64,000 nucleotides of DNA. Source: Herbidospora cretacea. GTDB taxonomy: Bacteria > Actinomycetota > Actinomycetes > Streptosporangiales > Streptosporangiaceae. The stretch is from NCBI RefSeq assembly GCF_001570605.1, contig NZ_BBXG01000004.1:558001-622000 (forward strand), in the 5' to 3' direction. Of the stretch, positions 1-64,000 are shown in pieces. The position numbers and the translations under genes are program-made. The notes under the pieces were generated by a model. The model did not search any database. It saw only the letters and a list, made by a program, of their open reading frames with translations, and had not been told where the DNA came from. The stretch's first letter is position 1. Each line of letters starts with the position of its first letter.

Positions 1-256
1 CCCGCATGCCGGGGGTGCCCATCGTGAGGTTGTCGGAGACCGCGATGGTGTTGAACTCCATCGGCGTGCCGCCCGCCCGGCGCACCCCCTCGGCGACGTG
101 GGCGGCCAGCTCGCGGTGGGTGAGGTTGCACGGCATGGTGCCGGTCCACGTGGAGGCGATGCCGACCTTGGGGCGGCGCATGTCCTCGTCGGTCCAGCCC
201 ATCGCGTATAGGTGGGAGCGCGCCGGGGCGCGGTCGGGGTCGTTCGCGATGCTCAT
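1..256 (-). CDS. IlvD/Edd-family dehydratase, N-terminal part (runs off window)
   Basis: Only the first ~85 codons are present; the rest lies beyond base 1. The peptide begins MSIANDPDRAPARSHLYAMG and contains the family's N-terminal iron-sulfur Cys context (MPCNLTH, about residue 48) and the DNLTMGTPGM segment. Members dehydrate 2,3-dihydroxy acids or sugar acids (dihydroxy-acid, phosphogluconate, xylonate, arabinonate and similar). The start ATG overlaps the TGA of the upstream amidohydrolase in an ATGA, so the two are co-translated. With a FAH hydrolase and an amidohydrolase in the same operon, a sugar-acid dehydratase is more likely than branched-chain amino-acid synthesis, but the fragment alone cannot decide. 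Confidence 0.85.
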   Translation of the reverse strand, partial: MSIANDPDRAPARSHLYAMGWTDEDMRRPKVGIASTWTGTMPCNLTHRELAAHVAEGVRRAGGTPMEFNTIAVSDNLTMGTPGMR

Positions 257-1203
257 GCGGTCTCCCTGGTGGTGGCGACGGGCAGTTCGAGGCCCAGCAG
301 GCGCGCGGCGTTGCCCGCGAAGATCAGCTCACGGTCGCGCGCCGACAGGTTGAGCTCGTCGACGATCCTGACCTGCTCCTCTGCGTACTTCCTGATGTAT
401 CCCCAGGGGAAGTCGCACGAGTCGGTGCCGAACAGGATGCGTTCGGGGCCGAAGGTCTCGACGAACTTCCGGAACAGGGCCTTCTGGTCGAGGTCGTAGG
501 GGACCCAGCGGGTCCACTCGTGGTTGCTGGAGCTGTCGACGTGGACGTTGGCGTTCGACCAGCCCAGGCGCAGCAGCTCGGCCGGGTAGCCGCAGCCGAA
601 GTGGGCCACCGTGAAGTTGACGGTGGGGAAGGCTTTGGCGACGTCGTGCAGGGCCAGCGGGTCCATGTTGGGGGCCCAGCCGAGCCCGCCGCCGCCGTTG
701 ACCGGGCCGAAGTGCAGCACGACGGGCAGTTTGTGCTCCTCAACCACCTCCCACACCGGCCACAGCGACCGGTCGGCCAGCGGCACGGTCACCCAGGGCG
801 CGATGACCTTGTAGCCGCGCAGCCCGATCTCCACGGCCCGGCGCAGTTCGGCGGCGGCCCCGGGGGAGCAGGGCTGGTGGTTGGCGAAGCCCACGAAGCG
901 GTCGGGGTGGGCGGCGACGACCGAGGCCAGGCGGTCGTTGCCGCCGCCGGACATGAAGACCACCCGCTCAAGGCCGAAGTCGTCGGCCTCGGCGCGCCAT
1001 GCGGCGGCCAGGTCCTCGGTCGTGCGCGTCTCGGGCGCGGTCGGCGGCAGGCTGCGCGCTGTGCGGACCCGCTCGGCGTACCGGGCGGAGTTGGCTCGCA
1101 GCACCTCCAGCTTGGCCGGGCCGCAGACGTGCTCGTACTCGGCGTCGAGGCGGTCCTGGGTGGGCTCGTCGCCGGGGAAGTGGCAGTGGAAGTCGATGAT
1201 CAC
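253..1203 (-). CDS. Amidohydrolase-2 family metal-dependent hydrolase
   Basis: 316 aa from a GTG that overlaps the upstream TGA (GTGA). The N-terminus VIIDFHCHF carries the HxH metal motif. Further metal or catalytic signatures of the amidohydrolase-2 (ACMSD/lactonase-like) TIM barrel are VVLHFGPVN, TVAHFGCGYP and the C-terminal FGTDSCDFPWG, whose Asp is the usual catalytic residue. Relatives hydrolyse sugar lactones or decarboxylate aromatic acids; with a sugar-acid dehydratase and a FAH hydrolase in one operon, a lactonase step is a reasonable guess. An in-frame extension of 16 codons upstream is Arg-rich and lies inside the preceding gene, so it was not used. Confidence 0.85.
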   Translation of the reverse strand: MIIDFHCHFPGDEPTQDRLDAEYEHVCGPAKLEVLRANSARYAERVRTARSLPPTAPETRTTEDLAAAWRAEADDFGLERVVFMSGGGNDRLASVVAAHPDRFVGFANHQPCSPGAAAELRRAVEIGLRGYKVIAPWVTVPLADRSLWPVWEVVEEHKLPVVLHFGPVNGGGGLGWAPNMDPLALHDVAKAFPTVNFTVAHFGCGYPAELLRLGWSNANVHVDSSSNHEWTRWVPYDLDQKALFRKFVETFGPERILFGTDSCDFPWGYIRKYAEEQVRIVDELNLSARDRELIFAGNAARLLGLELPVATTRETA

Positions 1204-2006
1204 TTGAATCGCACCGTGTTCCGCAGCAGGCCGACGCCCTCGACCTCGCACTCGACCACGTCGCCGTCTTTGAGCCAGAGCGGGGGCTTGCGGCCCATGC
1301 CGACACCGTGCGGGGTGCCGGTGGCGATGACGTCACCAGGGTTCAGGGTCATGTGCGCCGACAGGTAGGCGATGATCTGCGGGATCTGGAAGATCATCTC
1401 GCTGGTACGGCTGTCCTGGACGATCTCGCCGTTGACCCTGGCTGAGATGGCCAGGTCGTGGGGGTCGGCGATCTCGTCGGCGGTGACGATCCAGGGTCCG
1501 AGCGGGCAGAACCCGTCGAAGTTCTTGCCCCGGAACCACTGCACGTCGGCGAACTGCGCGTCCCGGGCCGACACGTCGTCGGCGACGGTGTAGCCGAAGA
1601 CGCCGTCGGGCCCGATGACCACGGCGAGCTCGGACTCCCAGTCGAGCTGCTCGGTGCTCCCCGCCGGCACCACGACGTCGGCGTAGGGGCCGGTCAGGGT
1701 GTGCGCCGTCTTCACGAAGGCCAGCACCTTGGACGGGGTGTCCAGGCCGGTCTCCCGGATGTGGTCGGCGTAGTTGAGGCCGATGCAGATGATCTTCTCC
1801 GGGTGGGCCACCGGGCTGAGCAACTCCACGCTGGCGAGCGGGATCGCCGGTCCGGCCGGGGTGAAGTCCCCGCCGGAGGCGATCAGGTCACGGACGGCGT
1901 CAGCCATGTAGGCAGTGGACTCCTCGGCCACGGGGGCGACGGTGTCCCCTTCGACGAGCCCGGCGAAGATCCGGCCGTCGGACGTGCGGTAGCGGGCGAT
2001 GCGCAT
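1200..2006 (-). CDS. Fumarylacetoacetate hydrolase (FAH) family protein
   Basis: 268 aa. The N-terminus MRIARYRTSDGRIFAGL and the core IICIGLNYADHIRETG, WESELAVVIG and GDVIATGTPHGVG are typical of the FAH/2-hydroxyhepta-2,4-dienedioate isomerase fold; the E-x-E of WESE is part of the divalent-metal site. In oxidative deoxy-sugar pathways such enzymes cleave or hydrate diketo-deoxy sugar acids. First gene of the three-gene operon. The ATG at 2006 was chosen because GGAG lies 9 nt upstream; a TTG at 2021 is in frame but overlaps that ribosome-binding site. An 18-bp palindrome lies just upstream. Confidence 0.88.
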   Translation of the reverse strand: MRIARYRTSDGRIFAGLVEGDTVAPVAEESTAYMADAVRDLIASGGDFTPAGPAIPLASVELLSPVAHPEKIICIGLNYADHIRETGLDTPSKVLAFVKTAHTLTGPYADVVVPAGSTEQLDWESELAVVIGPDGVFGYTVADDVSARDAQFADVQWFRGKNFDGFCPLGPWIVTADEIADPHDLAISARVNGEIVQDSRTSEMIFQIPQIIAYLSAHMTLNPGDVIATGTPHGVGMGRKPPLWLKDGDVVECEVEGVGLLRNTVRFK

Positions 2007-2020
2007 AGGTACAAACTCCA

Positions 2021-2038
2021 ATCCCGAAATATCGGGAT
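2021..2038. promoter_or_regulatory. Perfect 18-bp palindrome, probable operator of the FAH operon
   Basis: ATCCCGA-AATA-TCGGGAT, 7-bp perfect arms, centred about 24 bp upstream of the FAH start codon and abutting its Shine-Dalgarno region. Placement and symmetry suit a repressor site. The cognate regulator is not identified in the window. Confidence 0.5.
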
Positions 2039-2128
2039 AAAACGGGCGACAGAAGAGCTGGAGGTGTCGAGATGGCGCCAGCCCCCGCGGTCGGGTGCTG
2101 CTTTGACCGGACGAGGTACTCCGGCGGC

Positions 2129-2285
2129 GTGCTCAGCGGGGTGCTTGGGTGAGGTGCTCGGGCGGCGTGCTCGGGCGGCGTGCTCGGGCGAGGTGCTCGG
2201 ATGAGTGCTTGGGCGGCGTGCTCGGCCGGATGCTTGGGTGAGGCGCTTGGGTGGCGTGCTCGGGTGAAGGCTCAGGTGAAGGCCG
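2129..2285. repeat. Degenerate ~12-13 bp tandem array
   Basis: About a dozen imperfect copies of GTGCTCGGGCGG(C) with variants such as GTGCTTGGGTGA run head to tail between the FAH promoter region and the 3' end of the GH4 gene, whose last codons overlap the end of the array. No gene explains the segment. Confidence 0.7.
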
Positions 2286-3624
2286 GGAGGAAACGTTTCT
2301 GTTCGGCGATCAGGGCGTCGGTGAGCCGGGCGGCGGACTCTGGGTCGGTGACCGCGCCGTCGGCGATCATCGCTTCCACCGCGAGGTCGCGGGAGCCCGT
2401 CATGGCCGCCTCGACCGCCAGGTGGACCGAGGTCAGGCGGCGGGCCAGGATCGCGGTCAGCGGGGCCGACAGGTCGGGGACCGACACCGGGCGCAGGCCC
2501 CGCGCGGTGGCCACGCCGGGGATCTCCAGCGCCGCGTCGTCGGGCAGGCCCGGCACCGCGCCCCGGTTGGGGACGTTCACCGAGAACATCTGCCGCTGGT
2601 CCAGCTCGATCGAGCGGATGATGGCGATGAGCTGCTCCTGCTCGCCCGTCGAGCGGTCGAAGACGGTCTCGTCGAGCGGGGCCTCGCCGAGGGCCTGGGC
2701 GCGCATGCCCTGGTAGCGGTTCTCGCCCCACTCCAGGATCTCCGGCACGGAGAAGGCGTCCACGCCGAGGGTCTTGCCGTAGTAGGAGCCGCCGGCCCAG
2801 CGCTCGGGGAAGAACTCCAGCACGTGGCGGTCGTTGGCGGCCGGGTAGGCGCCGTAGCGCTGGAAGATCTCCCAGGAGAACGGGTTGTGCCAGGCCTTGC
2901 CGTTCTCCCAGATGGACCCGATGTCCTGCGGCTCGGGCGGGAGGGCCAGCTCGCGCGCCACCTTCTCCCGGACGCCGGGCCAGGCGTCGGCGCCGTTGTG
3001 GCGGAAGTCGTAGATGAAGGTCAGGTGGTTGATGCCGGCGTACAAAGTGGAGGTCTCCTCGAAGGGGAGACCGGCGAAGGCGGCCAGTTCGCGCTGGACG
3101 TGGTGCATGCCGTGGCACAGGCCGACGACCTCGGCCCCGGCGTGGCGGGTCATCGCGTACACGTTGGCGGTCATCGGGTTGCTGTAGTTGAAGAAGAACG
3201 CGCCGGGGGCGAGCGCCCTGACGTCCCGGGCGATCTCGACCATGACCGGGACGGTGCGCAGCAGGCGGGAGATGCCGCCGGGCATCACCGAGTCGCCGAC
3301 CGGCTGGTAGATCCCGTGCCGGATGCACACGTCGTGGTCGGCCTGCCAGGCGGGCCGGCCGCCGACCCCGACGCAGGTCACGACGTAGTCGGCGCCGGGC
3401 AGCATCTCCCGGCGGTCGGCCGAGGCGCGCACGGTGATGCGGTCGCCCGCGCCGCGGGCCTCGACCATCAGCCCGGCCAGCCGGGTGGCCACGCCGAGCG
3501 CCTCCTCGTTGACGTCCACGAGGCGGATCTCCCACGCCCCGAGGTCGTCGGCCGAGATCAGATCGGCGAGCAGGCCTCTCGTGAAGACGGCCGAGCCCGC
3601 TCCTATCAGGACCAGGACCTTCAT
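2272..3624 (-). CDS. Glycoside hydrolase family 4 (NAD-dependent) enzyme
   Basis: 450 aa, the normal GH4 length. The N-terminal Rossmann motif is VLIGAGSAVFTRGL. FNYSNPMTANVYAM and GLCHGMHH form the Mn-binding Asn/Cys/His site, and AGINHLTFI follows. GH4 enzymes cleave glycosides by NAD-assisted oxidation and elimination, in the cytoplasm. The CHx residues vary with substrate class; CHG is nearest the alpha-glucuronidase type (CHGF) but the fourth residue here is Met, so alpha-galactosidase or alpha-glucuronidase specificity remains open. AAGGAG lies 4 nt from the ATG. Last gene of the DeoR/ABC operon, 21 bp after the repressor gene. Confidence 0.88.
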   Translation of the reverse strand: MKVLVLIGAGSAVFTRGLLADLISADDLGAWEIRLVDVNEEALGVATRLAGLMVEARGAGDRITVRASADRREMLPGADYVVTCVGVGGRPAWQADHDVCIRHGIYQPVGDSVMPGGISRLLRTVPVMVEIARDVRALAPGAFFFNYSNPMTANVYAMTRHAGAEVVGLCHGMHHVQRELAAFAGLPFEETSTLYAGINHLTFIYDFRHNGADAWPGVREKVARELALPPEPQDIGSIWENGKAWHNPFSWEIFQRYGAYPAANDRHVLEFFPERWAGGSYYGKTLGVDAFSVPEILEWGENRYQGMRAQALGEAPLDETVFDRSTGEQEQLIAIIRSIELDQRQMFSVNVPNRGAVPGLPDDAALEIPGVATARGLRPVSVPDLSAPLTAILARRLTSVHLAVEAAMTGSRDLAVEAMIADGAVTDPESAARLTDALIAEQKRFLPAFT

Positions 3625-3645
3625 GGTGCTCCTTGCGAAAACGGT

Positions 3646-4416
3646 TCAGGTGGAGACGACGGTGACGCCCGCGCCCTCCAGCGCGGTCACCGCCTCGACC
3701 GGCGCGCCCGTGTCGGTCACGACCGTGTCGATGCGCGACAGCGGCGCGATGCGCACGGCGCTGCGCTGGGTGAACTTGCTGTGGTCGGCGAGCACGACGA
3801 GCCGCGTGGCCGCCGCGATCATGTTGCGGTCGGTCTCGGCCTCGGCCAGGTGGGCGCCGAGCATCCCATACGCCGGATCGAAGCCGTAGGCGCTGAAGAA
3901 GCCCACGTCGATGTGGACGTCCTTGAGCGCCTGCGTGGTCAGGTGGCCGAGCAGCGACAACTCGTTGTTGCGCATCAGGCCGCCCAGGACGAGCACCTGC
4001 GTGGTCTCGGAGGCGATGCCGATCGCGTACGCGATGGCGACCGAGTTGGTCACCACGGTGATGTCGGGCACCGCGACGAGGTGGGGCACCATCTGGGCCG
4101 TGGTCGAGCCGCCGGTCAGCAGGACCGCGCTGCCGGGCGTCACCATGCGGCCCGCCGCGGCGGCGATGCGGAGCTTCTCGTCGAGGTTGCGGATGGAGCG
4201 TTCGACCATGGGCGTCTCGGCGACCTCCGGGCCGCCCTCGACGGCGACCGCGCCGCCGTGGACCCGGCGCAGCAGGCCGCGTTCGTCCATCTCGTCGAGG
4301 TCGCGGCGCACGGTGGAGACGCTCACACCGAGCAGGGCGGCCAAGTCGTCCACGCCGACCGAACCCCGGCTGCGCACGTGGGCGAGCAGTGCGTTCCTGC
4401 GCCTCTCGCTCAGCAT
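3646..4416 (-). CDS. DeoR-family transcriptional repressor
   Basis: 256 aa. The N-terminal DeoR helix-turn-helix (about residues 18-45) includes VDDLAALLGVSVSTVRRDLD. The C-terminal DeoRC sugar-phosphate sensor includes LTGGSTTAQM, LVLGGLMRNN and LADHSKF. These regulators are released by phosphorylated sugar intermediates. The ATG overlaps the stop of the upstream dehydrogenase (TGATG). Lying between a GH4 glycosidase and a sugar ABC importer, and across from a sugar kinase/aldolase operon, it is the obvious local repressor; candidate GAAA-containing direct repeats occur at 9881-9913 and 10376-10391. Confidence 0.92.
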   Translation of the reverse strand: MLSERRRNALLAHVRSRGSVGVDDLAALLGVSVSTVRRDLDEMDERGLLRRVHGGAVAVEGGPEVAETPMVERSIRNLDEKLRIAAAAGRMVTPGSAVLLTGGSTTAQMVPHLVAVPDITVVTNSVAIAYAIGIASETTQVLVLGGLMRNNELSLLGHLTTQALKDVHIDVGFFSAYGFDPAYGMLGAHLAEAETDRNMIAAATRLVVLADHSKFTQRSAVRIAPLSRIDTVVTDTGAPVEAVTALEGAGVTVVST

Positions 4417-5396
4417 CAGTAGCCGGCCTTCCGGTCCACGAGGTTCAGCAGGGGGCGGCCCTCGACCAGCCGCCGCAGGTTCTCGCCGAACAGGACGCGG
4501 ACGTGGTCGCGATAGCCGGGCGCGAACCCCGCCACGTGCGGACTGATCAGGACGTTGGGCTCCGACCAGAAGGGGCTGCTCCCCGGCAGGGGCTCCTCGG
4601 CGAACACGTCGGAGACGAGATAGCCGACCTGTCCGCTCCTGAGGGCGGCCAGCAGCGCGTCCTCGTCGACGACCCCGCCCCGGGCCCCGTTGATCAGCAC
4701 GGCTCCCGGCCTGAACCGGGCGAACGCCTCGGCGTCGAGCAGGTGGTGGGTCTCGTCGGTGTGCGGGACGGTCAGCACGACGTAGTCGGAGCGGGCCAGC
4801 AGGCCGGGCAGCCCCTCGGGCCCGACGACCTCGGCGGGGGTCTCGTCGGCGACCTCGCTGAAACGCTCCCCGGCGCGGGTGCCGCCCCGGCGCATGCCGA
4901 TGACGTTCATGCCGAAGGCGTGCGCGAGCCGGCCGATCTCCTGGCCGATGCGGCCGTAGCCGACGATGCCCACGGTCGAGCCGGGGATCATGCGCGGCAT
5001 CAGCCGGTTCCACCGGTAGTCCAGGTCGGGCCAGTGGTCCAGGCCGATGATGTGGGGCAGGTGGTGGGCGTGGGCGAGGATCATCATCAGCACCCACTCG
5101 GCCAGTGGCTTGGGGGAGACGCCGCCGATGGTGGTGACGTCGACCTCGGAGTCCCACAGGTCGGTGCCCTTCACGTGGTCGCAGCCGCTGGTGTCGAGCT
5201 GCACCCAGCGCAGCCTCGGCGCGGCGCCACGGCGGGGGAAGGCGGTGTTGGTGTAGAGGACGTCGGTCTCGGCCAGCAGGTCGGCCGGGATCTCGTCGGC
5301 CGTGCGGGCCAGGTGCCTGCGCACCCGGACCCCGGGCACGGACACGGCGGCCAGCCAGTCGTCGTCGAAGTCGAGCGTGACCAGCACGTTGATCAT
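4416..5396 (-). CDS. D-isomer-specific 2-hydroxyacid dehydrogenase
   Basis: 326 aa. The NAD-binding motif is GIVGYGRIGQEIG (about residues 142-154). Catalytic signatures are the Arg in INGARGGVVDEDAL, the Glu in DVFAEEPLP and the His in SPHVAGF, so the active site looks intact. The family reduces 2-keto acids such as glyoxylate, hydroxypyruvate and sugar keto acids with NAD(P)H. The ATG at 5396 follows the permease stop by 11 bp. Co-transcribed with the importer, DeoR and GH4 genes; its substrate in this pathway is not evident. Confidence 0.88.
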   Translation of the reverse strand: MINVLVTLDFDDDWLAAVSVPGVRVRRHLARTADEIPADLLAETDVLYTNTAFPRRGAAPRLRWVQLDTSGCDHVKGTDLWDSEVDVTTIGGVSPKPLAEWVLMMILAHAHHLPHIIGLDHWPDLDYRWNRLMPRMIPGSTVGIVGYGRIGQEIGRLAHAFGMNVIGMRRGGTRAGERFSEVADETPAEVVGPEGLPGLLARSDYVVLTVPHTDETHHLLDAEAFARFRPGAVLINGARGGVVDEDALLAALRSGQVGYLVSDVFAEEPLPGSSPFWSEPNVLISPHVAGFAPGYRDHVRVLFGENLRRLVEGRPLLNLVDRKAGY

Positions 5397-5407
5397 CGGG
5401 GGAGTCC

Positions 5408-6211
5408 TCACTTGATGCCCGATCGGGCCATGCCTTCGACGAAGTGCCGCTGGAACAGCGCGAACACCACGAGCATCGGGATCATCGACAGCAGCGACAT
5501 GGCCATCAGCGAGCCGTAGTCCTGGCCGTACTGGTTCTTCAGGAACAGCAGGCCGACCTGGAGGGTGTAGCTCTCGGGGTCCTTCAGCACGATCAGCGGC
5601 CAGGCGAACTCGTTCCACCGCCACATGAACGTGAAGATCACCAGCACCGCGATCAGCGGACGGCACAGCGGCAGCACGACCGTGCGGAAGATGCGCCACT
5701 GGCTCGACCCGTCGCACTGCGCGGCCTCGATCAGCTCGTCGGGGATCGCCATCATGAACTGCCGGGCCATGAACAGCCCGAACGCCTCGGCCAGCCGGGG
5801 CACGATGACGCCCCAGTCGCTGCCGATCAGCCCGAAGTCCACCACCAGGTGGAACTGCGGCACCATCACAACCTGCACCGGCACCATCAGCGTGCTGATG
5901 ATGAGGATGAACAGCACGTTCCGGCCGGGGAAGCGCAGCTTCGCGAAGGCGTAACCGGCCATCAGGTTGATGACCACGGTCAGCACGACGGCGACGACCG
6001 CGATGAACACCGAGTTGACCGCCCACATGCCGTAGGGGAACTTGCTCAGCGGGTCGGTCAGGTTCTCCCACCGGATGCTCGTCGGCCACAGGTGCAGCCC
6101 GGGGCCCTTCATGTCGGCCGCCGAGGAGAGCGCGGTGACGACCATCCAGTAGACCGGGAACAGCATCGCGACCGCCCCGGTGATCGCGAACGCCAGGCGA
6201 TAGCGCGTCAT
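5408..6211 (-). CDS. Carbohydrate ABC transporter permease, MalG type
   Basis: 267 aa with six predicted membrane segments, starting at AFAITGAVAMLFPVYWMVVT. The EAA loop that contacts the ATPase is EAAQCDGSSQWRIFRTVVLPL. The end AMARSGIK-like (GMARSGIK) is typical of MalG/UgpE proteins (CUT1 sugar importers). The start overlaps the MalF-type gene by an ATGA. No cognate ATPase is encoded in the locus; CUT1 systems of actinomycetes often share a distant MsiK-type ATPase. Confidence 0.93.
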   Translation of the reverse strand: MTRYRLAFAITGAVAMLFPVYWMVVTALSSAADMKGPGLHLWPTSIRWENLTDPLSKFPYGMWAVNSVFIAVVAVVLTVVINLMAGYAFAKLRFPGRNVLFILIISTLMVPVQVVMVPQFHLVVDFGLIGSDWGVIVPRLAEAFGLFMARQFMMAIPDELIEAAQCDGSSQWRIFRTVVLPLCRPLIAVLVIFTFMWRWNEFAWPLIVLKDPESYTLQVGLLFLKNQYGQDYGSLMAMSLLSMIPMLVVFALFQRHFVEGMARSGIK

Positions 6212-7092
6212 GCGACGTCCCTCCGCTTGTTCACACGCCACTGGACGATCGTCATGACCAGGACGATGAGATAGAGCACGACGCCGATGGCCGAGGCGTA
6301 ACCCTGCTGCCGCTGCTCGAACCCGGCGGAGTAGGCGTAGGTGACCAGCATCGTGGTCGAGTTGCCGGGGCCGCCGCCGGTCATGACGTACACGATGTCG
6401 AAGACCTGGAAGCTGTTGATGATCCCGATCACGATCAGGAAGAACGTGGTCGGGCCGAGCTGCGGGACGGTGATGCGGCGCAGCGTCGCCCAGCGGGAGG
6501 CGCCGTCGCAGCGGGCCGCCTCGAACACCTCGCGCGGGATGCCCTGGAGGGCGGCGAGGTAGACGACCATGTTGAAGCCGATGCCGATCCACAGGCTGAT
6601 GGCCACCAGCGACAGCAGCGCCGGCACGCCTTCGGACTGCCACGGCACCGGGCCGAGCCCGACGACGTCGAGAATGCGGTTGACCAGGCCGATGTCCTCG
6701 TTGAACAGCCACGCGCCGATGAGCGCGCTGCTGACGCCGGAGATGACGGCGGGCAGGTAGAAGATCGCCCGGATCAGCCCCCGGGCGGGCATGCGCTTGT
6801 TGAGCAGCAGCGCCGCAGCCAGGCCCGCGACCAGGCACAGCGGCACCGAGATCGCGGTGTAGAGGGCGGTGTTCCACAACGCCGTCCAGAAGATCTTGTC
6901 GCTCAGGATCTCCTGGTAGTTCTGCAGCCCCACCCATTTGGCGATGCCGAAACCGCGGGTCTGCTGGAGGCTGATCCAGAAGACCTGGATCAGCGGCCAG
7001 AACATGAAGACCGCGAAGACGGCCACCGCCGGTGCGGCGAACGCCAGGCCGGTCAGCGCCTCGCGCGCCCGCCGCGTCCGGACCGTTGCCAT
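6208..7092 (-). CDS. Carbohydrate ABC transporter permease, MalF type
   Basis: 294 aa. It has an N-terminal cytoplasmic stretch, then about six membrane segments. The EAA loop is FEAARCDGASRWATLRRITVPQLG and YVMTGGGPGNSTT is a CUT1 hallmark. The gene starts exactly where the tnpB element ends: the terminal element bases supply GGGAG 6 nt before the ATG, while an AGGAGG that probably served this gene originally now lies beyond the element next to the binding-protein stop codon (8491-8496). Expression may therefore be altered. Confidence 0.93.
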   Translation of the reverse strand: MATVRTRRAREALTGLAFAAPAVAVFAVFMFWPLIQVFWISLQQTRGFGIAKWVGLQNYQEILSDKIFWTALWNTALYTAISVPLCLVAGLAAALLLNKRMPARGLIRAIFYLPAVISGVSSALIGAWLFNEDIGLVNRILDVVGLGPVPWQSEGVPALLSLVAISLWIGIGFNMVVYLAALQGIPREVFEAARCDGASRWATLRRITVPQLGPTTFFLIVIGIINSFQVFDIVYVMTGGGPGNSTTMLVTYAYSAGFEQRQQGYASAIGVVLYLIVLVMTIVQWRVNKRRDVA

Positions 7093-8486
7093 CAGTTTCT
7101 CCCGACGGGACCGTCGTCTTCAGGCGACGGGGAAATCGGGAGCGGGAGGGCTGTGACGGCCCGAGCGTGCCCTGACCAACCGGGTCTGCGCATCGCGGAT
7201 GTCCTTCCGAGGTTTACCGTCGAATGCCGGTATCGTGGTCGTGTCATCACGGAGTGTGGGGGGTGGGTGTGCGCCGGTCGTTCCGGTTCCTGCTGCGTCC
7301 CACCGCACGCCAGGCCGCCGCGCTCGCCGCGTGCCTGGACGACCACCGCACGCTGTACAACGCCGCTCTTGAGCACCGCCGCATCGCCTACGCCAAAGCG
7401 GGCGTGACGATCCGGTACGGCGAGCAATCGGCCGACCTGAAGCACATCCGCGCCGCCGACCCCGGCCAGGCCCGCTGGTCCTTCTCCTCCCAGCAGGCCA
7501 CCCTGCGGCGTCTGGAGCGGGCGTTCCGCGCCTTCTTCGACCGGGTGCGCCAGGGCCGCACCCCCGGCTTCCCCCGGTTCAAGGGACGCGGCCGGTTCGA
7601 CACGGTCGAATGGCCCAAGGACGGCGACGGCTGCCGATGGGACTCGCAGCCTGAGCACCCCACCGCCGCCTTCGTGAAGCTTCAGGGGATCGGGCACGTG
7701 CGCGTCCATCAGCATCGACGCGTTCTCGGCACCGTCAAGACGATCAGTGTCACGCGGGAGGGGTCCCGCTGGTATCTCGTGCTTTCGTGTGATGAGGTGC
7801 CCGGCCGGGCGTTGCCCGCGACGGGTGCGGCTGTCGGGATCGACATGGGCGTGGCGTCGCTGCTGACCACCAGCGTGGCTGAGCACCTGGTCAACCCGCG
7901 CCACCTGGCCGCCTCCGCCGACCGGCTGGCCGCCGCTCAGCGGGACCTGGCCCGCAAGAGGCGCGGCAGCGCGCGGCGTCGCAAAGCCGTCGCCCGCGTG
8001 GCCGCCTTGCACGCCAGGGTGCGGCGGCAACGCCTCGACGGCGCGCACAAGGCCGCACTCGCCCTGATTCGCGATTACGACGTGATAGTGCACGAGGACC
8101 TGAAGGTCGCGAACATGACCCGGTCGGCGTCCGGCACGGTTGAGCGACCCGGACGCCACGTCGCCCAGAAGTCCGGGCTCAACCGGTCGATTCTCGACGC
8201 GGGCTGGGGGGTGTTCCTGACGATCCTTTCGTACAAGGCTGAGAGTGCCGGTCGAGAGGTGATCGCAGTCGATCCCCGCGGCACCTCCCGCACCTGCTCG
8301 CGGTGCGGGCACTGCGCGGCGGACAACCGCGTCACCCAGGCCGGGTTCCGGTGTACGGCCTGCGGGCATGCCGCGCACGCCGACGTCAACGCGGCCGAGA
8401 ACATTCTCAGGGCAGGGCTTGCCCTTCGCCGGGCTGCGGAAGCGGCTTAGCGAGAAGCCGCTCCCTTCAGGGGGCGGAGGAGTCAC
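7093..8486 (+). mobile_element. IS200/IS605-superfamily element carrying only tnpB (IS1341-like)
   Basis: The ~1.4 kb insert interrupts a sugar ABC operon, antisense to it. Both ends carry an 8-bp hairpin with the same TTCA loop: left 7111-7130 (CCGTCGTC-TTCA-GGCGACGG) and right 8458-8477 (CCGCTCCC-TTCA-GGGGGCGG, one G-T pair). Terminal stem-loops rather than inverted repeats are typical of this superfamily. The left hairpin is nested in a second pairing, CTCCCGA/TCGGGAG (7099-7105 with 7136-7142). A further palindrome AGCGGCTT/AAGCCGCT (8441-8462) spans the tnpB stop. No Y1 transposase tnpA is present, so movement would need help in trans. Exact ends are estimated. Confidence 0.8.
7269..8450 (+). 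CDS. tnpB: TnpB RNA-guided nuclease (IS605 OrfB family)
   Basis: 393 aa from GTG 7269, which gives the usual N-terminus VRRSFRFLLRPTARQ; in-frame starts at 7224 and 7263 are possible. The RuvC-like catalytic triad is complete: Asp192 in GIDMGV, Glu276 in HEDLKVANM and Asp372 in HADVNAAENI. The zinc ribbon is CSRCGHC and CTACGHA. TnpB proteins use an omega RNA from the element's right end to cut target DNA, which helps retain the element. No frameshift or stop interrupts the gene, so it may be active. It is encoded against the direction of the surrounding operon. Confidence 0.93.
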   Translation: MRRSFRFLLRPTARQAAALAACLDDHRTLYNAALEHRRIAYAKAGVTIRYGEQSADLKHIRAADPGQARWSFSSQQATLRRLERAFRAFFDRVRQGRTPGFPRFKGRGRFDTVEWPKDGDGCRWDSQPEHPTAAFVKLQGIGHVRVHQHRRVLGTVKTISVTREGSRWYLVLSCDEVPGRALPATGAAVGIDMGVASLLTTSVAEHLVNPRHLAASADRLAAAQRDLARKRRGSARRRKAVARVAALHARVRRQRLDGAHKAALALIRDYDVIVHEDLKVANMTRSASGTVERPGRHVAQKSGLNRSILDAGWGVFLTILSYKAESAGREVIAVDPRGTSRTCSRCGHCAADNRVTQAGFRCTACGHAAHADVNAAENILRAGLALRRAAEAA

Positions 8487-8496
8487 CGGGCCTCCT

Positions 8497-9831
8497 CTAG
8501 GCGGACAGGGCCTTCTCGATCGCGGTGGTGATCGCGCCGACGGTGTCGTCGGCGGACTGGCCGCCGGTGAACCAGCCCTCCAGGTTCTGCACCAGCGCGT
8601 CGTTCACGCCGGAGAAGCCGGGCAGGGTGACGAACTGGACCAGGTCGGCGGGCATGGTGGTGGCCTGCTGCTGGAAGACCGGCATCAGGTCGGGCGAGAC
8701 GGCGTAGTTCAGCTTGGCGTCGGCCAGGTCCTTGCGGGCCGGGAGCACCGTCGTCTGCTCGCAGAACAGCTGCATGTTGGCCGGTTCGGCGAGGAACTTC
8801 GCGAACGCGGCGGCGGCCTCGGGGGCCTTGCTCTGCGTGGTGACGGCGACCGCGTTGCCGCCCAGGTCGGAGGCGGCGCCGCCGGGGCCCTTGGGCAGGA
8901 AGGTCGCGCCGATCTCGATGCCCTTGGCGGTCTTGCTGATGTCGGGCAGCAGGAAGTCGCCGACGAACGCCATCGAGATCTTTCCGGAGCCGAACACCAG
9001 GTCGGGGCTGTTGGCCGTCTTGACCATCATGTTCTTCGGCATCAGGCCCTTGTCGTAGAACGACTTGGTGAACTCGAGGGTCTGGCGGGCCTGCGGCGAG
9101 TCGAACACGACGCTCTTGCCGTCGGGGCCCAGCGCCTTGCCGCCCGCCTGCCACAGCCAGTTGAACCAGCGGTAGGCGCCGTACTGCTGCCAGTTGACGC
9201 CGAAGGCGGCGGTCGCGCCGGTGCCGGCGGCGTTCAGCTTCTCGGCGACCTCCAGGAACTGCTCCCAGGTCCAGGCGGTGTCGAGGGTGGTGGGCACGTC
9301 GGTGATGCCGGCCTTGGCGAAGTGCGCCTTGTTGTAGAGGACCGCGCTCGTGTCGGTGTGGTGGGGGACGCCGTAGGGCTTGCCCTGGTACTGCACACCG
9401 GCCCAGAGGGCGTCGATGAACTGTCCCGAGTCCGCGCCGATCGTCGCCGACAGGTCGGCCAGCACGCCCTGCGAGCTGTAGATGCCGATGTCGTTGTAGG
9501 TGACGCGGAACAGGTCGGGACCCTGCCCCGACTGCAGCCGGGCGTCGAGGGTGGTGCGCATCTGCTCGTACGGAAGCTGCTCCACCTTCACCTTCACGCC
9601 CGCGTTGGCCTTCTCGAAGGCGCGGGCGACGGTGTTGAAGGCGGCCATCTCGGCGTCCGAACCCCAGACGGAGAACGTCAGGTCACCGGTGGCGGCGCCG
9701 GCGCTCGCGGCGTTGGCGGGCGCGCTGGGGGCGGTGCCGCCCCCGCCGCAGGCGGCGAGGGCGCTCGTCGCGGCGGCGCCCGCGGCCGTCATGCCGGCCG
9801 CGCGGAGGAACTGGCGGCGGTTGAAATTCAT
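8497..9831 (-). CDS. Sugar ABC transporter substrate-binding lipoprotein (family 1)
   Basis: 444 aa. The N-terminus MNFNRRQFLRAAGMTAAG carries a twin-arginine motif followed by a lipobox (LAAC, Cys about residue 28), so Tat export and lipid anchoring are predicted. The body has the bacterial extracellular solute-binding type-1 pattern (GDLTFSVWGSDAEM; GVPHHTDTSAVLYN; LPGFSGVNDALVQNLEGWF). First gene of the minus-strand operon, with GGGAGG 5 nt before the ATG. Its stop TAG is followed directly by AGGAGG and then the tnpB element. Confidence 0.93.
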   Translation of the reverse strand: MNFNRRQFLRAAGMTAAGAAATSALAACGGGGTAPSAPANAASAGAATGDLTFSVWGSDAEMAAFNTVARAFEKANAGVKVKVEQLPYEQMRTTLDARLQSGQGPDLFRVTYNDIGIYSSQGVLADLSATIGADSGQFIDALWAGVQYQGKPYGVPHHTDTSAVLYNKAHFAKAGITDVPTTLDTAWTWEQFLEVAEKLNAAGTGATAAFGVNWQQYGAYRWFNWLWQAGGKALGPDGKSVVFDSPQARQTLEFTKSFYDKGLMPKNMMVKTANSPDLVFGSGKISMAFVGDFLLPDISKTAKGIEIGATFLPKGPGGAASDLGGNAVAVTTQSKAPEAAAAFAKFLAEPANMQLFCEQTTVLPARKDLADAKLNYAVSPDLMPVFQQQATTMPADLVQFVTLPGFSGVNDALVQNLEGWFTGGQSADDTVGAITTAIEKALSA

Positions 9832-9865
9832 GGGGGCCTCCCTGGGGCTCCGGCCTGGTGTGGAG

Positions 9866-9895
9866 TTCCTATCAACTTCACGCAGAAAACGTCAA
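9866..9895 (-). promoter_or_regulatory. Candidate promoter of the binding-protein/GH4 operon
   Basis: Read on the minus strand: TTGACG (9895-9890), 18 bp, TAGGAA (9871-9866), about 35 bp upstream of the binding-protein ATG. The -35 matches the sigma-70 consensus at 5 of 6 positions; the -10 is weaker. A direct repeat overlaps the -35. Confidence 0.45.
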
Positions 9896-9913
9896 TACAT
9901 CGCAAAAAGGTCA
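9881..9913. promoter_or_regulatory. Direct-repeat operator candidate (DeoR type)
   Basis: CGCAGAAAACGTCA (9881-9894) and CGCAAAAAGGTCA (9901-9913) are near-identical direct repeats with a 20-bp period covering the -35 region of the operon promoter. DeoR-family proteins commonly bind tandem GAAA/TTTC-containing direct repeats, and a DeoR gene lies in this operon. Confidence 0.45.
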
Positions 9914-9999
9914 CTTGACAGTCACGACGGCCGTCTCTACGGTCCTGAAATGACAGATCTGCTCGTTTTTGAGAGTTTTCGGGAGGTTGATGTGGGTGA

Positions 10000-10470
10000 T
10001 CAGGCGGGACGCCCGTCCCATGGGCGGGTCACGCCGAGCACCGCCTCGTCCCCGCTCTCGGTCAGCGCCAGGGCAGCGGCGGAGATCTCCTCCGGGGTGT
10101 GCCACCGGCCGCTCGGATGCCAGCCGAGGATCAGCCGCGGACGGCCGGGCAGCGGGGGCTCCGGCCCGTCCGGCGCGGCGTACGCGCTGGTCAGCACCTG
10201 GACGACCCGGTCGGCGCGGGCGTCGATGACGTCCCAGGCGGCTTGGTCGCCGAACGGCAGATACGCCAGCGCCAGGTCGAACCGCCGGTCGCCCAGGGCC
10301 GTCACGAAATTGGGCACATTTGTAACGTCTGCGACCACTATGTCGCCAATGTCTGAAGTGCGATGTTTGTTGCGCGAAACGATAGAAACGACCATCCCTC
10401 TGGCGGCCAGGCCGACCACGGCCGGAGCCAGGATCCCCGTTCCTCCGACGACCAGGACGTGACCTGACAT
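10000..10470 (-). CDS. Short NAD(P)-binding Rossmann protein, SDR-like
   Basis: 156 aa. The N-terminus MSGHVLVVGGTGILAPAVVG is a glycine-rich Rossmann loop, followed by a short SDR-like body that lacks the YxxxK active site, so it is shorter than a true SDR (~250 aa). AGGAGG lies 9 nt before the ATG and inside the oppositely transcribed PfkB gene. The two ATGs share the tetranucleotide CATG (10468-10471). Codons 25-60 are unusually AT-rich for this genome, perhaps because they also hold the promoter of the divergent operon. Function unknown. Confidence 0.7.
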   Translation of the reverse strand: MSGHVLVVGGTGILAPAVVGLAARGMVVSIVSRNKHRTSDIGDIVVADVTNVPNFVTALGDRRFDLALAYLPFGDQAAWDVIDARADRVVQVLTSAYAAPDGPEPPLPGRPRLILGWHPSGRWHTPEEISAAALALTESGDEAVLGVTRPWDGRPA

Positions 10471-11395
10471 GGAATTCGACCTCCTCGTGGCAGGGGAGCT
10501 GAACGCGGACGTCATCGTCGAGTGCGGCGACGTGCGGCCGACGTTCGGGCAGGTCGAGGAGATCGTGGAGGATGCCGCGATCGTCCTCGGCAGCTCCGGC
10601 GCGATCACCGCCTGCGGGGCGGCCCGGCTCGGCGCCCGCGTCGCCATGGCAGGTGTGGTCGGCGACGACTGGCTCGGGGACTTCGTGCTCGACCGGCTGG
10701 CCGAGCGCGGGGTCGACACACGCTACTGCCTGCGCAGACCTGGCCGGCGCACCGGGATGACGGTGGTCCTCGGGGCGCGCGGCGACCGCTCGATGCTGAC
10801 CTTCCCCGGCGAGATCGGCCGCCTGTCCGCCGCCGACGTGCCCGCCGAGGCGCTCGCCGCCGCGCGGCACCTGCACGTCAGTTCCTACTTCCTCCAGTAC
10901 GACCTGTGGGAGGGCCTGCCCGCCCTGGTGAAGGAGTTCGCCGGGACGACCTCGGTCGACCCCAACTGGGACCCCTCCCGCTCCTTCGACCACGGGCTGC
11001 CGGCGCTGCTGCCGCACCTCGACTACCTGCTCCCCAACGAGCAGGAGGCCGAGCACCTCGCGCGCGCCAACGGCGGCCCGCTCACCTGCGGCCTGGTGGT
11101 GAAACGCGGCGGCGACGGCGCGACCCTGAACCTGCCCGACGGCACCGCGCTCAGCGTGGACGCCCCCGCGGTCACCCCCGTCGACACGACCGGCGCGGGC
11201 GACTCCTTCGACGCCGGTTTCCTGGCCACCCTCCTGCGCGGCAGCACCTACGCCGACGCGCTCCGGGTCGCCTCGGCCTGCGGCGCCCTCTCGACCCAGG
11301 GCATGGGCGGCACCGCCGCGCAGCCCACCCTCCCCGAGGCGCTCGAAGTCGCGGGCACCCTCACCGTTCACGAACTTCAGGAGACCCAGAAGTGA
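10469..11395 (+). CDS. PfkB-family carbohydrate kinase
   Basis: 308 aa. It starts MEFDLLVAGELNADVIV and has the PfkB C-terminal signature DTTGAGDSFDAGFLAT with the catalytic Asp (about residue 249). ATP-binding features such as LVVKRGGDGAT precede it. Likely phosphorylates the free sugar released inside the cell, as the importer is ABC type and does not phosphorylate. First gene of a six-gene plus-strand operon; its promoter must lie inside the divergent SDR-like gene. The stop overlaps the next GTG (GTGA). Confidence 0.92.
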   Translation: MEFDLLVAGELNADVIVECGDVRPTFGQVEEIVEDAAIVLGSSGAITACGAARLGARVAMAGVVGDDWLGDFVLDRLAERGVDTRYCLRRPGRRTGMTVVLGARGDRSMLTFPGEIGRLSAADVPAEALAAARHLHVSSYFLQYDLWEGLPALVKEFAGTTSVDPNWDPSRSFDHGLPALLPHLDYLLPNEQEAEHLARANGGPLTCGLVVKRGGDGATLNLPDGTALSVDAPAVTPVDTTGAGDSFDAGFLATLLRGSTYADALRVASACGALSTQGMGGTAAQPTLPEALEVAGTLTVHELQETQK

Positions 11396-12294
11396 CCGCA
11401 ACGACCGCCCCCGAGCTGGCCCGGCGCACGCAGGCCGAAGTGGAGAGCCAGCCGGACACCTGGCGCCGCGCCATCGAGCTGGCCGCCGCGACCGGCGCAC
11501 TGCCGGGAACGGGCGCGAACGTGCTCGGTGTCGGCTGCGGCACCTCCTACTACATCCTCGACAGCTACGCCCGCCGCCGCCAGCAGCTCGGCCGGGGCCG
11601 CACCCGCGCCGCCATCGCCACCGAACTCGACGACGACGACGCCTACGACGCGGCGATCCTGCTGTCCCGCTCGGGCACCACCAGCGACCTGGTCCGGGTC
11701 GCCCGCGACCTGTCCCGGCGCACCCGCACGATCGCGATCACCGGCACCCCCGGCTCGCCGATCACCGAGGCCGCGCACGAGACGATCGTCATGGACTTCG
11801 CCGACGAGCAGTCGGTCGTGCAGACCCGCTACGCCACCTCCGCGCTGACCCTGCTGCGCGCCTCCGTCGGCGACGACGTGTCCAGCCTGCCGGACCTCGC
11901 CCGCGCCGCGCTGGCCGAGCCGCTGGTCGCCGACCCGGCCGACTACGACCACGTCGTCTTCCTCGGCACGGGCTGGGCGCGCGGCCTGGCCGAGGAGGGC
12001 GCGCTCAAGCTGCGCGAGTCGGCCCGGCTGTGGACGGAGTCGTACGCGAGCCTCGAATACCGGCACGGCCCGATCGCCTGCGCCTCGCCGCGCAGCCTCG
12101 TGTGGGCGCTCAGCCCGCTGCCCGCCGACGTCGTCGAGGCGGTGAACGCGACCGGCGCCACGCTCCGCGTCGCGACCGCCGACCCGCAGGCCGAGCTGGT
12201 CAGGGTGCACCGCCTGGCCGTCGCCTACGCCCGCCACCGGGGCCTGGAGTGCGACACCCCCGAGCACCTGTCGCGTTCGGTCGTCGTGGAGTAG
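11392..12294 (+). CDS. SIS-domain sugar-phosphate isomerase/deaminase (AgaS/GlmS-C like)
   Basis: 300 aa from a GTG overlapping the kinase stop. Two SIS domains: the first around GVGCGTSYYILDSYA and LLSRSGTTSDLVRVA, the second around FLGTGWARGLAEEGALKL and ESYASLEYRHGP, with TESY-x4-EYRHG typical of glucosamine-6-P-type isomerases. Such enzymes aminate, deaminate or isomerise (amino)sugar phosphates. Beside a tagatose-6-P-type kinase and a tagatose-bisphosphate-type aldolase, an AgaS-like galactosamine-6-P deaminase/isomerase is the best guess. Confidence 0.85.
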   Translation: MTATTAPELARRTQAEVESQPDTWRRAIELAAATGALPGTGANVLGVGCGTSYYILDSYARRRQQLGRGRTRAAIATELDDDDAYDAAILLSRSGTTSDLVRVARDLSRRTRTIAITGTPGSPITEAAHETIVMDFADEQSVVQTRYATSALTLLRASVGDDVSSLPDLARAALAEPLVADPADYDHVVFLGTGWARGLAEEGALKLRESARLWTESYASLEYRHGPIACASPRSLVWALSPLPADVVEAVNATGATLRVATADPQAELVRVHRLAVAYARHRGLECDTPEHLSRSVVVE

Positions 12295-12296
12295 CC

Positions 12297-12584
12297 GTGC
12301 CCTTCGTCCAGTACGCCACCGCCGCGCCCGTCCCCGGCGACCTGTCCGACCGGCTCGCGCTCACCGTCGCCGACGCCCTGGGCCTGCCGCCCGGCGCGGT
12401 CGTCGCCCAGCGGCTGGCCGCCCTCGACGGCGCGGGTGTCACGGCCGTCGTGCGCGGGCGGCTCCGCGATCCGGAGCTCATGCGCGCGGCGGTCGGCCGG
12501 GCCGCCGCGCTGCTCAGCGCGGACCTGGGCGTCGACCCCGGGTACGTCTTCGTCTCCTGGCCCGATCCGGGGGTCGTCGGGTGA
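12297..12584 (+). CDS. Small unknown protein of the sugar operon, tautomerase-like N-terminus
   Basis: 95 aa from GTG 12297, with GGAG 5 nt upstream. After Met removal the protein would begin Pro-Phe-Val-Gln-Tyr, which recalls the catalytic N-terminal proline of 4-oxalocrotonate tautomerase/MIF-type enzymes, but the rest is not clearly related. It is wedged between the isomerase and the kinase with overlaps on the downstream side, so it is very probably expressed with them. No function is assigned. Confidence 0.7.
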   Translation: MPFVQYATAAPVPGDLSDRLALTVADALGLPPGAVVAQRLAALDGAGVTAVVRGRLRDPELMRAAVGRAAALLSADLGVDPGYVFVSWPDPGVVG

Positions 12585-13471
12585 TCCTCACCGTCACGCT
12601 CAACCCCGCCTACGACGTCACCTACCAAGTGGCCGACCTGCGCCGGGGCGCGACCAACCGGGTCGGCGAGGTGGCGGTCCGCGCGGGCGGCAAGGGCCTC
12701 AACGTCGCACGGCTGCTGCGGGAGCTGGGCCACGAGGTGACGGCGCTGGGCCTGGCCGACGCCCGGTTCGGCGCGTCGGCCGCCCTGCCGAACGCCTTCA
12801 CTCCCATCGCGGGGGAGACCCGCCGCACCGTCGCGGTCGTGGCCGGAGACGTCACCCTGCTGAACGAGCCCGGCCCGCTGATCTCCCCGGGGGAGTGGGC
12901 CGCCTTCCTGGCCGACTTCGGCGCCTGGCTGCCGCGCGCCTCCGCCGTCGTGATGTCCGGCAGCCTCCCGCCGGGCGTCCCGCCCGACGCCTACGCGGTG
13001 CTCGCCGCTCTGGCCGGGGACGTGCCGACGATCGTGGACGCCGAGGGCGACGCCCTGGTGCACGCGCTGGCCGCCCGGCCCCACGTCGTCAAGCCCAACG
13101 CCGAGGAGCTGAGCCGCACCTTCGGTGCGGCGACCTCCGTCCGCGACGGCGCGATGCGGCTGCGCGAACTCGGCGCGCGGGCCGCCGTCGTCTCCGACGG
13201 ACCCCGGGGCCTGCACGCCGACACCCCCGACGGCCTGTGGCGGGCGGTGCCGCCGCTCGCCGAGGGCAACCCGACCGGCGCGGGCGACGCCGCCGTCGCG
13301 GCCATCGCCATGGGCGTCGTCGCCCGCTGGGACTGGGCCGAGACGCTCCAGCACGCCGCCGCCCTGTCGGCCGCCGCCGTCAGGGCGCCCCTGGCCGGTC
13401 AGGCCGACCACGCCGCCTACCGGGCCAATCTCACCGTCGTCACCACGGAACCACTGGAGCGAGAGTGCTGA
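12581..13471 (+). CDS. 1-Phosphofructokinase/tagatose-6-phosphate kinase family protein
   Basis: 296 aa, GTG start overlapping the preceding gene. It begins ILTVTLNPAYDVTYQV and has GGKGLNVARLL (N-terminal PfkB signature of the FruK/LacC branch), MSGSLPPGVP, KPNAEEL and NPTGAGDAAVAA with the catalytic Asp. The branch phosphorylates ketohexose phosphates to bisphosphates. Placed before a class II aldolase, it probably makes tagatose- or fructose-1,6-bisphosphate. Confidence 0.9.
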   Translation: MILTVTLNPAYDVTYQVADLRRGATNRVGEVAVRAGGKGLNVARLLRELGHEVTALGLADARFGASAALPNAFTPIAGETRRTVAVVAGDVTLLNEPGPLISPGEWAAFLADFGAWLPRASAVVMSGSLPPGVPPDAYAVLAALAGDVPTIVDAEGDALVHALAARPHVVKPNAEELSRTFGAATSVRDGAMRLRELGARAAVVSDGPRGLHADTPDGLWRAVPPLAEGNPTGAGDAAVAAIAMGVVARWDWAETLQHAAALSAAAVRAPLAGQADHAAYRANLTVVTTEPLEREC

Positions 13472-14280
13472 CCCCCACCGCCGAGATCATCTCCGCCGCG
13501 TACGCCGCCGGTCGCGGCGTCGGCGCGTTCAACGTGATCCAGGTCGAGCACGCCCAGGGCATCGTGGCCGGCGCCGCCCGGGCGGACCTGCCGGTGATCC
13601 TGCAGATCAGCGAGAACACCGTCGACTACCACGGCGGCCTGGCCGCCATCGGGGCGGCGTGCCTGGAGATCGCCCGGGAGGCGCCGGTGCCGGTCGCCGT
13701 GCACCTCGACCACGCCACCCGGGGCGACCTCGTCGACCAGGCGGTGGCGCTCGGGTTCGGCTCGGTCATGTTCGACGCGTCGGCGCTGCCCTACGAGGAG
13801 AACGTGGCCGCGACCGCCGAGGTGGTGCGCCGGACCGGCGTGTTCGTAGAGGCCGAACTGGGCGAGATCGGGGGCAAGGACGGCGTGCACGCGCCCGGAG
13901 CCCGGACCGACCCCGCCGAGGCCGCGGCCTATGTCGCGGCGACGGGGGTGCACGCCCTGGCGGTCGCCGTGGGCACCTCCCACGCGATGCTGACCCGCGA
14001 CGCGGTGCTCGACCTGGAGCTGATCGCGGGACTGCGCGCGGCGGTGCCGGCGCCGCTGGTCCTGCACGGCTCCTCGGGCGTCGCCGACGACGGGCTGACC
14101 GAGGCCGTCGCGGCGGGCATGACGAAGGTCAACATCGCCACCCACCTGAACAAGGCGTTCACCGCCGAGGTCCGCCGCGCGCTGACCGCCTCGGCGACCG
14201 TGGACCCGCGTAAGTACCTGCGGCCCGCCCGCGACGCCGTCGCCGCGCAGGTCGCCCACCTGCTGTGCGTCCTGCACTAG
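13465..14280 (+). CDS. Class II fructose/tagatose-bisphosphate aldolase
   Basis: 271 aa from GTG 13465 (GGAG 5 nt upstream), overlapping the kinase by 7 bp. Zinc and catalytic signatures: HLDHAT (about residues 82-87), EAELGEIGGKDG, AVGTSHA, LHGSSGV and KVNIATHLN. Length and motifs fit the GatY/KbaY branch. It would split the bisphosphate into dihydroxyacetone phosphate and glyceraldehyde 3-phosphate, closing the pathway into glycolysis. Confidence 0.92.
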   Translation: MLTPTAEIISAAYAAGRGVGAFNVIQVEHAQGIVAGAARADLPVILQISENTVDYHGGLAAIGAACLEIAREAPVPVAVHLDHATRGDLVDQAVALGFGSVMFDASALPYEENVAATAEVVRRTGVFVEAELGEIGGKDGVHAPGARTDPAEAAAYVAATGVHALAVAVGTSHAMLTRDAVLDLELIAGLRAAVPAPLVLHGSSGVADDGLTEAVAAGMTKVNIATHLNKAFTAEVRRALTASATVDPRKYLRPARDAVAAQVAHLLCVLH

Positions 14281-14289
14281 GAGATGACC

Positions 14290-14565
14290 ATGAGTCTCAC
14301 CCCGCACCCCGACCCGGGCGCGATCCTCGCCGAGAACGAGCGGCGGGCCCTGGAACGCGAGGGCATCCCGATGTTCCTCGCGCTGGAGGACCTGCGCGGC
14401 CCGGCGCGACCGGCCGCCGACCTCGCCGACGGCCCCGCCCTGGCCGACCTGACCGGCCGGTACGCCACGTCGGTCCGCCCCGAGGCGGCCGACGACGACC
14501 TCGCGGCCCTGGCCTCGGTCGTCACCGTCGTGGCCCGCGTCCACTTCTTCCCGACCGAGGACTGA
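14290..14565 (+). CDS. Small hypothetical protein
   Basis: 91 aa, acidic. ATG 14290 was preferred over ATG 14284 because GGAG (14280-14283) sits 6 nt before the former and directly against the latter. It lies 9 bp after the aldolase gene and 1 bp before the deacetylase gene, so it belongs to the operon. The sequence (LAENERRALEREGIPMFLAL near the start) is not one I recognise; no signal peptide or membrane segment is visible. Confidence 0.7.
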   Translation: MSLTPHPDPGAILAENERRALEREGIPMFLALEDLRGPARPAADLADGPALADLTGRYATSVRPEAADDDLAALASVVTVVARVHFFPTED

Positions 14566-14566
14566 C

Positions 14567-15238
14567 ATGGGATTCGCCGCCTACCGCACCGCCCTGGAAG
14601 AGGGCCGCCACCTGCGGGTCGTCAACTACCACAACACCCCGTCGTCGACCGCCGGCCAGCTCCGCGCGGAGCTCGCCGCCTACGCGGAGGCGTTCGCCTG
14701 CGTGACCGTGGCCGACCTCGACCGGTTCTACGAGACCGGGGAGTGGGGCCTGGACCGCCCCGGCTTCATCCCGGTCTTCTACGAGGGCTACCGCAACAAC
14801 CACACCGTCGCCGCCCCCATCTGCGACGAACTGGGCCTCACCGCGTGGTTCCCGATCATCACCAGGTTCGTCGACTGCCCGCCCGCCGAGCAGCGCGCCT
14901 TCGCCGACGCCCATGACATCGACCTGGTGGAGGAGGAGCTCTCGTACGATCGCCTGGCCCTCACCTGGGACGAGGTCGCCGAGATCGGCCGCCGCCACGT
15001 CGTGGTCCCGCACACCGGCAGCCACTCGCCGATCGGCGCCATCGTCACGGCCGCCGACGTGGAACGCGAACTGGCCGAGCCGCGCCGCCGCGTCCAGGAG
15101 GTCACCGGCCAGGAGGCCGCCGCCAACGTCTACCTGTACGGCACCCCGTTCGGCACCAGCGACTTCCAGGACCGGGCGGTGCTCGACGCCGGATACCGCT
15201 ACCAGATCAGCAACACCATGATCCAGCGCATCGCCTGA
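14567..15238 (+). CDS. Divergent polysaccharide-deacetylase-like protein (CE4/NodB fold)
   Basis: 223 aa. It resembles NodB-fold deacetylases: the start LRVVNYHNT corresponds to the opening strand, PHTGSHS (about residues 147-153) matches the metal-binding H-[ST]-x-x-H motif, and YGTPFG resembles the arginine motif region. The first motif, usually T-F-D-D-G, is VFYEGYRNN here, so the catalytic and metal Asp pair is missing. No signal peptide, so it would act in the cytoplasm. Possibly removes an acyl group from the imported sugar, or uses the fold for something else. Confidence 0.7.
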   Translation: MGFAAYRTALEEGRHLRVVNYHNTPSSTAGQLRAELAAYAEAFACVTVADLDRFYETGEWGLDRPGFIPVFYEGYRNNHTVAAPICDELGLTAWFPIITRFVDCPPAEQRAFADAHDIDLVEEELSYDRLALTWDEVAEIGRRHVVVPHTGSHSPIGAIVTAADVERELAEPRRRVQEVTGQEAAANVYLYGTPFGTSDFQDRAVLDAGYRYQISNTMIQRIA

Positions 15239-15297
15239 CCGGGGCGGGCGTACGCCCGGCGGACGGGGGCAGCGGGGTTGTCATCGGAAGGAGAACG

Positions 15298-15714
15298 ATG
15301 ACAACCGCACGCGAGATCATGACCCCGAACGCCGAATGCGTGAACTCGGGCCAGACCATCGCCGAGGCCGCGGAGAAGACGCGCAGCCTGGATGTCGGCT
15401 CGCTGCCGATCTGCGGTGAGGACAACCGCCTCAAGGGCATGCTGACCGACCGCGACATCGTGGTGAAGGTGATCGCCCAGGGCAAGGACCCGAAGTCGTG
15501 CCTGGCCGGTGAGCTCTCCGGAGCGGAGGTCGTCACCATCGGCGCCGACGACGACGCCCGCGAGATCCTGCGCACCATGGGCTCGCACAAGGTGCGCCGG
15601 CTGCCCGTGATCGACGGCCACGAACTGGTGGGGATGGTGGCGCTGGCCGACGTGGCCCGCGCGCTGCCCGAGACGTCGGTCGGCGACCTGATGGACGCCC
15701 TGACCACCGACTGA
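15298..15714 (+). CDS. Tandem CBS-domain protein
   Basis: 138 aa. Two CBS domains (about residues 8-62 and 73-130): MTPNAECVNSGQTIAEAAE with MLTDRDIVVKVIAQG, then VVTIGADDDAREILRTMGS with LPVIDGHELVGMVALADVA. Stand-alone pairs bind adenine nucleotides and sense energy or stress state. AAGGAG lies 4 nt before the ATG. Single gene, closed by a hairpin shared with the convergent STAS gene. Confidence 0.93.
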   Translation: MTTAREIMTPNAECVNSGQTIAEAAEKTRSLDVGSLPICGEDNRLKGMLTDRDIVVKVIAQGKDPKSCLAGELSGAEVVTIGADDDAREILRTMGSHKVRRLPVIDGHELVGMVALADVARALPETSVGDLMDALTTD

Positions 15715-15729
15715 CCCCTCACCGCTGCG

Positions 15730-15758
15730 GGACCCGGCCGGGACGTCGGGCCGGGTCC
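15730..15758. terminator. Bidirectional terminator hairpin
   Basis: GGACCCGGCC (15730-15739), 9-nt loop, GGCCGGGTCC (15749-15758): a perfect 10-bp stem between convergent CBS and STAS genes. There is no long T run, as is common in high-GC actinobacteria. Confidence 0.8.
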
Positions 15759-15759
15759 T

Positions 15760-16119
15760 TCACTTCGTGACGGACCACCGCTCCACGGCGGTGCGGGCCT
15801 GCTCGACGCTGTCGTGGACGTTGAGGAAGTGGGCGACCCCGGCGATCTGGAGAAGCCGCAGGACGCGTGGGTGGAGGGCCGCGAGGTGGAAGCCGCTCTT
15901 CCCGAGCGTGGTGCGCGTCCGGGCGTCGAGCAGGACGTGCAGGCCGCTGCTGTCGAGGAAGGTGACGGCGCTGAAGTCGACGATGAGGGGTTTGCCGCGC
16001 CGGCGGCCCTCCGTGAGCGCGTCGGCCAGGAAGGTGCGGTTCGTGGCGTCGATGTCCCCAGCGGCGTGGACGACGGTGCTGTCCGGCAGCTGGTCCAGGG
16101 TGAGCATCAAGGGGGTCAC
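15760..16119 (-). CDS. STAS-domain anti-sigma factor antagonist
   Basis: 119 aa from GTG 16119, with GGAGG 7 nt upstream. The core IVDFSAVTFLDSSGLHVLLD (about residues 46-65) contains the phospho-accepting Ser of SpoIIAA/RsbV-type antagonists. Such proteins release a sigma factor by binding its anti-sigma kinase when unphosphorylated. No sigma factor or RsbW-type kinase gene is nearby, so its partner is elsewhere. Divergent from a winged-HTH gene 138 bp away. Confidence 0.9.
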   Translation of the reverse strand: MTPLMLTLDQLPDSTVVHAAGDIDATNRTFLADALTEGRRRGKPLIVDFSAVTFLDSSGLHVLLDARTRTTLGKSGFHLAALHPRVLRLLQIAGVAHFLNVHDSVEQARTAVERWSVTK

Positions 16120-16257
16120 CGCCGTTCCTCCTTCATGGAGTGGCCTCCAACGGCAGGAGTCGTCCACCCACCATAAACCCGAAGAAGAATTCGTGAAAGA
16201 CAGTTCGCTGTGCGAGGGTGGAGGAACGACCCGTCCGAGGCCGAGAGCGTGACTCCG

Positions 16258-16566
16258 ATGACCACCGCAAAAGACCGTTCCTCCTGGACGTTCCTCACCC
16301 ACCACGCCCGGGTGCTCCTGGAGATCGCCCGCAATCCCGAGGTCAGGCTGCGCGAGGTCGCCGAGGTCATCGGCATCACCGAGCGGGCGGTCCAGGGCAT
16401 CGTGGCCGACCTCCACGAGGCCGGCTACCTCACCAGGGACCGGGTCGGCCGCCGCAACCGCTACCAGCTCAACCTCGACCAGCACTTCCGCCACCACACC
16501 GAGGCCCACGCGCCCGTCCGCGCCCTCGTCGAACTGTTCGCCAGCGTCGAGACCCTCCCCGGCTGA
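16258..16566 (+). CDS. Winged helix-turn-helix regulator
   Basis: 102 aa. The helix-turn-helix VRLREVAEVIGITERAVQGI (about residues 31-50) is followed by a wing, DRVGRRNRYQLN. The compact MarR/ArsR-like single domain suggests a small DNA-binding protein. ATG 16258 was chosen; GTG 16249 and an earlier GTG at 16210 are in frame. It shares a divergent promoter region with the STAS gene, a pairing that suggests joint stress control. Confidence 0.82.
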   Translation: MTTAKDRSSWTFLTHHARVLLEIARNPEVRLREVAEVIGITERAVQGIVADLHEAGYLTRDRVGRRNRYQLNLDQHFRHHTEAHAPVRALVELFASVETLPG

Positions 16567-16646
16567 CCCGTCAGCGCCAGGATCGCGGGAATCCGTTGCG
16601 GGTTCCGTCAGCGGGGAAGCCCGGGTCGGCGAGACGGGCTTCGGAG

Positions 16647-17648
16647 GTGCGCGGGACATTGCTGATCCGATTGGACGAGCTGCCGGTGTCCGAGCGGTTC
16701 GACTACTGGTGGGAGAGCGTGGGCCGGTCGGTGGTCTCGGTCGAGGCGTCGAGCGAGGTCGCCCACAGGTTCTGGGCGCGGATGGAATCGGCCGACTTCG
16801 GGCAGGTCCAGGTGTCGCGGGTCACCTGCCTGCCGTTCGAGGCGTGCCGAACGTCCCGGCTCATCCGCGATCGCGACCCCGGCACGCTGCACCTGTCTCT
16901 CACCCTGCACGGATGCTCCGGCCTGCACCAGAACCGCATGGAAGCCGACCTGCGAGCGGGTGATCTGGTCCTCTACGACACCTCACGCCCGTTCCGCGCC
17001 TGGACTGGGCGGCTGGGACAGGTGTCCGAGGGCATCGTCATGCAGCTGCCCCGGGATGCGCTGACCGTTCCCGAGAGGCGGCTGCAGAGCCTGATGGCGC
17101 TGCGGCTGCCCGGTCGGACGGGTCTGGGAGGGCTGCTCGCGGCGTCGTTGCGGCAGCTCACCTCCGATCCCGCCGGACTGCCGCCCGCCTACTCGCCGCG
17201 CGTCGCGTCGACGCTGCTGTCCTTGCTGGACGGACTGCTGGAATGGGCCGCCGGGGAGCCGCCGCCCGGCCCGCCGCCCAGTCGGCGGTCGCTTCTCGTC
17301 CGCGCGCACGCCTACATCGAGGAGCGTCTGCACGATCCGGTCCTGTCCCCGGTGGCGGTCGCGGCGGCGTTGAGCGTGTCGTTGCGTCATCTGTACGCCC
17401 TGTTCGAGCAGGAGGGGCTCACCGTGGCCGACTGGATCCGGCGACGGCGGCTGACCAACGCGCGCCACGACCTCGCCGATCCCCGCTGCGACCATCTCAC
17501 CGTCGGCATGATCGGCGCACGCTGGGGCTTCATGGGTGACTCCCAGTTCAGCAGGGCGTTCCGGACGGTTTACGGCGTCGCTCCCGGCGCCTTCCGTCGT
17601 GCACGGATCGCCAAGAAGACCGCACATGACGACAACACACACCGCTAG
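16647..17648 (+). CDS. AraC-family transcriptional regulator
   Basis: 333 aa. The N-terminal AraC-binding-2 type domain starts LDELPVSERFDYWWESVGRS and includes DLVLYDTSRPF. The C-terminal double HTH (about residues 215-325) includes VAVAAALSVSLRHLYALFEQ and ARWGFMGDSQFSRAFRTVYG. GTG 16647 has GGAG directly against it; TTG 16659 is a possible alternative. Ends 46 bp before the small secreted-protein gene, which it may control. Confidence 0.88.
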   Translation: MRGTLLIRLDELPVSERFDYWWESVGRSVVSVEASSEVAHRFWARMESADFGQVQVSRVTCLPFEACRTSRLIRDRDPGTLHLSLTLHGCSGLHQNRMEADLRAGDLVLYDTSRPFRAWTGRLGQVSEGIVMQLPRDALTVPERRLQSLMALRLPGRTGLGGLLAASLRQLTSDPAGLPPAYSPRVASTLLSLLDGLLEWAAGEPPPGPPPSRRSLLVRAHAYIEERLHDPVLSPVAVAAALSVSLRHLYALFEQEGLTVADWIRRRRLTNARHDLADPRCDHLTVGMIGARWGFMGDSQFSRAFRTVYGVAPGAFRRARIAKKTAHDDNTHR

Positions 17649-17694
17649 CCCCTTGCCATCGTCGACTCCGCACGCCACGACGGATGGAGACGAC

Positions 17695-18165
17695 ATGCTC
17701 AAAGCACGGGCCGCACTGGCCGCTCTGCTGATGGCCGGAACCGCGGTCGTCGCCCTGCAACCCACCGCTCAAGCGGCCACCTGCGGAGTAGGGGAGGACA
17801 GCGCCTACGGACAGATCCAGAAGAACTCGGCCGGCGTCGGCTACCCCGTGACCCTGCACGGCACCACGGTCCGCCTCTACTCGGGCCGGACGAACAGCCG
17901 CGCGTACGCGAAGATCGACCGCGACCTCCGCTCGGACGAGATCCTCTCGATCGACCGCTCGAACACGAGGTTCACCACCTACTGGCCCTCCGACGGAGCC
18001 GTCCGCGCGGGCGGCTGGACATACTGCGAGCAGCGCTACCAAGGCCTCGGCGGACCCACGCGCACGCCCACCGTCGACGGCTACCAACACGCCGTGCGGG
18101 TCTGCCTGCGCCGGGCCGGGGTCCTGGTCTGCCACGACGTCTGGTACGCGGACCAGAACGGATGA
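17695..18165 (+). CDS. Small secreted protein, function unknown
   Basis: 156 aa. A Sec signal peptide (MLKARAALAALLMAGTAVVA, cleavage after AQAA, about residue 27) leads to a ~128-residue mature protein. Four or five cysteines (CGVGED near the start, YCEQRY, VCLRR, LVCHDVWY) suggest disulfide bonds. GGAG lies 6 nt before the ATG. Exported actinomycete proteins of this size are common, but I do not recognise the family. Confidence 0.8.
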   Translation: MLKARAALAALLMAGTAVVALQPTAQAATCGVGEDSAYGQIQKNSAGVGYPVTLHGTTVRLYSGRTNSRAYAKIDRDLRSDEILSIDRSNTRFTTYWPSDGAVRAGGWTYCEQRYQGLGGPTRTPTVDGYQHAVRVCLRRAGVLVCHDVWYADQNG

Positions 18166-18275
18166 CCGTTCTCCTGCCGGCCCACCGAAAGCGGCTCGGG
18201 CGCGGCGGGCTCGCGAGGGCGGCGGCGGGCACGCGGTGGCCCGGATCTCGCCGGTGACGGTGAGGCCGGTGGCGG

Positions 18276-18923
18276 TCAGGTGCAACCGCGGGTGAGCGGC
18301 TCGTGCGCCGGGCGCACCCGGACCGTCGTCAGGTCCCGCAGGCTCGCGAGGTCGAGGTCGGCGCCCGCGACGCCTCCCACCCCCGCCACCGTCATCCCGG
18401 CGGCCCTGCCGGCGTGGACGCCCGCCGCCGCGTCCTCGACCACCAGGCAGTCACGTGCCGCGACGCCCAGGAGCTCGGCCCCCAGGAGGTAGCAGGACGG
18501 GTCGGGCTTGCCGTGGACGACGTCGTCGGCGGTGACGAGGACCGGGGGCCGGGGCAGCCCGGCCGCGCTCATCCGGGCCAGCGCCAGCGGGCGGGGACAC
18601 GAGGTGACGATGCCCCAGCGGACCCCGAGCTGCTCGTAGGAGGCGAGCAGGTCGAGGGCTCCCGGCATCGCCACGACGCCGTCGAGGTCCGCCTCCTGGA
18701 GACGGAGGTTCTCCTCGGCGTCCGCGACGACCTCGGCGGGGGTGAGGCCGGTGGCCAGCTCGGCGATCGTCTCGACGCCCGGCCGTCCCGGCGAGACCTT
18801 CATGATCACTTCCAGGTCGACGCCGCGCTTGACGGACCAGGCGGCCCACGTCCTGGCCACCGCGGCGTCGGAGTCGACCAGCGTGCCGTCCAGGTCGAAC
18901 AGCACCGCGCAGAAGTCGGGCAC
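18276..18923 (-). CDS. HAD-superfamily sugar-phosphatase-like hydrolase
   Basis: 215 aa from GTG 18923 (GAGG 5 nt upstream; GTG 18929 is also possible). Motif I FDLDGTLVDSD (nucleophile and acid Asp), motif II IVTSCPRP, motif III KPDPSCY and motif IV VVEDAAAGVHAGRAAGM, in the PGMB/GPP (DOG phosphatase) branch with a small alpha cap. Likely dephosphorylates a sugar phosphate. Convergent with the secreted-protein gene; stands alone. Confidence 0.87.
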   Translation of the reverse strand: MPDFCAVLFDLDGTLVDSDAAVARTWAAWSVKRGVDLEVIMKVSPGRPGVETIAELATGLTPAEVVADAEENLRLQEADLDGVVAMPGALDLLASYEQLGVRWGIVTSCPRPLALARMSAAGLPRPPVLVTADDVVHGKPDPSCYLLGAELLGVAARDCLVVEDAAAGVHAGRAAGMTVAGVGGVAGADLDLASLRDLTTVRVRPAHEPLTRGCT

Positions 18924-19004
18924 GAGCACCTCGCCATACGTCCGGAAATATCCTGCTCCAGGCGACAGCGTAGTCAGGCCCGCGACCGGCACCGACCTGC
19001 GGCT

Positions 19005-19148
19005 TCACGGGAAGAGCGTGGTGAACCAGCGGACCACGGACGCGGTGGTCCTCTGGTGGGAGCCCAGGTGCCGGGAGCCGCCGTAGCCGGGCGTCCCGAG
19101 GTCGGTCAGCTGGGCCTCGACGCCGTGCGAGCGCAGGTCAGCCGAACT
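19005..19148 (-). pseudogene. Remnant C-terminus of an alpha/beta-hydrolase-like gene
   Basis: The last ~45 codons before TGA 19005 read as a protein-like segment: LRSHGVEAQLTDLG, then YGGSRHLGSHQRTTASVVRWF, resembling the His-containing end of secreted alpha/beta hydrolases. There is no start codon or upstream domain: just before it lies the protease terminator. The gene appears to have lost its 5' part. Confidence 0.4.
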
Positions 19149-19167
19149 ATCCTGCCTGCCGCCGGGT

Positions 19168-19195
19168 GTGAGGGTGGAGCGGGCTCCACCCTCAC
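19168..19195 (-). terminator. Strong rho-independent-type hairpin after the subtilase gene
   Basis: GTGAGGGTGGAG (19168-19179), CGGG loop, CTCCACCCTCAC (19184-19195): a perfect 12-bp stem starting 16 bp past the subtilase stop codon. Confidence 0.85.
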
Positions 19196-19210
19196 GGCGG
19201 GGGTGGGCGG

Positions 19211-21451
19211 TCAGGACGCGAGCAGGCGCAGCTCGGACAGCTGGCCGGCCGGCCAGCCCGTGTTGCCGGTGAACGTCAGGCGGACATATCTGGCGGTCGT
19301 CATGTTGAAGCCGACCGTGGTGGCCGACGCGCCGAAGGCGTAGGCGCGGGAGGCGACGATCGGGAAGTACGTGCTGCCGTCGTTGCTGCCCGAGACGGCG
19401 ATCGTCTGGGTGCGGGCCGGCCAGCCCGGGGGCAGGGTCATCTCGGCCTGGTGGAGCTTGACCGGAGCGCCCAGGTCGACGGTGTAGTTCTGCGGGAAGG
19501 CGTTGTTGGGGCTCTCCCAGTAGGTCGCGGTGTTGCCGTCGAGGGCGTTGCCGGGCGTGAACGAGGCCACGTGCCCGGCGGTGGCCGGGCGGCCCTGGGC
19601 GGCGTTCGTGCCGGTCGCCGAGAACGCCTCGATCTCGGCGATCTTCAGCGTGGGCGACCACGGCCCGGCCGGGAACTGGAGCGCCACGCAGCAGCCGTGG
19701 ACGGGCGGCAGCGTGACGGTCACCTTGTTGCCGGTGGCCGGGTTGAAGGAGTGGTTGGCCTCCGGCAGGACCGTGACGTAGTCGCTGTACCCCTCGTAAG
19801 CGGCGCGGACCGCGAACCGCAGCGTGCGGGCCGGTTCGCCCGCCGGGAGGGTGACGGTCACCTTGTCGAAGGTGCGCCGCCCGCCGTCGAACGCCAGGTT
19901 GATGTTGGCGAAGACCCGGTCGGAGGGCACCTCCCAGTAGGTCGCGGGGTCGCCGTCGACCGTCATGTAGCCCCAGTGGTCGGAGGTGCCGGGCAGGCCC
20001 ACGTTGTAGCCCACGACCAGCGGGAGTTCCGCCCCGACGGCCACCGGGTCGGCCAGAGCGAGCTGCACGGCCGCGTACGCGTCGAGCCTGCCGTTGCCCC
20101 ACGTGTCGTTGACGTCGCCGGCCGAGGCGCACGAGGTGTCGGGCATGGCCACCGCGCTGTCGTTCAGGATGATCCGGGTCAGGTCGACCATGCCGCGCAG
20201 CCTCGGCACCCTCGACCAGACGAGCGCGACCGTGGCCGCCGTGTGGGGGGAGGCCATCGAGGTGCCGCTGGCCACGCCGTAGCCGCCGCCGGGCACCGAG
20301 GAGCGCACGTCGACGCCGGGGGCCGCGAGGTCGGGCTTGTACCAGGACATGCCCGAGCCCCGGCTGGAGAAGGGCGCGATGACGTCGTTCACGTCGAACG
20401 CGCCGGTCGCGAACGCGCCGAGCTGGATGCCGGGGGAGCTGCCCGTCTCGCAGCCCGGCCCGTCGTTGCCGACGGAGAAGGCGGGGAAGATGCCGGCCTG
20501 CGTCCAGGAGTAGATGACGTCGGAGTACCAGTCGGAGTAGCCCATGCCTCCCCACGAGTTGTTGATCACGTCGGGGGCGAGGTCGGGCCGGGGGTTGTCG
20601 CCGGAGGCGTCGGTCGGGGCGAGCATCCACTGACCGGCCAGCAGCAGCGAGGCGGCGGTGCAGGTGGTGCTCGGGCACGCCTTGGCGGCGATCCACTTCA
20701 CGCCCGGGGCGACGCCGACCTGGTTGACGCCGTCGTCGCCGACCATCGTGCCCATGGTGTGGGTGCCGTGGCCGTTGACGTCGCAGGGCGCGGCGGACGG
20801 GCAGCCGCCTTCGGGGTTGTACCAGTTGTAGGCGTGGTTCCCGGCCGCGCCGCCCCGGTAGGAGCCGACCAGCGCGGGGTGGTCCCACTGCACGCCGGTG
20901 TCGATATTGGCGACGACGATGCCCTCGCCCTTGGTGCCGTAGCCGCTCCAGACGTCGTCGGCGCGGATCTTCTCGACGTTCCACTCGACCCCGGCCATCG
21001 CCCCCGCCCGCCGCGTGACGGCGGTGTGCAGCTCGATCGGCTCGTCGGGTTCGATCGCGGTCACCTCGGGACGGGCGGCGATCCGGTCGATGAGGGCCCG
21101 GTCGCCCGTGACCAGGACGGTGTTGGAGATCCAGAAGGCGGTGTGGCCGGCGCCGGCGTCGTCGGCCAGGGCCAGGACGTCCCGCTGGGACGCGGTGGCG
21201 ACGGCCTTCCTGGCCTCGATGACTTTCATGGGGTCGGTCGCGGCGGTGAGGTCGGCCTTCCGCGCGAAGCGCACCCAGAAGGAGGTCTCGCCTCCGTCCG
21301 CCGCCTCCGACCTGACCTCGGCCGAGATCTTCGGAGAGGGCGCGGGGTCGGCGGCCGCCGGGCCGGTCGTGACCGTCCAGCCCAGCAGCCCGAGTAACAG
21401 CAGGTACGCGGTCTTCCGGGGCCGGCGGCCTCGAACAGATGTGATCATCAT
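19211..21451 (-). CDS. Secreted subtilisin-like serine protease (S8) with two discoidin-like C-terminal domains
   Basis: 746 aa from ATG 21451; a TTG at 21493 would add 14 residues of AT-rich sequence. The signal peptide (TAYLLLLGLLGWTVTTGPAAA) is followed by a propeptide with an I9-like segment (VTAIEPDEPIELHT). The catalytic triad is complete: Asp184 (NIDTGVQ), His228 (NGHGTHT), Ser398 (GTSMASPH), with oxyanion Asn in NNSWGG. After the protease, two regions with the pattern 'DGDPATYWE...FDKVTVTLP' and 'DGNTATYWE...VDLG' look like F5/8-type carbohydrate- or surface-binding domains. Extracellular protein degradation is the likely role. Single gene, closed by a strong hairpin. Confidence 0.92.
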   Translation of the reverse strand: MMITSVRGRRPRKTAYLLLLGLLGWTVTTGPAAADPAPSPKISAEVRSEAADGGETSFWVRFARKADLTAATDPMKVIEARKAVATASQRDVLALADDAGAGHTAFWISNTVLVTGDRALIDRIAARPEVTAIEPDEPIELHTAVTRRAGAMAGVEWNVEKIRADDVWSGYGTKGEGIVVANIDTGVQWDHPALVGSYRGGAAGNHAYNWYNPEGGCPSAAPCDVNGHGTHTMGTMVGDDGVNQVGVAPGVKWIAAKACPSTTCTAASLLLAGQWMLAPTDASGDNPRPDLAPDVINNSWGGMGYSDWYSDVIYSWTQAGIFPAFSVGNDGPGCETGSSPGIQLGAFATGAFDVNDVIAPFSSRGSGMSWYKPDLAAPGVDVRSSVPGGGYGVASGTSMASPHTAATVALVWSRVPRLRGMVDLTRIILNDSAVAMPDTSCASAGDVNDTWGNGRLDAYAAVQLALADPVAVGAELPLVVGYNVGLPGTSDHWGYMTVDGDPATYWEVPSDRVFANINLAFDGGRRTFDKVTVTLPAGEPARTLRFAVRAAYEGYSDYVTVLPEANHSFNPATGNKVTVTLPPVHGCCVALQFPAGPWSPTLKIAEIEAFSATGTNAAQGRPATAGHVASFTPGNALDGNTATYWESPNNAFPQNYTVDLGAPVKLHQAEMTLPPGWPARTQTIAVSGSNDGSTYFPIVASRAYAFGASATTVGFNMTTARYVRLTFTGNTGWPAGQLSELRLLAS

Positions 21452-21583
21452 TTTGGCAGCATATATCTGCAATTCCTTAGCAGGATTGCGCAAATCTGCC
21501 AGAAATGATCCGTAATAGAACGGGCATCACCGCCGTTCTCGCCAGATTCATCGGGTTAAGCCCATCAAGGACTCGCTGATTTG

Positions 21584-21612
21584 TTGACGTCGGGCGGGTC
21601 TCGTCCTACCGT
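21584..21612 (+). promoter_or_regulatory. Sigma-70-like promoter of the fuconate dehydratase gene
   Basis: TTGACG (21584-21589), 17-bp spacer, TACCGT (21607-21612), placing a start site ~30 bp before the ATG at 21648. Confidence 0.5.
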
Positions 21613-21647
21613 TCAATCCATATTCATCGGATCAATTGGAGTCTCTT

Positions 21648-22943
21648 ATGTCGACGATCACCTCAGTGGACGTGGTCGACGTCAGGTTCCCCACGTCCGC
21701 CACCCTCGACGGCTCCGACGCGATGAACCCGGACGGCGACTACTCGGCCGCCTACGTGGTTCTCGCGACCGATGACGGCGACCTGGCGGGCTACGGCCTG
21801 ACCTTCACCATCGGACGGGGCAACGACCTCTGCGTGGCCGCCGCCCGCCAGATCGGCGCGAGGCTGGCCGGGCGGGACGTGGACGAGATGGCCGCCGACC
21901 TGGGCGGTCTCTACCGGGAGATCATGGCCGACAGCCAGATGCGCTGGCTGGGCCCGGAGAAGGGGGTGGTCCACCTCGCGGCCGCCGCCGTGCTGAACGC
22001 CGCCTGGGACCTGGCCGCCCGCCGGGCCGGCAAGCCGCTGTGGCGCCTGGTGGCCGACATGTCGCCGGAGGAGATCGTCGCGGCGTGCGACTTCCGCTAC
22101 CTGTCCGACGTGCTCACCCCCGCCGAGGCCGTCGAGATGCTCGCGCGGCTGCACCCCACCCGTGAGGAGCGCGTCGCCGTCCTGGAGGCGCACGGCTACC
22201 CCGCCTACACCACCTCGCCCGGCTGGCTCGGCTACGACGACGAGAAGCTGCGGCGGCTGATCCGGGAAGGGGTCGCCGAGGGCTGGACGCACGTCAAGCT
22301 CAAGGTCGGCGCGAACGTCGACGACGACCTGCGGCGGCTGGCCATCGCCCGGGAGGAGCTCGGCGACCGCAACCTGATGATCGACGCCAACCAGGTGTGG
22401 GACGTGCCCGAGGCCATCACCTGGGTGAACCGGCTGGCGGCCTACGAGCCGCTGTGGATCGAGGAGCCGACCAGCCCCGACGACGTCCTGGGCCACGCCG
22501 CCATCCGCAAGGCCGTCGCCCCCGTCGGCGTCGCGACCGGCGAACACTGCCACAACCGGGTGATGTTCAAGCAGCTCCTCCAGGCGGAGGCGATCGACTT
22601 CTGCCAGATCGACTCCTGCCGCCTGGCCTCGGTCAACGAGATCATCCCCATCCTGCTGATGGCCGCCAAGTTCGGCGTGCCGGTGTGCCCGCACGCCGGG
22701 GGCGTCGGCCTGTGCGAGATCGTCCAGCACCTGTCGGTGATCGACTACGTCTGCGTGAGCGGCAGCATGGAGGGACGGGTCCTGGAGTACGTCGACCACC
22801 TGCACGAGCACTTCACCGACCCCGTCCGGATCGAGCGGGGACGCTACCGCCTGCCCGGGGCCCCGGGCTACAGCGCCCGCATGCACGCGGGCTCCGTCGA
22901 CGCCTACCGCTACCCTGATGGCGCGGAGTGGGCCCGCCAGTAG
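21648..22943 (+). CDS. L-fuconate dehydratase-like enolase superfamily enzyme
   Basis: 431 aa, with GGAG 6 nt before the ATG. Enolase-superfamily catalytic set: HVKLKVGAN (KxK base), [15 protein letters not shown] and TGEHCHN (metal ligands), and [11 protein letters not shown] with the acid/base His. Length and the segment [13 protein letters not shown] fit L-fuconate dehydratase (human ENOSF1/Xanthomonas type), which makes 2-keto-3-deoxy-L-fuconate. With an amidohydrolase and FAH hydrolase at 253-2006, parts of an oxidative deoxysugar pathway are present. Followed by a GntR gene and an Rbs-type importer. Confidence 0.88.
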
Positions 22944-22965
22944 GGACGGCAGTGGGGACGGCGAA

Positions 22966-23688
22966 GTGGGAGTCATCGAGACCGCGATCGACACGATCAA
23001 GCAGATGATCGTCGACGGCGAGCTGCGTCCCGGTCAGAAACTCCCCATCGAGAAGGAACTCGCCGACCAGCTCGGCATCGCCCGCAACACCCTGCGTGAG
23101 GCCGTGCGGGCGCTGATCGCCATGAGGGTCCTGCAGACGCGCCAGGGCGACGGCACCTACGTCACCAGCCTCTCCCCGGCGCTGCTGCTCGACGGCATGA
23201 GCTTCGTCGCCGACATCCACCAGCACGCCGGAGCCGGGGAGTTCCTGCACGTGCGCCGGATCCTGGAGGCCGAGGCGACGGCCCTGGCGGCCGTCCGCAT
23301 CCCCGACGAGCACCTCGTCGTCCTGGGCGGCCTGCTGGAGGAGGCCGAGCGGCTCGCCGCCGAGCCCGAGATCGACCACGGCAAGCTCGTCGCCCTCGAC
23401 CAGGACTTCCACGCGCTGATCACCTCCCACTGCGGCAACGCCGTGCTGGCCGCCGTGATCGCGAACATGTCCGGCCGCACGGTCCGGGCCAGGATCTGGC
23501 GGGGCATGACCGACCCGCAGGCCGTGCAGCGCACGCTGGGCGAGCACCGCGCCGTCTATCTCGCGCTGCTCGCCCGCGACCCCGACCGGGCCCGCATCCA
23601 CGCCGCGATGCACGTGCTGGGCGTCGAGGAGAGCCTCACCCAGGCGTCCGGGCGCCTCGGCACGACGGCGCCCCCGCTGCCGTCGTAG
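22966..23688 (+). CDS. GntR-family regulator, FadR subfamily
   Basis: 240 aa. GTG 22966 gives the usual short lead before the winged helix (GVIETAIDTIKQMIVDGELR; QLGIARNTLREAVRALIAM recognition helix, about residues 41-60). The all-helical FCD effector domain (about 80-225) has the metal-binding His set. An ATG at 22918 overlaps the previous gene and would add 16 Gly/Ser/Arg residues. Likely a repressor of the fuconate gene or of the convergent importer. About 50% similar by eye to the GntR protein at 27532. Confidence 0.9.
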   Translation: MGVIETAIDTIKQMIVDGELRPGQKLPIEKELADQLGIARNTLREAVRALIAMRVLQTRQGDGTYVTSLSPALLLDGMSFVADIHQHAGAGEFLHVRRILEAEATALAAVRIPDEHLVVLGGLLEEAERLAAEPEIDHGKLVALDQDFHALITSHCGNAVLAAVIANMSGRTVRARIWRGMTDPQAVQRTLGEHRAVYLALLARDPDRARIHAAMHVLGVEESLTQASGRLGTTAPPLPS

Positions 23689-23691
23689 GCG

Positions 23692-23708
23692 CCCGGACGC
23701 GGTCCGGG
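23692..23708. terminator. Small hairpin between convergent genes
   Basis: CCCGGAC-GCG-GTCCGGG, a perfect 7-bp stem in the 27-bp gap between the GntR gene (plus) and the ABC permease gene (minus). Confidence 0.6.
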
Positions 23709-23715
23709 AGGAGGG

Positions 23716-24750
23716 TCACTCCTGCGTCTTGCCCCCGGTGAGCCGGGAGAGGGCGAGCGCGGTGAGGATGATCGCTCCGTTGAGCGCTTCGATCCACTGC
23801 GCCGGCACGCCGGCCAGGGTGAGGACGTTCTGGATCATGTACAGCAGCAGGATGCCGGTGAACGCGCCGAACACCGTGCCCTTGCCGCCGTTGAGGCTGA
23901 CCCCGCCGATGACGGCGGCGGCGAACACCGTGAAGATCGCCCCGTCGCCCTGGGCGGCGGCTACGGAGGCCAGCCGCCCGGTCAGCAGCAGGCCGCCGAC
24001 CGCCGCCAGCACGCTGGCCGCGATCAGGGTGATCCACAGCACCCGGTCGGTGCGGATGCCCGCGGCCTTCGCGGCGTCGACGTTGCCGCCGATCGCGTAC
24101 AGCGAGCGGCCGAACCCGGTGAAGCCCATGACCAGGACGCCGACCGCGAACAGCAGCAGGCAGATCCAGATCGAGGCGGGCACGCCGAGCCACATCGCCG
24201 AACCCAGATAGGTCATCGACTCCGGGAGGTTGAAGAACGTCTGCCCGCCGGAGATGCCGGTGAGCAGACCCCGCAGCACGATCAGCATGCCCAGGGTGAC
24301 GATGAACCCGTTGAGCCCGAACCGGACGATGAACAGCGCGTTCACCACCCCGACCAGCGCCCCGACCGCCAGGGTGATGGGGATCGCCCAGAAGCCGGAC
24401 AGCAGCCCGAGCCCCGATCCGGTCCCCACCGCGACCGTCAGCCACGCGGCCACGCCGGGCGCCAGGCCGAAGGTCGACTCCAGCGACAGGTCCATCTTCC
24501 CGACGATCAGCACGAGCGTCTGCGCCAGCACCAGCAGCGAGATCTCCGACATGGTCTGCAGGATGTTGATCACGTTGTCGGCCTGCAGGAAGATCGGGTG
24601 CACGATCTGCCCGACGATCGCGATCGCGATGATCGCCGGGACGAGCGCCAGGTCCCGCAACCGGGCCAGGCGCAGCCCCGCCGGTGGCCTCCTCGGCCCC
24701 TTAGGCGCGGGACTGCCCGTCTCGGCGGGGGCGGCGGTGGTCTCAGGCAT
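23716..24750 (-). CDS. Sugar ABC transporter permease, RbsC type
   Basis: 344 aa, about ten membrane segments after a ~30-residue Pro/Ala-rich lead. BPD_transp_2 signatures: GKMDLSLESTFGLA, AAVIGGVSLNGGKGTVFGA and FGLNGFIVTLGMLIVLRG. CUT2 family importers move monosaccharides. AAGGAG lies 9 nt before the ATG; start and upstream ATPase stop overlap by 8 bp. Last gene of the three-gene importer operon. Confidence 0.93.
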   Translation of the reverse strand: MPETTAAPAETGSPAPKGPRRPPAGLRLARLRDLALVPAIIAIAIVGQIVHPIFLQADNVINILQTMSEISLLVLAQTLVLIVGKMDLSLESTFGLAPGVAAWLTVAVGTGSGLGLLSGFWAIPITLAVGALVGVVNALFIVRFGLNGFIVTLGMLIVLRGLLTGISGGQTFFNLPESMTYLGSAMWLGVPASIWICLLLFAVGVLVMGFTGFGRSLYAIGGNVDAAKAAGIRTDRVLWITLIAASVLAAVGGLLLTGRLASVAAAQGDGAIFTVFAAAVIGGVSLNGGKGTVFGAFTGILLLYMIQNVLTLAGVPAQWIEALNGAIILTALALSRLTGGKTQE

Positions 24751-26260
24751 CGAGGTCGACTCCTTCCATGGCCGCCACCATGTCGTGGTCGTGCCAGCCG
24801 GCGGCCAGTTCGGTGGTGACCCGGCCGTGGAACATCACCAGCACGCGGTCGCACAGGCGCAGGTCGTCCAGTTCGTCGGAGGCGATCACCACGCCGGTGC
24901 CCTTCCCGGCGATCTCCTCCACCTTGGCGAGCAGGAACTCCTTCGACCGGACGTCCACACCGGCGGTCGGGGTGATCAGCACGAGCAGGCGGGGGTCGCT
25001 CGCCAGCGCGCGGGCCATCACCACCTTCTGCTGGTTGCCGCCGGACAGGCCGTTCACGGGCAGTTCCGGGCCGGGGGTCTTGATGGCCAGGTTCGTGATC
25101 ATCTCGCGGGCCAGGCCGTCCCGGCGGCGGCCGCTCACCAGGCCCGCGGCGCCGAGCCGTTCGGGCACGGTCATCGTGGCGTTGTCGGCGATCGACATCA
25201 GCGGGATCAGGCCCTGGTGGTGGCGGTCCCGGGGGACCAGCCCGACCCCCGCCGCCAGCGAGTCGGGCACGCTGCCCGCGCGCGGCCGGCGTCCGCCGAC
25301 CTCGACCGTGCCCTCGCGGGGAGCTCGCAGCCCCGCGAGGGTCTCGGCCAGTTCCGTCTTCCCGCTGCCACCGAGGCCCGCCAGCCCGACGATCTCGCCC
25401 GCCCGGACGCGCAGGTCGACGCCGGCGTACACCTCGCCGTCGGCCAGGCCGCGGGCGTCCAGGACCACCGGGGCCTGCGCGGAGACCGGCGGACGGGCGT
25501 GCCGGTCGCTCAGCCCGGCCGCCTCGCCGGTCATCGCCGCCACCAGGTCGCCCTGGGGCAGCTCGGCGACCGGCGCGGTGAGGATGTGCCGGGCGTCGCG
25601 GTAGACCGTGACGGTGTCGCAGATCTCGTAGATCTCCTGCAGGTGGTGGCTGATGAACAGGAAGGTGACCCCCTGTTCGCGCATCGCCCGCATCCGGTCG
25701 AACAGGCGGGAGATCGCCGCGCCGTCGAGCTGCGCGGTCGGTTCGTCCAGGATGATGAACCGCGCGCCGAAGGACAGGGCCCTGGCGATCTCCACGAACT
25801 GCCGCTGCTCCACGTTGAGCTCTTTGGCCGGCAGCCGGACGTCCACGTCCACCGACCACGCCTCCAGCAGGTCGGCGGCCTTCCGCCACACGCTCTTCCA
25901 GCTGACCAGGCGCAGCCCGTTGTGGTCGTGGCGGTTCAGGTACAGGTTCTCCGCCACGGTCAGCTCAGGGATGATCGTGGACTTCTGGTACACGCAGGCG
26001 ACCCGCTCCCGCCACGCCGACCGGTCGGACAGGCGGGGGGCGGGGCGTCCGGCGAAGCGGACCTCGCCCTCGTCGGGTTCCTGCAGGCCGGTCAGGATGG
26101 AGACCAGGGTCGACTTGCCCGCGCCGTTGCGCCCGACGAGGGCATGGGCCTCGCCCGGCGTGATCGTGATGTGGGCGCCGTCCAGCGCCACGGTCTCGCC
26201 GTACTTCTTGGTGATGCGCACCGCCTCGGCGACGGCCGAAGGGCTCACGGAAGCGTCCAT
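24743..26260 (-). CDS. Sugar ABC transporter ATP-binding protein, RbsA type (two domains)
   Basis: 505 aa, the usual length of CUT2 ATPases with two fused nucleotide-binding domains. Domain 1: Walker A GRNGAGKST, a degenerate signature (LNVEQRQFVEIARAL), Walker B FIILDEPTAQ. Domain 2: GLGGSGKTE, signature LSGGNQQKVVMARAL, and a degenerate Walker B (LVLITPTAGVD, where the catalytic Glu is Thr). An asymmetric second site is normal for this family. Works with the permease and binding protein on either side. Confidence 0.93.
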   Translation of the reverse strand: MDASVSPSAVAEAVRITKKYGETVALDGAHITITPGEAHALVGRNGAGKSTLVSILTGLQEPDEGEVRFAGRPAPRLSDRSAWRERVACVYQKSTIIPELTVAENLYLNRHDHNGLRLVSWKSVWRKAADLLEAWSVDVDVRLPAKELNVEQRQFVEIARALSFGARFIILDEPTAQLDGAAISRLFDRMRAMREQGVTFLFISHHLQEIYEICDTVTVYRDARHILTAPVAELPQGDLVAAMTGEAAGLSDRHARPPVSAQAPVVLDARGLADGEVYAGVDLRVRAGEIVGLAGLGGSGKTELAETLAGLRAPREGTVEVGGRRPRAGSVPDSLAAGVGLVPRDRHHQGLIPLMSIADNATMTVPERLGAAGLVSGRRRDGLAREMITNLAIKTPGPELPVNGLSGGNQQKVVMARALASDPRLLVLITPTAGVDVRSKEFLLAKVEEIAGKGTGVVIASDELDDLRLCDRVLVMFHGRVTTELAAGWHDHDMVAAMEGVDLDA

Positions 26261-26271
26261 CGCCGTGCCTC

Positions 26272-27342
26272 TCAGCTCAGGTTGTTGCCCCAGAGCGACT
26301 TGTCGTCGTGCTTCACGCTGGGGATGCCGCCGTAGGTGCCGCCGTCGAGCGTGACGAGCGGAGCGGAGAGCTGGTCCTCCAGCAGACCCGGACGGACCTC
26401 GATGATGGTGCTGTCGTGGTCGGTCTTGCCGGGGGCGAAGGTCTTGCCCTCGATCGCCGCCTTGGTGTACTCCAGCGCCCACTTGGCGTAGAGGTCGGCG
26501 GGCTGGGACACGGTCGCGTCGATGTTGCCCGCCGCGATGTCCTTGAGCTCCTGCGGGATGCCGTCGTTGGAGACCACGAAGACGTGCTTGGGGTCGGTCG
26601 GCGGGACCAGCAGGCCGCGCTGCTTGAGCACCTGGAGGGTGCCGGCCAGGGCGAAGCTCGACTGCATGTAGACGCCCTTGACGTCCGGGTTGGCGGTGAG
26701 CACCGTCGACAGCTTCTGCGAGGCGACCGCGCCGTCCCAGTTCGTGGCCTCGCCGAAGACCTTGATGCCGGCGTAGTTCTGCGCCATGCACTCGTTGAAG
26801 GCCTCGGTGCGGTCGCGGCCGTTGATGGAGGCCAGGTCGCCCTGGAGCATGACGACCTTGCCGGCGCCCTTCAGCTTCTCGCCGAGGTAGCGGCAGGCCT
26901 TCTCGCCGTACGCGCGGTTGTCGGCGCGCACCACCATGAAGGCGTTGCCCTGGTCGGGTCGGGTGTCGACCAGGACGACGGGGATCTTCTTGCCTTCGAG
27001 CTGCTGGAGCGTGGGGGCCACCGCCGCGGTGTCCTGCGGCGCCATGACCAGGCCCTTGATGCCCTGGCTCACGAGGCTCTGCACGTTGGCCGTCAGCTTC
27101 GCGATGTCGTTCTGGGAGTTGGTGGTCTTCAGGTCGGCGCCGAGCTCGCCGGAGAACTTCGGCACGTAGCTGATGTAGGAGTTCCAGAAGTCGGTGTCGG
27201 AACGGGGATAGTCGACCCCGATCACCGGCTTCGCCGGGGCGCCGCCGGTCGTCTCGGCGGGGGTGTCGGTCCCGCCGCACGCCGCCACCAGACAGGCCGT
27301 CATCGACAACGCCGCGGCCACGGATAAGCGTCTGCTTCTCAT
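26272..27342 (-). CDS. Sugar ABC transporter substrate-binding lipoprotein, RbsB type
   Basis: 356 aa from ATG 27342 (AAGGAG, 5-nt spacing); the adjacent ATG 27345 is too close to the ribosome-binding site. Signal peptide with lipobox LVAAC (Cys about residue 21). Periplasmic-binding-protein-4 fold: VIGVDYPRSDTDFWNSYISY, GIKGLVMAPQDTAAV, GKVVMLQGDLASINGRDRTE. First gene of the importer operon, divergent from a GntR gene, with two palindromic sites between. Substrate unknown; a deoxysugar such as fucose fits the neighbouring dehydratase. Confidence 0.93.
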   Translation of the reverse strand: MRSRRLSVAAALSMTACLVAACGGTDTPAETTGGAPAKPVIGVDYPRSDTDFWNSYISYVPKFSGELGADLKTTNSQNDIAKLTANVQSLVSQGIKGLVMAPQDTAAVAPTLQQLEGKKIPVVLVDTRPDQGNAFMVVRADNRAYGEKACRYLGEKLKGAGKVVMLQGDLASINGRDRTEAFNECMAQNYAGIKVFGEATNWDGAVASQKLSTVLTANPDVKGVYMQSSFALAGTLQVLKQRGLLVPPTDPKHVFVVSNDGIPQELKDIAAGNIDATVSQPADLYAKWALEYTKAAIEGKTFAPGKTDHDSTIIEVRPGLLEDQLSAPLVTLDGGTYGGIPSVKHDDKSLWGNNLS

Positions 27343-27363
27343 CATCACTCCTTGGGAGCACAG

Positions 27364-27376
27364 GACATGGGATGTC
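27364..27376. promoter_or_regulatory. GntR operator candidate, copy 1
   Basis: GACAT-GGG-ATGTC, perfect palindrome 22 bp upstream of the RbsB-type gene. Confidence 0.6.
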
Positions 27377-27472
27377 TTTCTACGGCCGGAACCCCGCCAG
27401 TGTCTAGAGGCAGTCAGTATCGACGCTTCGGCCTGCGTATTCGAGGGTCTCGCGGAGCCGCGCGGACGGAGA

Positions 27473-27485
27473 GACATCACATGTC
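27473..27485. promoter_or_regulatory. GntR operator candidate, copy 2
   Basis: GACAT-CAC-ATGTC (with one more paired base on each side, AGACAT/ATGTCT), 47 bp upstream of the GntR gene. Same half-site and spacing as the copy at 27364. Half-sites with a short spacer are typical of FadR-branch GntR repressors, suggesting autoregulation plus control of the divergent importer. Confidence 0.6.
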
Positions 27486-27531
27486 TATCTCGGATGGCGT
27501 CCGGGGCGGAGCGTTGGTGCAGGATGCACCT

Positions 27532-28248
27532 ATGTCTTTGACCGAGCAGGCCATCGTGCGCATCCGGCAGCTCATCAAGGATGGAATGCTCCCTCCGGGA
27601 GCGCGGCTGCCTCCCGAGCAGGACCTGGCGACCTCGCTCGGGCTGTCCCGCAACCTCCTGCGCGAGGCCGTCCGCTCCCTCGTGACGACCCGGGTGCTGG
27701 AGGTGCGGCGGGGGGACGGCACCTACGTCACCTCGCTGGAGCCCGCGCTGCTGCTGGAGGGGGTCGGCGTCGCGGTCGAGATGATGCAGGGCGACGACCT
27801 GCTGGAGATCACCGAGGTGCGGCGGCTGTTCGAGCCGGTGGCCACGGGTCTGGCCGCCAGCCGCATCACGGCGGCCCAGCTGGCCGAGGTCCACCGGCAC
27901 CTCGACGCCATGATCGGCGCGCAGGACGACATCGAGCTGCTCACCCACCACGACGACGCCTTCCACCGCGCCGTCTTCGAGGCGACCGGCAACCAGTCGC
28001 TGTGCGCCCTGCTCGGCGGCATCGCCAGCCGCACGGTCCGCACCCGGGTCTGGCGGGGGCTCCTGGAGGGCAACGTGACCGGCCGCACGGTCGCCGAGCA
28101 CGTCTCCATCTACCGGGCGCTGGAGGCCGGGGACGTGGTGCTCGCCCAGGCCGCCGCCCTCATGCACGTGAGCACGACCGAGACCTGGCTCCGCGAGAAC
28201 CTCGTGCGGTCCTCGACCCCGGAGCCCGACGAGCGCATAGTCAACTAA
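27532..28248 (+). CDS. GntR-family regulator, FadR subfamily
   Basis: 238 aa from ATG 27532. Winged helix with SLGLSRNLLREAVRSLVTT recognition region (about residues 36-54) and RRGDGTYVTSLEPALLLEG linker, then an FCD domain with DDAFHRAVF and the LMHV His near the end. It resembles the GntR protein at 22966 through most of its length (both contain GDGTYVTSL-[SE]-PALLL), so the two are probably paralogues controlling related sugars. Divergent from the importer operon across two palindromic sites. Confidence 0.92.
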   Translation: MSLTEQAIVRIRQLIKDGMLPPGARLPPEQDLATSLGLSRNLLREAVRSLVTTRVLEVRRGDGTYVTSLEPALLLEGVGVAVEMMQGDDLLEITEVRRLFEPVATGLAASRITAAQLAEVHRHLDAMIGAQDDIELLTHHDDAFHRAVFEATGNQSLCALLGGIASRTVRTRVWRGLLEGNVTGRTVAEHVSIYRALEAGDVVLAQAAALMHVSTTETWLRENLVRSSTPEPDERIVN

Positions 28249-28256
28249 TTGATTAG
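28241..28256. promoter_or_regulatory. AT-rich overlapping palindromes before the PadR gene
   Basis: TCAA-CTAA-TTGA (28241-28252) and CTAAT-TG-ATTAG (28245-28256) overlap; the block covers the GntR stop codon and lies 15 bp before the PadR ATG. PadR repressors often bind such sites in their own promoters. Confidence 0.45.
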
Positions 28257-28270
28257 GTATGGTGTTGAGC

Positions 28271-28843
28271 ATGTCTCTGCGCCACGCCGTCATGGCCGCC
28301 CTGCTGGAGGGTGAGGCCAGCGGATACGACCTGGCCAAGGGCTTCGACGCCTCGGTCGCCAACTTCTGGATGGCAACGCCCCAGCAGCTCTACCGCGAGC
28401 TCGACCGCATGCACGAGGAGGGACTCGTGCACGCCCGGCTCGTCCACCAGGACCGCCGCCCCAGCAAACGCCTGTTCTCCCTCACCGACGAGGGCCGCCG
28501 CGACCTGCACGCCTTCACCAGGGAGCCGGTCCGCCCCGGCGCGATCAGGGAGGACCTGTTCGTCCAGGTGCAGGCCGTCGACGCGGGCGACGCCGCCGCC
28601 GTGCGCGCGGCGATCGAGGAGCGCCTCGGCTGGGCCGAGGCCAAGATCGCCCGGTACGAACGCCTGCGGACCCGCATCCTCGCGGGCCGCGACGAGGAGG
28701 AGTTCCTCGACCACGCCGACCGCATCGGCCCCTACCTCACGGTCACCCGCGGCCTGGCCTTCGAACGCGAGAACCGCCACTGGTGCCGATGGGCCCTGGA
28801 CGTGCTCGACCGCCGGACGGCCAGATCGGCGGCGGCCGGATGA
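28271..28843 (+). CDS. PadR-family transcriptional regulator
   Basis: 190 aa from ATG 28271; an ATG at 28259 is in frame and nearly leaderless. N-terminal PadR winged helix MSLRHAVMAALLEGEASGYD and LYRELDRMHEEGLVHARLV; C-terminal helical dimerisation domain (DLFVQVQAVDAGD; GWAEAKIARYERL), as in PadR subfamily-2/Vir-type proteins. Its stop overlaps the SGNH hydrolase ATG (ATGA), so the two genes are co-expressed, probably under self-control. Confidence 0.92.
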   Translation: MSLRHAVMAALLEGEASGYDLAKGFDASVANFWMATPQQLYRELDRMHEEGLVHARLVHQDRRPSKRLFSLTDEGRRDLHAFTREPVRPGAIREDLFVQVQAVDAGDAAAVRAAIEERLGWAEAKIARYERLRTRILAGRDEEEFLDHADRIGPYLTVTRGLAFERENRHWCRWALDVLDRRTARSAAAG

Positions 28844-29613
28844 GCTACCTGCGTTTCGTGGCCGTCGGCGACAGCCAGACCGAGGGCCTGGGCGACGGCG
28901 ACGAGGTGTCCGGCTACCGGGGCTGGGCCGACCGGCTGGCCGATCACCTCGCCGTGTGCAGTCCGGACGTCCACTACGCCAACCTGGCGGTCCGGGGACG
29001 GCTGGCCGCCCAGATCCGGGCCCAGCAGGTGGCTCCGGCCCTGGCGCTCAAGCCCGACCTGGTGTCGGTGATGGCCGGGATGAACGACATGACCCGGCCG
29101 GGGGGCGACCCGGCCGTCGTCGCGGGGGAGGTCGAGGAGATGATCCGCGCCTTCACCGGCGTCGGCGCGACCGTGCTGACCTTCACCTTCCCCAACATCG
29201 CCGAGATCGCTCCGATGGCCCGCCGCTTCCTGCCCCGGATCCTCGACTTCAACGACCGGCTCCGCCACGCCTCCCGGCGGCACGGCGCGGTCGTGGTGGA
29301 CACCTTCCCCTACCCCGTCTCCACCGACGCCCGGTTGTGGAGCCGCGACCGCCTCCACGCCGCCCCCTTGGGCCACGAGCGCATCGCCGCCGCGGCGGCC
29401 CACGCGCTGGGTCTGCCCGGCAGCGACCTCACCTGGGCCGGTGAACTGCCGCCGCTCCGCCGCCCGAACGCGCTGCTCCGCACCGGGGCCGAGGTGCGCT
29501 GGGCCGCCGCCTTCCTCGGCCCGTGGGCGCTGCGCCGGATCCGGGGCCGCTCCACCGGCGACGGCCGGACGGCCAAACGCCCGGCCCTGCTCCCGGTCAT
29601 CCCGCCCGGGTGA
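28840..29613 (+). CDS. SGNH/GDSL-family hydrolase
   Basis: 257 aa. Block I VAVGDSQTEGLGDG with the nucleophile Ser, block II Gly in NLAVRGR, block III MAGMNDMTRP (Asn) and block V SRDRLHAAPLG with the Asp-x-x-His pair. No signal peptide, so probably a cytoplasmic esterase or lipase. The last ~45 residues are Arg/Pro-rich. The 3' end overlaps the convergent formamidase-like gene by 17 bp. Confidence 0.9.
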   Translation: MSYLRFVAVGDSQTEGLGDGDEVSGYRGWADRLADHLAVCSPDVHYANLAVRGRLAAQIRAQQVAPALALKPDLVSVMAGMNDMTRPGGDPAVVAGEVEEMIRAFTGVGATVLTFTFPNIAEIAPMARRFLPRILDFNDRLRHASRRHGAVVVDTFPYPVSTDARLWSRDRLHAAPLGHERIAAAAAHALGLPGSDLTWAGELPPLRRPNALLRTGAEVRWAAAFLGPWALRRIRGRSTGDGRTAKRPALLPVIPPG

Positions 29614-30643
29614 GGCCGATCGCCCGGTCCACCTCGTCCATGGTCGCCGCCCAGATCTCCGACGCCGGGTCGATCACCGCGAAGTGGCCGCCCGGTCGTT
29701 CGACGAGGGTGACGTCGTCGCCCGCCGCGTGTGCCTTGGCGGCGTAGCGGCGGCTGAAGTCGAGCAGGTCCAGGTCGTCGTCCGCGCCGACGGCGACGAC
29801 CTGGCGCACGCCGAGGGGCAGGCGGCTCAGGGGGTCGGCGGCGGCGTACACCCCGGGGATCTCGGCGGAGGGGCCGCCGAGGGCGTGCGCGACCGCGCCG
29901 GTCCCGACGCGGCGGCGCTCTCCCTCGGTCAGGTCGAGCACCCCGGCGAGGGAGACGGCCACGGCGACCCGGGCCCGGTCGTCGGCGGCGGCGCGCAGGG
30001 CGAGTTGGCCGCCCGCCGAGTGACCGAGGACCACGACGCGGCCCAGGTCCAGGGCGTCGAGGCCGGTCAGGCGGTCGAGACCGGCCTCGACGTCGGCGAC
30101 GGTGGCCTGCCAGCCGTGCCGGTCGGGGCGGCGGTATTCGAGGTTCCAGGCGGCGTAGCCGCGCCCGGCCAGGTCGACGGCGAGGGCGTCCATCAGGTCG
30201 GCGGCCCAGATCGAGCGCCAGTAGCCGCCGTGGATCAGCACCGCGACCGGCGGCGGGCCGCCGTCGTGGCGCGGCGGCAGGCGGAGCTCGCCCCACTGCT
30301 CGTCGCCGGGGCCGTAGGCGATGCGCTCGGCGGGGTGCCGCAGGCGGTGGAAGGCGTGCCGGATCGCCCAGGTCAGGCCCCAGAGGCCCCGGCCGTACAG
30401 GTGGACGGAGCCGGGGGAGACCTCGACCGGGCCGGTGTCGGCGGGGTCGTACCAGACGACGGGCGCGGGGTGCGGGACCGGTGGGCCCACCGCGACCACG
30501 GCGTCGCCTGTCTCTTCCAGTGTCTTGCCGAGGCCGGTGACCACGCGGCCCTCGACCCCCAGGTGCCGGAACTCGGTCTCGGCGATGTGCCGGACCAGGT
30601 CGGGGTCGGCCGTCAGGCCGGGGGTGAGCGCCACCAGGATCAT
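29597..30643 (-). CDS. Alpha/beta hydrolase, probable kynurenine formamidase with an extra N-terminal domain
   Basis: 348 aa. The hydrolase part (from ~residue 104) has HGGYW (138-142), the oxyanion motif shared with animal AFMID kynurenine formamidases, nucleophile GHSAGGQ (207-213) and a C-terminal PGGHFAV His. The first ~100 residues form an additional segment of unknown function (IAETEFRHLGVEGRVVTGLG and so on). As the last gene of the tryptophan-degradation operon, and the only candidate for the formamidase step, N-formylkynurenine hydrolysis is likely. Start overlaps the preceding gene by ATGA. Confidence 0.75.
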   Translation of the reverse strand: MILVALTPGLTADPDLVRHIAETEFRHLGVEGRVVTGLGKTLEETGDAVVAVGPPVPHPAPVVWYDPADTGPVEVSPGSVHLYGRGLWGLTWAIRHAFHRLRHPAERIAYGPGDEQWGELRLPPRHDGGPPPVAVLIHGGYWRSIWAADLMDALAVDLAGRGYAAWNLEYRRPDRHGWQATVADVEAGLDRLTGLDALDLGRVVVLGHSAGGQLALRAAADDRARVAVAVSLAGVLDLTEGERRRVGTGAVAHALGGPSAEIPGVYAAADPLSRLPLGVRQVVAVGADDDLDLLDFSRRYAAKAHAAGDDVTLVERPGGHFAVIDPASEIWAATMDEVDRAIGLTRAG

Positions 30644-31641
30644 GGTGTCCTCCCGAGGAAGCGCAGGGCGTTGCCGGACAGCAGCCTGTCGCGCTGGGCC
30701 GCGTCCAGGAACTCCGCGTCGTGCACGACCTTGCCGGCCGGGCGCTCGCCCAGCGGGTAGGGGTAGTCGCTGCCGACCATGACCCGGTCGTCGCCCATCA
30801 CGTCCACCAGCAGCCGCAGCGCCGCCGGGTCGAACACGACGCTGTCGACGGAGAACCGGCCGACGTAGTGGCTCGGCGGGTGGGCCGACCGGCCGCGCAC
30901 CACGTCGCCGCGCCGGTGCCAGGCGTTGTCGGCGCGGCCGAGCCAGAACGGGAAGCTGCCGCCGCCGTGGGCGAAGCACAGGCGCAGCGACTCGGGCACC
31001 TGGTCGAAGACGCCGCCGAGGACGAGCGCCAGCACCGACAGGTGCGTCTCGGCCGGCATGCCGGTCAGCCAGCGCGCCATCCAGCGGTCGAGCCGGGGGC
31101 CGCCGGGCATGTCCCACGGGTGGACGAAGACCGGCGCGCCGACCTCCGCGCAGTGCCGCAGGAACATCACGATGCCCGGGTCGTCGAGGTCGCGGTCGCC
31201 GACGTGGTTGCCGATCTCGACGCCCACGTGGCCGTTGGCCAGGCAGCGGTCGAGCTCCTCGCACGCCGCCTCCGGGTCCTGGAGCGGCACCTGGCAGAAC
31301 GGGACGAACCGGTCGTGCCCGGTCATCTCCAGCGTGAGGTCGTTGAAGATCCGGGCCACCTTGACGGCCTGGCCGGCCGGGCGGTCGTACGAGAAGAAGA
31401 CCGGCGTGGGCGAGACGACCTGCACGTCGACGCCGTCGGCGTCCATGTCGGCCAGGCGGGTGCCCGGGTCCCAGGCCTCCGCCCCGATCGGGCGGAACTC
31501 CGTCTCACCCACCATGATCATGGCGGCGCGCTCGGAGTCGACGCGGAGCCAGGGCCAGCCGGTGCCGCCACAGCGGGCGGCCAGGTCGGGCCACCCCTTC
31601 GGCACCAGGTGGGTGTGGACGTCGACGACGGGCCCGGCCAT
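30640..31641 (-). CDS. nbaD: 2-Amino-3-carboxymuconate-6-semialdehyde decarboxylase (ACMSD)
   Basis: 333 aa. Metal site: VDVHTHL (His9, His11), VFVHPWDMPGG, FAHGGGSFPFWLGR and the catalytic Asp of VGSDYPYPLG, all typical of ACMSD. The enzyme converts the unstable ring-cleavage product ACMS to 2-aminomuconate semialdehyde, diverting carbon from quinolinate/NAD synthesis to catabolism. Its ATG overlaps the dioxygenase stop (TGATG), fitting the need for the two enzymes to be made together. Confidence 0.92.
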   Translation of the reverse strand: MAGPVVDVHTHLVPKGWPDLAARCGGTGWPWLRVDSERAAMIMVGETEFRPIGAEAWDPGTRLADMDADGVDVQVVSPTPVFFSYDRPAGQAVKVARIFNDLTLEMTGHDRFVPFCQVPLQDPEAACEELDRCLANGHVGVEIGNHVGDRDLDDPGIVMFLRHCAEVGAPVFVHPWDMPGGPRLDRWMARWLTGMPAETHLSVLALVLGGVFDQVPESLRLCFAHGGGSFPFWLGRADNAWHRRGDVVRGRSAHPPSHYVGRFSVDSVVFDPAALRLLVDVMGDDRVMVGSDYPYPLGERPAGKVVHDAEFLDAAQRDRLLSGNALRFLGRTP

Positions 31642-32165
31642 CAGCCCTTGCCCGGGTGGAGCGCGCCGCACCCGGCGCAGGTGCGGGCCGTCTCGTCGGC
31701 GTAGAAGGCCTGGAAGACCGGCGGCAGGTCGTGGACGATGTCGCGGACCTGGAGCTCGACCTCGTGCAGCAGGTTGCCGCAGTCGAGGCAGTACCACTGG
31801 AACTTCTCCAGCGTGCCCTCCTCGCGCACCCGCTCGACCACCATGCCGATCGACCCCGCCTCCGGCCGCTGCGGCGAGTGGGGGACGTTGCCCGGCAGCA
31901 TCCACATCTCGCCCTCGCGGACGTGCACGGTGCGCGGCCCTTCGGGCGTCATGAGGTTGACGTGCATGTTGCCCTTGACCTGGTAGAAGAACTCCTCGTA
32001 GGGGTCGACGTGGAAGTCGGTGCGCTGGTTGGGGCCGCCCACGACCTGCACGATGAAGTCAGACCCGCCCGGGAACATCTCCTTGTTGCCGACCGGCGGC
32101 TTGAGCAGGTGCCTGTTGCCCTCGATCCAGCCGGGGAAGTTCACCGGCTCCGTGATGTCGGTCAT
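31641..32165 (-). CDS. nbaC: 3-Hydroxyanthranilate 3,4-dioxygenase
   Basis: 174 aa, the bacterial single-cupin form. Active-site iron ligands are His52, Glu58 and His96 ([21 protein letters not shown]). The rubredoxin-like second iron site of bacterial enzymes is present as Cys126/Cys129 (WYCLDC) and Cys163/Cys166 (CAGC). It opens the ring of 3-hydroxyanthranilate to 2-amino-3-carboxymuconate semialdehyde. Overlaps both neighbours. Confidence 0.95.
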
Positions 32166-32587
32166 TCGTCGACTCCTTCCGGGAGTAGCGCCACGGCCTG
32201 TATCTCGATCAGCAGATGGGGGTGCGGGAGCTGGTGCACCGCCACGGTGGTGCGGGCGGGGCCGGTCTCGTCGAAGTACTCGGCGTAGACCTCGTTGTAG
32301 CCGCCGAAGTCGTTCATGTTGACCAGGTAGGTCGTCACCTGCACCAGGTCGGACAGGCCCGCCCCGGCGGAGGCGAGGATGTCGCCGATGTTCTCGATCA
32401 CCGCCCGGGTCTGCGCCCGGATGTCCAGCGCGGTGGTCCCCATCGCGTCGGCGCTCGCCCCCGCGATGGTGTTGTCGGGACGACGGCTGGAGGTCCCCGA
32501 GACGAACGCGAACCCTCCGGCGATCTTCAGATGGGGAAAACGGCCCCGGGGAGTGGCCTTCCCAGGAACGATCTTGCCCGCGCTCAT
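32162..32587 (-). CDS. nbaF: RidA-family protein, probable 2-aminomuconate deaminase
   Basis: 141 aa, one YjgF/YER057c/UK114 domain: [35 protein letters not shown], and the C-terminal [21 protein letters not shown], with the Arg (ARTTV) that binds the substrate carboxylate. 2-Aminomuconate deaminases of nitrobenzoate and aminophenol pathways belong to this family. It would release ammonia and give 4-oxalocrotonate. ATGA overlap with the dioxygenase gene. Confidence 0.88.
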
Positions 32588-32633
32588 GAGGAGACTCCCG
32601 CCATGACGGCTTCCGGCGCGATCCGCAGGCCGC

Positions 32634-33359
32634 TCACGACGCCGCCTTGAACGACGCCGTGCCGAGCTTTTCGACCACCGCGCGGACGTGGTCCCCCGGG
32701 TGCAGCGGCACCGCCGCCGTGGCGGCCCCGGCCAGCACGATCCAGCCGTCGCGCAGCTCCACGCCCCGGCCGCCCGCCAGGCGGACCGCCGCATCGAAGG
32801 CACGGCGGGCGTCGCCGAGGATGGCGGCCGTCGAGCCGGTCTGGACGACCCGGCCGTTCACCTCCAGCAGCACGCCGAGGTTGTCCAACCCGTCGGGCAC
32901 CGGCCGCCACGGGCCGACGACGTAACCGGCCGCCGAGGTGTTGTCGGCGATCACGTCGGGCAGCGAGAAGTCGAAGCCCTCGAAGCGCGAGTCGATCACC
33001 TCCAGCGCCGGGGCGACGGCCTCGACGCCCGAGCCGGAGAGCAGGAACGCGACCTCCGGCTCGGCCCGCGCGTGGATCAGCCGCGTCAGGTCGAGCCGGC
33101 CGCCGTCGCCGATCCGCATGCCGTCGGTGAGGTGGCCCCAGATGACCTCGTCCACGCCGACCTGGGCCATCTTGGCGCGGCTGGTCAGGCCCATCTTCAC
33201 GCCGGTCAGCCGTTCGCCGCGGGCCAGCCGCCGCTCGACGAGCGCGCGCTGCACGTCGTAGGCCCCGGAAGGGTCGAGACCGGCCGCGGCGGCCAGGCGC
33301 GGGATGGCCGTGGCGGTCAGCGCCGCCCGGTCGAGGCGGTCGGCGAGCTCGCCGATCAT
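32634..33359 (-). CDS. nbaG: 4-Oxalocrotonate decarboxylase (2-oxo-3-hexenedioate decarboxylase)
   Basis: 241 aa of the hydratase/decarboxylase (FAH-C-like) family. [12 protein letters not shown] matches the decarboxylase branch (XylI/DmpH), in contrast to the hydratase paralogue at 35262, which has [13 protein letters not shown]. Metal-binding pattern [10 protein letters not shown] and the core [17 protein letters not shown] are present. It would yield 2-oxopent-4-enoate, usually as a complex with the hydratase. Confidence 0.85.
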
Positions 33360-34363
33360 CGGGTTCCTCCCAGGTCGAGTGCCACATCGACGATCATGTC
33401 CTCCTGGCCGCCGACCATGCGGCGGCGGCCCAGTTCGACCAGGATGGCGCGGACGTCCACGCCGTAGCGGTCGGCGGCGCGTTCGGCGTGGCGCAGGAAG
33501 CTGGAGTAGACCCCGGCGTAGCCGAGCGAGAGCGTCTCGCGGTCGACCCGCACGGGCCGGTCCTGGAGCGGCCGGACCAGGTCGTCGGCGGCGTCCATCA
33601 GCGCGAACACGTCGCAGCCGTGGGGCCAGCCGTGGAGTTCGGCGACGGCGGCGAACACCTCCAGCGGGGCGTTGCCGGCCCCCGCGCCCATGCCCGCGAG
33701 CGAGGCGTCGACGCGGGTGGTGCCGTGTTCGACGGCGACGACGCTGTTGGCGACGCCGAGCGAGAGGTTGTGGTGGGCGTGGATGCCGATCTCGGTGCCC
33801 TCGTCGAGGACCTGCCGGTAGGCGTCAACCCGTTCGGCGACGTCGCGCATGAGCAGCCGGCCGCCCGAGTCGGTGACGTAGACGCAGTGCGCGCCGTACG
33901 ACTCCATCAGCTTGGCCTGCCCGGCCAGGGTGGCGGGGTCGGCCATGTGCGACATCATCAGGAATCCGGCCACGTCCATGCCGTTGTCCCTGGCCCAGGC
34001 GATGTGCTGGGCGGCGATGTCGGCCTCGGTGCAGTGGGTGGCGATCCGCACGCTGGTGACGCCGAGGTCGCGGGCGGCCTTCAGGTCGGCGATGGTGCCG
34101 ATGCCGGGCAGCAGCAGGGTGGTGAGCCGGGCCCTGGTCATGACGGAGGCGGCGGCCTCGATCCACTCGGCGTCCGTGGCCGCGCCGTGGCCGTAGTTGA
34201 CGCTGGAGCCCGCCAGGCCGTCGCCGTGGGCGACTTCGATCGCGTCGACCCCGGCCGCGTCGAGCGCGGCGGCGATCTCGGCGACCTGGGCGGGGGTGTA
34301 GCGGTGGGCGATGGCGTGCATGCCGTCGCGGAGGGTGACGTCCTGGACGTAGAGGCGGTTCAC
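33356..34363 (-). CDS. mhpE: 4-Hydroxy-2-oxovalerate aldolase
   Basis: 335 aa from a GTG overlapping the dehydrogenase stop (GTGA). HMGL-like barrel: [15 protein letters not shown] at the N-terminus (catalytic Asp and metal Asp), [16 protein letters not shown] with the metal His pair, and the DmpG communication domain at the C-terminus ([14 protein letters not shown]). It splits 4-hydroxy-2-oxovalerate into pyruvate and acetaldehyde, channelling the latter to the adjacent dehydrogenase. Confidence 0.94.
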
Positions 34364-35265
34364 CGGGTCACCATCCGTTCGGCCGTGCGCAGCGCCGCCG
34401 AGGTCATGATGTCGAGGTTCCCGGCGTATTCGGGCAGGTAGTGGCCCGCGCCGGAGACCTCCAGGAAGACCGACACCTGGAGGCCGGCGAACCTCCGGCC
34501 CAGCGCGGGGACGTGGGCGTCCACGGGGTCGAACTGCACCTCCTGCTTGAGGCGGTAGCCGGGCACGTACTCCTGGACCGCGGCCACCATCTCGGCCACC
34601 GAGCGGGCGATCGCCTCGCGGTCGGCGTCGGCGCAGAGACAGTAGACCGTGTCGCGCATGAGCAGCGGGGGCTCGGCCGGGTTGAGCACGATGATCGCCT
34701 TGCCGCGCTCGGCCCCGCCGACGACCTCGATCGCGCGGGACGTCGTCTCGGTGAACTCGTCGATGTTGGCGCGGGTGCCCGGCCCGGCCGACCGGGAGGA
34801 GATGGAGGCGACGATCTCCCCGTACACGACCGGGGTGACCCGGCCGACGGCGGCCACGATCGGCACGGTGGCCTGGCCGCCGCAGGTGACCATGTTGACG
34901 TTGCGTTCGCCCACGTGCTCGCCGAGGTTCACCGGCGGCACCACATAGGGGCCGATCGCGGCCGGGGTGAGGTCGACGACGACCTTGCCATGGGAGCGGA
35001 GCACCTCGTCGTTGTGCCGGTGGGCCCCGGCCGAGGTGGCGTCGAAGACCACCTCGACGTCGGCGAACTCCGGCATCGCGACCAGGCCCTCGACGCCCTT
35101 GTCGGTGGTGGCCACGCCCATCCGGCGGGCCCGTGCGAGGCCGTCGGAGGCGGGGTCGATCCCGGCCATCGCGACCATGCGGAGCGTCTTCGACAGGCGC
35201 AGCACCTTGATCATCAGATCGGTGCCGATGTTGCCCGACCCGATCACCGCCACTCCGGTGTTCAT
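34360..35265 (-). CDS. mhpF: Acetaldehyde dehydrogenase (acylating)
   Basis: 301 aa. [16 protein letters not shown] is the NAD-binding loop and [13 protein letters not shown] holds the catalytic Cys. DmpF-type enzymes form a complex with the aldolase and convert acetaldehyde plus CoA to acetyl-CoA. Gene order dehydrogenase-aldolase with a 4-base overlap matches meta-cleavage operons. ATGA overlap with the hydratase gene. Confidence 0.94.
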
Positions 35266-36050
35266 GCCACCCCTCCGAAACAGGTCCTGACCGAGCCGAG
35301 CCCCGAGATGCGCGCCTCGTAGGCCGCACCCGGCGTCACCGGCACCATCGGGCCGAGCGCGCCGGAGAGCACCACGTCACCGGCGCGCAGCGGACGGCCC
35401 GCGCGGGCCAGCGTCCCGGCCAGCCAGGCCACGGCGTGCGCCGGGTTGCCCAGGCAGGCCGCGCCCGCGCCGACCGAGACCGGTTCGCCGTCGTGTTCGA
35501 GCACCGCGCCGCACAGCCGCAGGTCCACGTCGGCGACGCGGCGCGGGCTGGCGCCGAGCACGAACAGGCCGCTGGAGGCGTTGTCGGCGACGGTGTCGAC
35601 GATGGAGATGTCCCAGTTCGCCACCCGCGAGCCGACGATCTCGATGGCCGGCAGCAGGTGGTCGGTCGCGCGGATCACGTCTGCCACCGTCACCTGGTCG
35701 TGCGGCAGGTCCGCGCCGAGCACGAAGGCGATCTCCGCCTCCACCCGGGGCTGGAGCACCCGGCCGGGCGCGACCTCCGCGCCGTCGGGCACCGCCATGT
35801 CGGCGAACAGCACGCCGAAGTCCGGCTGGTAGACGCCCAGCGCCTTCTGCACGACGGGGTTGGTCAGCCCGATCTTCGCGCCGACCGGCCGCCGCCCCTC
35901 GGCGGTCCACTGCTCGACCTGCGTCTGCTGGACGGCGTAGGCGGTGGCCACGTCCCCCTCCGGCAGCAGGTCGCCGCGCAGGGGAGGACAGGGGGTGCCG
36001 GTGTCGTAGGCGTCGCGCAGCAGCCGGGCGGCGCGCTGGATGTCGGTCAT
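35262..36050 (-). CDS. nbaH: 2-Oxopent-4-enoate (2-keto-4-pentenoate) hydratase
   Basis: 262 aa, MhpD/XylJ-type: [36 protein letters not shown] with the E-x-E metal motif, and [13 protein letters not shown]. It hydrates 2-oxopent-4-enoate to 4-hydroxy-2-oxovalerate. Paralogue of the decarboxylase at 32634; the two usually act as a complex even though here they are separated by the aldolase pair. Overlaps both neighbours by ATGA. Confidence 0.88.
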
Positions 36051-37534
36051 GAGAGGTCCACGCAGACGTTGGTGAGCTCCGAATAGAAGGCGAGCGAGTG
36101 GACGCCGCCCTCGCGGCCGACCCCCGACGCCTTGACCCCGCCGAACGGGGTGCGCAGGTCGCGCAGGAACCAGGTGTTGACCCAGACGATCCCGGCGTCG
36201 AGGCGCGCGCCCGCCCGGTGGGCCCGGCCGACGTCGCGGGTCCAGACGGTCGCGGCCAGGCCGTAGACGCTGTCGTTGGCCAGCGCGAACGCCTCCTCCT
36301 CGGTGTCGAAGGGCGCGACGTGGCAGACCGGGCCGAAGATCTCCTCCCGGTTGGTCCTGGCGTCCTGCGCCAGGCCGGTGAGCACCGTCGGCCGCACGTA
36401 CGCGCCGCCGTCCCGGGCGTCGCCGAAGACCGGCACGTCACCCCCGGCGAGCACGGTCGCGCCCTCGGCGCGGGCCAGGTCGTAGTAGCCGAGCACCTTC
36501 TCGCGGTGCCCCCGGGAGATCAGCGGCATCGTGCCGGTCGCCGGGTCGGACGGCCAGCCGAACCCCTGCTCGGCCGCCCGCCGGGCCAGCCGCTCGGTGA
36601 ACTCCTCGAACACCGGCCGCTGCACGTACAGCCGCTCGGTGCACAGGCAGACCTGGCCGCCGTTGGTGAAGCTGGAGCGGACCGAGCCCTCCACTGCGGC
36701 GTCGAGGTCGGCGTCGGCGAAGACGAGCCCGGCGTTCTTGCCGCCGAGCTCGAACGAGACCGCCTTCACCCCGTCGGCCGCGGCCCGCATGATCGCGCTG
36801 CCGGTCGCCGACTCCCCGGTGAAGGTGATCGCGTCCACCCCCGGATGGGTGGTGAGGAACTCGCCCGCCGAGCCGGGGCCGAAGCCGTGCACCAGGTTGA
36901 ACACCCCGTCGGGCACGCCGACCGCCGCCATCACCTCGGCCAGCAGCGTGGCCGAGGCGGGCGTCTCCTCCGAGGGCTTGACGACCACCGCGTTCCCGCA
37001 CGCCAGCGCCGGGGCGACCTTCCAGGTCAGCAACAGCAAGGGCAGGTTCCACGGCACGATGACCGCGACCACGCCGACCGGCTTGCGCACCGCGTAGTTG
37101 ATCGCCCGGCCGGCGGTGCCGAACGACTCGGTGGGGGCGGTCGCGGCGATCTCGGCGAAGGCCCGGAAGTTGGCCGCGCCGCGCGGGATGTCCAGTGTCC
37201 TGGCCTGCGAGACGGGCTTGCCGGTGTCGGCGACCTCGGCGGTGACCAGGTCGTCGAAGCGCCGGTCGAGCTCGTCGGCGACGGCGTTCAGGATCTTCGC
37301 GCGTTCCCGCTCGTCCATCCGGCCCCAGGGCCCGCGCATCGCCCGGCGGGCGGCGGCCACCGCCGCGTCGACGGTGCCGGCGTCGGCCTCGGCGACCTCG
37401 AAGACCGTCTCGCCGGTGACCGGGCTGATCTTGGCGAACCTCTTCCCCTCCGGCACGAACCGGCCGTCGACGAAGTTGCGCAGCAGGCCCGGCTCACCGC
37501 GGCCGGACATCAGGTCAGGCGTCCACACGGTCAT
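36047..37534 (-). CDS. nbaE: 2-Aminomuconate-6-semialdehyde dehydrogenase
   Basis: 495 aa ALDH. VIVPWNLPLLLLTWKVAPAL and FTGESATGSAIM form the NAD site; SFELGGKNAGLVF gives the general base Glu and GGQVCLCTERLYV the nucleophile Cys; the end is TPFGGVKASGVGREGG. The sequence pattern is the 2-(hydroxy/amino)muconic semialdehyde branch (DmpC/NbaE/ALDH8A1). It oxidises the ACMSD product to 2-aminomuconate. Overlaps the hydratase and KMO genes by ATGA. Confidence 0.9.
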   Translation of the reverse strand: MTVWTPDLMSGRGEPGLLRNFVDGRFVPEGKRFAKISPVTGETVFEVAEADAGTVDAAVAAARRAMRGPWGRMDERERAKILNAVADELDRRFDDLVTAEVADTGKPVSQARTLDIPRGAANFRAFAEIAATAPTESFGTAGRAINYAVRKPVGVVAVIVPWNLPLLLLTWKVAPALACGNAVVVKPSEETPASATLLAEVMAAVGVPDGVFNLVHGFGPGSAGEFLTTHPGVDAITFTGESATGSAIMRAAADGVKAVSFELGGKNAGLVFADADLDAAVEGSVRSSFTNGGQVCLCTERLYVQRPVFEEFTERLARRAAEQGFGWPSDPATGTMPLISRGHREKVLGYYDLARAEGATVLAGGDVPVFGDARDGGAYVRPTVLTGLAQDARTNREEIFGPVCHVAPFDTEEEAFALANDSVYGLAATVWTRDVGRAHRAGARLDAGIVWVNTWFLRDLRTPFGGVKASGVGREGGVHSLAFYSELTNVCVDLS

Positions 37535-38850
37535 GCGCTCCGCCTCCCCGCGAGCAGCGCGCCGACGGCGAGGAGCGCGCCCGCCCCCACGGCCGCGCCG
37601 ACCATCCGGTGCTGGCGGCGCACCCGCCGCCACACCTGCGCGTAGGGGACGGTCGAGAAGGAGACCAGCTCGTAGCGGGAGACGTAGCGGCCGGGCAGGG
37701 CCCGCTCCAGCGCGTGCTCCACCTTCTTCTGGAGCTGGAAGACCGGCGAGGCGACCTTGTCGCGCATCTCGACGAAGTTGGCCAACGCCATCCGGGCGAT
37801 GGCCTCGGTGTTGTCGCGGCGGCGCTCCTCGTAGAGGGGCAGCGCCCGGGTCCAGTCGCCGCCGGTCTCGTCGAGACAGCGGTCGAGTTCGACGACGTCC
37901 TCGAAGGCGCAGTTGGCGCCCTGGCCGTAGAACGGCACGATCGCGTGGGCGGCGTCGCCGACCAGGGCGGCCTTCCCGCCGACGTGCCACGGGGCGCAGC
38001 GGACGGTGCCGAGCAGGCCGACGGGGTTGTGCCGGTAGTCCTCGACGAGGGTGGGGGCGAGCTCCATCAGGTCGGGGTAGTGCTCGGCGAAGTGGCGTTC
38101 GATCGCCGCCGGGCTGCCGATGGAGGCGAAGCTGCTGGTGCCGCTGTTGGGCCAGAACAGCGTGCAGGTGAACGAGCGGTCGGGGTTGGGCAGCGCGATC
38201 ATCATGGAGGTGCCGCGCGGCCAGATGTGCAGCGCGCCCGGGGCGAGGGCGAACTCGCCGTCGCGGGGCGGGATGCGCAGTTCCTTGTAGCCGTAGTCGA
38301 GGAAGTCGAGGCTCTCGGTCAGCCCGGCGTGCGCGAGCAGCTGGGCCCGCACCGCCGAACCCGCGCCGTCGGCCCCGAGCACCACGGCCGCCCTGGCCTT
38401 CGTGGTGCCGTGGGGGGTCTCGTACGTCATCTCGCCCGTTTTGGGGTCGAGGGCGGCCAGCCGGTGGTCGAAGGCGATGCGCACGCCCGGCTGCTGGGCC
38501 GCCGCGTCGAGCAGGGCGTTGTTGAGGGCCGAGCGGCTGATCGAGTTGATCGCCCGCCGCCCGTCGTGGCTGTAGGGCTGGAAGTCGAGTTCGCCCTTCA
38601 CGGGGTGGATGACCCGGCCGCGCATCGGGAGCGCGTCGGCCATGACCTGCTCGTCGAGGCCGATCCGGCGCAGCGCGTCGAGGCCGCGCTCCGACAGGGC
38701 GAGGTTGATCGAGCGGCCCCGCTCGACGGCGCCCTCGCGGGGGTCGGGACGGCGTTCGTACAGGGCGACCCGCAGGCCCCGCCGGGCCAGGAAACAGGCG
38801 AGCAGGCAACCGGCCAGACCGGCGCCGACCACCGCTATCTCATCGCTCAT
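37531..38850 (-). CDS. kmo: Kynurenine 3-monooxygenase
   Basis: 439 aa FAD-dependent hydroxylase. IAVVGAGLAGCLLACFLARR is the FAD Rossmann motif, GRSINLALSERGLDALRRIG the KMO-typical substrate segment, and LVGDAAHAIVPFYGQGANCAFED the second FAD motif. The C-terminus has a membrane-like stretch (VGAAVGAGALLAVGALLAG) after basic residues, as KMO is often membrane-associated. It makes 3-hydroxykynurenine with NADPH and oxygen. Confidence 0.94.
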   Translation of the reverse strand: MSDEIAVVGAGLAGCLLACFLARRGLRVALYERRPDPREGAVERGRSINLALSERGLDALRRIGLDEQVMADALPMRGRVIHPVKGELDFQPYSHDGRRAINSISRSALNNALLDAAAQQPGVRIAFDHRLAALDPKTGEMTYETPHGTTKARAAVVLGADGAGSAVRAQLLAHAGLTESLDFLDYGYKELRIPPRDGEFALAPGALHIWPRGTSMMIALPNPDRSFTCTLFWPNSGTSSFASIGSPAAIERHFAEHYPDLMELAPTLVEDYRHNPVGLLGTVRCAPWHVGGKAALVGDAAHAIVPFYGQGANCAFEDVVELDRCLDETGGDWTRALPLYEERRRDNTEAIARMALANFVEMRDKVASPVFQLQKKVEHALERALPGRYVSRYELVSFSTVPYAQVWRRVRRQHRMVGAAVGAGALLAVGALLAGRRSA

Positions 38851-40082
38851 CGGACCTCCTCGATGACGTGCGCGAGGGCGTCGGCCAGACGCCAGCAGTC
38901 GTGGTAGGTGCAGTAGAGGGGCACCGGCGCGGCCCGGACGATGTCGGGCTCCCGGGCGTCGGTGATCACACCGAACTCGAAACGCAGCCGTCTGGCCAGC
39001 TCGTGGGCGCTGCCGCCGGTGATCCGCAGGGAGAGCTGGCTGCCCCTCCGGCCGGGATCGCGCGGGGTCACCACGGTGACCGGGAGCTCGTCGAGCAGCG
39101 CTTCCAGGTAGCCGGTGAGGCGCAGGCTCCGGGCGCGCAGCTCGGCCATGCCGACCCGGTCGAAGATCTCCAGGGAGGTGCGGACCGGGCCCATGGCGTA
39201 GATCGGCGGGTTGGAGACCTGCCACGCGTCGGCCGTCGCCGGGGGACGGGAGACCGGCGCCATCTCGAAACGGGTGGCCGGTTCGGTGCTCCACCACCCC
39301 TCGAACCGCTGGACGGCCGGGTCGGCGAGGTGCCGCTCGTGCACGAACACCCCGCCGAGCGCCCCCGGCCCGGCGTTCAGGTACTTGTAGGAGCACCAGG
39401 CCGCGAAGTCGGGCCCCCACTCGTGCAGCTCCAGCGGGACGTTCCCGGCGGCGTGCGCCAGGTCCCAGCCGACCAGCGCGCCGGCCTCGTGCCCCGCGCG
39501 GGTGATCGCCGGGATGTCCATGAGCTCGCCGGTGAGGTAGTTGACCCCGCCGAGCAGCACCAGCGCGACCTCGTGGCCCTCATGGGCGAGGTAGCTGAGC
39601 ACGTCGGCGGGGTCCAGCCGGACCACCGTCGCGTCGGGGTCCAGGCCGTGGAAGCGGGCCTGACTGCGGACCGCGTAGCTGTCGGACGGGAAGGCCGTGT
39701 CCTCGATGACGATCTTCGTGCGAGTGCCGGCCGGCCGGTAGAAGGACACCATCAGCAGGTGCAGGTTGACCGTCAGCGAGTTCATCACCACGGTCTCCGA
39801 CGGCAGCGCGCCGACCAGGCGGGCCGCGGTGCCGGTGAGGAACTCGTGGTAGGGCAGCCACGGACGGGCCGCGTCGAGATGGCCCTCGACGCCGAGCCTC
39901 GCCCAGGCGTCGAGGTCGCCGAGCAGGTCGCTCCTGGTGGCCCGGGGCTGCAGCCCCAGGGAGTTGCCGGCCAGGTAGGCGGTCTCGGCGTACCGGCCGC
40001 CCTCGGCGGGGGGAACGTGGAACAGGTCGCGGTGGCCCGGGTCGGCGGCGTCGCGCCGGAGGGCCTCGGCCTCGGTGAACAT
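38847..40082 (-). CDS. kynU: Kynureninase
   Basis: 411 aa PLP enzyme. LAGNSLGLQPR is the family's N-terminal motif; ALVGWDLAHAAGNVPLELHEW carries the PLP-contacting Asp and His; the Schiff-base Lys is in AAWCSYKYLNAGPGA. It cleaves 3-hydroxykynurenine to 3-hydroxyanthranilate and alanine. The final segment PDIVRAAPVPLYCTYHDCW is typical. Second gene of the operon, 10 bp after the dioxygenase gene. Confidence 0.95.
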   Translation of the reverse strand: MFTEAEALRRDAADPGHRDLFHVPPAEGGRYAETAYLAGNSLGLQPRATRSDLLGDLDAWARLGVEGHLDAARPWLPYHEFLTGTAARLVGALPSETVVMNSLTVNLHLLMVSFYRPAGTRTKIVIEDTAFPSDSYAVRSQARFHGLDPDATVVRLDPADVLSYLAHEGHEVALVLLGGVNYLTGELMDIPAITRAGHEAGALVGWDLAHAAGNVPLELHEWGPDFAAWCSYKYLNAGPGALGGVFVHERHLADPAVQRFEGWWSTEPATRFEMAPVSRPPATADAWQVSNPPIYAMGPVRTSLEIFDRVGMAELRARSLRLTGYLEALLDELPVTVVTPRDPGRRGSQLSLRITGGSAHELARRLRFEFGVITDAREPDIVRAAPVPLYCTYHDCWRLADALAHVIEEVR

Positions 40083-40092
40083 CGCCGCCCCC

Positions 40093-40977
40093 TCAGACCA
40101 GGGTCCTGGCGGACCACAGTTCGGGGAAGACCACGCGGGCCATGCTGCGGCGCAGCCAGTTCGCCCCGGCCGAGCCGCCGCTGCCGGCCTTCTCGCCCAT
40201 GGTCCGCTGCACCGCCTTGAGGTGCTGCCAGCGCCAGTCGGCGAATCCGTCGGCCAGTCCGGTGAGCGCCTCGCCGAGCGACCAGAGGTGGTTGCCGGGG
40301 GTGTTCTCCCGGTAGATCTCGACCCAGGCGGCCTCGACGGCGGGGTGGCCCTCGTGCTCGACGGCCACGTCGCGGTCCAGCAGGTCGCGGGGGATGGCGA
40401 AGCCCTGGCGGGCGAGCGCCGCGATGACGTCGTCCCACAGGCTGGGCGCGCGCAGCGTCTCCTGGAGGGCGGCGTACACCTCGGGCTGGCGGTGGAAGGG
40501 CCGCAGCAGCGTCGCGCTGCGCAGGCCCAGGAGGAGCTCCAGGTGCCGGTACATGGCCGACTGGAAGCCCGAGGCCTCGCCCAGCTGGTCGCGGAAGCGG
40601 TTGAAGTCGGCCGGGGTCATCCAGTCGAGCCCGCGCCAGGCGGCGTTGAGCCCCTCGATGTCCAGAGTGGCCCGCTTCAGCGGGGCGAGCGCGCCCCAGA
40701 CGTCGTCCTCGCGCAGCAGCCGCTGGGCCTCGCGCAGTTCGAAGCAGGTCAGGCCGAAGTACAGCTCCATGATCTGGCTGACCATGAGGAAGGACATCTC
40801 GCCCGGGTCCTTGCTGATGGTCTGCTGGAGCGAGTGCAGGGTGTCGGCGTGCACGTAGACGTCGTAGGGCAGGCCGTCGGCGTACTCCAGGGTGGGGTTC
40901 CCGCCGTTGGCGGCGGCCCTGGCGGCGCGCGTGCTGTTCGTGCTCTCCACGGACCTCATGCTCCACCAAACGGTCAT
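40093..40977 (-). CDS. kynA: Tryptophan 2,3-dioxygenase
   Basis: 294 aa. TDO signatures: TLEYADGLPYDVYVHADTLH, MSFLMVSQIMELYFGL, FQSAMYRHLELLLGL and the heme-binding region NHLWSLGEALTG. It opens the indole ring of L-tryptophan to N-formylkynurenine. First gene of the 12-gene operon. ATG 40977 has no clear ribosome-binding site; ATG 40959 and GTG 40953 are alternatives closer to weak GGAG/GAGG motifs. Confidence 0.95.
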   Translation of the reverse strand: MTVWWSMRSVESTNSTRAARAAANGGNPTLEYADGLPYDVYVHADTLHSLQQTISKDPGEMSFLMVSQIMELYFGLTCFELREAQRLLREDDVWGALAPLKRATLDIEGLNAAWRGLDWMTPADFNRFRDQLGEASGFQSAMYRHLELLLGLRSATLLRPFHRQPEVYAALQETLRAPSLWDDVIAALARQGFAIPRDLLDRDVAVEHEGHPAVEAAWVEIYRENTPGNHLWSLGEALTGLADGFADWRWQHLKAVQRTMGEKAGSGGSAGANWLRRSMARVVFPELWSARTLV

Positions 40978-41069
40978 CTGTCGAGAAGGAGCACTTAAAG
41001 GTACGATTCACCCCTGGCCTGTGGTTTCACGGCCAAACCGCTCAACCGCTTAACGAACCGAAGGTCCCC
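40978..41069. promoter_or_regulatory. Divergent promoter region of kynurenine operon and Lrp gene
   Basis: 92 bp between kynA and the Lrp gene. It holds an interrupted inverted repeat GGCC-T-GTG-GTTT-CAC-GGCC (41016-41034), a possible Lrp-family site, and a TACCTT box on the minus strand (41003-40998) that could serve as -10 for kynA. A direct repeat AACCGCT/AACCGCT follows at ~41036-41050. Confidence 0.45.
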
Positions 41070-41519
41070 ATGGACGATATGGATTGGGCGCTGCTGCGCG
41101 AGCTTCAGGTCGACGCGCGGCTGTCCTTCAGCGAGCTGTCCCGGCGGGTCCACCTGTCGCCGCCCGCCGTGGCCGAACGGGTGCGGCGGCTGGAGGAGAC
41201 CGGCGTCATCTCCGGCTACCACGCCCGGGTCGACCTCACCCGGACTGGCTGGCCGGTGATGGCGATCATCCGGATGTCCTGTTACGGCCCCCGCTGCATG
41301 CTCCGCGACCCGGCGGTCGCCGAATGGCCGGAGGTCCTGGAGATCCACCGCATCACCGGCGACGCCTGCTGCATCCTCAAGGTCGCCGCCGAGTCGATGG
41401 ACGCCTTCGAGCACGTGATCGACCGCCTCGCGCCCTACGGCCAGCCGTCGAGCACGATGGTGCTGTCGACCCCGCTCCCGTGGCACTCCGTCACGCCGCC
41501 GCGGACCTCGTCCGCCTGA
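41070..41519 (+). CDS. Lrp/AsnC-family regulator, probable kynurenine operon regulator
   Basis: 149 aa. N-terminal HTH: LQVDARLSFSELSRRVHLSP then VAERVRRLEETGVISGYHA; C-terminal RAM domain with VLEIHRITGDACCILKVAAES. Divergent from kynA by 92 bp. In pseudomonads and Burkholderia the kyn genes are controlled by an Lrp-type protein (KynR) that responds to kynurenine, so the same role is inferred here. The 3' end overlaps the convergent LLM gene by 29 bp. Confidence 0.92.
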   Translation: MDDMDWALLRELQVDARLSFSELSRRVHLSPPAVAERVRRLEETGVISGYHARVDLTRTGWPVMAIIRMSCYGPRCMLRDPAVAEWPEVLEIHRITGDACCILKVAAESMDAFEHVIDRLAPYGQPSSTMVLSTPLPWHSVTPPRTSSA

Positions 41520-42519
41520 GTTCGGGCAGCACCGCCGACCCCAGGAGTTCCACCCCGCGCCGGTCGCTCAGCCCGTGGGGGGTGCCGAACTCGACCCGGC
41601 GCACCCCCGCGTCGATGAGCGCCTGGGCCTGCGAGGCGACGTGGTCGGGGGTGCCCGCGAAGGCGAACAGGTCGAGCAGGTCGCCCGGGATGAGCTTGCC
41701 CGCCTCGTCGTGGCGGCCGGCGTCGACCAGCTCCTTCACCCGGGCCACCAGGTCGGCCGGGATCTCCAGGGTGGGGTCGAGCCCGGCCACCACCGCGAGG
41801 TACATGGCCACCTCCGCCCGCGCCCGCGAACGCGCCGCCGCGCCGTCGGTGTCGACGACGGTGACCGCGCCGAGCACGATCCCGACGTCCTCGGCGTCCC
41901 GTCCGGCGGCCTCCGCGCCCGGCCGCAGCCGCTCGCGGATCACCTTCACCATGTCCGGGTTGGCGCTGCCGCCCACCTTGATCTCGTCGGCGACGCGCCC
42001 GGCCAGCGCCGCGCCCTTCGCGCCCCACGCGCCGAGCAGCAGCGGCGGGTCGGGGCGGTGCACCGGGTAGCGCAGCGTGGTGCCCGGGGCCAGCCGGAAC
42101 ACCTTCCCCTCGAACCCTCCGGCGTCGCCGCGCAGCAGCCGGTAGACGACCTGCGCCGACTCCTCCAGGGTGGTCAGCGGGTGCTGCTGGTCGATGCCGA
42201 CCGCGCCCAGCCAGGTGCCCCGCGCCAGGCCGAGGTAGGCCCGGCCCTCCGAGGCCAGGTCGAGCGCGGCGATCTGGCCCGCGATCTCGTAGGGAGCCAG
42301 CGAGTAGGGGTTCAGGCAGGCCACGCCCAGGCGCACCCGCTCGGTGGCGGCGGCCATCTCCAGCAGGGGGAAGATCGGCGGCTGGTACATGAGGTCGCCG
42401 AAGACGGTCAGCACGTCGAAGCCGTGGTCCTCGGCGCTGCGGGCCAGCTCCGCGTAGTCGCCCGCGCCCTTGTCGCTCTGGAGGCCGAGCCCGATCTCCA
42501 CGGTGCGCGCGGTGGTCAC
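41491..42519 (-). CDS. LLM-class (luciferase-like) flavin/F420-dependent oxidoreductase
   Basis: 342 aa from a GTG overlapping the TIGR04076 stop (GTGA). Bacterial luciferase-like barrel: GLGLQSDKGAGDYAELARSA, RVRLGVACLNPYSLAPYEIA, and LGAWGAKGAALAGRVADEIK, the pattern of F420-dependent members (Mer/F420-glucose dehydrogenase type). Whether it uses F420 or FMN cannot be read from sequence alone. Last of three genes with a TIGR04076 protein and an XRE-cupin regulator. Confidence 0.88.
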   Translation of the reverse strand: MTTARTVEIGLGLQSDKGAGDYAELARSAEDHGFDVLTVFGDLMYQPPIFPLLEMAAATERVRLGVACLNPYSLAPYEIAGQIAALDLASEGRAYLGLARGTWLGAVGIDQQHPLTTLEESAQVVYRLLRGDAGGFEGKVFRLAPGTTLRYPVHRPDPPLLLGAWGAKGAALAGRVADEIKVGGSANPDMVKVIRERLRPGAEAAGRDAEDVGIVLGAVTVVDTDGAAARSRARAEVAMYLAVVAGLDPTLEIPADLVARVKELVDAGRHDEAGKLIPGDLLDLFAFAGTPDHVASQAQALIDAGVRRVEFGTPHGLSDRRGVELLGSAVLPELRRTRSAAA

Positions 42520-42836
42520 GTCAGGTCCGCCGAGTTCATCCGCCGCCGGCAGGTGCGCGAGACCTGCATGATCAGGCGCTCCTCCGGGTCGGGGCAGGCG
42601 AACTGGGTGTCCTGGGCCAGCCAGTCGCCCGCCGCCAGGTCGCGCTGCTTGGCCGCGAGGAAGGGCAGCACGGAGGCCAGGGCGTAGACGCAGAAGTGCT
42701 TGCCGTCGGGGATCTTCAGGTGGGCGCTGTCGGTCAGGTCGAAGTGGTCGCCGACGTTCATGCCGCAGACCGACCGGCCCTCGATGCGTTCGACGGTGAC
42801 CCGGAGGTCGTAGATCTCCATGTCGGGCTCGGTCAT
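42516..42836 (-). CDS. TIGR04076-family protein
   Basis: 106 aa. The pattern matches the TIGR04076 family: YDLRVTVERIEG, a Cys then NVGDHFDL, KIPDGKHFCVYALASVLPFL, and FACPDPEERLIMQVSRTC. Five cysteines, most conserved in the family, suggest metal or redox function; the biochemical role of the family is unknown. Overlaps by 4 bases with both the regulator and the LLM gene. Confidence 0.85.
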   Translation of the reverse strand: MTEPDMEIYDLRVTVERIEGRSVCGMNVGDHFDLTDSAHLKIPDGKHFCVYALASVLPFLAAKQRDLAAGDWLAQDTQFACPDPEERLIMQVSRTCRRRMNSADLT

Positions 42837-43369
42837 GGTGTCGGGGGGTTTATGGCCAAGACGATCTCCGTGTTGGTCGCAGAGTCATTCAGGTAGCGGT
42901 GCGGCCGGTTGGAGTCGAGCGTCAGGCTCTCGCCCGCCGCGACGGTGTAGCTCGACCGCTCGACCTGGACGGTGAGAGTGCCGGAGACGACGTACACGCA
43001 CTCCATGGACGGGTGGCTCCACAGTTCCTCGCTGGAGACCTCGCCCGGGGCCAGCACGGCGTGGAGCACCTCGAGCTGCCCGTTGCCGGGGGTCAGCCGC
43101 TCGTAGCGGATCTGGCCGTTGGGCGCGCCGAGGGTGGTGCGCTCGCCGGGCCGGCTGATCCACACCGCGGGCGCGGCCGGGTCTTCGAACAGCGAGGCGA
43201 TGGACGCGCCGAAGACCCCGGCCAGGCGGCGCAGGGTCGACAGGCTCGGCTCGGTGACGCCCCGCTCGATCTGGCTGAGCAGCGTCGGGGAGACCCCGGC
43301 CTGCTCGGCCAGGGCGCGCAGGCTCATCCCCCGTTCGGTGCGCAGCTCGTGCAAGCGATCTCCGATCAC
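42833..43369 (-). CDS. XRE-family regulator with C-terminal cupin sensor
   Basis: 178 aa from GTG 43369. HTH_3 domain: MSLRALAEQAGVSPTLLSQI (about residues 15-34) and VTEPSLSTLRRLAGVF. The cupin_2 domain (about 105-175) includes HPSMECVYVVSGTLTVQVE and LDSNRPHRYLN. This PuuR/SutR-like architecture usually senses a small metabolite and represses its catabolic genes. Two matching inverted repeats (43400 and 43534) lie between it and the divergent Opp/Dpp-type operon. Confidence 0.92.
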   Translation of the reverse strand: MIGDRLHELRTERGMSLRALAEQAGVSPTLLSQIERGVTEPSLSTLRRLAGVFGASIASLFEDPAAPAVWISRPGERTTLGAPNGQIRYERLTPGNGQLEVLHAVLAPGEVSSEELWSHPSMECVYVVSGTLTVQVERSSYTVAAGESLTLDSNRPHRYLNDSATNTEIVLAINPPTP

Positions 43370-43399
43370 CTACGCCGTCCTTCCTACCATCGCAGTGTC

Positions 43400-43420
43400 A
43401 CGTGCAGGTTAACTACACGC
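43400..43420. promoter_or_regulatory. Operator candidate, copy 1 (imperfect)
   Basis: ACGTGCAG-GTTAA-CTACACGC; the right arm matches the perfect copy at 43535 in 6 of 8 positions. About 31 bp upstream of the XRE-cupin start. Confidence 0.6.
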
Positions 43421-43495
43421 GTGGGCAGCACCGTAAGGGTGCCGATGTTCGCCGTCAACAGACAGTTGTGAGCAGGTGATCAGCGGTGACGGGTC

Positions 43496-43525
43496 TTGAC
43501 GCGGTCGCTGCCCACGGCCTAGCGT
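43496..43525 (+). promoter_or_regulatory. Promoter of the Opp/Dpp-type operon
   Basis: TTGACG (43496-43501), 18-bp spacer, TAGCGT (43520-43525). The predicted start site falls at the left edge of the palindrome at 43534, which suits repression. Confidence 0.5.
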
Positions 43526-43533
43526 GCCCGGTC

Positions 43534-43556
43534 AACGTGCAGTAAGGCTGCACGTT
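43534..43556. promoter_or_regulatory. Operator candidate, copy 2 (perfect palindrome)
   Basis: AACGTGCAG-TAAGG-CTGCACGTT, 9-bp perfect arms, immediately downstream of the predicted -10 box and 94 bp before the binding-protein ATG. Shares half-site and 5-bp spacer with the copy at 43400. Confidence 0.7.
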
Positions 43557-43649
43557 CGGCTGTGGCCTCGTGCCGCCGCCGCTCAGGAGAGTCATGACAT
43601 CGCCCCATATGTCTGAGCGGGCCCCCGTAGCCCGGCCTTGGAGTCCCTC

Positions 43650-45236
43650 ATGAAGATCCGCCGGTCTGTCGGTGCGCTCACCGCCGCTGTGGCCCTGAGC
43701 CTGCTCGCCGCCTGCGGCGGTGGCAACGCCGCCGCTCCGTCCTCGCCCGGCGGGCAGGGCGGCAAGACCCTCGTCATCGACACCGCCTTCCAGCTCAAGA
43801 CGACCGACCCCGCCCGCATGTACGAGCCCTCGGGTCTGCTGATCGACCAGACGATCTACGACACGCTGCTCACCTTCAAGGGCAGCGACGTGACCAAGCC
43901 GGTCCCGGCGCTCGCGGAGTCGTTCACCGCCTCCGACGACGCCAAGACCTTCACGTTCAAGCTGCGCACCGACGCGAAGTTCTCCGACGGCACCCCGGTC
44001 ACCTCGGCCGACGTCGCCTTCTCGCTCAACCGCGTGAAGAACGTCAAGGGCAACCCGTCGTTCCTGATGGCGGGCCTCACGGTCACCGCGCCCGACCCCG
44101 CCACCGTCGTGATCGCCAGCGAGGAGCCGAACACCGCCATCCCGTTCATCCTGCCGAACCCCGCCCTGGGGATCGTCAACTCGGCGGTGGCCAAGAAGAA
44201 CGGCGCCACGGACGCCGAGGACGCCGACAAGACCGACACCGCCGAGGCGTTCTTCAACAAGCAGTCGCAGGGCAGCGGCCCGTACGTCCTGGAGAGCTAC
44301 AGCACCACCTCGCAGGTCGTGCTGAAGCTGAACGAGAACTACTGGGGCCCCAAGCCCGTGTACTCCAAGGTCGTCGTGCGCAACACGCAGGCCAACGTGC
44401 AGCGGCTCAACGTGCAGAAGGGCGAGTCGCAGATCGCGGTGGACCTGTCGCCCGAGCAGGCCAAGGGCATGGGCGACCTCCAGGTCGTCAACGGCGCCTC
44501 GCCGAACGTGTTCTTCCTGTTCGCCAACGACAACCCGGAGATCTCCAAGATCTCCTCGAACCCGAAGTTCCAGGAGGCGGTGCGGTACGGCGTCGACTAC
44601 CAGGGACTCGTCGACCTGGCCGGTGAGGGAGCCGTGCAGGCGCCCGGCATCGTCCCCTCGCTCTTCCTCGGCGCGCTTCCGGCCGCCGACGGGATCAAGC
44701 GCGACGTCGAGAAGGCCAAGGCCGCGCTGGCGGCGTCGGGCCTGCAGAACCCGACGGTCAAGCTGAACTACCCGAGCGACGTGCAGGTCAACGGCCTCAA
44801 CTTCGGCGACCTCGCCGCCCGCGTGCAGGCCAACCTCAAGGAGGTCGGCATCAACGTGGAGCTGGCCCCGGCGTCGGTGCAGACCGCGCTGGAGTCCTAC
44901 CGGGGCGGCACCGAGGAGATGGGCCTGTGGCAGTGGGGCCCGGACTTCCCCGACCCCAGCAACTACCTCAACTTCCTGCCGGCCCAGACCGTGGGCCTGC
45001 GCGCCGGATGGGCCGAGGGCGCGTCCCCCGACCTGGAGGAGCTCGGCGCCAAGGCCCGCACCACCGTCGACGACGCCGCCCGCTCGGCGCTGTACGTCGA
45101 CATCCAGCACAAGATGAACGAGGCCGGCCCGATCATTCCGCTGATCCAGCCGGCCCAGATCCTGGTCGGCGCCAAGTCGGTGCGCAACCTCCAGTCCAAC
45201 GCCCTCTGGCTGGTCAACGTCCGTGAGCTCGGCTAA
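43650..45236 (+). CDS. ABC transporter substrate-binding lipoprotein, family 5 (Opp/Dpp type)
   Basis: 528 aa, with TTGGAG 6 nt before the ATG. Signal peptide with lipobox LLAAC (Cys about residue 25). Family-5 pattern: SGLLIDQTIYDTLL, FTFKLRTDAKFSDGTPVTSA, GSGPYVLESYSTTSQVVLK and LWQWGPDFPDPSNYLNF. Such proteins bind peptides, opines, nickel or other amphoteric compounds. First gene of a nine-gene operon that ends with catabolic enzymes, so the ligand is probably their substrate. Confidence 0.94.
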   Translation: MKIRRSVGALTAAVALSLLAACGGGNAAAPSSPGGQGGKTLVIDTAFQLKTTDPARMYEPSGLLIDQTIYDTLLTFKGSDVTKPVPALAESFTASDDAKTFTFKLRTDAKFSDGTPVTSADVAFSLNRVKNVKGNPSFLMAGLTVTAPDPATVVIASEEPNTAIPFILPNPALGIVNSAVAKKNGATDAEDADKTDTAEAFFNKQSQGSGPYVLESYSTTSQVVLKLNENYWGPKPVYSKVVVRNTQANVQRLNVQKGESQIAVDLSPEQAKGMGDLQVVNGASPNVFFLFANDNPEISKISSNPKFQEAVRYGVDYQGLVDLAGEGAVQAPGIVPSLFLGALPAADGIKRDVEKAKAALAASGLQNPTVKLNYPSDVQVNGLNFGDLAARVQANLKEVGINVELAPASVQTALESYRGGTEEMGLWQWGPDFPDPSNYLNFLPAQTVGLRAGWAEGASPDLEELGAKARTTVDDAARSALYVDIQHKMNEAGPIIPLIQPAQILVGAKSVRNLQSNALWLVNVRELG

Positions 45237-46305
45237 GCCGAAAAGCGGTACCCCGGGGGCGGGCCGGCGTCCGGCCCGCCCCGGCGGGGTGCTGCTGCGG
45301 TTCCTCGTCCGGCGGCTGGCGGCCGCCCTGCTGCTGTGCGTCGGCATCACGCTCGTGGCCTTCACCCTGACCCAGCTGGTCCCGGGCGATCCCGCCGCCG
45401 CCAACCTGGGGCAGTCGGCGGTCGACGACCCGGCCGCGGTGGCCGCGTTCCGCGCCAAGTACGGGCTGGACCAGCCCGTCCCGGTGCAGTACCTGACGTA
45501 CATCGGCAACGTGTTCCAGGGGAATCTGGGCGTGTCGCAGCAGAGCCACCGGCCGGTGGCCGAGGACCTGGCCGAGTTCGTGCCGGCCACGATCGAGCTC
45601 GCGCTGTTCGCGATCGTGCTGTCGCTCGTCGTGGGCGTCGCCCTCGGCGTCGTGGCCGCCGTCAACCGCGACCGCTGGCCCGACCAGGTGCTCCGGGTGG
45701 TCAGCCTGGGCGGGGTGTCCATGCCGACCTTCTGGGTCGCGCTCGTCGCGTTCTACCTGCTGTCGTTCAAGTTCGACCTGCTGCCGGGCACCGGACGACT
45801 GGATCCGGTGCTGAGCCCGCCGCCGTACACGACGGGCTTCTACTCGGTGGACGCGGCGCTGGCCGGACAGTGGGACGTCATGTGGTCGGCGATCGGCCAC
45901 CTGGTGCTGCCCTCGCTCGTGCTGGCCGTCTACACGGTCGGCATGCTGATGCGCTTCAGCCGGGCCTCGGTGCTGGAGATCCTCGGCAACGACTACGTGC
46001 GCGCGGCCAGGGCCAAGGGCCTGCCCGAGCGGGTGGTCATCGTCCGGCACGTCCTGCGCCCCGCGATGGTCGCGATCATCACGGTGGCCGGAGTCGCCTT
46101 CGGCAGCCTGCTGTCGGGGGCCGTGCTGGTGGAGAAGATCTTCTCCTGGCCCGGCGTCGGCCAGTACGCCTATCGCAGCGCGGTCAACCTCGACCTGCCC
46201 GGCATCATGGGCGTCAGCATCGTCGTCGCCGCCGTGTACATCCTCATCAACCTGCTCGTCGACCTGCTGTACGGGGTCATCGACCCGAGGATCAGGCTCT
46301 CATGA
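45223..46305 (+). CDS. ABC transporter permease, DppB type
   Basis: 360 aa from GTG 45223, overlapping the binding-protein gene by 14 bp; GTG 45289 would remove 22 residues of Pro/Arg-rich lead. First membrane segment LAAALLLCVGITLVAFTLTQ, then LVPGDPAAA, the EAA loop YVRAARAKGLPERVVIVRHV and KIFSWPGVGQ, all standard for DppB. Works with the DppC-type subunit encoded next. Confidence 0.93.
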   Translation: MSSAKPKSGTPGAGRRPARPGGVLLRFLVRRLAAALLLCVGITLVAFTLTQLVPGDPAAANLGQSAVDDPAAVAAFRAKYGLDQPVPVQYLTYIGNVFQGNLGVSQQSHRPVAEDLAEFVPATIELALFAIVLSLVVGVALGVVAAVNRDRWPDQVLRVVSLGGVSMPTFWVALVAFYLLSFKFDLLPGTGRLDPVLSPPPYTTGFYSVDAALAGQWDVMWSAIGHLVLPSLVLAVYTVGMLMRFSRASVLEILGNDYVRAARAKGLPERVVIVRHVLRPAMVAIITVAGVAFGSLLSGAVLVEKIFSWPGVGQYAYRSAVNLDLPGIMGVSIVVAAVYILINLLVDLLYGVIDPRIRLS

Positions 46306-47138
46306 CGACTGGATCCCGCACCCCGTGGCGGCAGCCCCTGGCTCTGGTCGGCGCCGCCTTCGTCGTGCTGTGGGTGCTGGTGGCGCTGCTCGCCCCCGTG
46401 CTCGCCCCCTACGGCCCGCTCGACCAGATCGCCGACAAGCTGCTCGAACCGTCGGCGCAGCACCTGTTCGGCACCGACCAGCTCGGCCGCGACGTGCTCA
46501 GCCGGGTCGTCTACGGCGCGCAGGTGTCGCTGCCGCTGGCGTTCCTGCTCGTCGCCCTCTCGGCGGTGATCGGGTCGGTCGTCGGCGCGGTGGCCGGGTT
46601 CTTCGGCGGCTGGGTCGACGGCACGCTCATGCGGCTGGCCGACCTGGTGTTCGCCTTCCCCGGCATCATCCTGGCCATGGCGGTCGCCGCCGCCCTCGGC
46701 CCCGAGCTGCGCAACGCCGTGCTCGCGGTCGTCGTGGTGTCCTGGCCCTCCTACGCCCGGCTGGTGCGCGGCCTGGTCATGTCGGCCCGCAACTCCGAGT
46801 ACGTCGCCGCCGGGCGGCTGCTCGGCTCCTCGTCGGTCCGCACGATGATCGTCGACCTGCGGCCCAACGTCGCCGGGCCGGTGCTGGTCATGGCGGCGCT
46901 CGACGTGGGCAACGCCGTGCTGCTGCTGTCGGGCCTGTCGTTCCTGGGGCTCGGCGCGCAGCCGCCCATGGCCGAGTGGGGCTCCATGGTGGTGTCCGGG
47001 ATGGACTACTTCGACCTGTGGTGGCTGTGGCTGTATCCGGGCCTGTCCATCCTGACCGTCGTGCTCGCCTTCAACTTCGTCGGAGACACGCTGCGGGACG
47101 CCCTCGATCCGCGCACCGCGCGTGCGATCAGGGGGTGA
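46302..47138 (+). CDS. ABC transporter permease, DppC type
   Basis: 278 aa; ATGA overlap with the DppB-type gene. First membrane segment LALVGAAFVVLWVLVALLA, FGTDQLGRDVLSRVVYGAQV (DppC hallmark), EAA-like loop YVAAGRLLGSSSVRTMIVD and LSFLGLGAQPPMAEWGSM. Completes the inner-membrane channel. Confidence 0.94.
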   Translation: MTTGSRTPWRQPLALVGAAFVVLWVLVALLAPVLAPYGPLDQIADKLLEPSAQHLFGTDQLGRDVLSRVVYGAQVSLPLAFLLVALSAVIGSVVGAVAGFFGGWVDGTLMRLADLVFAFPGIILAMAVAAALGPELRNAVLAVVVVSWPSYARLVRGLVMSARNSEYVAAGRLLGSSSVRTMIVDLRPNVAGPVLVMAALDVGNAVLLLSGLSFLGLGAQPPMAEWGSMVVSGMDYFDLWWLWLYPGLSILTVVLAFNFVGDTLRDALDPRTARAIRG

Positions 47139-47140
47139 CC

Positions 47141-48115
47141 GTGGGAACGCTACTGGAGGTCGAGGACCTCACCGTGTGGCTCGCCACCAGGAACGGCCCC
47201 CGCAAGGCCGTCGACGGCCTGTCGTTCCGGGTCGACTCCGGCGAGGTCTTCGGCATCGCGGGGGAGAGCGGCAGCGGCAAGACGATGACCGCGATGGCGC
47301 TGCTCGGCCTGCTCCCGCACGCCGCCAGGACCGGCGGCCGGGCCGTCTTCGAGGGCCGCGACCTGCTGGCCATGAAGCCGCGCGAGCTGCGCGACGTGCG
47401 CGGGCGCAGCATCGCGATGGTGTCGCAGGACCCCTCCACGAGCCTGCACCCGATGCTCAGCATCGAGACCCAGGTGACCGAGCACATGCGCCACCACCTG
47501 GGCATCGGCAGGTCGGAGGCGCGCGGCCGGGCGGTCGAGCTGCTGTCGACGGTACGCATCCCCGACCCCGAACGGGCGCTGGGGGCCCACCCGGCCCAGT
47601 TCTCCGGCGGCATGCGCCAGCGCATCGCCATCGCCGTGGCGCTGGCGTGCGAGCCCCGGCTGCTGCTGGCCGACGAGCCGACGACCGCGCTCGACGTCAC
47701 CGTGCAGGCGGGCATCCTGCGGCTGCTCGACCGGCTGCGGCGCGAGCGCGACCTCGCGGTCGTCGTGATCACCCACGACCTGGGCGTGATGTCGGCCGTG
47801 GCCGACCGCATCTGCGTCATGTACGGAGGCCGCACCGCCGAGGTCGGCCCGCGCGAGACCGTGCTGACCCACCCCCGCCACCCCTACACCCGGGGCCTGC
47901 TCGACGCGCTGCCCCACCCGGAGGGCGGGGCGGCGGCGCTGCGGCCGATCCCGGGCAGCCCGCCGTCGCTCGGCGCGGTGCCCGACGGCTGCCCGTTCCA
48001 CCCGCGCTGCGCGTTCGCCGTCGACTCCTGCCGGGTGGACCGCCCCGAGCCGGTCCTCATCGGGTCCGATCACCGGCTGGCCTGCCCGCCCGACCCGCTG
48101 GGAGAGTCCGCATGA
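47141..48115 (+). CDS. ABC transporter ATP-binding protein, DppD type
   Basis: 324 aa from GTG 47141 (AGGGGG, 5-nt spacing); GTG 47135, which overlaps the previous stop, is the alternative. Walker A GESGSGKTM, Q-loop VSQDPSTSLHP, signature FSGGMRQRIAIAVAL, Walker B LLLADEPTTALD. The C-terminal oligopeptide-transporter domain has the Cys cluster CPFHPRCAFAVDSC (four Cys) that often carries an iron-sulfur cluster. Confidence 0.93.
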   Translation: MGTLLEVEDLTVWLATRNGPRKAVDGLSFRVDSGEVFGIAGESGSGKTMTAMALLGLLPHAARTGGRAVFEGRDLLAMKPRELRDVRGRSIAMVSQDPSTSLHPMLSIETQVTEHMRHHLGIGRSEARGRAVELLSTVRIPDPERALGAHPAQFSGGMRQRIAIAVALACEPRLLLADEPTTALDVTVQAGILRLLDRLRRERDLAVVVITHDLGVMSAVADRICVMYGGRTAEVGPRETVLTHPRHPYTRGLLDALPHPEGGAAALRPIPGSPPSLGAVPDGCPFHPRCAFAVDSCRVDRPEPVLIGSDHRLACPPDPLGESA

Positions 48116-49053
48116 GCGCGCTGCTGGAGGCGACCGGGGTCGCCGTCGAATACCACCGGACCGGCGCGCCGCCGCTGCGCGCCGTCGACCACGCCGACCT
48201 GACCCTCGCCCGGGGCGAGATCCTCGGGCTGGTCGGCGAGTCCGGGTGCGGCAAGTCGACGCTGGGCCGCGCGGTCGTCGGGCTCCAGCCCACCGCCGCC
48301 GGGGAGATCCGCTTCGACGGCCGCCCGGTCGCGCCGCTCGGGCTGCGCCGCCGCCCGCCCGGCATGCGCGGGCTGCAGATGGTCTTCCAGGACCCGTACG
48401 CCTCCCTCAACCCCCGCCGCCTCGTCGGCGACCAGGTCGGCGACGGGTACCTGCTCGGCGGGACGTCCAAGACCGAGGCCCGCCGCCGGGCCGGTGAGCT
48501 GCTCGAACGCGTCGGCCTCCCGGCCGACGCCGTCAAGCGCTACCCGCACGAGTTCAGCGGCGGCCAGCGCCAGCGCATCGCGATCGCCAGGACCCTGGCC
48601 GCCGAGCCGAGCTGCATCATCGCCGACGAGCCGATCAGCGCGCTCGACGCCTCGGCCCAGGCGTCGGTCGCCAACCTGCTGGTCGAGCTGGTCCGCGAGC
48701 TCGACATGGGCCTGGTCTTCATCTCGCACGACCTGTCGGTGGTGCGGCAGATCGCCGACCGCACCGCGGTCATGTACCTGGGCCGCGTCGTCGAGGTCGG
48801 GCCGACCCGGCAGGTGTGGTCGGAGCCCGCCCACCCGTACACCAAGGCGCTCATCTCGGCGGTGCCCCGGGCCGACGGCGCGGGCGTGCTGCCGGTCGAG
48901 CTGCCCGGCGACGTGCCCGACCCCTCCCGGCCCCCCGGCGGCTGCCGGTTCCACCCGCGCTGCCCGGTGGCCCTGCCGTCGTGCGCGCACGACGACCCGC
49001 CGCTCACGATCCTGCGGGACGGCCGGTCGGCCGCCTGCGTCCTGGCGAAGTGA
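48112..49053 (+). CDS. ABC transporter ATP-binding protein, DppF type
   Basis: 313 aa; ATGA overlap. Walker A GESGCGKST, Q-loop FQDPYASLNPR, signature FSGGQRQRIAIARTL, Walker B CIIADEPISALD, and the C-terminal CRFHPRCPVALPSC Cys cluster. Pairs with the DppD-type ATPase. The stop codon region is duplicated (49047-49076). Confidence 0.94.
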   Translation: MSALLEATGVAVEYHRTGAPPLRAVDHADLTLARGEILGLVGESGCGKSTLGRAVVGLQPTAAGEIRFDGRPVAPLGLRRRPPGMRGLQMVFQDPYASLNPRRLVGDQVGDGYLLGGTSKTEARRRAGELLERVGLPADAVKRYPHEFSGGQRQRIAIARTLAAEPSCIIADEPISALDASAQASVANLLVELVRELDMGLVFISHDLSVVRQIADRTAVMYLGRVVEVGPTRQVWSEPAHPYTKALISAVPRADGAGVLPVELPGDVPDPSRPPGGCRFHPRCPVALPSCAHDDPPLTILRDGRSAACVLAK

Positions 49054-49076
49054 CCCTGTGGGAAGTGACCCTATGG
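49047..49076 (+). repeat. 15-bp tandem duplication at the DppF stop codon
   Basis: GAAGTGACCCTGTGG is followed directly by GAAGTGACCCTATGG (14 of 15 identical). The first copy holds the DppF stop (AAG-TGA); the second supplies the ATG of the next gene. Confidence 0.8.
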
Positions 49077-51427
49077 AAGGACATCCCGTGCTCGCGGAGC
49101 TGACCGAGCGGTTCTGGGCCTGGCGGCTGGCCACCACGCCGCGTAGCCGCGACGACATCCCCCGGGTGGTCCGCCCCGCCGGGTGGCGCCCGGAGTGGGA
49201 CGCCGTCACCGTCGAGGAGGACCGGCGGTTCCTGGCCGCGATCGAGAGCGACCTGGCGGCCGTCGCCCCGTCGGCGGACCCCGCCGTCGAGGTGCCGCGC
49301 CGGCTGCTCGGCTCGGCGGCCGCGCGGGCGCGCTGGGAGCTCGACGTCGTACGGAGCTGGCGGCGCGACCCCTGGTTCTACCTCGACCAGACCGTCGGCC
49401 ACGTCTACGACGCGCTGCTCGCGCCCGCCCCCTTCGACCCGGCCCGCAGCGCCGACCTGGTCGAACGGCTGCGCTGGATCCCCGGCACCCTCGCCACGGC
49501 CAGGGACAACCTCGACGGCACCGCCACCCGTGAGTTCGCCGACCTCGCCCTGGCCGACAGCCTGGACGTCGCCGGCCAGCTCCGGACCGCCGTCGCGCTG
49601 CTGCTGCCGCACCTCGACCCGGCCGTCCGCGACGACGCCACCGAGGCGGCCGAGGCGGCGGCGGTGGCGCTCGCCGATTGGCGGGCCTGGCTGACCGAGC
49701 GGCTGCCGTCCTTCGCCCCCCACCGGCCGGTCGGCGCGGAGGCGTTCGGCTTCTTCCTGCACCAGGTCGCCCTGCTGCCCTGGTCGGCGGACGAGATCCT
49801 CGCCCTGGCCGCCCAGGAGCGCGACCGCGCCGAGGCGTTCGAGCTGTTCGAACGGGCCAGGTCGGGCCCGCTCGAATGGCCGCCGCCCCCGGCGAGCGCC
49901 GAGGAGCAGAGCGCGGCCGAACGGGCCGCCGAGCTGGAGGTGCGCGCCTTCTACGAGGAGCGCGGCCTGCTGTCGCAGCCGCCGGAGCTGCGGCACTACC
50001 GGAACCTGCCCCGGCCCGACTACCTGGAGCCGCTGCGCTGGCTGGGCGTCAGCGACGACCTCACCGACGAGAACCGGCTCGACCAGGACGGCGTCAGCTA
50101 CGTCCCGGTGCCCGGCCCCGACCTGCCCTACTTCTACCGGGCCAACGCCGCCGACCCCCGGGCCGGGATCATCCACGAGGGCGTCCACTACCAGCAGCTC
50201 GCGCTGACCTGGCGGCACCCCGACCCGGCCCACCGGCGCTTCTACGACTCCGTGCCCAACGAGGGCATCGCCTTCTACAACGAGGAGATGATGCTCCAGG
50301 CCGGCCTCTTCGAGGACGCGCCGCTCACCCGGGCCATCGTCTACAACTTCATGCGGCTGCGCGCGATCAGGGTCGAGGTGGACGTGCGCCTGGCGCTCGG
50401 CGAGATCGACATCGACGGCGCGGCCCGCATGCTGCACGAACTCGTCCCGGTCGACCTCGGCACCGCCAGGGAGGAGGCCGCCTTCTTCGCCGCGACCCCC
50501 GGGCAGGGGCTGTCGTACCAGGTGGGGAAGGTCCAGGTGACGCGCCTGCTGGCCGACGCCGCCCGCCGCGACCGCGACGGCTTCGACCTGCGCGCCTTCC
50601 ACGACGCCCTGTGGTCCGACGGCAACATCCCGCTGGCCGTCCAGCGCCTGCACCTGCTGGGCGACGCGAGCGAACTGGAGAGGGCCGACGCCCTGGCGGG
50701 CGACATGCGCGCCTTCGCGGCCGAACTCCTCGACGCGATCACCTCCGGCGACGTCGACCGCCTCCAGGACCTGTACGCCGACGACATCCGCGTCTGGCAC
50801 AACTACGACGGCGTCGAGCGGGACAAGGCCGAGAGCCTCGACGCGGTCCGCCTCATCGACGCCGGGATCGAGAACTTCCACGCCACCGACGTGCGCGTCG
50901 ACCCGGTGCCCGGCGGCTACGTGCAGCGCTGCGTCTACCGGGGCCGCGACCGCGAGGAGGGCGCCGAGATGGCGGTCGACGCGATGATGCGCGTCGAGGT
51001 GCGGAACGGCCGGGTCACCCGGATCGAGGAGTACACCGACCCGGCCCAGGGCTCGGTCCCCTCGGTCACCCGGTTCAAGGACGGCTCGGGCTGGGAGGAG
51101 CAGGCCGGCTACTCCCGCGCCGCCCGCGAGGGCGATCTCATCGCCGTGAGCGGCACGACGGCCGACGGCGCGGGCACCTACGCCCAGACCCTCGACGCCC
51201 TGCGCCGGGGTGTGGCGGCGGTGGAGGCCCTGGGCGGGTCGCGCGCGACCGTGTTCCGGACCCGCCTGCTGCTCACCCCCGACGCCGACTGGGAGGAGGC
51301 CGCGCGCGCCCACGCCGAGGTGCTCGGCGACGTGGCCCCCGCCAACAGCACCTATGTGGTCGGCGCGCTCATCGGCGAGGGCTTCCTGGTCGAGGTCGAG
51401 ATCGACGCGAAGGCGGCCTGCGCGTGA
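49073..51427 (+). CDS. DUF885 metalloprotease-like / NTF2-like / RidA-like triple-domain fusion
   Basis: 784 aa from ATG 49073; GTG 49088 has a better ribosome-binding site (AAGGA, 6 nt). Residues ~1-540 are a DUF885 domain with the zinc motif IIHEGVHYQQ (HEGVH at 368-372) and VPNEGIAFYNEEMM, the expected third ligand. Residues ~545-655 look NTF2/SnoaL-like (LLDAITSGDVDRLQDLYADD; RIEEYTDP). Residues ~663-784 are RidA-like (GDLIAVSGTTADGAGTYAQT; GEGFLVEVEID), but the substrate-binding Arg of canonical RidA is replaced (NSTYVVGAL). No stop or frameshift separates the parts. DUF885 proteins are probable peptidases; with a peptide-type importer upstream, it may cleave the imported compound and then process an unstable product. 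The three-part architecture is not one I know. Confidence 0.85.
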   Translation: MEGHPVLAELTERFWAWRLATTPRSRDDIPRVVRPAGWRPEWDAVTVEEDRRFLAAIESDLAAVAPSADPAVEVPRRLLGSAAARARWELDVVRSWRRDPWFYLDQTVGHVYDALLAPAPFDPARSADLVERLRWIPGTLATARDNLDGTATREFADLALADSLDVAGQLRTAVALLLPHLDPAVRDDATEAAEAAAVALADWRAWLTERLPSFAPHRPVGAEAFGFFLHQVALLPWSADEILALAAQERDRAEAFELFERARSGPLEWPPPPASAEEQSAAERAAELEVRAFYEERGLLSQPPELRHYRNLPRPDYLEPLRWLGVSDDLTDENRLDQDGVSYVPVPGPDLPYFYRANAADPRAGIIHEGVHYQQLALTWRHPDPAHRRFYDSVPNEGIAFYNEEMMLQAGLFEDAPLTRAIVYNFMRLRAIRVEVDVRLALGEIDIDGAARMLHELVPVDLGTAREEAAFFAATPGQGLSYQVGKVQVTRLLADAARRDRDGFDLRAFHDALWSDGNIPLAVQRLHLLGDASELERADALAGDMRAFAAELLDAITSGDVDRLQDLYADDIRVWHNYDGVERDKAESLDAVRLIDAGIENFHATDVRVDPVPGGYVQRCVYRGRDREEGAEMAVDAMMRVEVRNGRVTRIEEYTDPAQGSVPSVTRFKDGSGWEEQAGYSRAAREGDLIAVSGTTADGAGTYAQTLDALRRGVAAVEALGGSRATVFRTRLLLTPDADWEEAARAHAEVLGDVAPANSTYVVGALIGEGFLVEVEIDAKAACA

Positions 51428-52434
51428 CGTACTCCCTGCGGGTCAACAACGACCTGGACATCCCCACCCTGGTCGACCTGGCGCAGCGGGCCGAACGCCA
51501 CGGCTTCGACCAGCTCTGGGTCTCCAACGACCTGTTCCTGCGCTCGGCCCCCGTACTGCTCGGCATCCTGGCCGCCAGGACCGAGCGGATCAAGCTCGGC
51601 GTCGGGATCATGAACCCCTACTCCGTGCACGTCTCGGAGATCGCCATGATGGCCGCCACCATGCGGGAGGCCACCGGCGGCCGGTTCCTGCTCGGCGTCG
51701 CCGCCGGGTCGGCCGAGTTCCTCGGCTGGGCCGGGATCGGGCGTCCCCGCCCGCTGTCCAGAACCGCCGAGGCGGTCACCGTGCTGCGGGCCCTGCTCGG
51801 CGCCGAGGAGCAGCGCGGGGAACTGCCGGAATGGTTCGGTCCGCTGTCCGGGCTGCGGCTGCCGCCGGGCGATCCGGTGCCCGTGTACGTGGGTGCGATG
51901 AGCCCCAAGATGCTCCAGATGGCCGGACGGCTGGCCGACGGCGTGCTGCCGCTGCTCTACCCGCCGGAACACTTCACCACCGCGCGGGGCGAGATCGCCA
52001 AGGGCGCCGAGGAGGCGGGGCGGTCGGTGGACGATCTCGACATCCCGGCCTGCTTCTGGGTGTCGACCGGCGGGGACGACGACCAGGCCCGGCTCGCCAT
52101 GGCCGCCAAGATCGCCTACTACGGGCCGTCGTTCGCGCCCTACCTGCTCGGCCGGGCCGGGCTCGCGGTCGAGGACTTCGGGCCGGTCACGGCCGTCCTG
52201 GAGCGCGACGGCCTCGACGCCGCCGCGCGCCTGGTCGACGACCGGATGCTGTCGCTCGGCATCACCGGGAGCACCGCCGACGTGGTCGGACGCTGCCTGT
52301 CGCTGCGGGCGGCGGGCGCCACCCACCTGTCGTTCGGGCCGCCGCTCGGCCCGGACCTGCGGGAGGCCGTGGAGAAGCTCGGCAGCGAGGTCCTGCCGGC
52401 CCTCCGCGCCGACGAGGGGAGCCGATCTTCATGA
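51424..52434 (+). CDS. LLM-class flavin/F420-dependent oxidoreductase
   Basis: 336 aa from a GTG overlapping the fusion gene's stop. VTYSLRVNNDLDIPTLVDLA, RIKLGVGIMNPYSVHVSEIA, PVYVGAMSPKMLQMAGRLAD and ATHLSFGPPLGPDL define the F420-dependent LLM branch. Second LLM protein of the locus, distinct from the one at 41491 though sharing the RxxLGVxxxNPYSxxxxEIA segment. Likely oxidises or reduces the imported compound or its fragment. Confidence 0.88.
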   Translation: MTYSLRVNNDLDIPTLVDLAQRAERHGFDQLWVSNDLFLRSAPVLLGILAARTERIKLGVGIMNPYSVHVSEIAMMAATMREATGGRFLLGVAAGSAEFLGWAGIGRPRPLSRTAEAVTVLRALLGAEEQRGELPEWFGPLSGLRLPPGDPVPVYVGAMSPKMLQMAGRLADGVLPLLYPPEHFTTARGEIAKGAEEAGRSVDDLDIPACFWVSTGGDDDQARLAMAAKIAYYGPSFAPYLLGRAGLAVEDFGPVTAVLERDGLDAAARLVDDRMLSLGITGSTADVVGRCLSLRAAGATHLSFGPPLGPDLREAVEKLGSEVLPALRADEGSRSS

Positions 52435-53669
52435 ACTCGACCGTCCTGACCGGCTGCACGGTGGCCGACGCCCGCGTCCTGGACGGCGTCGCCCCGCTGC
52501 GGGACGCCGCCGTGTGGGTCCGCGGCGACCGCATCGCCGCCGTCGGCCCCGCCGACGAGATCCTGGCCCTGGCCGGGAGCGACCACCCGCGCGTCGACCT
52601 AGGCGGCGCCTTCCTGACGCCCGGCCTGGTCAACATGCACACCCACCTGTCCCTGTCGCTGCCCGGCGAGGGCGGCGACGCGGTCAAGAACCTCGGCCCG
52701 CACGACCTGGCCCACTACATGGCCGACGGCGCGCGCCGGACCCTGCTCTGCGGGGTGACCACCGTGCGCTGCGTCGCGGAGAAGGACCACGCCGACTTCG
52801 CGCTGCGCCGCGCCATCACCGCGGGCCGCGTGACCGGCCCGCGCGTTTTCACGGCCGGACGCGCCCTGGTCTCCACCGGCGGCCACGGCCACGAGGGCAC
52901 CGACACCCTGGAGTGCGACGGGGCCGACGGCTTCCGCCGGGGCGTGCGCGCACAGGTCAAGGCCGGCGCCGACCTGATCAAGGTGATGATCTCCGGCGGC
53001 ATCGCCGGCGAGCACGAGGACATCCACACCCGCCAGCTCTTCACCGACGAACTGGCCGCCGTCATCGAGACCGCCCACGCCTGGGGCCGCAAGGTCACCG
53101 CCCACGCGGGCCCCGCCCCCGTCATCGCCGAGGCGGTGGACCTCGGCCTGGACTGCGTCGAACACGGCTACCAGCTCACGCCCGAGGTGGTCGCGGCGAT
53201 GGCCGCCCGGGGCACCGCGCTGGTGCCGACCCTGCTGGTCACCCGCTGCAAGGCGTTCTTCGACGAACTCGGCGTGCCCGAGTGGATGCAGCGGCGCTCG
53301 CTCGGCGCGGGCCCCCGCCACCTGGAGAGCTACACGATGGCCCTGGCGGCCGGGGTGGAGGTGCTGCTCGGCAGCGACATGCCCCCGTTCTGGCACTTCG
53401 AGGGCACCAACGCCACCGTCCGCGAACTGGAGCACATGTCCGACGCCGGCCTGGGCCCCGCCCGGGCGCTGCACGCCGGGACCCTGGGCCCGATCCGCTG
53501 GCTGGAGGCGGAGCCGGACCTCGGCACCGTCGAGCCGGGCAAGTACGCCGACCTGATCGCCATGGACGCCGACCCGCTGGAGTCGACGTCGGCGTTCCGG
53601 GGGGTGCGCTGGGTGATGTCCGGCGGCCGGATCGTCCGCGACGACCGGAACGGGGGGACCCTCTCATGA
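52431..53669 (+). CDS. Amidohydrolase family protein (imidazolonepropionase/prolidase-like)
   Basis: 412 aa. Metal-dependent hydrolase: FLTPGLVNMHTHLSLSLPG (HxH), the carboxylated-Lys region VKAGADLIKVMISGG, VTAHAGP and CVEHGYQ (metal His), and LLGSDMPPF with the catalytic Asp. It resembles Xaa-Pro or N-acyl-D-amino-acid type amidohydrolases that act on C-N bonds outside peptides. ATGA overlaps on both sides tie it to the LLM and NTF2-like genes. Confidence 0.9.
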   Translation: MNSTVLTGCTVADARVLDGVAPLRDAAVWVRGDRIAAVGPADEILALAGSDHPRVDLGGAFLTPGLVNMHTHLSLSLPGEGGDAVKNLGPHDLAHYMADGARRTLLCGVTTVRCVAEKDHADFALRRAITAGRVTGPRVFTAGRALVSTGGHGHEGTDTLECDGADGFRRGVRAQVKAGADLIKVMISGGIAGEHEDIHTRQLFTDELAAVIETAHAWGRKVTAHAGPAPVIAEAVDLGLDCVEHGYQLTPEVVAAMAARGTALVPTLLVTRCKAFFDELGVPEWMQRRSLGAGPRHLESYTMALAAGVEVLLGSDMPPFWHFEGTNATVRELEHMSDAGLGPARALHAGTLGPIRWLEAEPDLGTVEPGKYADLIAMDADPLESTSAFRGVRWVMSGGRIVRDDRNGGTLS

Positions 53670-54043
53670 CCGTCTCCGACGTCGCCGCCGCCCTCGACGA
53701 CATGTACGACGCCTTCCTGGCCGGTGACCGCGCCCGGTTCGACAGCCACCTCCACCCGGAGGTGACCACCTGGGAGACCCACCTGCCCGGCCCTCTGCGC
53801 ACCCGCGCGGAACTCGACGCCTACCGCGCCGAACGGGACGCCGCCGGGCCCCGGCCGCCGCTGGAGTCGCTGACCACCGGCGAGATGCGCGTCGACGTGT
53901 GGGGGGACACCGCCGTGGCCCGTTACGTGCTGGTCGCGGTCGCGCCGGGGGAGGAGCCCGAGCACACCCGGGTCACCGACGTGCTGCGGCGGTCGCCGAC
54001 CGGCTGGGCCATCGTCCACCACCACGCGGAACTCGTCCGTTAG
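53666..54043 (+). CDS. NTF2/SnoaL-like protein
   Basis: 125 aa. One cone-shaped NTF2-like domain: ALDDMYDAFLAGDRARFDSH, WETHLPGPLRTRAELDAY, DTAVARYVLVAVAP and WAIVHHHAELVR. Members are isomerases, hydratases or binding proteins for small molecules. Last gene of the operon and the second NTF2-like domain in it (the other is inside the triple fusion). Its TAG stop overlaps the convergent kinase's TAA in TTAG. Confidence 0.87.
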   Translation: MTVSDVAAALDDMYDAFLAGDRARFDSHLHPEVTTWETHLPGPLRTRAELDAYRAERDAAGPRPPLESLTTGEMRVDVWGDTAVARYVLVAVAPGEEPEHTRVTDVLRRSPTGWAIVHHHAELVR

Positions 54044-55530
54044 GCCCCGACGCCCTTGGACACCCGCCGCGCGTCCCTGACGAGGGTCGCCGTGGCCCGG
54101 CTCAGCAGCCCGACCGGGCTCGGCCTCCCGGCGGGACGGTCGTCGGCGGCCTGACGAGGGGCCTCGGGAACAGGCTCCGACGAGGGGCCGCGCTGAGGGA
54201 GGCGCAGCACGAAACGCGCGCCCCGGTCGCTGTCCTCGACGGTCAGGGTGCCCTGGTGGGCCTGGGCGATCTCCCTGGCGATGGCCAGGCCGAGCCCGGT
54301 GCCTCCGGCGTCGCGGGCGCGGGCCGCGTCCAGGCGGGTGAACCGTTCGAAGACCCGTTCCCGGTCCTCGACGGCGAGCCCGGCGCCGTCGTCCTGGACC
54401 TCCAGGACGGCGATCCCGTTCTCGGCCCGCACGGTGACGGTGATCTGCGACGTGGCGTGCCGTTCGGCGTTGTCGAGGAGGTTGACCAGGACCCGGGAGA
54501 TGCGGAGCTGGTCGATGTCGACGCACACGCCCGGCTGGAGACGCCGGACGATCTTCGCGCGAGGGGGCCGCTGGTCCAGTTCGGCCCCGGCCAGGCTGGA
54601 CAGGTCGGTCGGCTCGCTGCTGAGAGGCGCGCCCGCGTCCAGGCGGGCCAGGGTCAGCAGGTCGGTCACGATCGCGTGGAGCCGGTCCACTCCCGTCAGC
54701 ACGGTGGTGGCCACCGTCGGCCAGTCGGCGTCCTCGGGGTGGGCGAGCGCGTCGTCCAGTTGCAGGCGCATGGCCGTGATCGGGCTGCGCAGGTCGTGGG
54801 AGGCGTCGGAGGTGAAGCGGCGCAGCCGCTCGTAGGCCTCCTCCAGGCGGTCCAGGGTGCCGTTGACCGTGTCGGCCAGGACCTTCACCTCCTCGTAGGT
54901 GTCGTAGACGCCGGGCACCGGGACCCGGCGTTCGAGCTGGGCGGCGGTGATGTCGGCCAGCTGCCGCTGGATCGCGGCGACGGGCTTCACGGCCTTGGTG
55001 ATGTCCCGGAACACCCATCCGGTGACCGCCACGGTCACCAGCAGGGACGTGCCGATCGCGAGGAGGACGGCGGTGGAGTTGCCGTACCAGGGGACGGTGG
55101 GGGTGGCCACGTACAGTGACCAGATGCCGTCCGGCTGGTAGACGTTGATCGACGTCACGGTCCGGCACCCGTCCAGGCCCACGGGGGAGCACAGGACCCG
55201 GGTGGCAGCCAGTTTGTCGCCGGGGGGGTGAAAAGTGGCCATCGGCGGTTGGCCGACCAACTGGCTGCTCGCCGCGACCACGTTGTCGTGGGCGTCCAGG
55301 ACCTGGACCGCCTCGTCGTCGGCGTGGGGCAGCACGGAGGGCAGCCGCTTCTGCTGGATCTGCGACTCGACGCTGTTCCAGGCCGACAGGCCCTGCTGCA
55401 GCGCGTTGTCGCTCTCTTTGCCGCCCACGTACATGAGGAAGAGGAAACTCAGCCCCAGGCACATGAGCACCATGAGAACGCCGGTGGCGAGTGTCCTGCG
55501 CGTGCGGAACGAGGGCCGTCGCCTACCCAC
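54040..55530 (-). CDS. Sensor histidine kinase without adjacent response regulator
   Basis: 496 aa from GTG 55530 (GGGAGG upstream); ATG 55560 and ATG 55599 are in-frame alternatives. TM1 ~13-35, an extracytoplasmic sensor of ~115 residues, TM2 ~151-174, HAMP, HisKA with FTSDASHDLRSPITAMRLQL (phospho-His ~245), and HATPase_c with NLLDNAERHA, DDGAGL, RFTRLDAARARDAGGTGLGL. All kinase boxes are intact. No response regulator lies on either side, so the partner is elsewhere. It is followed convergently by the NTF2-like gene. Confidence 0.9.
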   Translation of the reverse strand: MGRRRPSFRTRRTLATGVLMVLMCLGLSFLFLMYVGGKESDNALQQGLSAWNSVESQIQQKRLPSVLPHADDEAVQVLDAHDNVVAASSQLVGQPPMATFHPPGDKLAATRVLCSPVGLDGCRTVTSINVYQPDGIWSLYVATPTVPWYGNSTAVLLAIGTSLLVTVAVTGWVFRDITKAVKPVAAIQRQLADITAAQLERRVPVPGVYDTYEEVKVLADTVNGTLDRLEEAYERLRRFTSDASHDLRSPITAMRLQLDDALAHPEDADWPTVATTVLTGVDRLHAIVTDLLTLARLDAGAPLSSEPTDLSSLAGAELDQRPPRAKIVRRLQPGVCVDIDQLRISRVLVNLLDNAERHATSQITVTVRAENGIAVLEVQDDGAGLAVEDRERVFERFTRLDAARARDAGGTGLGLAIAREIAQAHQGTLTVEDSDRGARFVLRLPQRGPSSEPVPEAPRQAADDRPAGRPSPVGLLSRATATLVRDARRVSKGVGA

Positions 55531-55626
55531 CGGCCCTCCCTTTGCCCGACTGCTGTCCATATGGGCAAGGAACCCCGATGACCAGCCAAAACTTCCCATC
55601 GGCAGGCAAAGTTCCAGGGGCCAGGG

Positions 55627-57354
55627 TCAGAGAGGGGGATAGGCGTTCCTGACGAGGGTCTCGAAATAGGACGGCCAGAAGATCCCGTAGGCCGGTCCTC
55701 CCGGCGTGGCTCCGGACGGCCGGTACGACCCGCTCGGAGGGGTGTAAGTGGGGTCGCACCACCGGTTGGGGCCGTCGCTCGCGCCGTCCGACTCACCCGG
55801 CGGCCGGGCCCAGACGTAGGCGTCGACCCCAGGCTTCGGAGCGGCGGCCGGACGCTCGCCGATGCCCGCGTTGAGCTGGTTGCACCAGTTGTAGCGGTTG
55901 ATGCGCCGGTCGAGCCTCGACTGGTCGACGTAGGTGTTGACGTCCCAGGAGACGCTGACGGCGGTCGGCCTGGCCGGCCCGCCCCAGCCGTTGCGCGAGG
56001 TGTCGATCAGCATGCCGATGTCGGCGGGCAACCCCGCCCCGATGAGGGCGGTCCGCAGGAACCGGGTGTAGTCGTCCTCGTCGATGTGGGGGTTCCAGTC
56101 GACCCACCGTGACCACAGGAGCGGCTGGCCGGTGACCAGCTTGGCGGTGTCCGGCAGGAAGATCTCCTCGACGGGGACGTAGTTGGCGACGTTGGTGACG
56201 AACCCGTCCACCCCTGGGGTCCCCTCGACGACGTCGGCCAGCAGCTCGACGAAGGGCCCCGACACCTCGGTCCAGCCGGCGACCGACGACCGGGCCGCGT
56301 CCAGGTAGACGTAGACGTTCGGGACCGCCCTGAGGGCCGTGATGGCCTGACGGATGCCCTGGACATAGACCCCTGAGGTGCGCGCCTCCACGCAGGGGGG
56401 ATCCTGGGGCCAGCTGACCATGCTGCCCAGCGTCTCCGGCTCAAGGAGGGTGACGATCCTGAGCGGGGCGTAACGGGGGTCGGCCAGGATGGCCGCGATG
56501 GGATCCACGAACTGGCTCCGGTACGCCGCCACCCCCGCCGCCGTCATCGGGAACTCCGCCGTGGGCCACCACGACGTGCAGTCCTTGCCCGGCAGGTCGC
56601 TCAGCACGAGCGTGACCACGACGGGATCCGTGTTCCCCTGCGACAGGGCCTGGACGAGTGCCCGATCAAGGTGCCCCCGCAACCCCAGGCCACCCTTGAC
56701 GGACCCGATCGCCGCCACCGAGTCCAGCCACAGGGCGGTCGGCTGGAACGCGACCTTCCGCATCGCGGTCCCGACCTCACCACCGGCGGCGGTGGCGGCG
56801 GCATTGACGTTCCCGACGTAGTCGGGGTTCAGGTAGCCCCGCGCCCCGAGGTAGGGGTTGTCGACCCGCCCAGGCGTGGGCGACGGGGAAGGGCTGGGCG
56901 AAGGGGAGGGGCTGGGCGTCGGGCTCGGGGAGGGGCTCGGGGAGGGGCTCGGGGAGGGGCTTGGTGATGGGGGGCCGCCGCAGGTGGTGCCGTTGAGGGT
57001 GAAGCTGGTGGGGGAGGGGTTGGCGGTGGTCCAGCGGCCGTTGAAGCCGAGGGTCACCGTCGCGCCCGGTGCGAGAACCCGGTTGTACGGCTCGTTCTCG
57101 GCCTGGACCCGCGCTCCGGACTGGCTCCACCGCGCCGACCAGCCGTGGGTGATCGTCTGCCCGGCGGTGAAGTCGAACCGCAGCGTCCAGCCGTCGACCC
57201 GGTCGCCGGTGTTCTTGATGGTGATCACCGTGGTGAACCCACCCGGCCACGTGGTCGCCCCGTAGGTCACCACACATCCCGGAGCGGCCCAGGCCACCCC
57301 CGGCAGCAGGCCGAAAACGAGTACAACCCCGACAAGCACGCGCAGGAGCCTCAT
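55627..57354 (-). CDS. Secreted GH6 cellulase with N-terminal CBM2
   Basis: 575 aa. Signal peptide (LLRVLVGVVLVFGLLPGVAWA), CBM2 cellulose-binding domain (~26-127, flanked by Cys as CVVTYG...TTCGG), a Ser-Pro linker (~128-161, a dozen PS repeats) and a GH6 domain (~165-575). GH6 signatures: LSDLPGKDC, YVYLDAARSSVAGW, DTSRNGWGG and WARPPGESDG. In most GH6 enzymes the last motif reads WVKPPGESDG; the Lys is Arg here. The enzyme hydrolyses beta-1,4-glucan outside the cell. No CebR-type operator was seen upstream. Confidence 0.93.
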   Translation of the reverse strand: MRLLRVLVGVVLVFGLLPGVAWAAPGCVVTYGATTWPGGFTTVITIKNTGDRVDGWTLRFDFTAGQTITHGWSARWSQSGARVQAENEPYNRVLAPGATVTLGFNGRWTTANPSPTSFTLNGTTCGGPPSPSPSPSPSPSPSPSPTPSPSPSPSPSPSPTPGRVDNPYLGARGYLNPDYVGNVNAAATAAGGEVGTAMRKVAFQPTALWLDSVAAIGSVKGGLGLRGHLDRALVQALSQGNTDPVVVTLVLSDLPGKDCTSWWPTAEFPMTAAGVAAYRSQFVDPIAAILADPRYAPLRIVTLLEPETLGSMVSWPQDPPCVEARTSGVYVQGIRQAITALRAVPNVYVYLDAARSSVAGWTEVSGPFVELLADVVEGTPGVDGFVTNVANYVPVEEIFLPDTAKLVTGQPLLWSRWVDWNPHIDEDDYTRFLRTALIGAGLPADIGMLIDTSRNGWGGPARPTAVSVSWDVNTYVDQSRLDRRINRYNWCNQLNAGIGERPAAAPKPGVDAYVWARPPGESDGASDGPNRWCDPTYTPPSGSYRPSGATPGGPAYGIFWPSYFETLVRNAYPPL

Positions 57355-57500
57355 GGCACCCCCCGGACGCGGAGACCGACCCCCGATCGTCCCCCCGGAG
57401 GACCCGCCCCCGGCAACCTGGGCCGACGAACCACCAGGTCAGTCCTGAACCTTTCACCCCGTGGCGAGGTTCCCGCCGCGATGATCTTCAGCGGGCCGGG

Positions 57501-57836
57501 TCACATGTGCGCATCGTCCCGGAACCCGTACCAGGGCCCTTTCAGGTGGCGGGTCTCCGCCGGCCGGCCGTCCGGGCTCCAGATGTAGCCGTAGCCGTCC
57601 TGCCCCCATGTACGACCCCGGTAGAACACGACCTGGCCGTTCTCCTCACGAATGAACATGAACGAGAGCAGCCCGACGTCGGCGTCCCGGATCTCGACGC
57701 CGTCCTCCAGCGTGCGCGCGAACTCCTCCATCTCCTCGGACGAGTACGCGAAGCGCAGGTCCTCCGCCCAGGGCACGGCCACGACGAGCCCGACCGCCAG
57801 GACCGCCGCGCCCACATACAGCTTCCGTCTGGCCAT
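57501..57836 (-). CDS. Small membrane-anchored or secreted hypothetical protein
   Basis: 111 aa. Basic start then a hydrophobic segment (KLYVGAAVLAVGLVVAVPWA, ~5-24), which may be an anchor or signal peptide. The rest is acidic at first (EEMEEFARTLEDGVEIRDAD), then aromatic-rich (VVFYRGRTWGQDGYGYIW). Not recognised. Good coding character and GGGG before the ATG support a real gene. Confidence 0.6.
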   Translation of the reverse strand: MARRKLYVGAAVLAVGLVVAVPWAEDLRFAYSSEEMEEFARTLEDGVEIRDADVGLLSFMFIREENGQVVFYRGRTWGQDGYGYIWSPDGRPAETRHLKGPWYGFRDDAHM

Positions 57837-58527
57837 CGCCCCATTCTGAAGTCAGGCGCTCATCGCCGTGCGCGAAGGTTCGCCCGGGGATCGCTGTTCT
57901 GCTTCGACCCAGGTCCACCTGCCGCATTCGGTGGCGGTTCCGTCGAAAGCGGGGGAGCGCCTCATCCGACGCAGAGCCCAGCTCCTCGCTGCGCAGGTCG
58001 TCCAGGAGAGTGGCGCCCGCCGAGGAACACGAGCGCCACTCCCTACCTCTTCCTGAGCAACCGACGCGTTCGAGCCGACTCCATCTGGCGAAAGATCAGC
58101 ACGGACGACCTGCTTAGAAATCTACTTTGTAAAGGCGTCGGGTTGTTACGTAATTGATCTTGATACCAAACTCAAAAACCAGCACCAATGCCCAAGCCGC
58201 GCTCTGGCCGGGCTGCCCGTCACAGACAAGGGGTGCTCGCGGCACTCAGGAGGTCCGGAGGATGTGGCGCGGCGGCCAGGACGAGATACGCACCAGTGGT
58301 CCATGCGCGGGCGCGCTCGTGGAATCAAGGTCCGGTGGAATCGTCGCAGGGGAGCGCATAGGGGGTTGAGGAGCATCCATGTCAGATCGTGCGCCAAGCC
58401 GCCGCGGCCTCGGGCTGCGCTGCTGGACGGCCCCTACCGCGAGGTCGCCACACGGGTGTCGGCGAACTCCCAGATCGTGTTCGACGACGATAACCGCCTC
58501 TTGGGACGCCGGGGTGGCGTGTGTTCG
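57837..58527. other. ~690-bp region without a convincing gene
   Basis: Open frames here lack the codon bias of neighbouring genes. A patch at 58090-58190 is AT-rich for this genome. On the plus strand 58030-58150 reads ATPYLFLSNRRVRADSIWRK, faintly like the end of a tyrosine recombinase, but no longer match follows. Probably degraded sequence. Confidence 0.5.
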
Positions 58528-59400
58528 TCAGGGTGTCTGTGGGCGCGGGGCGTCCGCCGGTCTGCCGGGTGCTGTAGCGGTGGACTCGGGGTGTGAGAGT
58601 GCGCCGAGGAGCCGCAGTTTCTCGTCGCTGTCGCTGTCCTTGTCGGGGTAGTAGACGACGAGGATGACGTCGCCGATGGCGAGTTTGTCGCGGTGGAGGC
58701 GTAGTTCGCCGACGACGGGGTGGTGGACGGTGGTCGTGCCTCCTTCGAGGCTGCGGACGTCGTGGCGGGCCCACAGGGTGCGGAAGCGCTGGCTGGAGAG
58801 GGCGAGTTCTCCGACGAGTTCGACGAACCGGGGGTTGTCGGTGTCGTCCCCGATGGTGGTGCGAAGGGCGGCGATGAAGTCGGCGGTGGCTTTGGTCCAG
58901 TCCTGGTGGAAGGCTTGTTCCTCTGGATCGAGGAGGAGGGAGCGGAGCCGGTTCTGGCCGGGTTGCAGGCGGGGGGAGAGCGCGACTGCCATGGGGTTGG
59001 AGGCCAGGACGTCGAAGGCGCGCCCTTCGACGAAGGCGGGGATCTGGAGGTGGGCGAGGAGTTCGTGGACGCGCCCGGGTACGTGTTCGGGCCGCTTGCG
59101 CCGCGGCGCCTTGGGGTGTGCCGCCGCGAGGCCGAGCAGGTAGGTCCGCTCGATGTCGTCGAGCCGCAGGACGCGGGCGAGTGATTCGAGGACCTGGGGT
59201 GAGGGGTTGTTGTCGCGGCCCCGTTCGAGGCGGAGGTAGTAGTCGGGGCTGATTCCGGCGAGCAGGGCGACTTCCTCGCGGCGCAGGCCGGGGACGCGGC
59301 GGTTGCCTCCGGGTGGGAGTCCTGCCTGCGCCGGGGAGACCAGCTGGCGCCGGGCGCGGAGGTAGCTGCCGAGCCGGTTGCCGGTTTCCGCGTCCTTCAT
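58528..59400 (-). CDS. XRE-family regulator, MmyB type
   Basis: 290 aa. N-terminal HTH with GLRREEVALLAGISPDYYLR (about residues 38-57), then LERGRDNNPSPQVLESLARV, then the MmyB-like ligand-binding domain (~105-280; VLASNPMAVALSPRLQPGQN and LHRDKLAIGDVILVVYYPDK). Actinomycete genes of this type are commonly divergent from an oxidoreductase that they control, exactly as here with the SDR at 59590. The C-terminus is Pro/Ala-rich. Confidence 0.92.
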   Translation of the reverse strand: MKDAETGNRLGSYLRARRQLVSPAQAGLPPGGNRRVPGLRREEVALLAGISPDYYLRLERGRDNNPSPQVLESLARVLRLDDIERTYLLGLAAAHPKAPRRKRPEHVPGRVHELLAHLQIPAFVEGRAFDVLASNPMAVALSPRLQPGQNRLRSLLLDPEEQAFHQDWTKATADFIAALRTTIGDDTDNPRFVELVGELALSSQRFRTLWARHDVRSLEGGTTTVHHPVVGELRLHRDKLAIGDVILVVYYPDKDSDSDEKLRLLGALSHPESTATAPGRPADAPRPQTP

Positions 59401-59433
59401 ACCGACACCGTAGTGCGGTGCGCGTGTCCCAGA

Positions 59434-59471
59434 GGGGGCCCTGCGAGGACCAGGGAAGGCGGGGGCCCTGC
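59434..59471. promoter_or_regulatory. Direct repeats between MmyB-type regulator and SDR genes
   Basis: GGGGGCCCTGC occurs at 59434-59444 and again at 59461-59471, 27 bp apart, midway in the 189-bp divergent region. Candidate binding sites for the MmyB-type regulator. Confidence 0.45.
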
Positions 59472-59589
59472 CAGACCCGGCGGATGCGGTCAAGACTGCG
59501 ACAGCGCTGTTTCGAAAGAGGCAGAGAGCATCACTGCCTGCGCCGCGGGCTTGAACGCCGGCGGCGCCCTGGATTGAAGGGAAGATCTT

Positions 59590-60351
59590 GTGGATCTCTC
59601 CAACCGTACTGTTCTCGTCGTGGGCGGGACCTCGGGTATCGGGCGGGAGCTGGCCCGGCGGTTCGCTGCGGCGGGCAGCGCTGTGGTAGTTGGCGGCCGC
59701 AGCCCGGAGGCGCTTTCGGAACTCGCCGATGAAGGCTTCGGCGCGATCCGTGTCGACGTCACCGACGGTGATTCCGTCGCGGCTGCGCGTGACGTCGTGC
59801 TCGCCCGGTACCCCGAGCTGGACACGGTGGTGACGATGTCGGGCGTCATGCTGCTGGAGGACGTGCGGGACCCCGCGCACTTCGAGGCGGCGGTGACGAC
59901 GATCGACACCAATCTGCTCGGCACGATCCGAGTCGTCGACGCTTTCACCCCGCACTTGGTCCGGCGGGGTTTCGGCGCCTTCGTCACCGTCACTTCCGGC
60001 ATCGCCTTCCTGCCGTTCCCGCCCATGCCCAGTTACGCCGCCTCGAAGGCGGCGGTGCACGCCTATTCCGAGGCGCTGCGCGCGCAGCTTGACGGCACGG
60101 GGGTGGGTGTCGTCGAGCTCGTCCCGCCGGCTGTCGCCAGGGCGGGACAGGAGAAGGTGGTTGCGCACGCGTTGCCGCTCGACGACTTCGCCTCCGAGGT
60201 CATGCGTCTGCTCTCGCAGGATCCCACCCCTCGCGAGATTCTCGTGAAGGGGGTTCTCATGCACCGCTGGGCTGAGCGCGACGGCACCTACGACGCCCTG
60301 GTCGCACAGCGTTCGCAGGCTTTGGCCATGCTCCCCAGCCGCCAAGGCTGA
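59590..60351 (+). CDS. SDR-family oxidoreductase
   Basis: 253 aa from GTG 59590. TVLVVGGTSGIGRELARRFA is the cofactor loop; GGRSPEALS suggests NADP preference; catalytic Ser in TVTSGIAFL and Tyr-x-x-x-Lys in SYAASKAAVH. Related to DltE/YdfG-type classical SDRs. Divergent from an MmyB-type regulator, which probably controls it. Substrate unknown. Confidence 0.9.
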   Translation: MDLSNRTVLVVGGTSGIGRELARRFAAAGSAVVVGGRSPEALSELADEGFGAIRVDVTDGDSVAAARDVVLARYPELDTVVTMSGVMLLEDVRDPAHFEAAVTTIDTNLLGTIRVVDAFTPHLVRRGFGAFVTVTSGIAFLPFPPMPSYAASKAAVHAYSEALRAQLDGTGVGVVELVPPAVARAGQEKVVAHALPLDDFASEVMRLLSQDPTPREILVKGVLMHRWAERDGTYDALVAQRSQALAMLPSRQG

Positions 60352-60685
60352 CCCGATCGGCCTCCTCGCTCGTTCCCCCGGCCGACGGGCAGCCGGGTTC
60401 CTGGGTGCGAACCCCGTTCCAGGTCTGGCGATCACGCCACGCGGGTCGTGTCGTGTCAGGGGGTGGGTGGCGTTCGATGAGAGCGCGGGGCCCGTCTGGC
60501 TGATCGCTCCATGGTTGAAAGAGTTCTTCCCCGTGAATGAGACAGCTTGGGGTAAATCGCATTTCGTGTCCTGTGGCGATTTATCGTTTTCCCGCCCGTC
60601 CGCGCATGTGGTCGGTAATCTGCTCTCGCCTTATTCCCAAAAGAGGCGCGATATGCGGTGATGGGTGTTGTTTGGGGGCTTTGCC
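60352..60685. other. Intergenic region, AT-richer near its end
   Basis: 334 bp with no convincing gene. From about 60500 the base composition falls well below the local GC level, probably the promoter region of the 60686 operon. No clear -35/-10 pair could be chosen. Confidence 0.4.
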
Positions 60686-61933
60686 GTGTGCAGCATGCTC
60701 CGTGGTGAGTCGCGGGCGGCGGAGTCCGCCGACCCGGGCGACGAACCCGAACTGACGGTCCCGCCGTCTCCGAAGCCCTACTACCTGCGGCGCGCGTTCC
60801 TGATGAGGGTCGCGGCGCTGGCCGCGCTCCCGTTGACCGGCGCGGCCGTGCTGGTGAACGAGGACAAGTGGGCGCTGCCGCTGAGCCGGGTCCAGGTGGT
60901 CAGGGGGAAATTGGCGTCCAAGAAGGAGTTTCTCGAAGATCCGAAGGTGCGGCGGATTCTGATGGGGCACGGTATCCGGCTGGAGCTGACGAGTGCCTCT
61001 TCCCGTGCGATCGCGGTGAATTCGCTCGACGGTTTCGACTTCGCTTTCCTCTCGGGCCAGCCTGCCGCGACGATGATCGTGGAGAGGCGTCAGAGGGAGC
61101 GGCTTCAGGCTGATCCGTACAGTCCGTTTCTGAGTCCGATCGTGCTGGCGACCTTCCGCGACTACGCGGAGACGTTGCGGGATCACGGGGTGGCCCGTCC
61201 GCTGGAGGGTGAGGGCTCGCTCTATTACGAGATCGATCTGAGCGCTTTCATCGGGCTGATGCGGGCCGGGCGGCGCTGGGACGATCTGGGGATCACCCGG
61301 TACGGTCCGGCGAACGGCAACAGGGTGCTGGCCAACACCCCTGAGGTGTGCGGGAGCAATTCGGCCGGCACCTATCTGGGCATGGTCGCGTATGCGGTGA
61401 ACGGCGATCGGGTGGTCCGGAGCTTCACCGAGGCGGATGTGGTGGCCGACAAGATCAAGCCGTTGCTGACCGAGCAGGGGCTGCCCTCGGAGGAGATCTT
61501 CGAGGTCTACATCGGACCAGACGGGCGGCAGCGGGGGCCGATCGTGGTGGTGTACGAGCACCAGTTCTTCACTTATCAGCTCGATCGGCGGGCGCGGTCG
61601 GTCGATGTGGATCGGGAGCGGGTGCTGATGTATCCCCGGAACGGTTATCTCGCGCTTCCGAGGCTGATCGCGTTGACGCCCGCGGGCAAGCGGCTCGGTG
61701 AGCTGATCACCGACGATCCCGAGCTGCGGGGGCGGGCCGCCGAGCTGGGGTTCCGTCTGTATCCCCGGCACGGTGTGGAGCCGGGGGCCGAGCTCGGGGA
61801 GCTGCTGGAGCGGCAGGGCATCCCGGTGCCGGTCATGGCGGGATCGGACGACAGCCAGACGCGGCTGCCCGCCCTGGCTCTGCTGGATCGCATGATCGTT
61901 AGGATCGGCTGCCCCGGGAGCGGCTCGTCGTGA
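60686..61933 (+). CDS. Membrane-anchored periplasmic-binding-like protein
   Basis: 415 aa from GTG 60686 (GGGGG, 7-nt spacing); ATG 60695 and GTG 60665 are alternatives. A ~45-residue cytoplasmic lead is followed by one membrane segment (MRVAALAALPLTGAAVLVNE), then a large exported domain. The pattern VVRGKLASKKEFLEDPKVRR, GFDFAFLSGQPAATMI and PFLSPIVLATFRDY recalls class II solute-binding folds that bind no transporter here. Its stop overlaps the GTG of the vWA lipoprotein gene, so they act together. Function unknown. Confidence 0.75.
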   Translation: MCSMLRGESRAAESADPGDEPELTVPPSPKPYYLRRAFLMRVAALAALPLTGAAVLVNEDKWALPLSRVQVVRGKLASKKEFLEDPKVRRILMGHGIRLELTSASSRAIAVNSLDGFDFAFLSGQPAATMIVERRQRERLQADPYSPFLSPIVLATFRDYAETLRDHGVARPLEGEGSLYYEIDLSAFIGLMRAGRRWDDLGITRYGPANGNRVLANTPEVCGSNSAGTYLGMVAYAVNGDRVVRSFTEADVVADKIKPLLTEQGLPSEEIFEVYIGPDGRQRGPIVVVYEHQFFTYQLDRRARSVDVDRERVLMYPRNGYLALPRLIALTPAGKRLGELITDDPELRGRAAELGFRLYPRHGVEPGAELGELLERQGIPVPVMAGSDDSQTRLPALALLDRMIVRIGCPGSGSS

Positions 61934-63453
61934 GGGCCCGGCTTCTGCTGTGCGGGGTGCTCCTCGGCGTGGCGGCCTGCTCGTGGGGCGCCGAGCCGCC
62001 GGTCCGGCTCACGGTCCTGGCCGCCGCTGAGCTCGCGGATCTGGAGCCGCTGCTGGACGAACTGGAGCGGGACACCGGGGTCGAGCTCGCGATGGATTAT
62101 CGGGCCCCCGGTGACCTGCTCGATCCTGGAGGGGCGGCGTACGATCTGGCCTGGCCGTCGTCCGATCGGTATCTCCGGATCCGGCTGAAGGACGCGGGTT
62201 TCCGTGGCGAGCCTCCGCTGAGCACGTCGGTCATGTTCTCGCCCGTCGTCGTGGGTCTGACCCCGTCGGCCGCCGCGGCGTTGCGTCCGCCGGGCGGGGG
62301 AGCTCCTACGTGGGCCGATCTCGCGGACGCCGCCGCGCGGGGCCGTTTCAGGTTCGCGATGGCCGATCCGCGGACGAGCGGCAGCGGGCTGGCCGCGCTG
62401 GTCGGGGTGGCGACCGCCGCCGCCGGGACAGGGGGAGTGCTGCGTCCCGAGGATGTCACCTGCGACCGGCTCCGGGGTTTCTTCACGGGTCACACCATCA
62501 GCGCGCCGACGTCCGGTGACGTGGTCGACCAGTTCGTCTCGCGGCAGGAGGAGACCGAGGGTGTGATCGCGCACGAGTCGACGCTGCTGTCGCTGAACGC
62601 CGCCGGGCGGCTCCGGCAGCCGCTCGAACTGGTGTATCCGCGCGACGGCACGGTGGTGTCGGACTATCCGGTGCTGCTGCTGAACCCTGCCCGGCGTGCC
62701 GCCTACGACGAGGTGGTGGGGTGGCTGAAGAGTGAGCGCGTCCAGCGGGAGATCATGAGTCGGACGCTGCGCCGGCCGCTGTCTCCCCGCGTCGAGCGGG
62801 ACCCCCGGCTGGCCGCCCCGCTCGGCAACGCGGTCTACTTCCCCGGCGAGGTGGAGGTCCTGGACTCCCTTCTGGCCGGTTATGCCGCCCCGGGGCGGCG
62901 CGGGGCCGAGCGGCTGGTGCTGCTGCTGGACTTCTCCGGGTCGATGGCGGGGGAGAGGATCAGGGCGCTGAGGTCGGCCGTGGCCGGGCTGGGCGGGGCG
63001 GACCGGTCGTCGAGCGGGCGTTTCGTCCGGTTCAGCCGGAGTGAGGACGTCACCGTCCTGCGTTTCGGCGGGCGGGTCCTCGACGAGCGGACCTTCGCCG
63101 TCGGGACGCCTCGCGGCATGGACGGGCTGCTGCGGCATCTGGCGTCCGGCGGCTTCGACAGCCGTACCGCGATCTGGTCGTCTCTCGACCGCGCCTACGC
63201 CCGCGCGGCCCGCCTGCTGAAAGGCGGCGGCCGGGTGTCGGTCGTCCTGATGACCGACGGCCGGAACAACGCCGGCATGTCGGCGGAGGCCTTCCTGAAC
63301 CGGAGCCGCCCGGGTGCGGTTCCCACGTTCGCCATCGCTTTCGGCGACGCCGACCGTTCGGATCTGCGCCGGGTGGCGGAGGCGACCGGGGGCCGGGCCC
63401 TGGACGGCGGCGAGTTGCCGGCCGCTCTCAAGGAGATCCGTGGGTGTCACTGA
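61930..63453 (+). CDS. Lipoprotein fusing a substrate-binding-like domain to a vWA domain
   Basis: 507 aa. Signal peptide with lipobox (GVAAC, Cys about residue 17). Residues ~25-310 resemble an extracellular solute-binding domain (LTVLAAAELADLEPLLDELE; YDLAWPSSDRYLRI; TSGSGLAALVGVAT). Residues ~325-500 are a von Willebrand A domain with an intact MIDAS: LLLDFSGSMAGERI (DxSxS), a Thr-containing middle loop SRTAIWSSL and LMTDGRNNAG. Such fusions occur in actinobacteria but have no assigned role. Overlaps both neighbours. Confidence 0.87.
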   Translation: MRARLLLCGVLLGVAACSWGAEPPVRLTVLAAAELADLEPLLDELERDTGVELAMDYRAPGDLLDPGGAAYDLAWPSSDRYLRIRLKDAGFRGEPPLSTSVMFSPVVVGLTPSAAAALRPPGGGAPTWADLADAAARGRFRFAMADPRTSGSGLAALVGVATAAAGTGGVLRPEDVTCDRLRGFFTGHTISAPTSGDVVDQFVSRQEETEGVIAHESTLLSLNAAGRLRQPLELVYPRDGTVVSDYPVLLLNPARRAAYDEVVGWLKSERVQREIMSRTLRRPLSPRVERDPRLAAPLGNAVYFPGEVEVLDSLLAGYAAPGRRGAERLVLLLDFSGSMAGERIRALRSAVAGLGGADRSSSGRFVRFSRSEDVTVLRFGGRVLDERTFAVGTPRGMDGLLRHLASGGFDSRTAIWSSLDRAYARAARLLKGGGRVSVVLMTDGRNNAGMSAEAFLNRSRPGAVPTFAIAFGDADRSDLRRVAEATGGRALDGGELPAALKEIRGCH

Positions 63454-64000
63454 CGAGCTGTGGCGGAGCGTCAATGCGGGCTGGATGCTGCTGTGGGCGG
63501 TGACGTTCGTCTGGCTGGCGGCGTTGGCGGTCCATCTGGCCGGTGTTCACCGGCGTGACCGGCGCGGGCGGTCCCTTCCCGACCTGGATCTGTTGCTCTG
63601 CGTCTACCTGGACGTGCCGCGGGTGCTGGCGGTCAGGCGGGGCAGGCGGCGAAGGGAGCCCCGGAACCGGACGTTCGCGGTGAACGTAGGGGTGGCCGGG
63701 CTGACGGCCGGGCTGTCGGCCGAGGAGACCGTCGCGCGGGAGAATGTCCAGGAGGAGGAGCCGCCCGCCCAGGAGGACGACGCGCCGTCGCGGGCGGAGG
63801 CCGTCGCCGCGCTGGGTGCGGTCATGGCGCGGCTGGAGAAGCGCCGCGTCCTGTTCCGGGTGGATCTGCGGGAGGGGACCGTCGCTCCGGGCGCGGCCGT
63901 CGCCGAGGCTTTCGGCCGGACGTCGCGGCTGAGCGGGCTGGGCGACCACTACGTCTGGGTCACCGGCGACTTCGCGTCCACCGGGGACGCCGGCCCGCGC
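63440..64000 (+). CDS. Membrane protein of the vWA cluster, N-terminal part (runs off window)
   Basis: 187 codons to the window end, open throughout. GTG 63440 has AAGGAG 4 nt upstream and overlaps the vWA gene by 14 bp. One membrane segment (MLLWAVTFVWLAALAVHLAG, ~15-34), then a basic patch (RRDRRGRSL; VRRGRRRREPRNR) and an acidic, Glu-rich stretch before LEKRRVLFRVDLREGTVAPG. Not recognised. Third gene of the cluster. Confidence 0.7.
   Translation, partial: MGVTDELWRSVNAGWMLLWAVTFVWLAALAVHLAGVHRRDRRGRSLPDLDLLLCVYLDVPRVLAVRRGRRRREPRNRTFAVNVGVAGLTAGLSAEETVARENVQEEEPPAQEDDAPSRAEAVAALGAVMARLEKRRVLFRVDLREGTVAPGAAVAEAFGRTSRLSGLGDHYVWVTGDFASTGDAGPR

Follow-up and report, generated by a model that had tools for sequence, protein, structure and literature searches.

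A tnpB-only element between the Shine-Dalgarno sequence and the start codon of a Herbidospora permease gene, with possible translation across its antisense strand

Introduction

The coupling of translation between neighboring operon genes whose stop and start codons overlap is a general mechanism, and TldRs, which are nuclease-dead repressors, lie beside transporter genes. For the IS200/IS605-type element ISDra2, a guide that is taken from the flank of the element and a target motif, TTGAT, have been described (PMC8612924). A gene-drive role in plasmids has been assigned to TnpB (PMC11870625), and in Borrelia IS605-type stem-loops are located at the 3' ends of lipoprotein genes (PMC2775950). 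Further literature on the subject includes PMC7290912, PMC9956272 and PMC9208149. Among the matches listed, which cover titles and abstract openings and include few subscription papers, none describes insertion at start codons or pass-through translation of the antisense strand in the family described here, and this constitutes weak evidence of novelty.

Here, we report the analysis of a tnpB element in a 64,000-nucleotide stretch of the Herbidospora cretacea genome, hereafter the window. As in tnpB-only (IS1341-type) members of IS200/IS605 and in ISDra2, the protein matches the TnpB family and hairpins lie near both ends; as in IS200/IS605, insertion took place 3' of a short fixed motif and, judging from four empty congeneric sites, produced no target duplication.

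The element and its insertion site

A sugar-type ABC operon occupies the minus strand in the order binding protein, permease and a further ORF (5408-6211). The names malE and malF serve as labels only, the NCBIfam cut-offs for named transporters and permeases not being reached. The features of the locus are as follows.

8497-9831, minus strand: host solute-binding-protein gene, malE-like (PF01547, PF13416)
6208-7092, minus strand: host permease gene, malF-like (PF00528; dN/dS)
8491-8496, minus strand: displaced host Shine-Dalgarno (SD) sequence AGGAGG (identical AGGAGG-CCCG preceding the ATG in four empty congeners)
7093-8486, plus strand: tnpB-only element, 1,394 bp (empty orthologous sites in 4/5 congeners; family-wide ends)
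7088-7092, plus strand: target motif GCCAT, which ends in the permease start codon read in antisense (CAT, 7090-7092; CCAT conserved in the pooled insertions, preceding base mostly T or G)
7269-8450, plus strand: tnpB, RNA-guided nuclease gene (NF040570, PF07282, PF01385)
8451-8486, plus strand: right end, with a hairpin and the tip GGAGGAGTCAC (right-end model across the family; fold)
8487-8502, plus strand: presumed 16-nt guide, covering the displaced SD (length by analogy with ISDra2; PMC8612924)

The initial annotation had placed AGGAGG at 8491-8496 on the minus strand, next to the binding-protein stop codon (8497-8499), with the permease ATG at 7090-7092 and the tnpB element in between, all of which was confirmed. 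Of the limits it gave, 7093-8500, the right one overshoots the true end of the element, 8486, by 14 bp.

We searched for orthologs in 60 genomes, which include that of the window and six other congeneric ones. The permease is 98-99% identical at the protein level in five of the six congeners, the sixth (G006) giving only a 42% match. The element is absent from four of these five (G002, G003, G004 and G005), which read GCCAT-CGGGCCTCCT at a site where the window reads GCCAT-CAGTTTCTCC...GGAGGAGTCAC-CGGGCCTCCT, and AGGAGG-CCCG-ATG is identical in all four; the fifth, G001, has this element inserted at the identical base. The proposal that a tnpB-only element separates the permease SD from its ATG is thus upheld, since four of the five permease-bearing congeners are empty and read AGGAGG-CCCG-ATG; neither the same spacing in tnpB-less orthologs nor element ends at other positions, the two outcomes named as arguing against it, was found in the congeners. 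The exact ends are CCAT/CAGTTTCTCC...GGAGGAGTCAC/CGGGCC, where slashes mark the junctions, and because the base that follows GTCAC is variable across the family, the element is delimited as 7093-8486 and the motif as CCAT. We consider the insertion, its ends and its target motif nearly certain.

The protein scores 268 bits against NF040570, for a cut-off of 100, and lies above the cut-offs of PF07282 and PF01385. Its GTG start was picked by homology, an in-frame ATG being present at 7224. Rfam returned nothing above gathering score within the window. The Y1 transposase TnpA is absent from the window copy, hence the tnpB-only (IS1341-type) label, and the element, of Y1-transposase (IS200/IS605) origin, retains tnpB alone.

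Its position in a transporter operon, the kind of neighborhood in which TldRs lie, raised the possibility of a domesticated TnpB-like, TldR-like repressor regulating that operon. The 393-amino-acid protein retains the acidic residues D192, E276 and D372, which we take to be the expected RuvC positions and which are common to a relative on contig C8; in addition, the site is empty in 4/5 congeners and relatives of the element adjoin many unrelated genes. We therefore rejected a nuclease-dead TldR, and regard regulation of the operon by such a repressor as very improbable.

By analogy with PMC8612924, the right end (8451-8486) is expected to form the 3' part of a guide RNA scaffold, an architecture of right end plus flank that fits what is seen here, and the guide would come from the right flank as in ISDra2. 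The first 12 nt of this presumed guide recur unchanged at the empty site in G003 and G005, and the first 10 in G002 and G004, a likeness to homing, gene-drive TnpB. The locus differs from homing TnpB in that similarity between the carriers is not locally raised around the insertion, and nuclease activity here is a prediction.

The single Y1_Tnp match in the genome belongs to a related tnpA+tnpB element on contig C8 (L039, G000:C8:350000-354200), with the Y1 transposase at 2046-2468 on the minus strand. Its TnpA reads MPDQVHL, and 13 of the 16 motif-bearing family members read MPDHVHL; the first histidine of the HUH motif may thus be lost in this sole match, so that the family may be immobile in this genome. 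This C8 paralogue, which precedes the start of a cupin-like gene, was discarded as a clean empty-site case, its right flank being unlike the upstream sequence of the orthologues.

Insertions at start codons across the family

Using the TnpB protein as query, we scanned for related loci and kept the best 80 of 221; end models and left-end searches complemented this set. On 82 loci, the first left-end model was found in 65/82, the right-end model in 81/82 and both in 64/82. Two left-end searches of 341 family genomes, scoring at most two matches per genome, gave matches in 89 and 55 of them, and 139 more loci were then added. The 221 loci contain 145 elements, 144 with usable flanks, which amount to 110 distinct insertions once similar flanks are merged (left ends of the CTCC type in 85, of the CGCG type in 25). 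Later batches brought 76 elements, nine of them new, giving a pooled set of 119, in which CCAT precedes 104 insertions. The base before CCAT is T in 56% of start and 51% of non-start insertions, and G in 30% and 28%, respectively. The motif is accordingly (T/G)CCAT, mostly TCCAT or GCCAT, and differs from the TTGAT of ISDra2.

As CCAT includes an antisense ATG, the left tip repeatedly touches a start codon, with tnpB antisense to the host gene. Starts were labeled by our own codon model and gene caller rather than taken from public annotation; because the two labels differ for some insertions, both are reported, and the size of the excess depends on the gene caller used. According to the codon model, 57/110 insertions lie exactly at a gene start (46/85 CTCC-type, 11/25 CGCG-type), versus 134/2383 CCAT and 43/454 TCCAT sites in the same flanks. 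The gene caller places 39 insertions at starts, 44 in non-coding and 27 in coding sequence, versus 48, 294 and 1459 control CCAT sites in 364 kb (the window plus 15 other 20-kb stretches), that is, 39/110 against 48/1801 at starts; with an SD bonus, it gives 45, 43 and 22. Two host genes were followed into relatives devoid of the element, and there the aligned protein starts at this same codon in 13/13 (8 ATG, 5 GTG; 13 of 19 relatives listed) and 11/11 cases (all ATG; 11 of 19 listed). With about half or fewer of the 110 insertions exactly at start codons, the family departs from its IS200/IS605 relatives.

Such an excess could result from the composition of the motif together with the loss of insertions inside genes, with no preference for starts as such. 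The antisense ATG in CCAT makes this conceivable, starts accounting for 48/342 of the control CCAT sites outside genes and for 9/39 of those in the window. However, outside genes 39/83 insertions are at starts versus 48/342 control sites (odds ratio 5.4, p=6e-10), and after matching on the base before CCAT, 38/75 are observed at starts versus 14.1 expected. We consider this explanation rather unlikely, and the excess of related insertions at start sites highly probable. It is possibly due to ribosomes reading through the reverse strand of the element. The presence of TnpA was examined as a cause of the preference and dismissed, 9/16 elements with the TnpA motif being at starts versus 48/94 without it.

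The left-end hairpin and the GGGAG motif

7099-7142, plus strand: left-end hairpin, lower stem CTCCCGA (7099-7105) / TCGGGAG (7136-7142) (fold; stem covariation)
7099-7103, minus strand: GGGAG, arm of the left-end stem, 6 nt 5' of the permease ATG (sequence; predicted paired)

The initial annotation had noted that the outer bases of the element place GGGAG 6 nt before the permease ATG. The motif and its spacing are indeed present (GGGAG-AAACTG-ATG on the minus strand, with the spacer AAACTG); its role as a stand-alone replacement ribosome-binding site is doubtful, as it is the arm of a hairpin with a predicted unpaired probability of 0.01, and left ends devoid of an SD motif also occur at starts. 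Folds show subterminal hairpins at both ends, with shuffle z-scores that are modest on their own (-1.2 and -1.7); the left-end fold of the window is no more stable than most shuffles (z -1.1), and its stem pairs covary across the family, the CGCG subgroup having GC-type arms. In G001, the left-end stem is disrupted and folds worse than 199/200 shuffles, so that its SD may be freer.

If the left tip acted as a self-sufficient ribosome-binding site, with transcription crossing the element and the antisense frame being incidental, one could point to the well-spaced GGGAG of the window, the GGAG and disrupted stem of G001, and the SD-like motif in 71/110 left ends. This reading, which we hold to be unlikely, is at odds with the predicted pairing of GGGAG in the mRNA of the window and with its accessibility in the family, since CTCC-type insertions with an SD motif have a median unpaired probability of 0.13 at starts (40 insertions) versus 0.09 elsewhere (31; Mann-Whitney p=0.82). 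Moreover, 17/39 insertions without a left-end SD are at starts versus 40/71 with the motif (p=0.23), and the difference in antisense stops described below is not predicted by it. With accessibility equal at starts and elsewhere and SD-less left ends also at starts, we set aside GGGAG as an evolved ribosome-binding site; the motif is real, but from the folding predictions it appears to be incidental to the hairpin.

The antisense reading frame

7092-8486, minus strand: antisense frame of 464 codons, from GTG (8484-8486, right tip) to TGA (7092-7094) (ORF list; complete also in G001)

On the opposite strand the right tip, GTCAC, becomes GTGAC, and the GTG takes the former spacing of the ATG from AGGAGG-CCCG. 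At the other end, the TGA, made of the TG of the left tip and the A of the ATG, overlaps the permease ATG by one base (UGAUG). The product has no Pfam match at E 0.1. In this region, the antisense strand is free of stops in 12/13 ordinary genes tested, tnpB included; thus, an open tnpB antisense strand proves nothing by itself, and the comparison between classes of insertion carries the argument. The hypothesis was suggested by the window itself and was tested mostly on loci gathered beforehand, so the tests that follow are exploratory; their p-values are uncorrected.

A complete antisense frame is found in 41/119 elements, an uninterrupted frame that sets the family apart from its IS200/IS605 relatives. 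It is more frequent at starts (30/64) than elsewhere (11/55, p=0.0035), be they labeled by the gene caller (26/48 versus 15/71, p=0.0003) or by the codon model (28/60 versus 13/59, p=0.007). Among elements shorter than 1,620 bp, the frame is complete in 30/50 at starts versus 11/40 others (p=0.003), the tnpB part is free of antisense stops in 46/50 versus 24/40 (p=0.0006) and the left-end part in 35/50 versus 18/40 (p=0.02), with sense tnpB intact in 45/50 versus 35/40 (p=0.75). The length of the element is in frame in 34/50 versus 20/40, which is not significant and only suggestive (p=0.09), and completeness given a stop-free tnpB part does not differ significantly (30/46 versus 11/24, p=0.13). 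The difference persists when relatedness is considered: of 39 nearest-relative pairs of a start and another insertion, 16 favor starts, 2 oppose and 21 tie (p=0.0013), and permutation within similarity clusters gives p=0.0047, 0.0066 and 0.0008. Support is weaker in short elements preceded by CCAT (p=0.003, 0.011 and 0.024, depending on the start label) and when sites in called genes are excluded (p=0.007, 0.025 and 0.049). At the codon level, TTA, CTA and TCA number 4 in 45 start elements versus 10 in 32 others, other NNA codons numbering 890 and 619 (p=0.028; 13 of the 90 short elements, which have no readable tnpB frame, are excluded). The nine new elements, too few for power, have a complete frame in 1/3 starts versus 1/6 others. 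Start insertions that do not have a complete frame, which speak against translation across the element, comprise 20/50 short and all 14/14 long ones.

On the minus strand, the right tip at 8484-8496 of the window reads GTGACTCCTCC, with an SD-complementary sequence just inside the element; the displaced SD can pair with this CUCCUCC, which would count against translation from it, although the stem appears in the minimum-energy fold and is absent from the centroid.

Permease constraint and history of the insertion

Between the two carriers, permease dN/dS is 0.154, near the upper end of the other 14 pairs (0.016-0.171), and that of tnpB is 0.268. The permease being under purifying selection, it is probably still expressed, and the suggestion that the insertion may be near neutral appears to be supported by a gene that is intact and constrained in both genomes. 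Retention of the permease gene is consistent with pass-through translation, as it is with expression by some other route. One such route would be a promoter inside the left end; alternatively, the permease might be little expressed, the rest being coincidence in both cases. Constraint on the permease speaks against silence and the difference in antisense stops is not predicted, which leaves this pair of explanations quite improbable.

Between the carriers, tnpB and the permease have equal dS (0.097 and 0.095), the pattern expected of an insertion that predates their split. The permease with the lowest dS to that of G001 (0.045) is, however, the one of the empty G005, so loss or recombination is needed besides an old insertion. 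Recent homing between the two carriers was discarded, identity to G001 per kilobase not being raised near the insertion.

Proposed mechanism and comparison with known systems

The insertion has left AGGAGG and the permease ATG 1.4 kb apart. We propose that the GTG of the right tip serves in place of the lost ATG, its distance from the host SD being unchanged. Ribosomes recruited at this SD would translate the 464-codon antisense frame across the element and open the left-end hairpin, in which GGGAG is hidden, before terminating at the UGA that overlaps the permease AUG and reinitiating there. The whole chain, from insertion at a start motif and displacement of the SD to pass-through translation with coupling, has in our view close to, though short of, an even chance of being correct. 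Pass-through translation is tentatively the most likely route for permease expression and the one we prefer, a judgment drawn from sequence features that we make with some reserve. The earlier suggestion that the element uncouples the permease from the binding protein finds no support in these features, as a host SD, a GTG, an open antisense frame and UGAUG would be expected to couple them. As in operon coupling, there is a continuous upstream frame, an overlap of stop and start codons and an SD hidden in a hairpin that ribosomes could open; the difference lies in the upstream frame, which here comes from the reverse strand of a transposon and is devoid of Pfam matches at E 0.1. The locus also resembles the stem-loops of Borrelia in that IS605-type end structures adjoin host genes, here at the start codon rather than at the 3' ends of lipoprotein genes (PMC2775950).

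It is possible, if somewhat doubtful, that the family as a whole is transparent to translation, combining an antisense-start motif, a new start for the host SD, a selected open reverse strand and a return through UGAUG that leaves the gene unsilenced. If true, this would explain how such elements settle at low cost between an SD and a start codon, would provide an example of a transposon whose antisense reading frame is under selection, and would imply that the TnpB guides of this family often correspond to host ribosome-binding sites. Even without coupling, the concentration at start codons via a motif with an antisense ATG offers a verifiable criterion by which these elements and the adjoining genes can be annotated.

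Related elements

Herbidospora sakaeratensis and Herbidospora galbida (L090, L114) have another insertion in common, that of a relative which has diverged further; it is labeled as a start insertion, with a 465-codon ORF as the host gene. In Streptomycetaceae, the loci of TnpB relatives that are about 58-65% identical (L463-L492) have the tip GTCA after tnpB in 28/30 cases, and a CCAT/CAG left end was recognized by eye in 3/30. Several of them seem to be differently arranged upstream, perhaps with a divergent tnpA.
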